Source: Oscillospiraceae bacterium (GTDB taxonomy: Bacteria; Bacillota; Clostridia; Oscillospirales; Oscillospiraceae). Taken from it: a stretch of 38,035 nt of DNA. A program made the position numbers and the translations under genes. Of the stretch, positions 1 to 38,035 are shown piece after piece. Location: NCBI GenBank assembly GCA_017437095.1, contig JAFSBW010000081.1, positions 1-38,035 on the forward strand, read 5' to 3'. The notes under the pieces were generated by a model, which was given only the letters and a program-made list of their open reading frames with translations, was not told the origin of the DNA and made no database searches. Each line of letters opens with the position of its first letter. Within the stretch, counting starts at the first letter, position 1.

Positions 1-170
1 AAAGCATTTGCTTAAAATGAAGCGAAAAAGCTTGCTTCGCAAGGCATTTTGACTTACTGCGCAAACCGCCCTCTACCGTACCGTCTGTACGCCGACGAGT
101 GCGGTTTGCTTGTCTTTGTGGCTTTCTCGACCTCTGACAGTCTGTCGAAAAATTCTTTTTCGACAGACTG
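1..170 (-). mobile_element. Partial copy A of a small dispersed MITE-like element
   Basis: This stretch is a near-identical reverse complement of 7295-7465, with only scattered mismatches over about 170 bases. It ends at 170 with the element's terminal palindrome (138-170), arms CAGTCTGTCGAAAAA and TTTTTCGACAGACTG. The other end lies beyond the window's left edge; by comparison with the complete copy at 7294-7550 about 85 bases are missing. No reading frame is needed to explain it. The palindrome directly abuts the terminator hairpin of the DUF937 gene, the same junction as in the second copy. Confidence 0.85.
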
Positions 171-198
171 AGCAGGCCGCAAAGAATTGCGGCCTGCT
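171..198 (-). terminator. Terminator hairpin of DUF937 gene, separated from its T-run
   Basis: Arms AGCAGGCCGC and GCGGCCTGCT form a strong stem 13 bases after the DUF937 stop codon. On the minus strand the hairpin is followed not by a T-run but directly by the dispersed element. By analogy with the nrdG terminator at 7551-7576, the T-run and possibly a second hairpin copy may lie beyond the element, outside the window. Confidence 0.7.
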
Positions 199-211
199 TT
201 ATGTATGGCTA

Positions 212-811
212 TTACTTCTTATTAAACAGCTTCTTCAGCAGGCCGCCAACCATGGTGCCCAGGCTGTCCTTCTTCTTGCCGGAGCTGGAGGAATTGCCGG
301 AGCTGGCAGGCTTTTTGCCCAGCAGGCCGCCCAGCAGGCTGGAAAGATCCACGCCGCCCAGCAGGCTGCCCATAAGGTTGCCTACGCCGGCGCCGCTGTT
401 GTCAGAGCCGGTCTGCTGGCCCAGCAGGCTCATCAGCAGAGGAGCGATGGAAGAAAGGATGTTGCCGGTCTTCTTGGCGGAAACGCCGGTCTTCTCGGAA
501 ACAGCCTTGGTAGTGCTCTCCTGGTTGCCGCCCAGCAGATGGCCGATGATCTTGGCGCCGTCTTCCAGGTCGACATTCTTCAAAAAGCCCTTGATGTCGG
601 AGGTATCTGCCTTGGCGTGATCGCTCAGAGCCTGGGTAAAGCCCTCGGCGGTATCGCTGCCCTCAGCCTGCTCCTTCGCGCCGCCCAGCAGGCTGGGAAG
701 CACCTCGGAAACTACCTTTTTAACATCCTTCTTGGAAGCGCCGGAGGCCTTGCTAAGGCCCTTGAGGGAATCGGAGCTAAGCAGCTCGCCCAACAGTTTT
801 TCAATATCCAT
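212..811 (-). CDS. DUF937 family protein
   Basis: The 199-residue product is rich in Gly, Leu, Ser and Lys, with an N-terminal region of amphipathic helices and repeated Leu/Gly motifs such as SLLGG, LLGGV and GGLLG in the C-terminal half, then a Ser/Gly/Lys-rich tail. This is typical of the DUF937 family, of unknown biochemical role. No signal peptide, membrane helix or catalytic motif is visible. The start is supported by AAAGGAG upstream and a TTGACT-17-CATAAT promoter. It is a single-gene unit, divergent from the membrane protein gene at 969. The function is not known; the family name rests on composition and pattern recognition. Confidence 0.75.
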   Translation of the reverse strand: MDIEKLLGELLSSDSLKGLSKASGASKKDVKKVVSEVLPSLLGGAKEQAEGSDTAEGFTQALSDHAKADTSDIKGFLKNVDLEDGAKIIGHLLGGNQESTTKAVSEKTGVSAKKTGNILSSIAPLLMSLLGQQTGSDNSGAGVGNLMGSLLGGVDLSSLLGGLLGKKPASSGNSSSSGKKKDSLGTMVGGLLKKLFNKK

Positions 812-846
812 GACGAAAAAACTCCTTTTCTATAAATTATACATTC

Positions 847-875
847 ATTATGCATGATTTTCCCAAAAAAGTCAA
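847..875 (-). promoter_or_regulatory. Promoter of DUF937 gene
   Basis: Read on the minus strand: TTGACT, 17-base spacer, CATAAT, about 30 bases before the start codon. Confidence 0.6.
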
Positions 876-903
876 TCGTTTGTGGAAATTCTTAAAAATA
901 TAC

Positions 904-931
904 TTGCATATTGAACGAATTGCGGTATAAT
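904..931 (+). promoter_or_regulatory. Promoter of membrane protein gene
   Basis: TTGCAT, 16-base spacer, TATAAT, followed by AGAGGAGA just before the ATG at 969. The -10 box is perfect. Confidence 0.75.
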
Positions 932-968
932 GGAGGTGTACTTATTCCAAAAAGAGGAGAGATTCACC

Positions 969-1742
969 ATGGCTGAAAAAAAGAAAAACCAAAAAATCGT
1001 ATCCGCCAGCAGCGGCAAGCAGGTATCTGCCAAGTCCGCTAAGAACGCAACCGTTAAGAAAGCTGCTCCCGTAGGCAATGCTACCGGCCTTCGTGTCGGC
1101 GCTGTGATCCTGTGGGTGCTGGCCATTGGCTTTGAAGTTCTGGCCCTTTTGCTCCTGACCCAGAAGATCAACCTCCCCTTCCTGTCCCCCCTGGTGAACG
1201 CTGTTATCGCTCTGGTCCTGGATCTGGGCTGTGTGATCGCCGGCTCCCTGATGTGGAAGAAGGCTAACGACTACGATCCTGCCAGCGAGAAGAACAAGCT
1301 GAAGTTCTGGCTGTGGAACAACCTTGGCTTCATCATGGCTATCGTCGCCTTCCTGCCCTTCATCATTCTGGTCCTGACCAACAAGAATCTGGACAAGAAG
1401 AGCAAGACCATCGCCACCGTCGCTGCCGTTGTGGCTCTGCTGATCGGCGGTCTGGTCAGCTACGAGTGGAACCCCGTATCCCAGGAAGACCTGCAGCACT
1501 ACCAGAACTACATCGAGGGCGATGTATACTGGACCAAGTCCGGCGGTGTATTCCACACCCATGCTGACTGCCAGCACCTGGGCAACAGCGCTGAGCTGAT
1601 CCAGGGCAGTGTGGACGAGGCCTTTGCCGCCAACAAGAACCGTCCCTGCAAGACCTGCCTGAAGAAGGACGACATCCCCACCTATGAAGAGGCCAAAGCC
1701 GCTGCCGATACCACTCCCGCAGACACCACCGCAGGCGAATAA
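969..1742 (+). CDS. Four-helix membrane protein with C-terminal Cys/His cluster
   Basis: The 257-residue protein has a Lys/Ala-rich N-terminus (1-40), four hydrophobic segments (about 43-63, 71-95, 114-137, 147-163) and a C-terminal soluble region. That region reads VYWTKSGGVFHTHADC and then PCKTC, giving His196, His198, Cys201, His203, Cys227 and Cys230. The pattern resembles small zinc-binding Ada-type or nuclease-associated knots in which a 'Y-xxx-SG-x-FH-xx-C' strand is followed by PCxxC. This suggests a metal-bound or DNA-contacting tail, but no catalytic residues are identified. The start was chosen for the good ribosome site; an in-frame ATG 39 bases upstream overlaps the -10 box. It is monocistronic and ends at a strong terminator. 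Confidence 0.7.
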   Translation: MAEKKKNQKIVSASSGKQVSAKSAKNATVKKAAPVGNATGLRVGAVILWVLAIGFEVLALLLLTQKINLPFLSPLVNAVIALVLDLGCVIAGSLMWKKANDYDPASEKNKLKFWLWNNLGFIMAIVAFLPFIILVLTNKNLDKKSKTIATVAAVVALLIGGLVSYEWNPVSQEDLQHYQNYIEGDVYWTKSGGVFHTHADCQHLGNSAELIQGSVDEAFAANKNRPCKTCLKKDDIPTYEEAKAAADTTPADTTAGE

Positions 1743-1813
1743 GCTGCACACAAAAAATCCCCGGCGCCTGATTCCTAGAACTAGGTAAATGTTGGAGGCT
1801 TAATAAAAAAGAC

Positions 1814-1853
1814 AAAACCAGTTGAGTTTCGCGCTCAACTGGTTTTTGTTTTT
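1814..1853. terminator. Bidirectional terminator
   Basis: Perfect 13-bp stem AAAACCAGTTGAG / CTCAACTGGTTTT with T-rich tracts on both sides (TTTTGTTTTT on +, TTTTTT on -). It serves the membrane protein gene on the plus strand and the XRE operon on the minus strand. Confidence 0.9.
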
Positions 1854-1899
1854 CTATATTTCTGGGAGAAACCGCGCTATTTTTTATTGCGCATCTGTT

Positions 1900-2145
1900 T
1901 TAGAGTTTAATTTCCACACGCTCCCCATCTGAGCTTTGCGCTTCCACCAATACCCACTCAGGATGCTTGCGGCGGTATTGATTCAGCGCTTTCACAAAGG
2001 CAACTGCCTGCTCTTTTGTTACATTCAAGCCTTGTTTCTTCAGATATTTGGGGGCAAAGGCCGCCGTAAATCTGTTGAACACAATTCCTGTAGGAATTGG
2101 AATGCGAAGCTTTGGCCCATCCTTGCTTTTTACAACAATCTTCAT
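1900..2145 (-). CDS. Small hypothetical protein downstream of XRE regulator
   Basis: This is an 81-residue basic protein, not recognised. It opens with a beta-like segment (MKIVVKSKDG), has a central helix-rich stretch with KYLKKQGLNV and ALNQYRRKHPEW, and ends VLVEAQSSDGERVEIKL. The C-terminal 'VEAQSSDGERVEI' resembles the end of the neighbouring XRE protein ('VEVESADGDTVRIFVE'), suggesting the two share a small beta domain, perhaps a duplicated or partner module. The gene follows the XRE gene after 3 bases and is almost certainly co-transcribed and translationally coupled. Confidence 0.75.
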   Translation of the reverse strand: MKIVVKSKDGPKLRIPIPTGIVFNRFTAAFAPKYLKKQGLNVTKEQAVAFVKALNQYRRKHPEWVLVEAQSSDGERVEIKL

Positions 2146-2148
2146 AGC

Positions 2149-2649
2149 TTACTCCACAAAGATGCGAACTGTATCCCCATCTGCCGACTCGACCTCTACC
2201 AGGTTGCCCACAGCGCCGTGGCGAACAAGCTCCATGATCTGCGCCCAATCGACCTCTTTCAGCGCATCGTTGCCGGAAAACTGAGGCGGCTCTAAGCCCA
2301 TATCCATTGCCGCCTGCACAAGCGCCATCGGCAGGTTTATACGCACCTTATCTCCATCGCCGGAAACCACTGCGATGCGCAGCATCATATCCTTAATGTC
2401 CTTGCGCTGCTGCTCCGGCACATAGGTTACCGTAGGCTGTGTTTCCTGCTTGCCGGAGAGCAGCTCATCTACACTAATGCCCAATGTTTTTGCCAGCAGG
2501 GGCAGCAAGCTTATGTCGGGACAGGTCTGATCATTCTCCCACTTGCTTACCGCCTGGGGACTGACCTCCAAAATCTGCGCCAGGTCATCCTGCTTCAAAT
2601 TCTTCTCCCGCCGCAGAGCGGCGATCCTTTTGCCAATTGTCATTTCCAT
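2149..2649 (-). CDS. XRE-family transcriptional regulator
   Basis: Residues 4-60 form a Cro/C1-type helix-turn-helix: IGKRIAALRREKNLKQDDLA, then VSPQAVSKWEND and the typical P-D-I-x-x-L-x-x-LA-x-x-L tail. The rest (about 70-166) is a soluble domain with two similar strands, RIAVVSGDGDKVRINL and VEVESADGDTVRIFVE, of the kind seen in DUF4097-adjacent or anti-sigma-like regulators; its ligand is unknown. The ATG at 2649 is preceded by AAGGAGG; the second ATG two codons later is less well placed. It heads a two-gene operon whose upstream region carries clustered CAACC/GGTTG inverted repeats likely to be operators, perhaps autoregulatory. Confidence 0.85.
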   Translation of the reverse strand: MEMTIGKRIAALRREKNLKQDDLAQILEVSPQAVSKWENDQTCPDISLLPLLAKTLGISVDELLSGKQETQPTVTYVPEQQRKDIKDMMLRIAVVSGDGDKVRINLPMALVQAAMDMGLEPPQFSGNDALKEVDWAQIMELVRHGAVGNLVEVESADGDTVRIFVE

Positions 2650-2679
2650 TGCTATTGCCTCCTTGTTGTTGATGGCCTT

Positions 2680-2708
2680 ATTATAGCCGGTAAAATGCTC
2701 CTTGTGAA
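2680..2708 (-). promoter_or_regulatory. Promoter of XRE operon
   Basis: Minus strand TTCACA, 17-base spacer, perfect TATAAT. The weak -35 box is consistent with control by a regulator bound upstream. Confidence 0.55.
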
Positions 2709-2716
2709 TGGCTCAA

Positions 2717-2776
2717 CGGTTGTTTTCGGCCGAAACCACGCAACCGAATGGGGATTTTTCACTCAACCGGAGGTTG
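2717..2776. promoter_or_regulatory. Clustered CAACC/GGTTG palindromes, candidate operators
   Basis: Two inverted repeats lie just upstream of the XRE promoter. The first has outer arms CGGTTG and CAACCG enclosing a perfect 12-base palindrome TTTCGGCCGAAA. The second is CAACCGGAGGTTG. Both share the CAACC/GGTTG half-site. They do not overlap a gene and are not followed by a T-run, so operator is a better reading than terminator. Confidence 0.45.
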
Positions 2777-2819
2777 CGTGCATTCGTTTTCTCAAAAAAC
2801 GCAAAAGCCCCGGGGCGGT

Positions 2820-3308
2820 TCACATCTCCCTAGCATATTGCGCAATCAGGTTTCTTACGGTGTCAAACTTTTCTTTGTCAAAAACATAGGCCTTTCTGGG
2901 CTTTACAAAGTTGCCGCTGCCCCGTTTTTCCTGGGGATAGCGGGGAATGAGCTGGATATGGTAATGGTTATTGGGCCCGTCGCACATGGTGCAAAGATAC
3001 ACCCTCTCGCAGCCGTACACCTGGCAAAGGATGCCCATAAAGCGCTTGGCAAAGCGGACGATCTTCTCGTTGACAATATCCGGGGCTTCGCTCATGTCGT
3101 GATAGTGCTTTACTGTGGAAATGCACATATGCCCCGGGGCTCTGGGGTTACCTACGAAGAAGCACTCAATGTCCTCATCCTGGTAGAGCAGCTTATCGGC
3201 GTTGCTGCCGTACAGCGCGCCGCCGGTTTCCCGGTTGAAGCAGGTAGGGCAGATGCCCAGATCCACAAGCTCCCCGGGGGAGAGCTTCAAAAGTTCTTCC
3301 TTTGTCAC
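2820..3308 (-). CDS. HIT family protein
   Basis: This 162-residue protein carries the histidine-triad nucleotide-binding signature as NNHYHIQLIPRY: His115 and His117 are present and the third triad position is Gln119, as in the GalT/aprataxin-like branch with HxHxQ. CPTC (20-23) is a possible zinc ligand pair. Family members hydrolyse or transfer nucleotidyl groups from dinucleotides or nucleoside phosphoramidates in the cytosol. The start is GTG: an in-frame TGA lies three codons upstream and the next ATG is residue 61, past conserved sequence. GGGAG lies about 10 bases upstream. Substrate cannot be predicted. No clear promoter was found. Confidence 0.85.
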   Translation of the reverse strand: MTKEELLKLSPGELVDLGICPTCFNRETGGALYGSNADKLLYQDEDIECFFVGNPRAPGHMCISTVKHYHDMSEAPDIVNEKIVRFAKRFMGILCQVYGCERVYLCTMCDGPNNHYHIQLIPRYPQEKRGSGNFVKPRKAYVFDKEKFDTVRNLIAQYAREM

Positions 3309-3504
3309 GGTTTTTCACGCTCCCGTCTGCCGCCAGGCGGCGTTTTTCTTCCCCAATGGTAACAGCCATGGGCGAAATTGTCAACACATCCCGCCAATCT
3401 TTCCATGCCAGGCGAAGGGGCGCTGTCTGCAGCAATCTTACCTCCAAACCAGATGTAGGACAAGAGATATGTAATATGGGCTTCAGCGAAGCCTATCTGA
3501 TATC

Positions 3505-3565
3505 TTATTCCTTGGGTATCTCCAGGAGATTGCCACGGACGGCGTAGCCGTCCTCGCAATGACAG
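3505..3565. repeat. Dispersed palindromic repeat (GGAGATTGCC...GCAATGACA type)
   Basis: An intergenic hairpin with stem GGACGGC / GCCGTCC and loop GTA is flanked by outer pairs ATTGC / GCAAT. The motif 'TGTCATTGCGAGG ... GTGGCAATCTCC' resembles short repeats seen in many unrelated bacterial genomes. The rest of the 289-base gap between the HIT and YolD genes has a second smaller hairpin (GGGCTTCAGCGAAGCC) and nothing else recognisable. Confidence 0.55.
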
Positions 3566-3597
3566 TGTTTTCGGTGGCTGGTTACTGTTTAGCCCGC

Positions 3598-4011
3598 CTA
3601 ATCCTCTGCCCCGGCTGCAGGCTCCTGCACAAAGAAGAGCTGCCCCAGAGGGATCTCCTCGCCGGAGGTTAAAACCAGCAGCTGCCGGGCTTCGTCCAGC
3701 TTTTTCAGCCTGCCCAGGCTCGTAATATAGCTGCCCCCGGCCTTGCGGCTATCCGGGCAAAACCAGGTAAGCACCACCTGGGGGCGCTCCCCCTCTTTTT
3801 CCTTCAGCCGGGCCAGGGCAGCATCCAAAGCAAGCCTGGCATCCTCCCCCAGCTCTATGGGGCTATCCGTCAGGCGGCCTTCCTCGGCTACCACCTGGTC
3901 AAACCCCGTAAGGGCCGCAAAGGGGGAAAACTGCGCCCCCCGCTGCCAGGGCGCCGGCTCTACCGCCGGAGCAGGCCGGGGCAGATGCAAAATATCCTCG
4001 TAGCGGCTCAT
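3598..4011 (-). CDS. YolD-like protein
   Basis: A 137-residue product with the YolD signature near the N-terminus: MSRYEDILHLPRP followed by RGAQFSPFAALTGFD (25-39), then a charged helix and a C-terminal beta-barrel-like region. YolD-like proteins are regularly encoded with Y-family polymerases in Bacillota and are thought to be SOS-associated accessory factors, possibly modulating the polymerase, but the mechanism is not established. Its ATG overlaps the stop of the upstream polymerase gene by four bases (ATGA), so the two are translationally coupled. Confidence 0.88.
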   Translation of the reverse strand: MSRYEDILHLPRPAPAVEPAPWQRGAQFSPFAALTGFDQVVAEEGRLTDSPIELGEDARLALDAALARLKEKEGERPQVVLTWFCPDSRKAGGSYITSLGRLKKLDEARQLLVLTSGEEIPLGQLFFVQEPAAGAED

Positions 4012-5465
4012 GCCCGGTGGCCTCCGATCTGGGCGTTTCTGGCCATGGCAGTAGCCCCCTGCTGCAGGTTCATACCCCGCACCAGGGCGTTTTTGCCAAA
4101 ACGGCTGCGAATATCCAGCACCGCCTGCTGCCGCTTTTCCTCCCGGGGAATATATGCCCCAAACAGATCCAGCTGCTCAGCTTCCTCCATCCCCCGCCGG
4201 CGGGTATGGTTGGCGGTAAGAGTCACCTTGCGGATCAGCAGATCCTTTTGGGCAATGCGCCCATACAGCTCCAAAATAGCCTGGGAAATGGCAGCGCCGG
4301 AAGCGCTGAAGCTCCCCAGGTTCACGCTGCCGTGGGCGCTTTTGGGAACGGTGCGGCCGTAGTGGTCTTTTGTCAGCTGGTGGGCATATTTTTCCGCCAC
4401 AACCGCGGTTTCCAGGCTCTGGCGGTCGTAGCCCAGGGTAAGCACGATCTGGTCGGTTTCCAGCCCCTTGGCCATCAGCTCCAGCACCAGGCCGTCCGCC
4501 ATCTCCTGGACGATCAGCCTCCCCCCTGCCCAATCGTAGGCGCAGCTGAGCACCTGGCCGCTGCTTAAGGAGCTGGAACGGGGCTGGTAGGCCTTGATAT
4601 CGGCGATGGTGCAGCTTTCCCAGCCCCAGGCATGGTCGATAAGAAACTGGGCGTTCACCCCAAAAAGCTTAAACAGCAGCTCCGGGCAGGCCAAAGAGCA
4701 GCGGGCCACATCCCCCATAGTAAACAGCCCCCGGCCCTCCAGCTTGCGGCTGATCCCCGGCCCAATGCGCCAAAAGTCCGTAAGGGGCCTATGCTCCCAA
4801 AGCATTTGCCGGTAGCTCAGCTGGGTAAGCTCCGCCATGCGCACCCCCCAGGCATCCGGCTCCATCTTTTTGGCCACAATGTCCATAGCCACCTTGCAAA
4901 GGTATAGGTTTGGCCCTATGCCGGCGGTAGCGGTGATCCCCGTAAGCTCCATCACCTGCCGGATCATAGCCCGGGCCAGCTCCTGGGCGGTCATGCGGTA
5001 GGTTTTCAGGTAGGCCGTGGCATCGATAAACACCTCGTCCACCGAATAGACATGAATATCCTCCGGCGCTACGAAGCGCAGGTATACGCCGTACACCCGG
5101 GCGCTGGCGGCCATATAAGCGGCCATTCTGGGCGGGGCAACAATGTAGTCCAGGGCCAAAGAAGGGTCGCTGCGAAGCTCTGGCGCCTGGCAGGAGCTTC
5201 CCGCAAACTTGCCGCCGGGAGCAAGAGCCTTGCGCTGGGCGTTGATGGAGGCCACCCTCTCCACCACCTCGAACAGCCTGGGCCTGCCCGGCACGCCAAA
5301 AGCCTTCATGCTTGGGGTAACCGCCAGGCAGATGGTTTTTTCCGTGCGGGAAATATCGGCCACAACCAGATTGGTCGTTAGCGGATCCAGCCCCCGATCC
5401 ACGCATTCCTGGGATGCGTAAAACGACTTTAGGTCGATGGCGATATAACTGCGCGGCTTTTCCAT
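4008..5465 (-). CDS. Y-family (translesion) DNA polymerase, UvrX/DinB-like
   Basis: This 485-residue ImpB/MucB/SamB-type polymerase copies damaged DNA. The palm opens with YIAIDLKSFYAS (Asp11 metal ligand, FY steric-gate position) and contains the catalytic SVDEVFID (Asp143, Glu144). A helix-hairpin-helix thumb (ITATAGIGPN, then FWRIGPGISRKL) and a little-finger domain follow. QLDLF at 431-435 matches a beta sliding-clamp binding motif. Length fits the UvrX/YqjW branch (about 410-490) better than DinB (about 350-410). AAGGAG precedes the ATG. It is the first gene of a polymerase-YolD operon and is likely damage-induced; the promoter carries a palindrome between the -35 and -10 boxes. Confidence 0.92.
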   Translation of the reverse strand: MEKPRSYIAIDLKSFYASQECVDRGLDPLTTNLVVADISRTEKTICLAVTPSMKAFGVPGRPRLFEVVERVASINAQRKALAPGGKFAGSSCQAPELRSDPSLALDYIVAPPRMAAYMAASARVYGVYLRFVAPEDIHVYSVDEVFIDATAYLKTYRMTAQELARAMIRQVMELTGITATAGIGPNLYLCKVAMDIVAKKMEPDAWGVRMAELTQLSYRQMLWEHRPLTDFWRIGPGISRKLEGRGLFTMGDVARCSLACPELLFKLFGVNAQFLIDHAWGWESCTIADIKAYQPRSSSLSSGQVLSCAYDWAGGRLIVQEMADGLVLELMAKGLETDQIVLTLGYDRQSLETAVVAEKYAHQLTKDHYGRTVPKSAHGSVNLGSFSASGAAISQAILELYGRIAQKDLLIRKVTLTANHTRRRGMEEAEQLDLFGAYIPREEKRQQAVLDIRSRFGKNALVRGMNLQQGATAMARNAQIGGHRA

Positions 5466-5499
5466 GGCTTAACTCCTTGGCGAATATTTGTTTGGTTAT

Positions 5500-5528
5500 A
5501 TATTATCACACAAATGTGCGAATGTCAA
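5500..5528 (-). promoter_or_regulatory. Strong promoter with embedded palindromic operator, polymerase operon
   Basis: Minus strand TTGACA, 17-base spacer, TAATAT. The spacer is largely occupied by TCGCACATTTGTGTGA, an imperfect palindrome (TCrCACA/TGTGyGA). A repressor here would block RNA polymerase directly. It does not match the usual Gram-positive LexA consensus (GAAC-N4-GTTC). Confidence 0.65.
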
Positions 5529-5688
5529 GGGTCCCCCCCTGCCCTGTTTTTTCATACCCTGACACCTCAAAAAGATCGGAATATCAACGCCTTTTTGTAA
5601 AAAAGAGGCGCGGGCGCCTGGCAAAGCCGAAAAAATTTTTCCGGCTGGCCTTTTTGAACGCTGCCCATTGGCGCTCCCATAAATACAT

Positions 5689-5844
5689 CTACTCTTTTTC
5701 TTTCGCACTCTCCTTTTCTTTTTCCTTTGCATTTTCTATTTCCTTTGTATTTTCTTTTTCTTTTTCCTTTGCTACATTTGCTACAATATTTGTAGTGTTG
5801 CTAGATTTGCTAGCATAAAATGTAGTGTTGCTACTTTTGCTACC
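5689..5844 (-). pseudogene. Relic reading frame with SKSSNTT repeats and Lys/Glu-rich tail
   Basis: A 51-codon frame is open from just after a TAA to a TAG but has no ATG, GTG or TTG at its head and no ribosome site. It encodes two SKSSNTT copies, then VANVAKEKEKEN and further K-E-K-E blocks. The low-complexity tail resembles C-termini of phage or plasmid replisome-organiser (DnaD-like) proteins, so it may be the surviving end of such a gene. The plus strand of this segment is a near-continuous pyrimidine tract. The remaining intergenic DNA between 5466 and 5919 contains only the polymerase promoter and the prs terminator. Confidence 0.35.
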
Positions 5845-5869
5845 TTAAATCTTAGCCTTGCTAAAAACA

Positions 5870-5904
5870 AAAGCCAGCCTGAAGAAAACTTTCAGGCTGG
5901 CTTT
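5870..5904 (-). terminator. Terminator of PRPP synthetase gene
   Basis: Stem AAAGCCAGCCTGAA / TTCAGGCTGGCTTT, 14 bp, followed on the minus strand by TTGTTTTTAG, 15 bases after the stop codon. Confidence 0.9.
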
Positions 5905-5919
5905 CCATAGGGCCAAATA

Positions 5920-7062
5920 TTATCTCTTAGCCAAAAGGGCTTCGATCTTCTTAATGGGGTCGATAATGGAGCTTACGGACATATCGTGGTTGATGGCGGC
6001 TATGAAATAGGCTGCGTACTTGGAGCAGTCTACATCGAAATACCAATCCCGCTTCAGCAGCTCAGGCTTGCGGTAGGTAAGGTTGGTGCCCAGCACGGCG
6101 GTAAGCACGCCCTCCTCCACAGCGGCGTCAAACTTGTCCAGGCCGCTGGTAAACAGGGGGAAGGTAGCGTTGGCGATGATGCGCTTGGCGCCCCGCTTCT
6201 TCAGCTCACGGCCTACTTCCAGCATGCTTTCGCCGGAAGCGATGATATCGTCAGCGATAAACACGGTCTTGCCCTCTACGCTCTCGCCTAGGTACTCATG
6301 GGCAACGATGGGGTTGCGGCCGTTGACTACACGGGTATAGTCGCGGCGCTTGTAGAACATACCCAGGTTGCAGCTGAGCACGCTGGAGAAGTACATATTG
6401 CGGTTGATAGCGCCTTCGTCGGGGCTGATGACCATGAAGCTGTCCTTATCGAAGCTCAGCTCGGGAATGTGCTTGAGCAGAGTTTTCAGCACCTGATAGG
6501 TGGGCATGACATTATCGAAGCTCATCAGAGGCACGGCGTTCATCATGCGCGGATCGTGGGCGTCAAAGGTAATGATATTGGCAACGCCCATAGCCTGCAG
6601 CTCCTGCAGGGCCACGGCACAGTCCAGACTCTCACGAACCATTCTGCGGTGCTGACGGCCGCCGTACAGGCTGGTCATAATCACGCTGATGCGGTGGGCC
6701 CGGCCGGCCACAGCCTGGATCAGGCGCTTGAGGTTGGCAAAGTGATCATCGGGAGACATATGGTTCTCGTAGCCGAAAAGGTTGTAGGTCATAGCATAGT
6801 TGCCGGGGTCGCACACGATAAAGATATCGTCACCGCGGACAGAAGCCTTTACCAGGCCCTTGGCATCGCCGTTCTGGAAACGGGGGCAATCGCAGCCGAC
6901 AACAAAAGTATCGGTATCCATACCCACCTCTCTGGCCCAGCAGACCAGGTGCTTATCGATCAGGTTGGTGATCTCTTCTGCGCCGGGGCAGGCGATTAGG
7001 GACAGATGGGCTTCCTGGGTATCGGGGTTAAAGAAAGCGGAAGGTGTAACGGTGTTGGACAT
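5920..7062 (-). CDS. prs: Ribose-phosphate pyrophosphokinase (PRPP synthetase)
   Basis: The enzyme makes PRPP from ribose 5-phosphate and ATP, the precursor for purines, pyrimidines, His, Trp and NAD. At 380 residues it is longer than the usual 310-320. Visible motifs are the metal-binding DAHDP (167-171), a flexible-loop region KRRDYTRVVNGRNPIVAHEY starting at 238, and the PRPP loop VFIADDIIASGES (267-279) with Asp271-Asp272. It belongs to a divergent Clostridia-type branch; the canonical SRQ/GYARQDRK regions appear as SLYGGRQHRRM. AGAAGGAG precedes the start. A TACAAT -10 box lies at 7123-7128 with a poor -35. The 7063-7267 gap is otherwise AT-rich with no gene seen. Confidence 0.88.
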   Translation of the reverse strand: MSNTVTPSAFFNPDTQEAHLSLIACPGAEEITNLIDKHLVCWAREVGMDTDTFVVGCDCPRFQNGDAKGLVKASVRGDDIFIVCDPGNYAMTYNLFGYENHMSPDDHFANLKRLIQAVAGRAHRISVIMTSLYGGRQHRRMVRESLDCAVALQELQAMGVANIITFDAHDPRMMNAVPLMSFDNVMPTYQVLKTLLKHIPELSFDKDSFMVISPDEGAINRNMYFSSVLSCNLGMFYKRRDYTRVVNGRNPIVAHEYLGESVEGKTVFIADDIIASGESMLEVGRELKKRGAKRIIANATFPLFTSGLDKFDAAVEEGVLTAVLGTNLTYRKPELLKRDWYFDVDCSKYAAYFIAAINHDMSVSSIIDPIKKIEALLAKR

Positions 7063-7267
7063 AGTTATGTTCTCCTTCTTCCATATACGAAATCAGATTT
7101 CAGGGCATTGCGTCACGCATATATTGTAACACATTTTTTTCCACTTTCCAGCCCTATTTCGACTTTTTTTTACATTTGTCTGCTTGGCTAGGAAACAAAA
7201 TATTTTTTGTGATTATCTGTATATTTTGCCCACAGAAAGCCCTTCCCATCCCCCCTGAAAAAGAACA

Positions 7268-7293
7268 CCGGCGGCCATGCTTTTGGCCGCCGG
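7268..7293 (-). terminator. nrdG terminator hairpin, distal copy with T-run
   Basis: Stem CCGGCGGCCA / TGGCCGCCGG-type hairpin of 26 bases, identical to 7551-7576. On the minus strand it is followed by TGTTCTTTTTC, so this copy keeps the T-run. The sequence between the two copies is the MITE-like element. Confidence 0.85.
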
Positions 7294-7550
7294 TCAGTCT
7301 GTCGAAAAAGTATTTTTCGACAGACTGACCGAGGTCGAGAAAGCCACAAAGACAAGCAAACCGCACTCGTCGGCGTACAGGTGGTACGGTAGAGGGCGGT
7401 TTGCGCAGTAAGTCAAAATGCCTTGCGAAGCAAGCTTTTTCGCTGCATTTTAAGCAAGTGTTTTGTTTAAAACAAGCTACAGTTCTGGAAATTCGCTCCA
7501 AACTGCTCAAAATTGCATTTTGACGGTTTGGGGCTTTATCGACACTCTGA
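7294..7550. mobile_element. Complete MITE-like element, copy B, inserted at the nrdG terminator
   Basis: This 257-base element without a gene is bounded by imperfect terminal inverted repeats: TCAGTCTGTCGAAAAAG at the left and, read inward from the right, TCAGAGTGTCGATAAAG (14 of 17 identical). Both flanks carry the same 26-base terminator hairpin, which reads as an unusually long target duplication. An internal 33-base palindrome sits at 7295-7327. About 170 bases recur in reverse orientation at 1-170, which proves dispersal. No transposase is encoded here, so it would depend on one elsewhere. Confidence 0.8.
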
Positions 7551-7576
7551 CCGGCGGCCATGCTTTTGGCCGCCGG
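7551..7576 (-). terminator. nrdG terminator hairpin, proximal copy without T-run
   Basis: Identical 26-base hairpin, 12 bases after the nrdG stop. On the minus strand it runs directly into the MITE-like element, with no T-run, so termination may have been weakened or shifted to the element or the distal copy. Confidence 0.85.
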
Positions 7577-7588
7577 TATTTTCTGGTT

Positions 7589-8101
7589 TTAGTATTCTCC
7601 CAGCCAGCGGCCGGATCGGATGCTTACCGCCCTGCCCTCTGCCAGGCTCTGCTTTACATCCAGGATACGCTGGTTACGGCTGCCCCGGAAGGAAATTTCC
7701 AGGCTCTTCTGGGCCAGCAGGAAAGGCCCGTCGATAAGCACATCGATTTCTTCCAAAAGGGCCTTTTGCTCCGGCGTACCGCTCAGGAGCTGCTCAAAGG
7801 TGTAGCCCGTATAGCTGGCTACCTCGTAACCCTCCCCCTTCAGCGCCCGGGCCAGCTCCAAAAAGCCCTCCGCCTGGGCAAAAGGCTCGCCGCCGGAGAA
7901 GGTAACGCCCCGGCAAAGGGGATTGTTTTTCACGATCGCAACCAGCTCCTGCGTGTCCATAGCCGTGCCCCCGGCAAAGGGCCAGGTTTCCGGATTATGG
8001 CAGCCAGGGCAGCGGTGAGGGCAGCCCTGGGCAAAAAAGGTGGTGCGAATGCCGGGGCCATCCACAATGGAGTCCCCGGCGATTCCGGACAGATAGATCA
8101 T
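7589..8101 (-). CDS. nrdG: Anaerobic ribonucleotide reductase activating protein
   Basis: This 170-residue radical-SAM activase generates the glycyl radical on the class III reductase. The cluster motif is CPHRCPGC (Cys27, Cys31, Cys34; CxxxCxxC) followed by HNPETW, with SGGEPFAQ for SAM binding around 90-97. An in-frame upstream ATG is possible, but the ATG at 8101 matches family N-termini (IYLSGIAGDSIVDGPG) and overlaps the stop of the glycyl-radical-domain gene as ATGA. It has little ribosome site of its own, so translation is probably coupled to that gene. This links activase production to its substrate domain. Confidence 0.95.
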   Translation of the reverse strand: MIYLSGIAGDSIVDGPGIRTTFFAQGCPHRCPGCHNPETWPFAGGTAMDTQELVAIVKNNPLCRGVTFSGGEPFAQAEGFLELARALKGEGYEVASYTGYTFEQLLSGTPEQKALLEEIDVLIDGPFLLAQKSLEISFRGSRNQRILDVKQSLAEGRAVSIRSGRWLGEY

Positions 8102-8256
8102 TGCTTTTGCAGGCTGTGCTTTACACGGTCCCGCTCTTCGGCGCGCTTGGCGTCGTTCCACTTATCCATGGTACCCACCAGATAGCCGGTGATACGGCGG
8201 ATACGCTCGAAGCCTACGCCCTGACCCATTTTTTCGTTGTTGCTCTTAACAGTCAT
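8098..8256 (-). CDS. Stand-alone glycyl radical domain of anaerobic ribonucleotide reductase
   Basis: A 52-residue protein whose second half is the C-terminal end normally fused to NrdD: FERIRRITGYLVGTMDKWND followed by AKRAEERDRVKHSL. RRITGYL is the RxxGY glycyl radical motif, with Gly24 as the predicted radical site. NrdD upstream stops after its zinc-binding Cys region and lacks this motif. The gene has its own ATG and a perfect GGAGGT six bases before it. It lies in the same frame as nrdD, separated only by TAA plus four codons. It is probably co-translated with nrdG. Either the reductase works as two chains, or a single base change made the stop; the well-placed ribosome site favours the former. 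Confidence 0.85.
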   Translation of the reverse strand: MTVKSNNEKMGQGVGFERIRRITGYLVGTMDKWNDAKRAEERDRVKHSLQKQ

Positions 8257-8268
8257 GGTGTTACCTCC

Positions 8269-10551
8269 TTATTCGATACCCTGGAATGCAGGCATTTCCG
8301 GGTACATTCTCTTAAGCTCGTCGATTTTTTCCTGGGGGATCATCTCGCCCTCATGGCGGCCGCAGCGGGGGCAGACATCGCCGATGATGCCCACATAGCC
8401 GCAGATGGGGTCACGGTCTACGGGGTGGTTGATAGAGCCGTAGCCGATGCCGAAATCGTGCATGCAGCGCACGATGGACTCGAAAGCTTCCACATTTCTC
8501 GCAGTATCGCCGTCCAGCTCCACATAGCTGATATGGCCGGCGTTGCACAGGGCATGGTAGGGCGCTTCCAAACGGATCTTATCATAGGCGGAGATGGGAT
8601 ACCATACGGGGATATGGAAGGAGTTGGTATAGTACTCCCGGTCGGTAACGCCCTTGATCTTGCCGTAGCGCTTCTGGTCCATGCGGATGAAGCGGCCGGA
8701 AAGGCCCTCGGCAGGGGTGCCCAGCAGGGAGAAGTTCATCTTCAGCTCCTGGGACTTATCGTCGCAGAACTTGCGCATAAAGCCCAGGATCTCCTTGCCC
8801 TTGGCCTGGATGTCCTCGCTCTGGCCGTGGTGCTGGCCGTAGAGGGCGGTAAGGGTCTCTGCCAGGCCGATAAAGCCGATGGACAGGGTGCCGTGCTTCA
8901 AAACCTCCCGCAGATCGTCATGGATGCTCAGGTGGTCGCTGTCCAGCCACACGCCCTGGCCCATGAGGAAGGGATAGTTGTAGATATGCTTGCTGGCCTG
9001 GATCTCAAAGCGGTCCAGCAGCTGCTGGGCAACCAGCTCCAGCATGCCCTGAAGCTTTTCATAGAACAGCTTCTCGTCGCCCTGGCTTTCGATGGCCAGG
9101 CGGGGCAGGTTGATAGAGGTAAAGCTCAGGTTGCCGCGGGAGAAGGAGATCTCCCGGGTGGGGTCGAACACATTGCCCATGACCCGGGTACGGCAGCCCA
9201 TGGTGGCTACCTCGGTTTCGGGGCGGCCGGGGACATAGTACTGCAGGTTAAACGGGGCATCCAGGAAGGTATAGTTGGGGAACAAGCGGCGGGCGCTGAC
9301 CTTGCAGCTAAGGCGGAACAGATCGTAGTTGGGGTCGGCTTCGTTGTAGTTAACGCCCTCTTTTACCTTGAAGATGTGGATGGGGAAGATGCAGGTCTCG
9401 CCGTGGCCCAGGCCGGCATCCAAAGCCAGCAGGATGTTGCGGATGACCATGCGGCCTTCCGGGGAAACATCCGTGCCGTAGTTGATGGAGGAGAAGGGGG
9501 TCTGGGCGCCGGCGCGGGAGTGCATAGTGTTCAGGTTGTGAACAAAGCCCTCCATGGCCTGCTTGGTGTCCCGGTCGGTCTTGGCCCAGGCCCGCTTTTG
9601 GGCCCGGGATACCAGACGCTGGGCATCCGCCTGGGAGATGTTATAGCTCTCTACCAGGGCGGCGGCCAGGGCATCGGTAAAGGCCTTGGTATTCTCCAGG
9701 CGGGCAGTTTCGCCCAGCTCATTTTCTACGCCCTTGATCAGAGCGGAAACGGCTTCGGCTTCGTCGTCAGAGCCGATCAGGTCTTCGGTAGCATCTCTCA
9801 GGCGGCGGTTAAAGGCCTTGCGGTAGGTCTTGGCAACGCCCTCGGCCATGCCGTAGTCAAAGTTGGGGATGGACTGGCCGCCGTGCTGGTCGTTCTGGTT
9901 GGACTGGATGGCGATGGCAGCCAGGGCGGCATAGCTCTGGATGCTCTGGGGCTCGCGCAGGTAGCCATGGCCGGTGGAGAAGCCGCCGTGGAACAGCTTG
10001 AGAATGTCGATCTGGCAGCAGGTGGTAGTCAGGCTGTAGAAATCAAAGTCGTGAATGTGGATGTCGCCCTCCCGGTAAGCCTTGGCATGCTCCGGGCGCA
10101 GCAGATACATCTCGTTGTAGGCCTTGGCGCCGGCAGCGCCGATCTGCAGCATGCTGCCCATGGCGGTGTTGCCGTCGATGTTGGCGTTGTCCCGCTTCAT
10201 ATCGCTGATGCGGGCATCGATGTTGGTGATCTCGTCGATGGTGCGCATCAGGCCGGTGTTGGCCTCTCTGGCCCGGGTACGGTTGGCCCGGTAGAGGATG
10301 TAGGCCTTGGCGGCATCGTTGAAGCCGTGGTTCATGAGCTGCTGCTCTACGGTATCCTGAATGGCCTCGATGTTGGGGGCCTGGTCGGTAAATCTGGCCT
10401 CCAGATCCCGCTGGACATGGTCGGCAACTCTGGCGGCGTCCATGGCATCGCCGGAGTGGGAAGCTTCCATAGAACGCAGGATGGCTGCGGCGATCTTGCC
10501 CTGTTCATAGAGCACTACGCGGCCGTCCCGCTTGATAATACTGCGAATCAT
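8269..10551 (-). CDS. nrdD: Anaerobic ribonucleoside-triphosphate reductase, catalytic part
   Basis: This 760-residue class III reductase subunit reduces ribonucleotides to deoxyribonucleotides without oxygen. Residues 1-90 form an ATP-cone regulatory domain (IIKRDGRVVLYEQGKIAAAI). The barrel contains the conserved GDIHIHDFDFYS and TTTCCQIDI segments and later HNLNTMHSRAGAQ. Near the end it has CGYVGIIGDV and CPRCGRHEGE (Cys717, Cys727, Cys730), the zinc-binding region. The chain then ends PEMPAFQGIE without the RxxGY glycyl radical motif that full-length NrdD carries; that motif is on the next gene. AAAGGGTG precedes the ATG. Tandem NrdR boxes overlap the promoter. Confidence 0.95.
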   Translation of the reverse strand: MIRSIIKRDGRVVLYEQGKIAAAILRSMEASHSGDAMDAARVADHVQRDLEARFTDQAPNIEAIQDTVEQQLMNHGFNDAAKAYILYRANRTRAREANTGLMRTIDEITNIDARISDMKRDNANIDGNTAMGSMLQIGAAGAKAYNEMYLLRPEHAKAYREGDIHIHDFDFYSLTTTCCQIDILKLFHGGFSTGHGYLREPQSIQSYAALAAIAIQSNQNDQHGGQSIPNFDYGMAEGVAKTYRKAFNRRLRDATEDLIGSDDEAEAVSALIKGVENELGETARLENTKAFTDALAAALVESYNISQADAQRLVSRAQKRAWAKTDRDTKQAMEGFVHNLNTMHSRAGAQTPFSSINYGTDVSPEGRMVIRNILLALDAGLGHGETCIFPIHIFKVKEGVNYNEADPNYDLFRLSCKVSARRLFPNYTFLDAPFNLQYYVPGRPETEVATMGCRTRVMGNVFDPTREISFSRGNLSFTSINLPRLAIESQGDEKLFYEKLQGMLELVAQQLLDRFEIQASKHIYNYPFLMGQGVWLDSDHLSIHDDLREVLKHGTLSIGFIGLAETLTALYGQHHGQSEDIQAKGKEILGFMRKFCDDKSQELKMNFSLLGTPAEGLSGRFIRMDQKRYGKIKGVTDREYYTNSFHIPVWYPISAYDKIRLEAPYHALCNAGHISYVELDGDTARNVEAFESIVRCMHDFGIGYGSINHPVDRDPICGYVGIIGDVCPRCGRHEGEMIPQEKIDELKRMYPEMPAFQGIE

Positions 10552-10654
10552 TGTAATGCACCCTTTCTCTTTTTCCCCATTTATGCCTCAAATCGGCCAC
10601 TTTACCCCAAAAACAGGCAAAAGCAAAACTATTATGGGGTATTTGCCTGGGGAA

Positions 10655-10722
10655 ACACAATATCTTGTGTTTAAATTTCATTCCCTCCCCCATATATTGG
10701 CATAAGATTGCCCATTTGTCAA
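10655..10722 (-). promoter_or_regulatory. nrdD promoter with tandem NrdR boxes
   Basis: The proximal box ACACAAGATATTGTGT matches the NrdR consensus (ACAC-WATATATW-GTGT) closely. A weaker distal box, TGCCAATATATGGGGG, lies exactly 16 bases upstream, the spacing of three helical turns seen in known NrdR regulons. TTGACA lies at 10717-10722 and the likely -10 (AATATA) falls inside the distal box, so NrdR binding would block transcription when dATP is high. The 10552-10654 leader is otherwise unremarkable. Confidence 0.85.
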
Positions 10723-10783
10723 CCACTAAAACGACATTTTCCCCGTTTTTTTGCGGCTGTCCCTCCACCGCAAACAAAAAAGC

Positions 10784-10808
10784 ACAGGAATGCTTCCTGT
10801 GCTTTTAA
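10784..10808 (-). terminator. Terminator of the lysine operon
   Basis: Stem AAGCACAGGAA / TTCCTGTGCTT with loop GCA starts at the vanZ stop codon and is followed on the minus strand by TTTTTTGTTT. Confidence 0.88.
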
Positions 10809-11269
10809 GAATTGGATCTTTTTGCCCATAGCCACTTTTGCAGGCCGCAGCCCAGAGCGCAGCCCAGCAGATTCAGCAGCAGATCGTCCGTATCCGCCAC
10901 GCCTCGGAGGGTAAGCAGCTGGGTAAGCTCTACCGAAACAATGATCCCGGCGCAGGCTGCCAGCGTGGGCCAAAGCCCTTTCAGCTTCGGCCATACCAGG
11001 CCCAGCATAAGCCCCAGGGGTATAAAAAGGACCACATTGCCCGCCAGGTTTCTCGCCGCGAACCGGGCCACCCAGCTCTGCCGGGAGCCCAGCAGGCCAA
11101 GCTGATGGCGCACCGTACGCAGGGGCTGCCAGCTGATATTGCGGCTGACCTGAAGCCAATAGTCTTCCCCGGTATCCATGCTGCTGCGGCCAAGGAGCAG
11201 CCACAGCATAACCCCGGCGTACAGGCCAAACAGGAAATACAGCCAGTATTTGCCCTTGGTGTTATACAT
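10805..11269 (-). CDS. VanZ-family membrane protein
   Basis: A 154-residue protein with an N-terminal membrane helix (9-27) and at least three more. VanZ motifs are NLAGNVVLFIPLG (74-86), ELTQ (114-117) and DTDDLLLNLLG (126-136). The prototype VanZ confers low-level teicoplanin resistance by an unknown mechanism; most chromosomal homologues have no known role. The ATG at 11269 overlaps the lysA stop by 8 bases, which implies coupling; a longer in-frame version would run deep into lysA and is unlikely. It is the last gene of the lysine-riboswitch operon, an unusual place for a VanZ-like gene. Confidence 0.85.
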   Translation of the reverse strand: MYNTKGKYWLYFLFGLYAGVMLWLLLGRSSMDTGEDYWLQVSRNISWQPLRTVRHQLGLLGSRQSWVARFAARNLAGNVVLFIPLGLMLGLVWPKLKGLWPTLAACAGIIVSVELTQLLTLRGVADTDDLLLNLLGCALGCGLQKWLWAKRSNS

Positions 11270-12563
11270 CGCAGCTAAGCAGGTCTTCCAGGGTCTCCCG
11301 GCGGACGGCAACATAGCTTTCCCCGCCGCTAAGCATAACAATGGGAGGCCGGGGGATGCGGTTATAGTTGGAAGCCATAGAATAGTTATAGGCGCCGGTA
11401 GTGCATACCGCCAGAATGTCCCCCCGCTGGGGCTGGGGCAGCGCCACATCCGGCTGGATCACATCGCCGCTTTCGCAGCAGCGGCCTACTACATCAAAGC
11501 GCTCCTGGGCCTGCTGACCCATGCGCCCTGCGCTCAGCACCGTGTAGGCAGAGCCGTAAAGGGCAAAGCGGGGGTTATCGCTCATGCCGCCGTCTACGCT
11601 TACATAGTTCTTATAGCCCGGGATACGCTTTACCGTTCCGGCGGTGTAAAGGGTCATGCCCGCGTCCGCAACGATGCTGCGGCCCGGCTCAAACCATACC
11701 TTGGGCATGGCAATGCCCAGCTTTTGGGCCAAGGCCCGCAGATGGGCCGCCAGGGCATTCAGGTTTGCGGGAATGTCCACATAAGGGTCGCTCTCGGTGT
11801 AGCGCACGCCGTAGCCGCCGCCAATATCCAGCACTTCCATACGGAAGCCGTACTTTGCCTGGATAGCCCCGGCGAAGGCCATCATAATATCCGCCGCGTC
11901 ATGGTATACGCTGCCCTCACTGTCGAACACCTGGCTGCCCACATGGCAGTGGTAGCCCAGCAGCTCCAGGCCGGGCAGCTCCAGGGCGGCCTTTACAAAG
12001 CCCTCTGCCTGGCCGGTCTCGATGGCAACGCCGAACTTGCTGTCCACCTTGCCGGTAGCCACCGCCTCGTAAGTATGGGGGTCGATGCCCGGGGTCAGGC
12101 GCAGCAGCACCTTCTGGCGCCTACCTCTTTTGCTTGCCTGGGCGTGGATGGCCTCCAGCTCGGTAATGCTGTCAGCCACGAAGCAGCCCACGCCCATATC
12201 CATAGCGTAGGCAATGTCCCAATCGGTCTTGTTGTTGCCGTGGAAGCAGCTATGCTCCATAGGAAAGCCCGCTGCCGCGGCGGTAGCGATCTCGCCGGGG
12301 GAAACCAGATCCACCCCCATGCCCTCCTGGGCCATGATGCGGTAGATATGCTTGAAGCTGGCGGCCTTGCTGGCATAGTGGGCCCCGGAGCCGGGGCCGA
12401 AAGCTTCGGCAATGGCCTGGGTATACAGCCGGCAGTTATAACGGATGCGCTCTTCATCCATCAGGTACACAGGGGTGCCGTACTGCCGGGCCAAAAACAG
12501 GGTATCCTGGCCCGCAAAGGTAAGATGCCCGGCATCGTTCACCCCAATATTTTCACAGATCAT
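11262..12563 (-). CDS. lysA: Diaminopimelate decarboxylase
   Basis: This 433-residue PLP enzyme makes L-lysine from meso-diaminopimelate, the last step of the pathway. HYASKA places the PLP lysine at Lys66. The phosphate-binding loop DIGGGYGVRY and the active-site CCESGDV segment (Cys from the neighbouring subunit) are present, as is FEPGRSIVADAG. The length is usual for the family. AGGAG precedes the ATG, 16 bases after ddh. Context with dapA and ddh, and a lysine riboswitch at the operon head, leaves little doubt. Confidence 0.97.
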   Translation of the reverse strand: MICENIGVNDAGHLTFAGQDTLFLARQYGTPVYLMDEERIRYNCRLYTQAIAEAFGPGSGAHYASKAASFKHIYRIMAQEGMGVDLVSPGEIATAAAAGFPMEHSCFHGNNKTDWDIAYAMDMGVGCFVADSITELEAIHAQASKRGRRQKVLLRLTPGIDPHTYEAVATGKVDSKFGVAIETGQAEGFVKAALELPGLELLGYHCHVGSQVFDSEGSVYHDAADIMMAFAGAIQAKYGFRMEVLDIGGGYGVRYTESDPYVDIPANLNALAAHLRALAQKLGIAMPKVWFEPGRSIVADAGMTLYTAGTVKRIPGYKNYVSVDGGMSDNPRFALYGSAYTVLSAGRMGQQAQERFDVVGRCCESGDVIQPDVALPQPQRGDILAVCTTGAYNYSMASNYNRIPRPPIVMLSGGESYVAVRRETLEDLLSCDV

Positions 12564-12579
12564 GCTCTTCTCCTAAGTT

Positions 12580-13560
12580 TTACAGCATATGCGAGAGCAT
12601 CTGCTCCCGGCTCAGGGGAGAGATCTCCGCAGGGGAAAAATCAAACACGCTTACGCAGCCGGTTTCTCCCTTGGCCGCCTTGCGGTATACGCCCCGGGCG
12701 TAGGCTACCAGCGCAGAGCCGGTAAATTCGGGGTTGGAATCCAGGGTCAGCTTATACTCGATCACCTGCTTGTGGCAGCCGTCCTTGCCGGTAACGCCGG
12801 TGCGGATCACGCTGCCGCCATGGGGAAGCTGGGCATGGTTTTTGCGCATTTCCTCCAGGGTGATAAACTCTACGGTAGTATCGTAGGGGGCAAAGTATGC
12901 CGGCATGGTAACGATGGCCTGGCGGATAGCCTCCAGGTCTGCCCCCTCCTGGGCCACCACATAGCACTCTCTTTTGTGCTTCTGCCGGGCAGTCAGCTCC
13001 GGGTTTTGGCCGCTGCGCACCTGCTCCAGGGCTTCTTCCACGGGAACGGTATACTGCCGGGCATCCACCACGCCGGGGATGCGGCGGATGGCATCGGAAT
13101 GGCCCTGGCTTACGCCCCGGCCCCAGAAGGTATAGTCGTTACCCTCCGGCAGCAAAGCCCCGGCGTAGAGCCGGTTCAGGGAGAACATACCCGGGTCCCA
13201 CCCGCAGGAGATCAAGGCCACCTTGCCCCCAGCCTTAGCGGCGGAATCTACAGCGGCAAAATGTGCCGGGATGCTGGAATGGTTATCATAGGAATCCACT
13301 ACGCAGAAATGCTTTGCCAGGGCGGGGGTCATAGCGGGCAGGTCGGTAGCGCTGCCGCCGCAAATGATCATAACATCGATCTTATCCTTCCACTGCTCTA
13401 CCTGGGCGGCGCTGACTACCTGCGCGCCGGGGGTAGCGATGGAAAGGCTCTCAGGGGCCCGGCGGGTAAACACCGCCACCAGGCGCATATCCGGGTTTTG
13501 GGCGATGGCGCTTTCCACGCCCCGGCCCAGGTTGCCGTAACCGTAAATTCCAATGTTCAT
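12580..13560 (-). CDS. ddh: meso-Diaminopimelate dehydrogenase
   Basis: This 326-residue NADPH enzyme converts tetrahydrodipicolinate and ammonia to meso-diaminopimelate in one step, bypassing the succinyl or acetyl route. The N-terminus IGIYGYGNLGRGVE is the dinucleotide-binding fold; ISCGWDPGMFS and WGRGVSQGHSDAIRRI are family signatures around the substrate site. The ATG at 13560 is preferred over an in-frame GTG six bases earlier because AAAGGAA lies 8 bases from it. Together with dapA and lysA it gives the dehydrogenase variant of lysine synthesis; dapB would be elsewhere. Confidence 0.95.
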   Translation of the reverse strand: MNIGIYGYGNLGRGVESAIAQNPDMRLVAVFTRRAPESLSIATPGAQVVSAAQVEQWKDKIDVMIICGGSATDLPAMTPALAKHFCVVDSYDNHSSIPAHFAAVDSAAKAGGKVALISCGWDPGMFSLNRLYAGALLPEGNDYTFWGRGVSQGHSDAIRRIPGVVDARQYTVPVEEALEQVRSGQNPELTARQKHKRECYVVAQEGADLEAIRQAIVTMPAYFAPYDTTVEFITLEEMRKNHAQLPHGGSVIRTGVTGKDGCHKQVIEYKLTLDSNPEFTGSALVAYARGVYRKAAKGETGCVSVFDFSPAEISPLSREQMLSHML

Positions 13561-13574
13561 AAACACATTTCCTT

Positions 13575-14462
13575 TCAGATCAGGCCGTGGTTGCCCATAA
13601 TGGCCAAAAGCTTTTCTTCATGGGCCTTTTCAATGGGGGTAAGGGGCAGGCGCAGATAGTTTTCGCAGAAGCCCATAGCCGCCATAGCGGCCTTAACGGG
13701 GATGGGGTTGACCTCGCAGAACAGCACATTGGCAAGGTCCAGATAGTGCAGCTGAAGCTGAAGGCTTCCGCGCACATCGCCGTCGAAGAACTTGTGGCAC
13801 ATCTGGCTGGTCTGCTTGGGGATCAGGTTGGACAGCACGGAGATCACGCCGCTGCCGCCCAGGCTCAGCAGGGGGACGATCTGATCGTCATTGCCGGAGT
13901 AGATGTCCATGTTTTCCCCCACCAGGTTGGCAATGGCCGCAACCTGGGAGATATTGCCGCTGGCTTCCTTGATGGCGGCAATGTTGGGGTGCTGGGCAAG
14001 CACCGCGGCGGTAGCAGGCTCGATATTGCAGCCGGTGCGGCTGGGTACATTGTAGAGGATCAAGGGCTTGGTAGAAGCATCCGCAATGGCGGTAAAGCTC
14101 TTAATCAGGCCGCCCTGGGTGGCCTTGTTGTAGTAAGGGGTAACCACCAGCAGGCCATCGTAGCCCAGCTCACAGGCATACTGGGACATGGCGATGGCGT
14201 AGGCGGTATCGTTAGAGCCGGTGCCGGCAATGGCGGGCACCCGGCCGGCGATGCGCTCGATGGCGTAGCGCAGAACTTCCTTATGCTCCGCGTCGTTCAG
14301 GGTAGATCCTTCGCCGGTGGTGCCGGCGATCACAAGGGCATCAATGCCCTGCTGGATCTGCCAATCGATGAGCTTGCCAAAAGCTTCATAGTCTACACCC
14401 GCAGCAGTGGTAGGGGTGATCAGCGCGGTAGCGGCGCCCTTAAAAATAGGATTCTTAGTCAT
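13575..14462 (-). CDS. dapA: 4-Hydroxy-tetrahydrodipicolinate synthase
   Basis: The 295-residue class I aldolase condenses pyruvate with aspartate semialdehyde, the first step of the lysine branch. AAIKEASGN places the Schiff-base lysine at Lys165; LYNVPSRTG gives Tyr137 of the catalytic triad, and AGTTGEGSTL the Thr pair at 48-49. The length is normal. AAAGGAG precedes the start. It is the first gene of the operon and is directly downstream of the lysine riboswitch, so lysine feeds back at transcription. Confidence 0.97.
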   Translation of the reverse strand: MTKNPIFKGAATALITPTTAAGVDYEAFGKLIDWQIQQGIDALVIAGTTGEGSTLNDAEHKEVLRYAIERIAGRVPAIAGTGSNDTAYAIAMSQYACELGYDGLLVVTPYYNKATQGGLIKSFTAIADASTKPLILYNVPSRTGCNIEPATAAVLAQHPNIAAIKEASGNISQVAAIANLVGENMDIYSGNDDQIVPLLSLGGSGVISVLSNLIPKQTSQMCHKFFDGDVRGSLQLQLHYLDLANVLFCEVNPIPVKAAMAAMGFCENYLRLPLTPIEKAHEEKLLAIMGNHGLI

Positions 14463-14503
14463 AATATTATCTCCTTTTCTCTGTAGAAAATGTAATGGGT
14501 CAA

Positions 14504-14790
14504 TAAAAAAAGCAGCTAAGAAAGCTTAGCCGCATTGCTGTTGCCGCATAGGCGCATTCTCTGGAATGCCCCAGCGAAAAGAAGCTTTGAACGAAACCGC
14601 CGGCGATCCGTTCAGAGTTTCCTTTGTAACAATAGCGCTCCGCTTTCGCGACAGGCAGGAGGATGTTGTCCCCGCACCCAGGAAAGGCTTCGCCTTGCTT
14701 TCCTTCGGCAGCGGCCCCTTTCGCCCCTGCAACGACTGCGAAAATCTATTCCACAGGGGATACTCTTGACAACTGCGCCTCTATCTGTTA
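14504..14790 (-). promoter_or_regulatory. Lysine riboswitch with transcription terminator
   Basis: On the minus strand, AGATAGAGGCGCAG followed by TCAAGAGTAT matches the lysine (L-box) aptamer core, and GGGCGAAAGGGGC then GCCGAAGGAAAG gives the second conserved region. P1 can form between AACAGATAG and CTATTGTT, which places the aptamer at about 14627-14790. The expression platform is a terminator, stem GCGGCTAAG / CTTAGCTGC with a run of seven T (14504-14533), just before dapA. Lysine binding should favour termination. Confidence 0.93.
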
Positions 14791-14812
14791 ACTCCATCAT
14801 TCAGTTTTTTTC

Positions 14813-14841
14813 ATTATACTCTGGATCTTACCCAGAATCAA
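14813..14841 (-). promoter_or_regulatory. Promoter of lysine operon
   Basis: Minus strand TTGATT, 17-base spacer, TATAAT, placing transcription start about 20 bases before the riboswitch aptamer. Confidence 0.8.
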
Positions 14842-15044
14842 CCCCGTAAATTCCCAAAATTATAGCATTTTCCGAAGGAATTTATGGGCAATGTGTCAGC
14901 CCAACACATATACTATACCATACCGGCTTTCTCCCGTCAACGCATATTTGTATAAAAGGCTCAAGTTTTACCCTTTGCACAAGTTTTATTCGTTAGTTTT
15001 GCACAATTTTCCATATTGCAAAATCCCTTTCTTTGTGATAACCT

Positions 15045-15357
15045 ATAGTCAGAAAGGGTGATACCAATGTACAGGTAAATCCTGATGGCTTTCCAAAAAT
15101 GAAAGCCCCGAGATCACAGCCGATTCTAAAAGAAAAACGATCCACCGTCAGCAAAAGCATGTAGCTTTTAAGGGCCTATGATGAGCCCTCCTTTTCCGGG
15201 AAGAAGATCGATAAACTGGGCAGAAGGCATGTGATCTGACAAACTGCAGAAAGCGAGGTTAACCAATGATGTTAGATACTAAGACCGAAGGGAAATGACC
15301 CTTGGCTGCTGATTAAAAGGACGAGAAAGTCCGGCAGTCAAGGGTCATTTCTTTTTT
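15045..15357 (+). ncRNA. Candidate structured non-coding RNA, about 300 bases
   Basis: There is no plausible reading frame, yet the segment is dense in pairings. Long-range stem AGATCACA (15117) / TGTGATCT (15224) encloses a nested CGATC / GATCG pairing and two local hairpins, AAAAGC-ATGTA-GCTTTT and AGGGC / GCCCT. An earlier hairpin is GGCTTTC / GAAAGCC. The RNA ends in a strong terminator (15292-15357) with a 13-bp perfect stem GAAATGACCCTTG / CAAGGGTCATTTC, an inner hairpin and six T. The 5' end is uncertain and no clear promoter is seen. It does not match my recollection of tmRNA, RNase P, SRP, T-box or known riboswitch cores; 6S or raiA-type RNA cannot be excluded. Confidence 0.65.
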
Positions 15358-15385
15358 GCGCTGTGTATCTGGCAGCTTCCCTTAC

Positions 15386-15414
15386 TTGTAATCCTCCGGG
15401 TTTTATGTTATCAT
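15386..15414 (+). promoter_or_regulatory. Promoter of YdcF-like gene
   Basis: TTGTAA, 17-base spacer, TATCAT, followed by AGGAGG before the ATG at 15435. Confidence 0.6.
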
Positions 15415-15434
15415 AAGCCCAGGAGGAATTTTTT

Positions 15435-16214
15435 ATGAAAAAAGACACATTTCTCAATCTATTATCGGCAGCAGCGGTTGCTGTTATGGCGGCCTTTGCC
15501 TTGCTGTTTGCCAGCCTGCCCGGCCGGGGGTTTCTCCCGCTGGTGCTGCTGTGCCTCATCGGCGTGGTGCTGTTTTATAGCTTATGCCGTTTTCTCGCTC
15601 CCAAATATCCCAAAGCGGTCAAGGTGGTGCGTATGGTCTTTACAGTTTGTTTGGCGCTGGGTATCCTGGTGCTAGGCGTTACGGAAGCGCTGATCATCAA
15701 AGCCAGCTTCGGCTCTCCCGGCGAAAAGGTGGATTACCTGGTTGTGCTGGGGGCAAAGGTCAACCCTGACGGCCCGTCGGTATCCCTGCAGGACCGCATC
15801 GACGCCGCCTACAAATACCTGGATAAGCACCCGGATGTGATCGCCGTCGTTTCCGGCGGCAAAGGCAGCGACGAGCCCATGACGGAAGCGGAATGTATGT
15901 ATCAGGCTCTGGTAGCCAAGGGAATCGACCCGGAGCGCATCTGGCTGGAGGATAAAGCTACCTCTACCTGGGAAAATCTCCATTTTTCCCTGGACTTAAT
16001 TGAAGAAAAGACGGGAAGCCGCCCGGAAAAGCTGGGCGTGCTTTCCAGCGAATATCACCTGTTCCGCTCCAGCTTGTTCGCAAAGCGCTGCGGCGTGGAG
16101 TTTGTAGGCGTTCCGGCGGCTACTTCCCTGCCCAGCGTAAAGCTGAACCATTTTTTGCGGGAGATCGCCGGCGTGTGGCACTATATCATTTTAGGAGGAC
16201 AATATGCTGACTAA
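15435..16214 (+). CDS. YdcF/SanA-like DUF218 membrane protein
   Basis: The 259-residue protein has three N-terminal hydrophobic segments (about 9-30, 34-50, 66-88) and an extracytoplasmic DUF218 domain from about 98: DYLVVLGAKVNPDGPS, VAVVSGGKGSDEPMTEAECM and LEDKATSTWENL, then LSSEYHLFRS. The pattern GAxV...SGG...E...E...T.EN matches the YdcF/ElyC/SanA family, linked to envelope biogenesis; E. coli YdcF binds SAM but no reaction is settled. AGGAGG precedes the ATG. The 3' end overlaps the peptidase gene by 11 bases. Confidence 0.88.
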   Translation: MKKDTFLNLLSAAAVAVMAAFALLFASLPGRGFLPLVLLCLIGVVLFYSLCRFLAPKYPKAVKVVRMVFTVCLALGILVLGVTEALIIKASFGSPGEKVDYLVVLGAKVNPDGPSVSLQDRIDAAYKYLDKHPDVIAVVSGGKGSDEPMTEAECMYQALVAKGIDPERIWLEDKATSTWENLHFSLDLIEEKTGSRPEKLGVLSSEYHLFRSSLFAKRCGVEFVGVPAATSLPSVKLNHFLREIAGVWHYIILGGQYAD

Positions 16215-17241
16215 GAATTATGCGGACCTTTCCTGGGAATATGCCCGGGAGCTTCTTTCCATCGACTCTCCCTCCGGCTTTACGGAAAAAGCCGCCCTTT
16301 GGGTAAAAAACGCCTTTGAAAGCCTGGGCTTTGCTGCCCATATTACTACCAAAGGGGGCGTAATTGCGGACCTGGGGGGCGAGGACGAAAACAACGCCCT
16401 GCTGCTGGCAGCTCATACCGATACCCTGGGCAGCATGGTAGCCCAGATCAAAGGCAGCGGCCGCCTGAAGATCACCCCTCTGGGAGGCATGAACGCCAAC
16501 AACGCCGAGGCGGAAAACGTGCGGGTATATACCCGCGGCGGCAAGGTGATGGAGGGAACGCTGCAGCTTTGCAACGCATCTGTGCATGTCAACGGCGAAT
16601 ACAGCAACACCAAGCGCAGCTTTGATGCCATGGAAGTGGTTTTAGACGAGGATGTGAACTCTGCCGCCGATGCCCAAGCTCTTGGCATCCAGGTTGGGGA
16701 CATCGTCTGCTTTGACCCCCGCACCCGCCGCACCGAAAGCGGCTACCTGAAAAGCCGCTTCCTGGACGATAAGCTGTCCGTAGGCATTCTGCTGGGCTTT
16801 GCCAAATACCTGAAAGACAATGCCATCATGCCCAAGCGCAAGCTCTATGTGCATGTAACGGTTTACGAAGAAGTGGGCCACGGCGGCTCTGCTTCCCTGC
16901 CCCAGGGGGTAACGGAAGCCATCTCCGTAGACATGGGCTGCGTAGGCGACGGCCTAAACTGCACCGAGCGGCAGGTATCCATCTGCGCCAAGGATTCCGG
17001 CGGCCCTTACAGCTATGGCGTTGTAGGCAGCCTGATCGATGCCGCCAAGCGCGCCGGGGCGGACTACGCCGTAGATGTATACCCCTACTACGGCAGCGAT
17101 GTGGAAGCTACCCTGCGGGCAGGCTTTGACATCCTCCACGGCCTTATCGGCCCCGGCGTATACGCCAGCCACGGCTATGAGCGCAGCCACATCGACGGCG
17201 TGTTTGCCACACTGCAGCTGCTGGCAGAGTATGTAAAGTAA
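16204..17241 (+). CDS. M42-family metallo-aminopeptidase
   Basis: A 345-residue dinuclear zinc peptidase (glutamyl aminopeptidase/endoglucanase-like M42 family) that trims N-terminal residues from peptides in the cytosol. Ligand and catalytic motifs are LAAHTDTLGSM (His71, Asp73), RFLDDKLSVG (Asp188-189) and VYEEVGHGG (Glu222-Glu223), then VDMG (Asp251). The family's late His is probably in ASHGYERSHID. The length is normal. Its start overlaps the YdcF-like gene's end, with AGGAGG inside that gene, so it is co-transcribed. Confidence 0.92.
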   Translation: MLTKNYADLSWEYARELLSIDSPSGFTEKAALWVKNAFESLGFAAHITTKGGVIADLGGEDENNALLLAAHTDTLGSMVAQIKGSGRLKITPLGGMNANNAEAENVRVYTRGGKVMEGTLQLCNASVHVNGEYSNTKRSFDAMEVVLDEDVNSAADAQALGIQVGDIVCFDPRTRRTESGYLKSRFLDDKLSVGILLGFAKYLKDNAIMPKRKLYVHVTVYEEVGHGGSASLPQGVTEAISVDMGCVGDGLNCTERQVSICAKDSGGPYSYGVVGSLIDAAKRAGADYAVDVYPYYGSDVEATLRAGFDILHGLIGPGVYASHGYERSHIDGVFATLQLLAEYVK

Positions 17242-17266
17242 GGGCTTAGAAAGGTAGGCGATTTGC

Positions 17267-17689
17267 GTGCAAAACTTTGGAATGTCCATGTTATGGTTCT
17301 GGATTTGCTATATTTTGGTTACGGTTGTTGGAATTTTGCATACGGTTTTTAATATTTATGTGCTGCATATGAAACCAATGGACAGCGAAAGCATGGGCGA
17401 AGGCTACGAGAAGACAAAACCCTGGCATCCTTTATACAATATTATTCTGTTCTCCCTTTTCGGCTATTTGTATATGAGCGGCCTTACTGCGCCAACGCTG
17501 TCAGAAGCCGCAATCACAGGCGCTATCTGGGCCGGAATTTGCATTGTATTCGATGTATTTGGCTGGGTAATTATCAAGCATCCCTGGAGCTTGTCTTTCA
17601 AAGGCTTTTATGTGGATTATCAGCCCTGGATCACGCTGATCTATGTTGCCATTTTCCTGGGCCCTGTCGTAGGCTTTTATCTGTGCTGA
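17267..17689 (+). CDS. Small polytopic membrane protein of unknown function
   Basis: A 140-residue protein with four hydrophobic segments (about 6-27, 54-72, 82-102, 117-138) and a soluble loop HMKPMDSESMGEGYEKTKPW. Not recognised. GTG is chosen as start because AAGGTAGG lies 8 bases upstream; ATGs five and seven codons later lack such a site. It is 25 bases after the peptidase gene and may be read through from it. Base composition is slightly more AT-rich than its neighbours. Confidence 0.7.
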   Translation: MQNFGMSMLWFWICYILVTVVGILHTVFNIYVLHMKPMDSESMGEGYEKTKPWHPLYNIILFSLFGYLYMSGLTAPTLSEAAITGAIWAGICIVFDVFGWVIIKHPWSLSFKGFYVDYQPWITLIYVAIFLGPVVGFYLC

Positions 17690-17772
17690 TCGCTCCATAT
17701 TATAGCTTCCGGGGAGCTTGCATTCCGTTTTGACGGTATCTACTAACATTATCGAAGCAAAGGGTGGCTAAT

Positions 17773-18705
17773 ATGTCATTTTTATACCTTTTAGAAGATC
17801 TGCGCAACCCCGTTCTGGATGCTTTCTTCTCTTTTATTACCTTCTTTGGGGACGAAACCATCTTCATGGCGGTGGGCATGATCGTATTTTGGTGCGTGGA
17901 TAAATACAAGGGCTATTTTATCCTTTATATTGGCTTCCTTGGCACGGCGCTGAATCAATTCCTGAAAATTCTTTGCCGTGTGCCCCGCCCCTGGATAAAA
18001 GACCCGGATTTTACCGTAGTAGGCGGCTCTAAAGATGCCGCAGGGGGTTATTCCTTCCCCAGCGGCCATACCCAGACCGCGGTTGGCCTTTACGGCGGCA
18101 TCGCCCGGGGCGCAAGCAGCAAGCATCTTCGCATGGGTATGCTCCTTTTAGCCGCTCTGGTGGGCCTTTCCCGGATGTATCTGGGGGTGCATACCCCGGC
18201 AGATGTGCTGGTATCCCTGGCCATCGCCACGGCGCTGATCCTGCTGATCTATCCCCTGTTCCAAAAGGCCCAGCAATCCCCCAAGGTGATGTATGCCCTG
18301 CTGTTTTCCTTTTTGGGCATTATGATCGCTTATCTGGTCTTTGTGCTGCGCTACCCCTTCCCGGCGGAGGTCTACGAAGAAGATGCCATCGAGAATCTGG
18401 TACACGCCCGGGAGAACGGCTTTACCCTGCTGGGCTGCGCCGTAGGCTTGATCGTAGTTTACACCGCCGATCTAAAATGGCTCCATTTTGATACCAAAGC
18501 CCTTTGGTGGGCCCAGATACTGAAGGTGCTGGGCGGCCTGGTGCTGGTAGTGCTGGCCAAGGAGCTGCTGCGCAGCCCCCTGGAAGCTCTGTGCGGCGGC
18601 CACCTCATCGCCAGAAGCCTGCGCTACTTTATCATGGTAGTCATCGGCGGCGGCCTTTGGCCCATGACCTTCCCCTTCTTCGCCAAACTGGGCAAGCAGC
18701 AATAA
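17773..18705 (+). CDS. PAP2-family membrane phosphatase
   Basis: A 310-residue polytopic protein with the three phosphatidic-acid-phosphatase motifs: KILCRVPRPW (KxxxxxxRP), SFPSGHTQTA (PSGH) and SRMYLGVHTPADV (SRxxxxxHxxxD). It probably dephosphorylates a lipid phosphate or undecaprenyl pyrophosphate at the membrane. About eight helices are visible, with extra C-terminal ones beyond the catalytic core. AAAGGG sits 8 bases before the ATG at 17773, so this start is preferred over the in-frame GTG three codons earlier. A terminator follows. Confidence 0.9.
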   Translation: MSFLYLLEDLRNPVLDAFFSFITFFGDETIFMAVGMIVFWCVDKYKGYFILYIGFLGTALNQFLKILCRVPRPWIKDPDFTVVGGSKDAAGGYSFPSGHTQTAVGLYGGIARGASSKHLRMGMLLLAALVGLSRMYLGVHTPADVLVSLAIATALILLIYPLFQKAQQSPKVMYALLFSFLGIMIAYLVFVLRYPFPAEVYEEDAIENLVHARENGFTLLGCAVGLIVVYTADLKWLHFDTKALWWAQILKVLGGLVLVVLAKELLRSPLEALCGGHLIARSLRYFIMVVIGGGLWPMTFPFFAKLGKQQ

Positions 18706-18739
18706 GCGCCAAAGGGCTGTAATAATACCCAATCGCGAC

Positions 18740-18770
18740 GGCGGGAGCTTTGCTCCCGCCCTAACTTTTC
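18740..18770 (+). terminator. Terminator after PAP2 gene
   Basis: Stem GGCGGGAGC / GCTCCCGCC, loop TTT, followed by CTAACTTTTC. Confidence 0.75.
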
Positions 18771-18828
18771 TGAATGGGTATATAAAAAGCTCATATTAAA
18801 ATTGGGCATCACCAACGAAAATGCGGTG

Positions 18829-18857
18829 TTGCACTTTGGGCTTTGCCTTGTTATACT
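18829..18857 (+). promoter_or_regulatory. Promoter of J-domain/HscC operon
   Basis: TTGCAC, 17-base spacer, TATACT, 50 bases before the start codon. No CIRCE heat-shock operator is visible. Confidence 0.7.
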
Positions 18858-18907
18858 AATTCTAAATAGAAACAGATAAAAACCAAACGCTGCAAGGAGG
18901 ATCAACT

Positions 18908-21900
18908 ATGGATTGGTTTGTTTTGGGGATCGAGCCTACAAAGGATAAAGCCGCTATCACAAATGCCTATCGCCAGAAGCTGCGCCAGACGAATCCCGAG
19001 GATAAGCCTGAGGAATTCAAGGCGCTTCGCCAGGCCTACGAAGAAGCCCTGGCCCTTGCCGACCGGGAAGATACGCCCTCTGCCCGGGATGAAAGCCCGG
19101 TTGGGCTTTGGATGGAGTCTGTAGCCCGGCTGTACGGGGATTATGCCTCCCGCATTGACCCCGCGCGCTGGCAGGAGCTGATGCGCAGCGATGTATGCAT
19201 TGGCCTGGACACCCGGCCGGCAGCAGAGGAGGCTTTGCTGCAATTCCTCATGGAGCAATATTTCCTGCCTCAGGCGGTATGGAAGGTTTTGGACGAAACC
19301 TTCACCTTCAGCCAGCGGGTGGAAGAGCTTTACGAAGCCTGGCCCAGAGAATTTATTGACCACGCAGTTATTTCCGGCATTCGCTTCAGCCCTGCATTGG
19401 ATTACCAGCTGTTTACCCCCGGGCGCAGCGCCGCCGATTGCGATGCCTACCGCAGGCTCTATTCCCAGGCCAATCAGATGCCCTTGGCGGAATTGGACTC
19501 TGTTTTAGCGCAAATGGATGCCTTGTCTGAAAAGCATCCCTACGGCGAGGCCCTTCGTTTTCGGTTCTATATGGAAACCGGCCGCCAGGCCGAAGGGAAG
19601 GATGGCTTCCGGCAGCTGGCGGACGATTATCCTGACGATCCTTTGCTGGCCACCGTATGGGCCAATATCTGCCTGGACGAGGGCGATGCTGAGCAGGCCC
19701 AGCAGATCGCTTCCCATATTCTGGAGATCGCTCCGAAGCATTTCCAGGCCAAATGGATCAGCGCCAAATGTCTGGCCGCAAAAAAGCGGTATCACGAAGC
19801 TAAGGATATTGCTTATGAGCTGATCCACTCCAGCAGCGAAAATCCCGTTTTGGCGGACCAGATAACCGAAACTATGCGCCTCTGGAATGAGCAGCTGATC
19901 CTGGACCGGGAGGCGCGGTACGCCCAAGCGCCTGAGGATACGGACAATGCCCTGGAGCTTGCCTGGTGCTACGCCCAGAACGAGCGGGTAGAGGATGCCC
20001 TGGCTCTGGCGCAGAAGATCGACCCCAACTGCGAGGATGCTTTTGCCTACCACAATCTCATAGGCAAGCTCTATCATAATACCAAGAAATATGACCTGGC
20101 CCTGGAGCACCTGCTTCAGGTGGAGCAGATTATTCGCGCGCTTGAAGACGACGGCACCGACCAGACCCGCAAGCGCAAAGCAAGGCTCCCGGAAATGCTC
20201 CAGGTGCAAGCCCATTGCCTGGTGCAGCTGGGCCGTACCGAGGAAGCGAAGGCCAAGCTGGAAGAGGCATTGGCCGAAGCTCCTGAGGATACCGAAGTGC
20301 TGTCGCTGATGGGTAAGATCCTGTACGAATCCGGGGATTATCCCTATGCGGTAAATATCCTGCAGCGGCTGCTTCAGGTATCTCCCGGCGCATGGGTAGC
20401 AGAAATGTTCACAGCGCTGTGCCTTTACCATATGCATCAGGACCGGGATGCCTATGATGCTGTAAACCGGGCGATCAGCATTGAGCCCAGCGATCTGAGC
20501 CTGTATGTGATCAAAATGCAGATCCTGATTCGGAACAACGCCTTTGAGGAAGTTCACGAGATCCTGAGCTTCCTGGAGGAAATGGGAGCGCCGGAGCATA
20601 TTTCTACCGATTTTATCCGCGCCGAGCTGATAGATTGGGAGCAAAGCGATGCCGAAGCTGCTTTGGACGCATACCGCTCTATCCGGAATCGGGTAGAAAA
20701 GGGCGAGACCCTTATGTGGAGCGCTGAGCTATACTACCGCATCGCCGTTTTAACCGGCAACCGGCTGGATCTAAGCCAGGAAAGCGGCCGAAAAACGGTT
20801 TTGGGAATTATCGGCGAAGGCCTCTCTTGCGACAAGCGGCATGAAGACCTGCTGCGCTATAAGGCATGGGTGCTGAAGCAGGGCGGATCCCAGGAAGCTG
20901 CTATCGAAATGTACCGCTCCATGCTGGCCTCTGACCCGGAATCCCCTATTGCTCTTGAGGGTATGGCGGAGCTTTATTATGAGGATCTTCACCGCAATGC
21001 CCACAAGGCCCTGGCCTGCTACGAAAAGCTTCTGCAGGCCCGCAAGACCGCTGCGCTGTATTTCTATGCCGCCACCTGCAAGCGGTACTTAGGCGATCTG
21101 GAAGGCGCAAGGCTCTATTATCTGAAAGAGCTGGAGATGGACCCTGACGATGTGGACGGCTACCGCGGGCTTGCCCTCATTGCTGACACCCGGGGCGATT
21201 ATGACCGGTCTTTGGAGCTGCTGGAGCAAGCCCTGGCGATCATGGCAGAGTTCGGCCGGAAGCATACCTGGCTCATAGAGCATAAAGCGCAGGTGCTTCG
21301 CCGCATGGGGCGGTATGAGGATGCCCTGGCATTTGCGGCAGAGGCTGCCGACCGCTTCGGTTATGATGGCGCTATGCAGCTGCAGTTTGATATCTGCTGC
21401 CAGTTCGGCCTATGGAGCCGGGCGCAGCAGGTGCTGGAGCGGTGGAAGCGCGCAAACCGGGACGACCCTGAGCTGATGGCCGCCAGCGGCAGGCTGTATC
21501 TGCTCCAGGGCAAAATGTTCAAGGCTACGCTGGCCATGGCCCCCGCCAAGCACAAGCTGCCCTACGACCGGGTGCAGGATTTCCGGCTTCAGCTCAACGA
21601 TCTGGAGTGCAGCCATGAAAAGCAGCGGCTGATCTGGAGCAGCCGTGTCAAGAATGATCCGAATGATGACCATGCTATGCTGAATCTTGCCCATGTCTAC
21701 TGGTATCTGGGCATGACGGACGCGGCCAAGGGGGCCGCTCAGAAAGCCCTCAGGCTGCTCGATGACAAGCTGGCCCAAAACCGTACCGACAAAGCGCTCT
21801 ACCGCACCCGCCGCTGCCTGGCCCTGGCCATTTTGGGCCGGGCCGAGGAAGCAAAGGCCGAGCTGGCCTGCGCCCGGCAGCTGCCTTTGTGCCATTTCTG

Positions 21901-22069
21901 CGAATACGCCAGCTGCAAAGATGCGGATATCTACGAAGCCCATATCGAAGAGATCCTGGGCAATGCTGACGATGCCAAAAAACTGTACGCCGCCGGGCGG
22001 AGCAACTGGCCGGATGAGCTGGACTTTGCCGCGGGTGAAGCGCGGCTGAAAAAGAAGGGAAGAAAGTAA
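18908..22069 (+). CDS. Large J-domain/TPR protein, partner of HscC
   Basis: A 1053-residue cytosolic protein. Residues 1-48 form a J domain of the DjlB/DjlC kind: DWFVLGIEPTKDKAAI, YRQKLRQ and FKALRQAYEEAL. The loop that should read HPD is Asn29-Pro30-Glu31 (TNPED), so the catalytic His and Asp of a classical J domain are missing. The rest is a helical array with many TPR-like units (AxxYxxLLxxxPxxxxAxxxLAxxY patterns, such as LEMDPDDVDGYRGLALIADT). AAGGAGG precedes the ATG. The gene ends immediately before the hscC start with no spacer. It probably selects clients and docks them to the Hsp70. Confidence 0.85.
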   Translation: MDWFVLGIEPTKDKAAITNAYRQKLRQTNPEDKPEEFKALRQAYEEALALADREDTPSARDESPVGLWMESVARLYGDYASRIDPARWQELMRSDVCIGLDTRPAAEEALLQFLMEQYFLPQAVWKVLDETFTFSQRVEELYEAWPREFIDHAVISGIRFSPALDYQLFTPGRSAADCDAYRRLYSQANQMPLAELDSVLAQMDALSEKHPYGEALRFRFYMETGRQAEGKDGFRQLADDYPDDPLLATVWANICLDEGDAEQAQQIASHILEIAPKHFQAKWISAKCLAAKKRYHEAKDIAYELIHSSSENPVLADQITETMRLWNEQLILDREARYAQAPEDTDNALELAWCYAQNERVEDALALAQKIDPNCEDAFAYHNLIGKLYHNTKKYDLALEHLLQVEQIIRALEDDGTDQTRKRKARLPEMLQVQAHCLVQLGRTEEAKAKLEEALAEAPEDTEVLSLMGKILYESGDYPYAVNILQRLLQVSPGAWVAEMFTALCLYHMHQDRDAYDAVNRAISIEPSDLSLYVIKMQILIRNNAFEEVHEILSFLEEMGAPEHISTDFIRAELIDWEQSDAEAALDAYRSIRNRVEKGETLMWSAELYYRIAVLTGNRLDLSQESGRKTVLGIIGEGLSCDKRHEDLLRYKAWVLKQGGSQEAAIEMYRSMLASDPESPIALEGMAELYYEDLHRNAHKALACYEKLLQARKTAALYFYAATCKRYLGDLEGARLYYLKELEMDPDDVDGYRGLALIADTRGDYDRSLELLEQALAIMAEFGRKHTWLIEHKAQVLRRMGRYEDALAFAAEAADRFGYDGAMQLQFDICCQFGLWSRAQQVLERWKRANRDDPELMAASGRLYLLQGKMFKATLAMAPAKHKLPYDRVQDFRLQLNDLECSHEKQRLIWSSRVKNDPNDDHAMLNLAHVYWYLGMTDAAKGAAQKALRLLDDKLAQNRTDKALYRTRRCLALAILGRAEEAKAELACARQLPLCHFCEYASCKDADIYEAHIEEILGNADDAKKLYAAGRSNWPDELDFAAGEARLKKKGRK

Positions 22070-23755
22070 ATGCTGATCGGAATTGATCTGGGCACCACAA
22101 ACTCTCTGGTCGCCTGCTTCCGAAACGGGAAAGCGGAGATCATCCCAAACCGCCTGGGCGAAGCCTTGACCCCCTCCGTTGTCAGCGTGGACAGCAAGGG
22201 AACGGTCTATGTTGGCCGTTCCGCCAAGGAGCGGGCCATGCTCTATCCTCTGGAAAGCGCCAGCGTTTTTAAGCGGAGCATGGGTACCGACCGGGAGTAT
22301 GATCTGGGCGGCCGGAAGCTTCGGGCGGAGGAGCTGTCCAGCCTGGTGCTTCGCAGCCTGAAAGAGGATGCGCAAGTCTATCTGGGCGAGCCGGTAACGG
22401 ATGCCATCATCAGTGTGCCTGCTTATTTTAACGATCTTCAGCGCAAAGCCACCAAACGGGCGGGAGAATTGGCCGGGCTGAATGTGGTGCGCATTGTCAA
22501 CGAGCCTACGGCCGCCGCCATTGCCTACGGCATGGCGGAGCGCAATGACTCCCGCTATCTGGTGTTTGACCTTGGGGGCGGCACATTTGATGTATCCATT
22601 TTGGAGCTGTACAAGCCCATTATGGAGGTCCACGCCATTGCCGGCGATAATTTCATCGGCGGTGAAGATTTTACTGATGTGTTATACGATCTGTTTTTGG
22701 AGAGCGCCGGCATCGCTCCCGAGACTCTGGATCTTAAGACCCGCAGCATCCTGCGCAAAAACGCGGAAAGCTGCAAATGTGCCTTTTCCCACAGCAATGA
22801 GATCATGCTGTGCTGCCCGGTTCAGGGAAAGCTGCATGCTCTGCGTCTGACTTTGGAGGAATACGAACGGGCCTGCGCTCCCCTGCTGGAGCGGCTGCGC
22901 AAGCCCATTGAGCGCAGCTTAAAGGACGCGGGAGTCAGTTTGCAGCAGATCGATCAGGTGGTGCTGGTGGGCGGCGCAACCCGCTCTCCGGTGGTACGCA
23001 AATTCGTAGCCAAGCTCTTTGGCCGCATTCCCAGCTTTGGCGTAAACCCGGACGAAGCCGTGGCCATCGGCGCGGCTTTGCAGTGCGGCATGAAAGTCCG
23101 GGACAAAGAGATCCAGGAGGTCGTGCTGACGGATGTATGCCCTTTTACTCTGGGTACAGAGGTGATGGTAGACAACGGCGCTTTTGAAGAGCCCGGGCAT
23201 TATCTGCCTATCATTGAGCGCAACACCGTGATCCCCGTCAGCCGCACGGAAACCGTATACACTGCCCACGAAAACCAGACCCGTATCACCGTAAAGATCC
23301 TTCAGGGCGAAAGCCGTATGTCCCAAAACAACCTTCTGCTGGGGGAATTGTCTGTGCCCGTTCCCCCAGGCCCTAAGGGCAAGGAAGCGGTAGACATTAC
23401 CTATACCTACGATGTAAACTCTCTGCTGGAGGTAGAGGTATATGTGCATTCGTCCAAGCTTCGCAGAAAGATCCTGATCCAGGGCAACAAAAGCCCCCTT
23501 TCCCAGGAAGAGGCCCAAAAGCGGATGGAGGCTTTGCAGCACCTCAAGCAAAACCCCAGAGAGGAAGAGCCAAACCGCTTGGTTTTGCTTCGGGGCGAAA
23601 GGATGTATGAGGAGGCCACCGGCGAGAAGCGCAGAGTTATCGACCGGGCTATGATGGAATTTGACCGGGCGCTGAAGAAGCAGGATCGGTCGGAAATTCA
23701 GCGCGCCAGAGAAACGCTGACCAAGTTTCTGGACGAAATGCAATACGGCTCATAA
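22070..23755 (+). CDS. hscC: HscC-type Hsp70 chaperone
   Basis: A 561-residue Hsp70 whose length and sequence fit HscC (about 556) rather than DnaK (about 610-640). ATPase motifs are GIDLGTTNSLVA (phosphate-1), NEPTAAAIAYG, VFDLGGGTFDVS (phosphate-2) and VLVGGATRSP (adenosine). HscC features include VGRSAKERAMLYP, FKRSMGTDREYDLGG and LTDVCPFTLGTEV. A short substrate-binding domain follows, with a reduced C-terminal lid (MMEFDRALKKQDRSEIQRA). No GrpE gene is adjacent. Expressed with the upstream J-domain/TPR protein, it should form a specialised folding pair. Confidence 0.93.
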   Translation: MLIGIDLGTTNSLVACFRNGKAEIIPNRLGEALTPSVVSVDSKGTVYVGRSAKERAMLYPLESASVFKRSMGTDREYDLGGRKLRAEELSSLVLRSLKEDAQVYLGEPVTDAIISVPAYFNDLQRKATKRAGELAGLNVVRIVNEPTAAAIAYGMAERNDSRYLVFDLGGGTFDVSILELYKPIMEVHAIAGDNFIGGEDFTDVLYDLFLESAGIAPETLDLKTRSILRKNAESCKCAFSHSNEIMLCCPVQGKLHALRLTLEEYERACAPLLERLRKPIERSLKDAGVSLQQIDQVVLVGGATRSPVVRKFVAKLFGRIPSFGVNPDEAVAIGAALQCGMKVRDKEIQEVVLTDVCPFTLGTEVMVDNGAFEEPGHYLPIIERNTVIPVSRTETVYTAHENQTRITVKILQGESRMSQNNLLLGELSVPVPPGPKGKEAVDITYTYDVNSLLEVEVYVHSSKLRRKILIQGNKSPLSQEEAQKRMEALQHLKQNPREEEPNRLVLLRGERMYEEATGEKRRVIDRAMMEFDRALKKQDRSEIQRARETLTKFLDEMQYGS

Positions 23756-23767
23756 GGTGCGCAAAAA

Positions 23768-23806
23768 GCGGAGGATACCGCCCTTGGTATCCTCCGCTTT
23801 TATTTT
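23768..23806. terminator. Bidirectional terminator between hscC and XRE gene
   Basis: Perfect 12-bp stem GCGGAGGATACC / GGTATCCTCCGC, loop GCCCTT, with TTTTATTTT on the plus strand and TTTTTGC on the minus strand. It touches the stop codon of the convergent XRE gene. Confidence 0.93.
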
Positions 23807-24372
23807 GCGATCTCGTAGTTGCATTTGATAAGGTGCCAGCCGTCTATGGTGAAGCTGCTCCCCTGCAAAGGCTGCTCCAACGGCCTGGTTTCTACAAAGG
23901 TATCTGTAACCGTCACCAAATACTGGCGGCCGCCTTTTTCGATCAGGTAAAACGATCTGTCCGCCCGCTTTGCCCGGCCCAAAGATCCGGTGCGGCAATC
24001 CGGCGCGCTCCCTGAAGGCCTCTCTAAAAACGCGCTCTCCTGGCGGCCCAGCAGCGGGTAGATGGTAGCGCCCGGGAATTTTTTCCGCACCAGCCGGTCT
24101 TTTTTGATCCTGGCGCAGCCGTAGCCGTAAGCGTCCAGGTCATACCTTTCCCGGATCACAGAGGGATCCGCGCCCTGCCCATCGTCCAGCAAATGATCTA
24201 CGCTTTCATTTAAAAGCCGGGCCAGCATTTTCAGGTTTCCCACATCCGGCAATCCCTTGTCGGTTTCCCATTTGGCGATGGCGCTGCGGGAGACGGCCAA
24301 TTTCTCTGCCAGCTGCTCTTGGGAAAAGCCGCATTTTCTTCTGGCTTCTCTGATTTTTTCGCCCAAAGTCAT
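23800..24372 (-). CDS. XRE-family regulator divergent from the exporter operon
   Basis: A 190-residue protein with a Cro/C1 helix-turn-helix at 4-60 (LGEKIREARRKCGFSQEQLA, VSRSAIAKWETDKGLPDVG). A linker HLLDDGQGADPS follows, then a C-terminal domain from about 80 with aromatic and basic strands (FPGATIYPLLGR, RSFYLIEKGGRQYLVTVTDT), possibly a ligand-sensing barrel. CGGAGGAAG precedes the ATG. It faces away from the leader peptide/ABC exporter operon, sharing about 170 bases of intergenic DNA, so it is a candidate local regulator. The inducer is unknown. Confidence 0.87.
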   Translation of the reverse strand: MTLGEKIREARRKCGFSQEQLAEKLAVSRSAIAKWETDKGLPDVGNLKMLARLLNESVDHLLDDGQGADPSVIRERYDLDAYGYGCARIKKDRLVRKKFPGATIYPLLGRQESAFLERPSGSAPDCRTGSLGRAKRADRSFYLIEKGGRQYLVTVTDTFVETRPLEQPLQGSSFTIDGWHLIKCNYEIAK

Positions 24373-24485
24373 GTAAGCTTCCTCCGATTAGTTCGGTTTT
24401 TACCATCTTACACGAATTTCCGGCAGAAATCAATCCGTTCCCCCCAATATTCCTGTTACGAACCGTGACGGCAGCGGAAAACGCC

Positions 24486-24514
24486 TTGACAGGCTCCGCT
24501 TATAGTGCTATGAT
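24486..24514 (+). promoter_or_regulatory. Promoter of leader peptide/ABC exporter operon
   Basis: TTGACA, 17-base spacer, TATGAT; predicted start near 24521. A strong promoter despite the downstream hairpin, as expected for attenuation control. Confidence 0.82.
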
Positions 24515-24546
24515 ACAGAAAACATTAAAAGAAAGGAGTGAGCTTC

Positions 24547-24615
24547 ATGCTGAATATGGTCAATTGCGTTAAGGAATACGGTGGAAGTCTTGCTCCTTGG
24601 GTATCCGCGGGCTAA
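24547..24615 (+). CDS. 22-residue leader peptide upstream of ABC exporter
   Basis: AAAGGAGTGAGC sits directly before an ATG that opens 22 codons, from MLNMVNC through KEYGGSL to APWVSAG, then TAA. The strong ribosome site and placement between a good promoter and an intrinsic terminator argue that it is translated. It has no cleavable leader or core typical of a bacteriocin. It is best read as a regulatory peptide whose translation controls the exporter, comparable in layout to B. subtilis bmrB before bmrCD, though the sequence is not known to be related. Confidence 0.65.
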   Translation: MLNMVNCVKEYGGSLAPWVSAG

Positions 24616-24672
24616 TTTTGCTACGGGTAGGTTTTCAGGGCGCAGGCTTCGGCCTGCGCCCTTTTGCGTTCT
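24606..24672 (+). terminator. Attenuator hairpin before ABC exporter
   Basis: Terminator stem GGGCGCAGGC / GCCTGCGCCC (24638-24661) with a TTCG tetraloop, followed by TTTTGCGTTCTTTTTT. The last codons of the leader peptide contain CGCGGGC (24606-24612), which can pair (one G-U) with GCCTGCG of the terminator's 3' arm. A ribosome finishing the leader would cover CGCGGGC and allow termination; a ribosome stalled earlier would free it to act as antiterminator. Confidence 0.65.
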
Positions 24673-24752
24673 TTTTTAACTTTTTCCATCCATTCTCCCA
24701 GGGCTGACCCACCCCGGAAGATTGGCTACACTTCTAAAGGATGGTGATTCAA

Positions 24753-26579
24753 ATGGCACAAACCGAAAAAAGTCCTCAAAAGAAAGAAAAGCTCTCTCTT
24801 CTGTGGCAATTTCTAAAAGGGGCAAAGCGGTACTTTCTGGCAGCTGTTTTGGCTGCCGGCGTAACAGCTTTGGCGGATATGCTCCAGCCCCAGATCATCC
24901 GCGCGGCGGTGGACTGCGCCCTGGGCGGTAAGGAAGGCAATTTCCCGGCCTTCGTTATGGATGCGGTAAACTCCATTGGCGGCTTCCCGTATCTGGGGCG
25001 GCACCTATGGATCATGGCCCTTGCCATTCTGGCGGTGGCAGTTGTTCAGGTAGTCAGCCAGTACATCTTCCGGGTGTACAACACCAAAGCATCGGAAACT
25101 TTGGTGAAATCCATGCGGGATCAGCTGTTTTCCCACATTCAGCGCCTCCCCTTCTCCTGGCATATGAAAAACCGCACCGGCGATATTATCCAGCGCTGCA
25201 CCTCAGACATTGATACTACCAAAAATTTCCTTTCTGAGCAGCTGACCAGCGTATTCCGCATTGTGATACTGCTGATCCTTTCTATTTCTTTCATGGCATC
25301 CATGCACGGCAGGCTCACCCTCATCGCCCTGATCCCTATGCCCCTGATCATCTGGTATTCCATGCATTTCCACAAAAAGATCCACGACGGCTTTACGGAA
25401 TGCGACGAAAACGAGGGCAAGCTCTCCGCCATGGCCCAGGAAAACCTTACCGGCGTGCGGGTCGTCCGGGCCTTTGGCCAGGAGCGCTCGGAAATGGACA
25501 AATTTACCAGGCAGAACGACCACTATACATCCCTTTGGGTCAAGATGGCAAAGATCATGAGCCGCTTTTGGAGCGTTTCGGACATTTTCTCCGGCATCCA
25601 GGTAATGCTGGTGGTGATCTTCGGCGCTTACTTCTGCATTCATGGCAGCCTGACCGAGGGCGAGTATATTGCCTTTATCTCCTACAATTCCATGCTGGTT
25701 TGGCCCATCCGTCAGCTGGGCCGCATGATCTCGGAAATGAGCAAGGCCGGCGTATCCATCGACCGGGTAGCTTACATTATGCTCTCCCCGGTGGAGGCCG
25801 ACGAGCCGGATGCGGTGGATGCCCCCATGGATGGGGACATCTGCTTTGAGCATGTAAGCTTTGCCTATGAAAATGCCCCGGAGCTGCTCCGGGATGTAAG
25901 CTTCTCCATGGCTTCCGGCACTACCCTGGGCATCCTGGGCGGCACCGGCAGCGGAAAATCCACCCTGATGCTGCTGCTGGATAAGCTCTATCCCCTGGCC
26001 GAAGACGGCGGCCGCATCACCGTCGGCGGCGTGGATATCCGCAAGATCCGCACCGAACACCTGCGAAAGAACATCGGCATGGTGCTTCAGGAGCCTTTCC
26101 TGTTCTCCAGGACCATTGCCGAAAACATCGGCATTGCCTCCCCTCAAACGGATATGCAGGCCATCCGGGCAGCGGCGGAAGCCGCGGCGCTGGACGAAAC
26201 CGTTACATCCTTTGCCCAGGGCTACGAAACTATGGTTGGCGAGCGGGGCGTTACCCTCTCCGGCGGCCAAAAGCAGCGCACAGCCATCGCCCGGATGCTG
26301 GCCCAGCAAACGCCCATCATGGTCTTTGACGATTCTCTTTCCGCCGTAGACACCCAAACCGACGCCAAGATCCGCCAGGCGATCTCGGAAAAATTCGGCA
26401 AAGCCAGCATCATCGTGATCTCCCACCGGATCACTACCCTTTCCGCCGCTGACAAGATCATCGTTCTCGACCGGGGGCGCATCGTAGAAGAAGGCACCCA
26501 TGAGGAGCTGAAGCAGGGCGGCGGCATCTATCAAAAAATCTATGAAGCCCAAAGCGGCTTGCAGGAGGTGGCCGTATAA
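24753..26579 (+). CDS. Heterodimeric ABC exporter subunit, degenerate catalytic site
   Basis: A 608-residue half-transporter: six membrane helices (about 25-330) and a nucleotide-binding domain. Walker A is GGTGSGKST (396-404), signature LSGGQ (502-506), and Walker B IMVFDDSLSAVD has Asp527 where the catalytic Glu belongs. Such a subunit pairs with a partner that has the Glu and a weakened signature, as in BmrCD, LmrCD and TM287/288 multidrug exporters. The ATG at 24753 is chosen over the ATG 12 bases upstream because AAAGGATGG then lies at normal distance. Its stop overlaps the next ATG (TAATG). Confidence 0.92.
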   Translation: MAQTEKSPQKKEKLSLLWQFLKGAKRYFLAAVLAAGVTALADMLQPQIIRAAVDCALGGKEGNFPAFVMDAVNSIGGFPYLGRHLWIMALAILAVAVVQVVSQYIFRVYNTKASETLVKSMRDQLFSHIQRLPFSWHMKNRTGDIIQRCTSDIDTTKNFLSEQLTSVFRIVILLILSISFMASMHGRLTLIALIPMPLIIWYSMHFHKKIHDGFTECDENEGKLSAMAQENLTGVRVVRAFGQERSEMDKFTRQNDHYTSLWVKMAKIMSRFWSVSDIFSGIQVMLVVIFGAYFCIHGSLTEGEYIAFISYNSMLVWPIRQLGRMISEMSKAGVSIDRVAYIMLSPVEADEPDAVDAPMDGDICFEHVSFAYENAPELLRDVSFSMASGTTLGILGGTGSGKSTLMLLLDKLYPLAEDGGRITVGGVDIRKIRTEHLRKNIGMVLQEPFLFSRTIAENIGIASPQTDMQAIRAAAEAAALDETVTSFAQGYETMVGERGVTLSGGQKQRTAIARMLAQQTPIMVFDDSLSAVDTQTDAKIRQAISEKFGKASIIVISHRITTLSAADKIIVLDRGRIVEEGTHEELKQGGGIYQKIYEAQSGLQEVAV

Positions 26580-28387
26580 TGGAAACGAATACCAAACCCA
26601 AGCATTTAAAATTCTTCGGCATCCCCAAGATCCTGCCCTTTTTGAAAAATGTGCGGGGGCAGATCCTTATGATGGTGGCTCTGGCCATTGTCAGCAGCCT
26701 GGTGGATATTACCATCCCCCAGTTCCAGCGCTATGCTCTGGATACTTTTGTAGGCCAAGGCACTTTGGCCACCATTATCCCCTTTGTAGTTTGCTATGTA
26801 GCCGTGATCCTGCTGGCCGCGGTAGTCAACTACATTTCCTGCGCCCAGGCCACCATTGTAGAAATGAAGGTAAACCGGGATCTGCGGCAGACCGGCTTTC
26901 AGCACCTGCAGACCCTATCTTTTTCCTATTTCAACCAGAACAGCGTTGGCTATATCCACGCCCGGCTCATGAGCGATACCGGCCGCATCGGCGGGCTGGT
27001 AAGCTGGTGGCTCATTGACTGCACCTGGCGCGTTTCTTACCTGGTAGGCGCAGTGATCGTGATGCTGCGCATGAATGCCAGGCTTGCCCTGATGGTGCTT
27101 ACTACTGTCCCGGTGCTGGTCGTTCTGTTCGCCATTTTCCAGAAAAAGCTGGAGGATGTAAACCATGAGGTGCGGGAGATCAACTCCAAAATCACCGGGA
27201 ACTTTAACGAAGGCATCATGGGCGCGAAGACCGTTAAATCTCTGGCCATCGAGGAGGAAATGGAGAGCAGATTCACCGACGAGACGGAAAATATGCGCCG
27301 CAAAAGCATCCGCGCTTCCCGCCTGAGAGGTCTGTTCGCCGGAACGATGAACTTTGCTTCCTCTGTGGCCCTGGCCATCGTGCTTTGGAAAGGCGGCTAC
27401 ATCGCCCTGGAGGAGCTGGGCACTTTCTCTGTGTTCATGTCCTACGCCCAGGGCATGATGGAGCCCCTGCGGTGGCTGGTGGACATCGTGTCCGACCTGA
27501 TCACTACCCAGGTCAACATCCAGCGCTTTACCGATCTGCTGGCTGTGAGATCCGATGTGGTAGATACGCCGGAGGTAACCGAAAAGTACGGCGACTGCTT
27601 CCATCCTAAAAAGGAAAACTGGGAGCCTATCAAGGGCGATATCGAATTTAAGGATGTTACCTTCCGCTACCCCGACGGGGAGGAGACCGTGCTGGAAAAT
27701 TTCTCGCTGAAGATCCCCTTCGGCAGCCATATCGCCATCGTAGGCGAGACCGGCGCGGGAAAATCTACCCTGGTCAATCTGGTCTGCCGGTTTTATGAGC
27801 CTACCCAGGGTCAGCTTTTGATCGACGGCCGGGATGCCCGGGAGCGCAGCCAGCTTTGGCTGCACAGCGCCATCGGCTATGTGCTGCAAACCCCCCACCT
27901 ATTTTCCGGCAGCGTCAGGGAAAATCTGCTCATGGGCAACCCCAACGCCACCCAGGAGCAGATCTGGGATGCCATCCGTACGGTCAGCGCCGACGAGGTG
28001 ATCGCCCACCTGGAAAAGGGGCTGGATACGGATGTAGGCGAGGGCGGCGACCTGCTCTCTACCGGCGAAAAGCAGCTGATCTCCTTCGCCCGGGCGATCC
28101 TGGCAGACCCCAGGATCCTGATTTTGGACGAAGCCACCGCTTCTGTAGACACCATGACCGAAGCCAAGATCCAGGCAGCTATGGAGCAGGTGACCAAGGG
28201 CAGAACTTGCCTGATGATCGCCCACCGGCTGTCCACCGTGCGCAATGCGGACCTGATCCTGGTGGTGAAAAACGGCCGGATCGTGGAGCAGGGCAGCCAT
28301 ACCCAGCTGCTGGCGCAAAAGGGCTACTACCGCGAGCTTTACACCCGCCAGTATGAGGATGAAGCAACCGCAAAGATCCTGGCGTAA
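26579..28387 (+). CDS. Heterodimeric ABC exporter subunit, catalytic site intact
   Basis: A 602-residue partner half-transporter with six membrane helices in 25-310. Walker A is GETGAGKST (389-397), Walker B ILILDEATASVD keeps catalytic Glu518, and the signature is altered to LSTGE (493-497). The two subunits together therefore make one competent and one degenerate ATP site, the hallmark of asymmetric multidrug exporters. Translation is coupled to the first subunit by overlap. Likely substrates are drugs, lipids or peptides, which the sequence does not settle. No terminator lies between its stop and the MITE-like element, whose hairpins may serve. Confidence 0.92.
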   Translation: METNTKPKHLKFFGIPKILPFLKNVRGQILMMVALAIVSSLVDITIPQFQRYALDTFVGQGTLATIIPFVVCYVAVILLAAVVNYISCAQATIVEMKVNRDLRQTGFQHLQTLSFSYFNQNSVGYIHARLMSDTGRIGGLVSWWLIDCTWRVSYLVGAVIVMLRMNARLALMVLTTVPVLVVLFAIFQKKLEDVNHEVREINSKITGNFNEGIMGAKTVKSLAIEEEMESRFTDETENMRRKSIRASRLRGLFAGTMNFASSVALAIVLWKGGYIALEELGTFSVFMSYAQGMMEPLRWLVDIVSDLITTQVNIQRFTDLLAVRSDVVDTPEVTEKYGDCFHPKKENWEPIKGDIEFKDVTFRYPDGEETVLENFSLKIPFGSHIAIVGETGAGKSTLVNLVCRFYEPTQGQLLIDGRDARERSQLWLHSAIGYVLQTPHLFSGSVRENLLMGNPNATQEQIWDAIRTVSADEVIAHLEKGLDTDVGEGGDLLSTGEKQLISFARAILADPRILILDEATASVDTMTEAKIQAAMEQVTKGRTCLMIAHRLSTVRNADLILVVKNGRIVEQGSHTQLLAQKGYYRELYTRQYEDEATAKILA

Positions 28388-28405
28388 CCGAACAGCAATA
28401 AACCT

Positions 28406-28565
28406 GGGGCTGTCTCAAAATGTATAATGTAGGGAATGGCCTATGTGCCATTCCGAGAAAATGCCCATAAAACACCAATAGGGGCGGCACATAGGCCGCC
28501 CCCTACGGTAAAAATTGGATAATCATTCTTTTTTGGGGGTGTCTCTTTCGCTTTGAGACACCCCC
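28406..28565. mobile_element. MITE-like element with GGGGCTGTCTCAAA terminal repeats
   Basis: A 160-base element with terminal inverted repeats GGGGCTGTCTCAAA and, from the right, GGGGGTGTCTCAAA. It contains two hairpins, GGAATGGC-CTATGT-GCCATTCC (28433-28454) and GGGGCGGC-ACATAG-GCCGCCCC (28481-28502), and a third at its right end, GGGGGTGTCTC / GAGACACCCCC. It carries no gene. The first two hairpin loops are reverse complements. The remaining bases up to the PatB promoter show no gene. Confidence 0.7.
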
Positions 28566-28727
28566 GGGTTTTGAATATATGCGCCCACAGTACGCCGCAG
28601 GCGATCTTTTCCCCGCCTTTCCGCCAGGCTGGGAATGGAAATCCTCCGGGCGCTTCAGGTGCGGCTGGCAGCAGTATGTTTTTCCCTTTTCCCGGAAATT
28701 TCGGCAGAGAATCTATGCTCAGAAGGG

Positions 28728-28755
28728 TTGTATTTTCTCCAGGAGCCTTTATAAT
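28728..28755 (+). promoter_or_regulatory. Promoter of PatB/MalY gene
   Basis: TTGTAT, 16-base spacer, TATAAT, about 30 bases before the start codon. Confidence 0.65.
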
Positions 28756-28788
28756 AAAAGCAGCACACATAACAAGGAGAAAACCGTC

Positions 28789-30000
28789 ATGAAATATGAT
28801 TTTACCTCCATCTTAGACCGCAAGGGTAAGGATGCCTTGGCCGTGGATGTGGTTGGCGCTGCCGGCCAGCCCTTTAGCTATCCCGCGCCCAAAGAAGGCT
28901 TTGATGTGATCCCCATGTGGGTGGCAGACATGAACTTCCCCGTAGTTCCCACCATTCAGGAAGCCATGATCCAGCGCGCCAAGCACCCAACTTTTGGTTA
29001 CTTCCTGCCCCGTCAGGAGTATACCGATGCCATCATCCAATGGCAGAAAGAGCATAACGGCGCCCAGGTGCAGCCAGAAAACATCGGCTATGAAAACGGT
29101 GTTCTGGGTGGCGTTGCTACCGCGCTGAGTGTGCTTTGCTCCAAGGGCGATCATGTTCTGGTCCATGCCCCTACCTATGTGGGCTTCACCGGCACCTTGA
29201 GCAACAACGGCTACCACATCGTCCACTCCCAGCTTGTCCAGGACGAGGCAGGCACCTGGCGGATGGACTTTGAAGACATGGAAAAGAAGATCCTGGAAAA
29301 CAAGATCCACGCCGCTATTTTTTGTTCCCCCCACAACCCCACCGGCCGTGTCTGGGAAAAGTGGGAAGTGGAAAAGGCCATGGAGCTATTCAAAAAGCAT
29401 GATGTAATGGTGGTCTCCGACGAGATCTGGAGCGACATTATTCTCAACGGAAACGCTCATGTACCCACCCAATCCGTTTCCGAGGATGCAAAGATGCGCA
29501 CCGTTTCTCTGTACGCCCCCTCGAAGACCTTCAATCTGGCTGGCCTGGTGGGAAGCTACCACATTATCTATAATAAGCTGCTCAAAGACCGGCAGGACAA
29601 GGAAAGCTCCCTCTGCCACTACAACAGCATGAATGTCATGTCCATGTATGCCCTGATGGGCGCTTACACCCCCGAAGGCTCCGAGTGGGTAGCGCAGCTG
29701 AACGAAACCATCTCCGGCAATGTCAACTTCGCCTGCGATTACATTGAAAAGCACTTTGAAGGCGTTACCGTCTGCAAGCCCCAGGGTACCTATATGCTGT
29801 TCATCGACTGCGCCGGATGGCTGAAAAAAACCGGCAAGACCATGGACGAGCTGCTGCAGGCCGGCTGGGATGTAGGCGTTGTCTGGCAGGACGGCCGGGC
29901 ATTCCACGGCGCTTCCCATATCCGCATGAATCTGGCTCTGCCCTACAGCCGTGTGCAGGAAGCTTTTGACCGGCTGAACAAGTATGTATTCAACGCCTAA
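28789..30000 (+). CDS. PatB/MalY-type C-S lyase (PLP aminotransferase fold)
   Basis: A 403-residue fold-type I PLP enzyme. PMWVADMNFPV near the N-terminus, SPHNPTGRVW, SDEIWSDI and YAPSKTFNLAG with Lys246 as the PLP lysine match the MalY/PatB cystathionine beta-lyase branch, as does the C-terminal HIRMNLALPYSRVQEA with the carboxylate-binding Arg. It probably cleaves cystathionine or cysteine conjugates to thiols, pyruvate and ammonia; a plain aminotransferase role is the alternative. AAGGAGA precedes the ATG; longer versions run back through the MITE flank and are unlikely. It is monocistronic. Confidence 0.9.
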   Translation: MKYDFTSILDRKGKDALAVDVVGAAGQPFSYPAPKEGFDVIPMWVADMNFPVVPTIQEAMIQRAKHPTFGYFLPRQEYTDAIIQWQKEHNGAQVQPENIGYENGVLGGVATALSVLCSKGDHVLVHAPTYVGFTGTLSNNGYHIVHSQLVQDEAGTWRMDFEDMEKKILENKIHAAIFCSPHNPTGRVWEKWEVEKAMELFKKHDVMVVSDEIWSDIILNGNAHVPTQSVSEDAKMRTVSLYAPSKTFNLAGLVGSYHIIYNKLLKDRQDKESSLCHYNSMNVMSMYALMGAYTPEGSEWVAQLNETISGNVNFACDYIEKHFEGVTVCKPQGTYMLFIDCAGWLKKTGKTMDELLQAGWDVGVVWQDGRAFHGASHIRMNLALPYSRVQEAFDRLNKYVFNA

Positions 30001-30002
30001 TA

Positions 30003-30119
30003 GCGGCTCTGCTTGAGCAGTTTGATAAGCTTGAATTTGACGGAGAGTTGCATATTTCTTCGCAATTTCAACAATGCAACCTGAAGTTTACATTTAGAAA
30101 CGGCAAATTGGTGGTATGA
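30003..30119 (+). pseudogene. Possible 3' relic of an AT-richer gene
   Basis: An open stretch of 38 codons to TGA without a start codon or ribosome site reads like the end of a globular protein: EQFDKLEFDGELHISS, then CNLKFTFRNGKLVV. Base composition matches the adjacent XRE gene rather than PatB, so it may be left from the same transferred segment. The evidence is slight; chance openness is possible. Confidence 0.3.
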
Positions 30120-30180
30120 TTTTGCACGGTGTTCTATAATTTAAACAACGCAGCACAAGAAAACATAAGGAGAAATGATT

Positions 30181-30975
30181 ATGACACTTGGCGAAAAGCT
30201 ATCAAGATTAAGAAAAGAATATAACTACACTCAGGAACAGCTTGCTGATGTACTTGGAGTTTCCCGTCAATCTATTAGCAAATGGGAGTCGGATATTGCA
30301 TATCCCGAAACTGACAAATTAGTAAAAATAGGAAAGCTCTTTGAATGTTCAATGGATTATCTTCTTAACGAGGATATTTCTGAAAAGCAAGGCTTACAAC
30401 CTACTGAGAAAGAAAGCTTTTGGGATAAACTGAAATTGCAGATTCACGAACGCAAGAGCGAAAAGATGATTTTCAGCATGCCTCTTTACCACATCGGAAG
30501 AAATGCACACGGATTCTTTGCAATCGGATTGAAGGCGCGTGGAGTGGTTTCTTTCGGTCTGATGTCACGAGGTGTTCTCTCGTTTGGTCTGCTCTCTCTT
30601 GGGGTTGTTTCCATAGGTCTATTGTCACTTGGATTGATTTCCGCAGGTGTCTTCTCTGCTGGATTGCTTGCAGTAGGTTCGATTGCTCTAGGCTTATTTG
30701 CAGCAGGAGCAATCAGCGTAGGACTCATATCTTTCGGTGCGCTCTCGGTTGGCTATTTCTCATCAGGTGCGCTTGCTTTCGGTAAATATATCGCCGTTGG
30801 TGACCACGCCCATGCTACGATTGCTATAGGTCAAACATTGGCAGACGGAACTGTTTACAGCCATATTGGAAATCTAACAACGGCAGATATACCGAAAGTT
30901 ATAGAATGGCTTGACGGCAATGTTCCGTCTTGGCTCGGCTGGGCGAAAGAGATTTTTAGATTTTATATTCAATAA
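30181..30975 (+). CDS. XRE regulator with 18 G-x-x-S-x pentapeptide repeats
   Basis: A 264-residue protein in an AT-richer island. Residues 1-60 form a Cro/C1 helix-turn-helix (MTLGEKLSRLRKEYNYTQEQ, VSRQSISKWESD). After a charged linker (LKLQIHERKSEKMIF) comes a run of about 90 residues built of 18 five-residue units beginning with Gly, such as GVVSF, GLLSL, GLISA and GALSV. Gly every fifth residue with alternating small and hydrophobic residues suggests a membrane-embedded or right-handed solenoid structure. A short C-terminal domain ends WLGWAKEIFRFYIQ. The ATG at 30181 is 8 bases from GGAG, better than one 6 bases earlier. It may sense the membrane; the target is unknown. Confidence 0.85.
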   Translation: MTLGEKLSRLRKEYNYTQEQLADVLGVSRQSISKWESDIAYPETDKLVKIGKLFECSMDYLLNEDISEKQGLQPTEKESFWDKLKLQIHERKSEKMIFSMPLYHIGRNAHGFFAIGLKARGVVSFGLMSRGVLSFGLLSLGVVSIGLLSLGLISAGVFSAGLLAVGSIALGLFAAGAISVGLISFGALSVGYFSSGALAFGKYIAVGDHAHATIAIGQTLADGTVYSHIGNLTTADIPKVIEWLDGNVPSWLGWAKEIFRFYIQ

Positions 30976-30998
30976 ATTCCAATTTGTCGAATAGTTAA

Positions 30999-31024
30999 AG
31001 CAGGGGCGAAAACCCCTGCTTTTA
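30999..31024 (+). terminator. Terminator of XRE repeat protein gene
   Basis: Stem AGCAGGGG / CCCCTGCT with loop CGAAAA and a following TTTATTGTTT. Confidence 0.85.
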
Positions 31025-31057
31025 TTGTTTCAACATATAAAAATGGCTGAATTTTTC

Positions 31058-31138
31058 CTAAGATTCTCTCATAAGCTTTTGTTTCAAAAGGCAGCCGTTG
31101 CATTTTTCTTCGTCTACGGTAATAATCCTTCGGATCAT
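31058..31138 (-). pseudogene. Truncated 4Fe-4S ferredoxin-like gene
   Basis: GGAGG precedes an ATG opening 26 codons: MIRRIITVDEEKCNGC, then LLKQKLMRES and TAG. The opening is the usual start of small clostridial ferredoxins (IxIDEEKCNGCGLC), but it breaks after the second Cys, losing the cluster and the rest. A good promoter (TTGCAA-17-TACAAT) lies upstream at 31241-31269 with a possible 18-codon frame (31164-31220, MHGMANK onward) between. This remnant sits in the 397-base gap between the XRE gene and the VanZ-like gene, which holds nothing else but terminators. Confidence 0.55.
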
Positions 31139-31334
31139 TGTCATACCTCCATTTCAGCTTGGCTTACTTTTTCGCCTTTTTGCATAGCGGCGATTTCAGT
31201 TTGTTTGCCATGCCATGCATAAAACAGCCCCTATGAAAACATTGTAGCGCAAAGAACGCCATGTTGCAACTGTCGCATTTTAACTCTTTTGTAAATCCCC
31301 ACCTTTGCGCCAACCTGCTTTATAGAGAACAGCC

Positions 31335-31370
31335 AAAAGCTCCCGGCCCATTATCAGGCCGGGAGCTTTT
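31335..31370. terminator. Terminator of sigma/VanZ operon
   Basis: Stem AAAAGCTCCCGGCC / GGCCGGGAGCTTTT, 14 bp, immediately after the stop of the VanZ-like gene on the minus strand; the A/T flanks make it symmetrical. Confidence 0.9.
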
Positions 31371-31372
31371 GC

Positions 31373-32776
31373 TTATTTTTTCGCCGGGATCATGACCCGG
31401 TCTGCGTAAGCGCCGTCCGGGGATTTCAGAGAGAATATGTACACAGGCTGGTAGAAGCCCTTGGTGTCCACCTGGTAGGTTAGCTCGCAGGCTGTTACCG
31501 CAACCGCCTTGGGGCGGACATATTCAAAATAGCCTTCATCGTTAAAGCGGCCTGCTTTTAGTTGGCTCAGGGCCTGCTGCGGCGAAATGATCTTTACCTC
31601 TTCGTAGTAGGAATAGGCGCACAGCCGGTTTTCTACCACCTCTACCTTGCCGCTGTCTGCATATCTGGCCCGAAGCGTGCCGTCATACATCAAAGCGCCG
31701 TCTGTCTGGCGGTAAGCGGTAAAGCTGTGCCAGCCATCCCCCTCGTAGCTAAAAACCGCCTGCTCCGGGATATCCACCGGGTAAGCTTCCAATGCTTTTT
31801 CCACCGTCTGCCGGTCTGCTTGTGTCCAATTTGTTTTCTCCCAATGGGCGCCGGACATAAACTCATAGCTGCCGTCAAAGTAGTAAACCATAAGCACACC
31901 GCTGGGGCGCAGATGGTAATAGGCAAAATCCTGATAATAGCTGGTCATATCCACCGTTAGGCCCATATTTTGAGCCATTTCTTTTGCAAATTGGTCGCAC
32001 TGAGCTTTGCTGCGGGTCTGGGTCTTGTAAGCAGAAGCCCTATCCTCTGCCGCCGGCAGCTGGCACTCCAGCGACCAGGATACCCCTTTGGTATTGTTGG
32101 TATGGGTAGGCGCGTTGGGAAGATTTCCGTACTCCTGCAAATGATAACAAGCAAATATACCGCATATAGCCAAAACCGGCAGCAGCGCAGCAGCGCTGTT
32201 GAGCAGGCAGGGCTTTAATTTTGCGCCTTTTTCATTTTTCAGGGACAGGATCGCCATAATAAGGAAGAAACCCATTGCCGCGCCAAGGCTATTGGCAAAC
32301 AGATCGTCCACATCGCAGATGCCGCGGCTGATAGCCAGCTGCACAAGCTCGATGGCAAGGGAAGCAGCCACGCCAATGGGCACGGTTACATACCATTTTC
32401 TGCATTTCTTCCAAAGCAGCGGGAGCAAAGCGCCTAGCGGCACAAACAGAGCTACATTCAAAAGAACATTGGCCCAATTTTTTACAGAAAAGTTATTCCA
32501 GGCTTCCAGCCACGCCCGGAGGAAATGCAGATTGTATTCTCTGCGAAAGCCCCCTGTCCTGCGCAAAAGGGTTGCGGATACAAGGATAAATAAATACCCC
32601 GCCAGCAGCAGATACAGCGCGACCCTCCCCCAGGGGAATTTCTTTTCACCCTTATGCCTTTTTCTGAAAATAAGGTAGGCGCATGCGATTACTCCGGCGG
32701 CCAAAACCCCCGCAAGCGCCAGCAAGATCAGGATGCTGTTAAGTTCGTATAAAACATACTGTATAAATTCGCTCAT
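31373..32776 (-). CDS. VanZ-like membrane protein with extracytoplasmic C-terminal domain
   Basis: A 467-residue protein. Residues 1-185 hold five hydrophobic segments and VanZ motifs: NVLLNVALFVPLG, IELVQL and CDVDDLFANSLG. Another helix near 190-212 leads to a large outward domain (about 215-467) with beta-rich repeats, GDGWHSFTAYRQTDGALMYD and YVRPKAVAVTACELTYQVDT, not recognised but resembling YycH/PepSY-like envelope sensors. AAAGGAG precedes the ATG, 24 bases after the DUF4367 gene. As the third gene of an ECF sigma operon it may be a target or co-sensor of an envelope stress pathway. Confidence 0.82.
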   Translation of the reverse strand: MSEFIQYVLYELNSILILLALAGVLAAGVIACAYLIFRKRHKGEKKFPWGRVALYLLLAGYLFILVSATLLRRTGGFRREYNLHFLRAWLEAWNNFSVKNWANVLLNVALFVPLGALLPLLWKKCRKWYVTVPIGVAASLAIELVQLAISRGICDVDDLFANSLGAAMGFFLIMAILSLKNEKGAKLKPCLLNSAAALLPVLAICGIFACYHLQEYGNLPNAPTHTNNTKGVSWSLECQLPAAEDRASAYKTQTRSKAQCDQFAKEMAQNMGLTVDMTSYYQDFAYYHLRPSGVLMVYYFDGSYEFMSGAHWEKTNWTQADRQTVEKALEAYPVDIPEQAVFSYEGDGWHSFTAYRQTDGALMYDGTLRARYADSGKVEVVENRLCAYSYYEEVKIISPQQALSQLKAGRFNDEGYFEYVRPKAVAVTACELTYQVDTKGFYQPVYIFSLKSPDGAYADRVMIPAKK

Positions 32777-32800
32777 AGGTTTCTCCTTTTTATTTGCCGT

Positions 32801-33946
32801 TTAAGGGTTTTCCCGGATACTCTGGGCTACCTTCAGCAGTTCTTCCGGGGATACATCTTTGGAATACAGATGAAATACCCGGTCTTTTTCCGGATCTGCC
32901 CAGGCGGCGTGCCTATCCGTCATAAGGCCCAGCATCCCGTCCACCTGGATCTGCTTGTGAGGAACTTGCCCATTTGTTCTATGATAGTCGGGTATAAAAG
33001 CGGCGCTGGCTGTTTTGGCTTCGCTTCCGGCCCAGGCTCCGTTTGGCAGCTTATAGGTTTCGTATTCAAAATAGATCAGCTTATTTTCTTCCCTGTTCAC
33101 ATACCATTTGCGTACATAGGAATACCAGCTGCCTTCCATAAGGGGGTAGCCTGCCACCGCATATTCTTCAAAGCCCTCCGGTAGATACCCGGGGCTGAAA
33201 TCCCCCAGCTCCGCCAGCGCCTGCAAGGTCTTATCGCTATGGGTAGGCTTCAAAGGCGCGCCTTCGGCTGTGCTTTGCGCCATTGCCAGCAGATCCACAG
33301 TATCCTCCTCCGCCCGCAGCGCAAAGCCGTAGCCCTGCTTTTCATCGATCCATGCCAGGGTGCGCATACCGCCGCGCTGGTCATAAAGCACGCCTGGCAG
33401 GCCGTTTACCTTTACGCCGGTCTTTTGCTCAATGCCGTATATTTCTATGCTGGTGCCGGGATTTCCCACAATGAGCCAGTAGGTTATGCGATGCCCGGCT
33501 GCATTTTCGTAATAGATAACCCTTTCCTGCAGGGGCGCATCGTTAGACACAAAGGTCATCGTGTAGCCATCGGGAATCTGTTGGGGGTAGTAATTGGGCA
33601 ACGCGATAAACACATTGTGGACCTCATCAAAGGTGATCCGCTCGCCCTCATATGCGGTTGGGATGCTGCTGGTGGTTTCCGTGGCAGCTGTAGTGTTTTC
33701 CGGCCCGGACAGCTGCTCATCTCCATTGGATGGCATTTGCACGGTTATTTTCTCTGTACGCAAGGCGATCAGCCTGGTGATGGCGCTGCCCATAAGCAGC
33801 GCAGTTGCCGCCACGATGGCGGCGATCAGCAAGAGCTTCTTGCCCATAGGTTTTTTCGCCGGGGTCTGCTGCCCAAGGCCGCCCGCATCCAGCACATACT
33901 CCTCCGGCGTGTCCCCGATCAGCTCCAGCAGATCGTAAGTATTCAT
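32801..33946 (-). CDS. DUF4367-type anti-sigma factor candidate
   Basis: A 381-residue single-pass membrane protein. Residues 1-34 are cytosolic (YDLLELIGDTPEEYVLDAG), residues 35-58 form one helix (KKLLLIAAIVAATALLMGSAI), and the rest is outside. The C-terminal half has the DUF4367 pattern, including GYTMTFVSNDAPLQERVIYY, then EIYGIEQKTGVKVNGLPGVL and LAWIDEKQGYGFAL. Such proteins are regularly paired with ECF sigma factors and are thought to hold them inactive until an envelope signal arrives. Its ATG overlaps the sigma gene's stop (ATGA). Confidence 0.85.
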   Translation of the reverse strand: MNTYDLLELIGDTPEEYVLDAGGLGQQTPAKKPMGKKLLLIAAIVAATALLMGSAITRLIALRTEKITVQMPSNGDEQLSGPENTTAATETTSSIPTAYEGERITFDEVHNVFIALPNYYPQQIPDGYTMTFVSNDAPLQERVIYYENAAGHRITYWLIVGNPGTSIEIYGIEQKTGVKVNGLPGVLYDQRGGMRTLAWIDEKQGYGFALRAEEDTVDLLAMAQSTAEGAPLKPTHSDKTLQALAELGDFSPGYLPEGFEEYAVAGYPLMEGSWYSYVRKWYVNREENKLIYFEYETYKLPNGAWAGSEAKTASAAFIPDYHRTNGQVPHKQIQVDGMLGLMTDRHAAWADPEKDRVFHLYSKDVSPEELLKVAQSIRENP

Positions 33947-34500
33947 TTATAGCCCTCCTCTTCAAAGCGCAAGCGCAGCTTGATCCTGGTGCGCTGCAAA
34001 AGCATCTTTACCTTGCTCTGAGAGAAGCCGAATTTGGTGGCGATGGCTTCGATGGACTCCATATACCAGTACCGGCTCAAAAATACCCGCCGCTCTGCCG
34101 CCGGCAGCTCCTTAAGAAACCGGGTATAGGCCTTCATAAGCTCCTTGCGTTCATATTCCAGCTCTATGTTTTGAAGCCCCGCCACGCACTCCGACAGCTC
34201 CTCCAACGCAACCGCCACTTCGCCGCCGCCCCGCTTCGCCGCGGTACGCTGCCGCCAGCGGTCGATGGAGATGTGGCGCGTTAGCTTGCCCAAGAAGGCA
34301 GAAAGCACAGACGGCCGCCGGGGCGGGATGGCGTTCCAGGCCGCAAGATATGTATCGCTTACGCTTTCCTGGGCATCCTCCCGGTTGGAAAGGATATTGT
34401 AGGCAATGCTGTAGCAATAGGGGCCATACTTTTCTTCCGTAAGGCCAATGGCATCCTCGTTGCGCAGAAAATACAGCTCTACAATGGTTTTATCGTCCAT
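33943..34500 (-). CDS. ECF-type RNA polymerase sigma factor
   Basis: A 185-residue protein with sigma region 2 (EEKYGPYCYSIAYNILSNRE, DAQESVSDTYLAAWNAIPP, RHISIDRWRQ) and region 4 (LPAAERRVFLSRYWYMESIE and FGFSQSKVKMLLQRTRIKLR). AAGGAGG lies before the ATG at 34500; the longer in-frame version from 34548 would start upstream of this ribosome site and overlap the promoter, so it is rejected. The gene leads the sigma/anti-sigma/VanZ operon. The upstream TGTGACC...CGTGTA element suggests autoregulation. Confidence 0.92.
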   Translation of the reverse strand: MDDKTIVELYFLRNEDAIGLTEEKYGPYCYSIAYNILSNREDAQESVSDTYLAAWNAIPPRRPSVLSAFLGKLTRHISIDRWRQRTAAKRGGGEVAVALEELSECVAGLQNIELEYERKELMKAYTRFLKELPAAERRVFLSRYWYMESIEAIATKFGFSQSKVKMLLQRTRIKLRLRFEEEGYK

Positions 34501-34543
34501 GCTTAACACCTCCTTATGCATAAAATAGGGCCCTTCACTTATA

Positions 34544-34571
34544 TACACGGAAAAATTCGGATTTGGTCACA
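34544..34571 (-). promoter_or_regulatory. Candidate autoregulated ECF promoter
   Basis: Minus strand TGTGACC, 15-base spacer, CGTGTA, then GAAGGG and the sigma gene. It lacks a TTGACA/TATAAT pair at this position and resembles ECF-type promoters of clostridial sigma/anti-sigma operons. Confidence 0.55.
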
Positions 34572-34604
34572 GTTTTTTCTATATTATCATAGTTTTTTGA
34601 AAAA

Positions 34605-34645
34605 ACAAACCCCCGGCAGCTTGGATACTGCCGGGGGTGTTTGAA
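34605..34645 (-). terminator. Terminator of TetR/flavin-reductase/DUF1295 operon
   Basis: Stem ACCCCCGGCAG / CTGCCGGGGGT, loop CTTGGATA; on the minus strand followed by TTGTTTTTTC. Confidence 0.85.
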
Positions 34646-34668
34646 AAAAGGTGTATTTTCGGCTGCCC

Positions 34669-35472
34669 TTAAGCCACCAGCCACTTGTGCTTTTTCACGC
34701 TGTACAGCGGGATAAAGGGCAGCAGGATGGGTACGGTGGTTACATACTTTTGGTATTCAGGGTCGCTTCCGTAGTTTTTATCCTGGCGCAGCTCCAGGCG
34801 GCGGGCGCCGGAGAACATAACAAAGATAATGCCGATATAGCCAAGAGCGATCACGGCCCACTGGCCCCAGTGGCTTGCGCCGCCAATGGCGCTGATCACC
34901 ACGCCGGTCCAGAAGATCATCTCGCCCAGGTAGTTGGGGCAGCGCACCAGGCGGTACAGCCCGGTATCCACAAACCGCTTGGGGTTTTTCTTCTTGGCGG
35001 CGTTCTTCTGCAGGTCGGCCGCGGTTTCCAGCACCAGGCCCAGCAGCATGACCCCCGCGCCGATGTAAACCGCCGCATTGTCAGCGGCGGCGTTGTGCAG
35101 CCGGTAAAATACGCCGGATACCTGGGTAACATACAGCAGCGCACAGGTAACCCAAATGGCCACCTTTACGCCGAAAGGCACAGCGCTGCCCTCTTTGATC
35201 TCGCCCTTCATATTCTTCTTATAAGAGCTGCTTCCCAGCTCCCGGAAGGCCAGGTAACCGCCCAGGCGCAGGCCGTAGGCAATGAAGAGGGCGCAGCAAA
35301 GGATCGTACCCAAGGTCAGCTGCTTGCCGTAGAGCGCCAGCATCAAAATGCCCTCTCCGGCAATGGAGAAGCCGTAGCCCAGGGAAATAAACCAAACATA
35401 ATTCTTAAAACCAATGGCGCTGATGGCCATAGCGGCTGCAAACAGCCACAAAAATTCCATAGGAAATACCAT
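34669..35472 (-). CDS. DUF1295 (steroid 5-alpha-reductase-like) membrane protein
   Basis: A 267-residue protein with about seven membrane helices. The C-terminal signature RFVDTGLYRLVRCPNYLGEM followed by IFWTGVVISAIGG, and EYQKYVTTVPILLPFIPLYS, matches the DUF1295/isoprenylcysteine-methyltransferase-like superfamily that includes steroid 5-alpha-reductases. In bacteria it is assumed to be a membrane oxidoreductase or lipid-modifying enzyme; the substrate is unknown. AAGGAG precedes the ATG, 18 bases after the flavin-reductase-like gene. Placement next to a flavoprotein suggests reduction of a lipid or sterol-like compound; this is inference. Confidence 0.85.
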   Translation of the reverse strand: MVFPMEFLWLFAAAMAISAIGFKNYVWFISLGYGFSIAGEGILMLALYGKQLTLGTILCCALFIAYGLRLGGYLAFRELGSSSYKKNMKGEIKEGSAVPFGVKVAIWVTCALLYVTQVSGVFYRLHNAAADNAAVYIGAGVMLLGLVLETAADLQKNAAKKKNPKRFVDTGLYRLVRCPNYLGEMIFWTGVVISAIGGASHWGQWAVIALGYIGIIFVMFSGARRLELRQDKNYGSDPEYQKYVTTVPILLPFIPLYSVKKHKWLVA

Positions 35473-35490
35473 TTTCCAAACTCCTTACTA

Positions 35491-36402
35491 TTATTTCTTT
35501 TTCTCTTTTGCCCGCTTATCGTTGATGATCTGCATTTCCTTTGCCGTGATCAGCTGGCAATCGTTCTCCCTGGCCCATTCCACGCAGCCCTTAAGCACCA
35601 GGGGCAGGAACACCCGGGGAACATTCTGGATCATCTCCAAAGCATCGTCGGTAAACTTCACCTTGTCGTCAGCCCGGTCGGCGGCGTAGCGCACGGAATC
35701 GAGGCTCTGCTTGCGCATGGGCAGCAGCTCGGCACGCATGCGGGCCTTGCGGTGGAACCAGAAGTTCTTGCTGTCGCGGTAGCCGTAGTCCACCGGCAGG
35801 CTGGGAAAATCCTTGGCCCGAACGCCGTTGATGATGGCATCGGCGTATTTCTTCTTCATCAGGATCTTATCCACCTTCAAAATAAAGTGGGCGCCGAATT
35901 TGGAGGTAATGCCGTTGAAATCATGGTAGGGCGGCTCATAGCCGTTGAGCTGGCCGGGAGCATCGTCCTGGGCATTGTCCAGCTGGCGTACCCAAGTGCA
36001 TTCGATCACCTGGATGGCATCGGTCATTACCAGGGGGCGCTCCCCTTCTGCCTGACCTTTTTCCAGCTTGAATTTGCAGTTGGGCATTTTGTCCTCAGGC
36101 TTATCCCCGGGCCAGGAGAGCTTAACGCACTGGCTAAAGGTCTTAGGCTTATCGTCCACGAAATTCAGGGCGCATTTGCCGGTACGCAGGATGTTCTGGG
36201 CGGTGTTGGAGGAGTTGCGGCAGGAAAGGAGCATTGCGTAGTAGTCCTTGCCGGCTACATAGTAAGGCTGCACCAGGCTGTAAGGGCCCAGGTTGGTAGA
36301 GCCATCCTCACATAATGTGGAGATCACCACCGTAGGCATGGGAAAAAACAGAGAGGTTTGGTAGAAATTGTCTACCACGCGAAGGTTTTCAAAGCTGGAC
36401 AT
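35491..36402 (-). CDS. Flavin-reductase-like FMN-binding protein
   Basis: A 303-residue protein with an N-terminal split-barrel FMN fold: FPMPTVVISTLCEDGSTNLG, YSLVQPYYVAGKDYYAMLLS and NSSNTAQNILRTGKCALNFV match the flavin reductase/HpaC-like pattern (residues 20-105). An extra C-terminal region from about 200 (GYRDSKNFWFHRKA, LEMIQNVPRVFLPLVLKGC) is unlike ordinary 160-200-residue flavin reductases and resembles a proto-chlorophyllide-reductase-type helix (PxxVxxLVLxxCxxxA). It likely uses flavin to reduce a small molecule. AAGGAGG precedes the ATG. TetR lies upstream and DUF1295 downstream in one operon. Confidence 0.82.
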   Translation of the reverse strand: MSSFENLRVVDNFYQTSLFFPMPTVVISTLCEDGSTNLGPYSLVQPYYVAGKDYYAMLLSCRNSSNTAQNILRTGKCALNFVDDKPKTFSQCVKLSWPGDKPEDKMPNCKFKLEKGQAEGERPLVMTDAIQVIECTWVRQLDNAQDDAPGQLNGYEPPYHDFNGITSKFGAHFILKVDKILMKKKYADAIINGVRAKDFPSLPVDYGYRDSKNFWFHRKARMRAELLPMRKQSLDSVRYAADRADDKVKFTDDALEMIQNVPRVFLPLVLKGCVEWARENDCQLITAKEMQIINDKRAKEKKK

Positions 36403-36447
36403 GGTATTTTCCTCCTTTTCGATTAGAAGGGGCTTTCAGGAAAAGCC

Positions 36448-36954
36448 CTAAAAAAGTTTTTGCAGCATAGCGTAAAGGGTATCAAAGTCTGCGCCGGCCA
36501 TGGCCCAGGTGATCAGGTCTTCCGCAATAAAATCGGCAGCAAAATCGCTTTGGCAGAACTTGCGCAAAGGAAGGGCCAGCTGAGAGCGGAGCATACCGTG
36601 ATACCGGCCAAAGGCGCCGGCAAAGGCCGCCCGGGCAGCCCCGTCCGCAAAAAGCCCTTCATGCCGCCGGGTATAGGCCAGCAGTTGGTCAAAAATGCAG
36701 CGAGCTACCGCTTTGGGCGCTTGGGATTTATCGCTGGTGGCCTGGATAGCAGCCAGGCAGCTTTCCCAATCCCGGAGCATATAGCCAGCCAGCAGCGCAT
36801 CCTTGGAGGGGAAATAATTGTAAACCGTTCCCACCCCTACGCCGCAAGCCTTTGCAACAGAACGCATAGTCACAGCGCCATAGCCCAGCGCTTCCACCTG
36901 CCGCTGGGCTTCGCTAATGAGCTTATTTTTCAGATCCTTAATAATTTTCGGCAT
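36448..36954 (-). CDS. TetR-family repressor
   Basis: A 168-residue protein. The N-terminal helix-turn-helix is LISEAQRQVEALGYGAVTMR, VAKACGVGVGTVYNYFPSKD. The C-terminal ligand domain is helical (AVARCIFDQLLAYTRRHEGL) and ends with TWAMAGADFDTLYAMLQKLF. Longer in-frame versions lack a ribosome site; AAAGGAG before 36954 fixes the start. A perfect palindrome just downstream of the predicted transcription start suggests autorepression. It is the first gene of the operon with the flavin-reductase-like and DUF1295 genes, so it probably controls them in response to their substrate. Confidence 0.93.
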   Translation of the reverse strand: MPKIIKDLKNKLISEAQRQVEALGYGAVTMRSVAKACGVGVGTVYNYFPSKDALLAGYMLRDWESCLAAIQATSDKSQAPKAVARCIFDQLLAYTRRHEGLFADGAARAAFAGAFGRYHGMLRSQLALPLRKFCQSDFAADFIAEDLITWAMAGADFDTLYAMLQKLF

Positions 36955-36967
36955 AAAAGCTCCTTTG

Positions 36968-37017
36968 TGAACGCGTTCATATAAATAGATTATAGCCCTT
37001 TTTAACCACAATGTCAA
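36968..37017 (-). promoter_or_regulatory. TetR operon promoter and operator
   Basis: Minus strand TTGACA, 17-base spacer, TATAAT (36989-37017). Immediately after the start site lies TGAACGCGTTCA (36968-36979), a perfect 12-base palindrome in the style of TetR operators, between promoter and ribosome site. Confidence 0.8.
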
Positions 37018-37107
37018 GGCGGCCCTTTCAATAACCCCAGCCGCACCGCAGCAGCAAAAGCGTCCATTCGCGCTGCATTTCGATATGTGCAAGCCCGACC
37101 ATGGGCC

Positions 37108-37142
37108 AAAAAGAAGCACCCCAAATGGGGTACTTCTTTTTT
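37108..37142. terminator. Hairpin with T-runs, probable terminator
   Basis: Arms AAGAAGCACCCC and GGGGTACTTCTT (one mismatch) with A/T runs on both sides. No gene ends nearby on either strand; it may insulate the TetR promoter from the hairpin array and tRNA. Confidence 0.55.
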
Positions 37143-37219
37143 GGCATATACTACGCTTTTTGATGCAATGCAACACTCCAGCGATTCTCGTTGCATTCGT
37201 TAAATTACTAAATAGTATA

Positions 37220-37393
37220 GTGAAATATTCGGCTTTGCCGAATGTGAAATAATGGCCTTTGGTCATTGTGAGATTTTCTACTTTCGCAGAAAGTGAAATT
37301 AAATTCGCCCACATTTGCGAAGCAAATATTTCACTGCAAAGCAATTTCACTCCGCGTTAGCGGAATTTCACTTGCCTGCAAGGCAAATTTAGC
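37220..37393. repeat. Array of seven hairpins with complementary GTGAAAT/ATTTCAC spacers
   Basis: Four GTGAAAT-type spacers (37220, 37244, 37268 as GTGAGAT, 37293) alternate with hairpins ATTCGGC/GCCGAAT, AATGGCC/GGTCATT and TTTCT/AGAAA. After a central hairpin ATTTGC/GCAAAT (37313-37327), four ATTTCAC-type spacers (37328, 37344, 37365, and 37387 as ATTTAGC) alternate with TGC/GCA, TCCGC/GCGGA and TTGCCT/AGGCAA. Left and right spacers are reverse complements in nested order, so they can pair as a trunk with a hairpin on each side at every junction. No reading frame fits. It abuts a terminator and tRNA-Leu. Confidence 0.85.
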
Positions 37394-37395
37394 TG

Positions 37396-37427
37396 AAAAA
37401 CTCCGATGCAAAAGCATCGGAGTTTTT
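37396..37427. terminator. Terminator of tRNA-Leu
   Basis: Perfect 14-bp stem AAAAACTCCGATGC / GCATCGGAGTTTTT, loop AAAA. It lies just after the tRNA on the minus strand and just after the hairpin array on the plus strand, and could serve both. Confidence 0.92.
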
Positions 37428-37429
37428 CT

Positions 37430-37515
37430 TGGTGCCGGTGACCGGACTCGAACCGGTACGCTGTCGCCAGCGGTGGATTTTGAGTCCACTACGTCTACCA
37501 TTCCATCACACCGGC
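37430..37515 (-). tRNA. tRNA-Leu (anticodon CAA)
   Basis: On the minus strand a full cloverleaf is visible: acceptor GCCGGTG / CACCGGC, D-arm with TGGAATGGTAGACG, anticodon stem GTGGA / TCCAC with loop CTCAAAA (anticodon CAA, reads UUG), long class II variable arm CGCTGGCGACAGCG, T-arm ACCGG-TTCGAGT-CCGGT, discriminator A and an encoded CCA. Confidence 0.97.
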
Positions 37516-37717
37516 AGGTGTGTATTAACAAATATTAAAGCATATAGGCTGTGTAGAATAAGGTGGCCGCTTCGCGGCGTTATATCGCCGCCGTTTGCGG
37601 TGCCCGGCGAATGTCCTCGGCGCAAAGGCCTTCGTCCCTCGCCGACCGCGGCACTTGCTGCGCCCTCGCTTCATCCGCCACCGGCGGCGCTCGGGCTCGC
37701 AACAGTGGATCTTTCGG

Positions 37718-37747
37718 CCACTACGTCTACCATTCCATCACACCGGC
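37718..37747 (-). pseudogene. 5' fragment of a second tRNA-Leu, disrupted
   Basis: Thirty bases are identical to the 5' end of the intact tRNA-Leu, from the acceptor strand through the D-arm to the anticodon stem. Then the sequence diverges: the anticodon loop is replaced by CCGAAAG, ATCCAC of the stem survives, and the T-arm and acceptor 3' strand are missing. GC-rich palindromic DNA (about 37556-37690), for example GCCGCTTCGCGGC, fills the gap to the intact tRNA. A good promoter lies just upstream of the fragment. Confidence 0.75.
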
Positions 37748-37761
37748 TTATCTACCGCAAT

Positions 37762-37790
37762 AGTATACACCATTATGGAAAAAATAGCAA
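37762..37790 (-). promoter_or_regulatory. Promoter facing the tRNA-Leu fragment and tRNA-Leu
   Basis: Minus strand TTGCTA, 17-base spacer, TATACT, about 14 bases before the tRNA 5' fragment. It could drive both the fragment and the intact tRNA 230 bases downstream. Confidence 0.6.
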
Positions 37791-37818
37791 GGATTATTTT
37801 TTAAGCAGGGGCGGCAAT

Positions 37819-37844
37819 GGGACGGCACACAGGCCGTCCCCTAC
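37819..37844. repeat. Dispersed palindrome GGGACGGC-ACACAG-GCCGTCCC
   Basis: Same design as the hairpin at 28481-28502 (G-rich stem, six-base loop of ACAyAG type, followed by CTAC). It indicates a family of small repeats. It lies between the tRNA promoter and the IS3-family element; 37845-37903 shows nothing recognisable. Confidence 0.5.
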
Positions 37845-37903
37845 AAGCGCAGAGTTTTGCCCTATAGCATCATAAAAGCACATCCCCCAGGGGCGTGATA
37901 TAG

Positions 37904-37958
37904 TCCCCTTAGAGTAGACACTCGAAATAACAAAAATTTCGAGACTACACTAAGGGGA
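37904..37958 (+). repeat. Terminal inverted repeat region of IS3-family element
   Basis: TCCCCTTAGAGTAGACACTC and its near reverse complement GAGACTACACTAAGGGGA flank a CGAAAT...ATTTCG core, forming a long hairpin just before the transposase OrfA start. It probably contains the left end of the insertion sequence and its promoter. Confidence 0.6.
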
Positions 37959-37965
37959 TTATTTT

Positions 37966-38035
37966 ATGTCAAAAAAGAGAAAGAAGTATTGTGCAGAATT
38001 CAAACTGCTGGCGGTGCAAGAGTACCTTGCAGGAA
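37966..38035 (+). CDS. IS3-family transposase OrfA, 5' part, runs off the window
   Basis: AAGGGG precedes an ATG opening MSKKRKKYCAEFKLLAVQEY and continuing to the window edge. The KKYxxEFKLxxVQEYLxG start is typical of the helix-turn-helix OrfA of IS3-family (IS150-like) elements, which joins OrfB by programmed frameshift. Only 23 codons are inside the window, so integrity of the element cannot be judged. Confidence 0.85.
   Translation, partial: MSKKRKKYCAEFKLLAVQEYLAG

Follow-up and report, generated by a model that had tools for sequence, protein, structure and literature searches.

Pyruvate formate-lyase (PFL) is an enzyme for which a small replacement glycyl radical domain, YfiD (GrcA), has been described. 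YfiD repeats the strand that is left on PFL after cleavage, and residues 696–733 of PFL matter for PFL activation, while spare parts beyond PFL are a matter of speculation in that source (PMC8683613). For class III ribonucleotide reductases (RNRs), the table of one review places the radical glycine in the catalytic chain, under the entry 'Glycine in enzyme' (PMC4390871). Titles and abstract openings in the open-access PMC literature, a collection outside which lie most subscription papers and all bioRxiv preprints, yielded no report of a separately encoded radical domain in a class III RNR, or of an NrdD spare part.

Here we describe such a locus in a 38,035-nt stretch of DNA (contig JAFSBW010000081.1, Oscillospiraceae bacterium), analysed as a whole and referred to below as the window. 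We consider it highly probable (roughly 0.86) that the locus encodes a working two-chain class III RNR whose radical domain can be exchanged as a subunit, much like YfiD/GrcA. In favour of the two-chain enzyme of the original prediction are its conservation, the purifying selection on it, spacers that vary in length and are often out of frame, and the 13 of 36 examined genomes in which no other RNR was detectable.

Layout and identity of the three genes

The nrdD core (minus strand, 8269–10551) encodes a 760-aa chain with an ATP-cone, a catalytic barrel and a putative zinc-finger region, and lacks the glycyl radical motif, which is found on a 52-aa chain instead. The large chain matches positions 1–531 of the 562 in the Pfam profile PF13597 (NRDD; E 6.6e-180), the ATP-cone PF03477 (E 1e-20), NCBIfam PRK07111 (1055 bits) and structure 8p23 (E 1e-169), and it carries the motif MGCRTR, which we take to be the finger-loop cysteine site of NrdD. 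Its zinc region (CGY...CPRC) has three cysteines where 8p23 has four, a pattern shared with fused relatives. The C-terminal residues are CPRCGRHEGEMIPQEKIDELKRMYPEMPAFQGIE, followed by the stop codon TAA (minus strand, 8269–8271). NrdD had been thought to end after the zinc region, which turned out to be wrong, as a conserved tail of 28 residues (HEGEMIPQEKIDELKRMYPEMPAFQGIE; minus strand, 8272–8355) comes after CPRCGR.

The remaining elements of the predicted layout could be read directly from the sequence. An RxxGY motif lies on its own gene of 52 residues (MTVKSNNEKMGQGVGFERIRRITGYLVGTMDKWNDAKRAEERDRVKHSLQKQ; minus strand, 8098–8256), 12 nt downstream of nrdD and in the same frame, with a Shine-Dalgarno sequence, GGAGGT (minus strand, 8263–8268), that abuts the nrdD stop and precedes the small-gene ATG by 6 nt. 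The predicted radical glycine, Gly24 of RRITGYL by counting along the sequence, is encoded at 8185–8187 (minus strand). The small protein takes up the Pfam PF13597 profile at positions 533–562 (E 1.2e-8), and at E <= 1 it matches NrdD models only in NCBIfam, a collection that presumably includes a GrcA model, so it does not classify as PFL-type (GrcA family). The glycine of TGY is invariant in 14 aligned radical domains. The third gene, nrdG (minus strand, 7589–8101; 170 aa), encodes a radical-SAM activase (TIGR02491 NrdG, 140.9 bits, above the cut-off of 126.1); it is translated from 8101 and, as predicted, is coupled to the small gene by an ATGA overlap of its start with the small-gene stop (8098–8101). 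The locus has the NRDD catalytic core and the NrdG activase partner of a class III RNR, and lacks a radical motif on the same chain as the core. About 100 nt before the nrdD start lies an NrdR-box-like palindrome (ACACAATATCTTGTGT; 10655–10670, no strand), with 0 mismatches to an NrdR-box pattern; at up to 3 mismatches, this pattern has 10 matches in the window vs. 3.64 on average after shuffling.

The small gene in the genus and radical domains elsewhere

The small gene stands in its own short frame in 30 of 101 genus genomes, that of the window included. A 31st genus match (G026) is of a different, stand-alone type. An nrdD ortholog of at least 80% identity is present in 32 genus genomes. 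The small gene accompanies it in 30 of them, and in G015 and G064 the contig ends inside nrdD, the match in G064 lying at contig base 2. Inside the genus, the search of close relatives for an unbroken frame thus favoured the split, with fused NrdDs seen only further out in the family. All 30 small genes are intact, in a search that a broken copy could have escaped. Across the genus, purifying selection on the small gene is strong, with a pN/pS of 0.07 and a dN/dS of ~0.04 (27 members, from the start to RVKH; genes were picked by a fixed residue string matching all 30 loci, of which three were dropped for length).

Radical-domain (GRD) genes are also found away from such pairs. Seven other genomes have an NrdD that ends roughly where the radical would be, their sole GRD match being a stand-alone gene on a different contig, and other genomes combine a fused NrdD with a stand-alone radical-domain gene, often behind an NrdR-like box; such a box lies upstream of 20 of 30 stand-alone genes, vs. 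4.1% of mononucleotide shuffles. Two operons have the order nrdD-GRD-nrdG with an intact NrdD (L175, L176), further loci carry extra GRD genes (L101, L177–L179, L180, L181), and a long and a short radical-domain frame occur together in 17 of 101 genomes with GRD matches at or above 60 bits. Viral records contribute as well: nrdD is absent from 47 of the 50 searched, though they carry a radical-domain gene. From 80 viral loci, 77 gave the full 39-residue domain (65 distinct strings); L235 is without a recognised motif, and the ORF readings of L226, L227, L251, L256 and L257 overrun the domain. A separate radical piece in relatives, and apparently in some phages, suggests an exchangeable part, and the duplicated, stand-alone and viral domains strengthen the case that the small protein may play a YfiD/GrcA-like role and allow cheap replacement, as originally proposed.

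The long-plus-short genomes and the two operons with an intact NrdD would also fit a protein that only rescues an oxygen-damaged, intact enzyme, as YfiD does with PFL, while the radical is normally carried elsewhere. We regard this as unlikely, given that NrdD is without its own glycine motif in the window and in other split pairs, where RxxGY or RxxGF was found in the last 60 residues of 0 of 109 chains (near-copies and one contig-cut chain included). Moreover, 13 of 36 examined genomes (98–100% complete) gave no PF02867 match at E <= 1e-10 and contain PF13597 only as a core accompanied by a radical domain of its own frame. Since no further RNR was detectable in these genomes, the two-chain NrdD should work in them, and the small protein must be the standing radical carrier there. 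The same genomes argue, indirectly, for an NTP reductase activity that depends on the glycyl radical.

The genome of the window (77% complete) also holds a second, fused NrdD (L158), so the split enzyme need not be the only one at work in this organism. Many genus members likewise have a second NrdD, ~30% identical, and those of G000 and G015 are fused. The split locus could on this account be a decaying duplicate on its way out while a fused NrdD elsewhere does the work; we find this very improbable in view of the strong purifying selection on the small gene, the NrdR-like box in front, the overlap with nrdG, and the genomes in which no other RNR was detectable.

Split pairs across Clostridia and Bacilli

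Altogether, 111 loci gave 96 distinct split pairs, the majority in Clostridia and Bacilli, many of the records being MAGs, judging by their titles. The spacers of 95 distinct pairs are a multiple of three in 46 and out of frame in 49. They range from 0 to 411 nt in relatives (483 with the second copy in L101), lengths being approximate in those loci (e.g. L007, L009, L025) where the 'first ATG' rule picks a start that lies too far upstream, which leaves the frame unaffected. The nrdD stop is TAA in 78, TGA in 23 and TAG in 11 of 112 rows (near-copies included), GGAG or AGGA lies no more than 18 nt ahead of the chosen ATG in 87 of the 95 pairs (GGAGG in 60), and NrdG is found within 900 nt downstream in 82 of the 96 pairs, with 12 pairs without it and two loci too short. 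Although the two ORFs of the window share a frame 12 nt apart, the out-of-frame spacers and three stop codons, which speak against general read-through, together with the ribosome-site-like sequences and the stand-alone genes on other contigs, refute a single polypeptide made by read-through, frameshifting or assembly error as a general explanation and leave it hardly any probability here. Sequencing error, a pseudogene and a programmed frameshift were rejected on the frames, spacers, stops and selection seen in relatives.

The NrdD tail holds a further clue. YPxMPAFQGI (x variable) is invariant in the tails of 30 genus members, and the pN/pS of the tail is 0.19, with synonymous change near saturation. 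The tail can be aligned to the stem in the ordinary glycyl radical domain (column permutation 2e-5 to 4e-4, depending on the fused subtype), with one clear best of 26 offsets for 34 non-redundant tails, in a test whose columns were picked after viewing the alignment and whose tails are related to each other. The best register is gap-free in 9 of 28 fused rows, with a one-residue shift in 18 and a two-residue shift in 1. Scored one by one with an HMM, the tails give a weak signal, 14 of 92 beating all 50 of their own shuffles, and only the pooled register test is convincing. The glycine loop is lost from the tail and a stem-like part remains. The tail resembles a decayed radical domain, as if a separate copy had taken over its role; the degenerate stem that persists there makes simple splitting of an unchanged nrdD the less favoured reading. 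On the tree four state changes are needed and fused forms are nested among split ones, a pattern compatible with more than one order and number of origins.

Proposed two-chain enzyme and its relation to known systems

In the two-chain enzyme as we picture it, the large chain would provide the ATP-cone, the active-site barrel and the zinc-finger region, and the 52-residue chain the entire glycyl radical loop and C-terminal tail. The ribosome site right after the nrdD stop would serve to start the small chain, and NrdG would be translated from the 3' end of the small gene, and with start sites coupled in this way all three proteins are probably produced together. The small chain would dock non-covalently, placing Gly24 at the cysteine loop, and NrdG would generate the radical on the docked chain. 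Oxygen cleavage at the glycine would then cost the short piece alone, which a fresh copy could replace. As for its origin, the built-in glycine loop probably became dispensable once the 3' end of nrdD existed as a separate copy; the loop would later have decayed, and the stem that remained may act as a docking handle. On a broader scale, we give even odds to class III RNRs of many Bacillota drawing on an exchangeable pool of small radical subunits (in operons, duplicated or stand-alone), regulated by NrdR like the enzyme itself, with phages carrying only the radical subunit, by which they would switch on or restore the split or oxygen-cut NrdD of the host for their own DNA synthesis.

A separable radical subunit would offer a natural system for studying how NrdG reaches the glycine and how the domain moves in and out, and it bears on whether spare parts exist beyond PFL. 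Truncated or split NrdDs and loose small ORFs likely resemble broken genes in annotation. Phage-borne radical subunits would be a minimal means of taking over host dNTP synthesis.

Compared with fused NrdD (P. copri 8P23, 9D3X, and 1H78, which we take to be the class III NrdD of phage T4), the locus has the same barrel, cysteine loop, radical-domain sequence and NrdG partner and a putative zinc region, and the ATP-cone is common to split NrdD, 8P23 and 9D3X; unlike in the fused enzymes, the radical domain is on its own chain and a decayed stem stands in its place on the large chain. The split NrdJa/NrdJb is likewise an RNR of two chains, but of class II (PMC9669993). Phage nrdD with introns or inteins likewise has its coding sequence in pieces, attributed there to intervening sequences (PMC3653736), whereas the window has two complete genes separated by only 12 nt with a ribosome site; an intron- or intein-interrupted nrdD does not match this spacer and its stop. 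The PFL spare parts, GrcA/YfiD of E. coli and Y06I of phage T4, are also small stand-alone glycyl radical domains, expected to dock on a larger enzyme that lacks one and to receive the radical from the activase of that enzyme (PMC8683613). As in GrcA/YfiD, the small protein repeats a segment left on the large chain, and a phage version exists (PMC8683613). Restoration of a radical-less enzyme by docking in trans is consistent with the stand-alone genes and the shortened NrdD. Unlike GrcA/YfiD, the small protein is NrdD-type in sequence, its expected partner is NrdD and not PFL, and in split lineages it would be a permanent radical carrier, encoded in an operon with nrdD and nrdG.

The split nrdD locus and its relatives

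In the window, nrdD (8269-10551, minus strand, 760 aa) is followed by a small ORF encoding a glycyl radical domain protein (8098-8256, minus strand, 52 aa) and by nrdG (7589-8101, minus strand, 170 aa, counted from the ATG at 8101). The TAA stop of nrdD is directly followed by GGAGGT, six bases and the small-ORF ATG, and the Pfam NRDD profile is shared out over the two chains, with positions 1-531 on the large and 533-562 on the small one. With separate ORFs, a ribosome site of this kind and a divided profile, the separation of NrdD from its radical domain, as originally noted, is real, and the proposed coupling of nrdG to the small gene was confirmed in the sequence as an ATGA, in which the small-ORF stop overlaps the nrdG start. 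Against NCBIfam at E ≤ 1, the small protein matched NrdD models only. A further feature, at 10655-10670 (~100 nt before nrdD), matches with 0 mismatches what we take to be the NrdR-box pattern. NrdR sites are described in passages of PMC12051234 as pairs of 16-bp palindromes; one was noted at the window nrdD. On the plus strand, opposite nrdD, 8101-10674 forms an open frame of 857 aa that is probably a codon-usage by-product.

The same split was recovered when relatives were searched: the small protein had a match in 31 of 101 genus genomes (the window's own included), 30 of them in a short frame of its own, the remaining one (genome G026) being of the stand-alone type. Orthologs of nrdD at ≥ 80% identity were present in 32 genus genomes, two of which lacked the small gene; in one (G015) the contig end falls within nrdD, and in the other (G064) the nrdD match starts at contig base 2. 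From its start to RVKH, the small gene has a pN/pS of 0.071 and a dN/dS of about 0.04 (27 of 30 genus members, equal length), with a dN/dS of 0.075 for codons 1-14 and 0.001 for the remainder (27 members). Across 30 members, the NrdD tail after CPRCGR has a pN/pS of 0.19, at a pS of 0.73 that is near saturation, and every residue of its YPxMPAFQGI stretch except x is invariant.

The full split set comprised 112 rows in 111 loci, with 96 distinct tail/small-protein pairs, and included the named records Massiliimalia timonensis Marseille-P3753 (locus L096), Gemmiger sp. An87 (L113), bacterium 1XD42-1 (L133) and Oscillospiraceae bacterium MH27-2 (L119), as well as one labeled Campylobacterota (L117). 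Spacers between nrdD and the small gene ranged from 0 to 411 nt (483 with the second copy in L101 counted) and were a multiple of three in 46/95 pairs; the nrdD stops were TAA in 78 rows, TGA in 23 and TAG in 11, and GGAG or AGGA lay ≤ 18 nt upstream of the chosen ATG in 87/95 pairs. By tblastn, NrdG was located ≤ 900 nt downstream in 82/96 pairs and not found within that distance in 12, two loci being too short. In a simpler motif scan, which detected nrdG in 57 cases, an 8-nt overlap was the commonest arrangement (37). In L099, a zinc-finger-like nrdD remnant (3311-3638) directly precedes a radical-domain gene and nrdG, no nrdD core was found upstream of it, and the locus may reflect either an assembly fault or a moved core.

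NrdD tails and routes to the split state

After the zinc finger, fused relatives continue with, e.g., GRTEADGVPFERIRRITGYLVGT..., and split NrdDs with GRREGEEIPFERVEELRRLYPEMPAFQGIE or similar. The radical motif is missing from the split chains, as noted (no RxxGY or RxxGF in the last 60 residues of 109 split chains), but the chain does not simply stop at the zinc region: it runs 17 to 51 residues past CxxCGR (92 unique tails). In a register test of 34 non-redundant tails, using 12 columns picked after the alignment was seen, the shortest-linker fused subtype (9/28 rows) gave one clear offset out of 26 (0.99 vs. 0.28 for the next), which was zero from the zinc finger; the best offset was one residue further in the commoner subtype (18/28 rows) and two in the last row, and 2, 42 and 6 column permutations per 100,000 reached the observed score, by subtype. 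An HMM test on single tails was weak (14/92 better than all 50 own shuffles). Given this register and the missing motif, what remains in the split tail appears to be the stem (V/I)PxE(R/K)(I/L)xxL, the TGY loop having gone, and the split state appears not to be plain fission. Nine loci (L104, L137, L186, L188, L122, L110, L133, L095, L107) have longer tails, which contain GYHGDP or CGYCGD and finish in an EERDR-like sequence; these are possibly further radical-domain remnants or a redox pair. A tree of 97 NrdD cores (69 split, 28 fused; near-copies left out) implied at least four changes of state, two of them forced by well-supported branches, with fused forms under-represented because the cores were sampled through their small-gene similarity.

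The split state is also reached in a second way, with a truncated NrdD and the radical gene elsewhere. In seven genomes (G282, G522, G543, G563, G590, G458, G860), NrdD ends at or just past the radical position (e.g. ...ESFERIRRIRI, ...HFERIPRL), the longest (L199) some eight residues further, at real TGA or TAA stops. No radical loop adjoins these genes (L195, L198, L199, L200, L201, L203, L207), apart from one chance TGY-like match ~560 nt downstream in L198, and the single radical-domain match of each genome lies on another contig, in an ORF that measures 89 to 143 codons from stop to stop; G860 has a PF02867 match of class I/II type besides.

Stand-alone genes carry about 45 extra N-terminal residues (GGxL...DGEYxxLxY, e.g. 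L144:3348-3617), for which no family of its own was found in Pfam or NCBIfam (five proteins scanned). Among 245 genomes of the order, 101 had radical-domain matches ≥ 60 bits, in short frames only (43), long only (41) or both (17), the short gene being stand-alone in 4/4 fetched of these 17 (G197, G535, G579, G581). Two genomes, G711 (L175) and G840 (L176), have an nrdD-GRD-nrdG operon with nrdD intact and a GRD gene of the stand-alone type, about 90 aa long. Upstream of 30 stand-alone genes, the best NrdR-like match had ≤ 3 mismatches in 20 (mononucleotide shuffles 4.1%) and ≤ 2 in ten (0.5%), a generous count because several matches overlap a -10-like element. Short frames, alone or beside long ones, also occurred across the phylum, where 120 of 299 sampled genomes had matches at E ≤ 1e-8.

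Genomes without another detectable RNR

The split class III RNR is real, and there is strong indirect evidence that it is functional. We selected 36 genomes that were 97-100% complete and had short radical-domain frames, and searched them with PF02867 (class I/II large subunits, E ≤ 1e-10) and PF13597 (NRDD). PF02867 had no match at this threshold in 26, and 13 of the 36 lacked it and had NRDD only as a core plus a separate radical domain, so that in these at least the two-chain enzyme should be functional. Eight of these (G468, G570, G565, G617, G397, G442, G472, G509) have a core reaching profile position 530-531 and an adjoining radical domain on the same strand, the frame of the latter in G442 being given as the core's by the NRDD search and as one of 62 by the radical-domain search; in five (G522, G543, G563, G590, G458) the core reaches 539-540 and the radical domain is on a different contig. 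The other 23 have a further RNR candidate, either PF02867 (10, five reaching only 41-49 bits) or an additional NRDD match (13). The window's genome (77% complete) has no PF02867 match at E ≤ 1e-5; it carries a second, fused class III NrdD (L158, contig C69; about 30% identical, motif RRTCGYIG, ending NVARRTCGYIGT...), so the split enzyme need not be its sole RNR.

Extra copies, viral contigs and comparison with known systems

Two radical-domain genes occur in tandem between nrdD and nrdG in L101 (2920-3556), three short ones in three places in G481 (L177-L179, one behind a split nrdD) and a second copy near the operon in G439 and G421 (L180, L181), copies that may be exchangeable. A second short gene was also seen in G220 (L162, contig 25), which has a split nrdD operon (L161).

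Among L214-L292 are viral-classed contigs that have a short radical domain of NrdD type but no nrdD. In the best 80 of 244 viral loci, several of them near-copies, 64 had a radical-domain ORF that was short and lacked nrdD in the fetched flank (≤ 3.5 kb), the rest being fused (10), split (3), with nrdD elsewhere in the locus (2) or unclassified (1); 47 of 50 records searched whole had no nrdD at E ≤ 1e-5, at lengths of 9-95 kb that may be fragments. PHROGs neighbors include holin, endolysin, integrase and reverse transcriptase (L247), endolysin and PAPS reductase (L229), and exonuclease and small terminase (L280). L213 looks like host DNA, with 85% identity between its nrdD and that of the window. 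In Eggerthella phage EL753P1 (L293), nrdD ends without a radical motif, and a downstream radical-domain ORF (about 5926-6140, annotated hypothetical protein) has its frame broken just before the TGY loop.

Passages of two papers describe the radical domain of fused NrdD as mobile (PMC11226230) and as flipping out for NrdG and then back to the core (PMC12662201). NrdDs that are truncated or have stem-only tails resemble enzymes left permanently 'cut', with a separate domain to serve them: the small chain would dock on NrdD, be activated by NrdG and be swapped after oxygen damage. In the open-access titles, abstract starts and passages covered by our searches, we found no report of a class III RNR with a separate radical-domain gene. 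Although the NrdD small protein is not a member of the YfiD/GrcA family, it may, by analogy, work like YfiD/GrcA, the small glycyl radical spare part of pyruvate formate-lyase.
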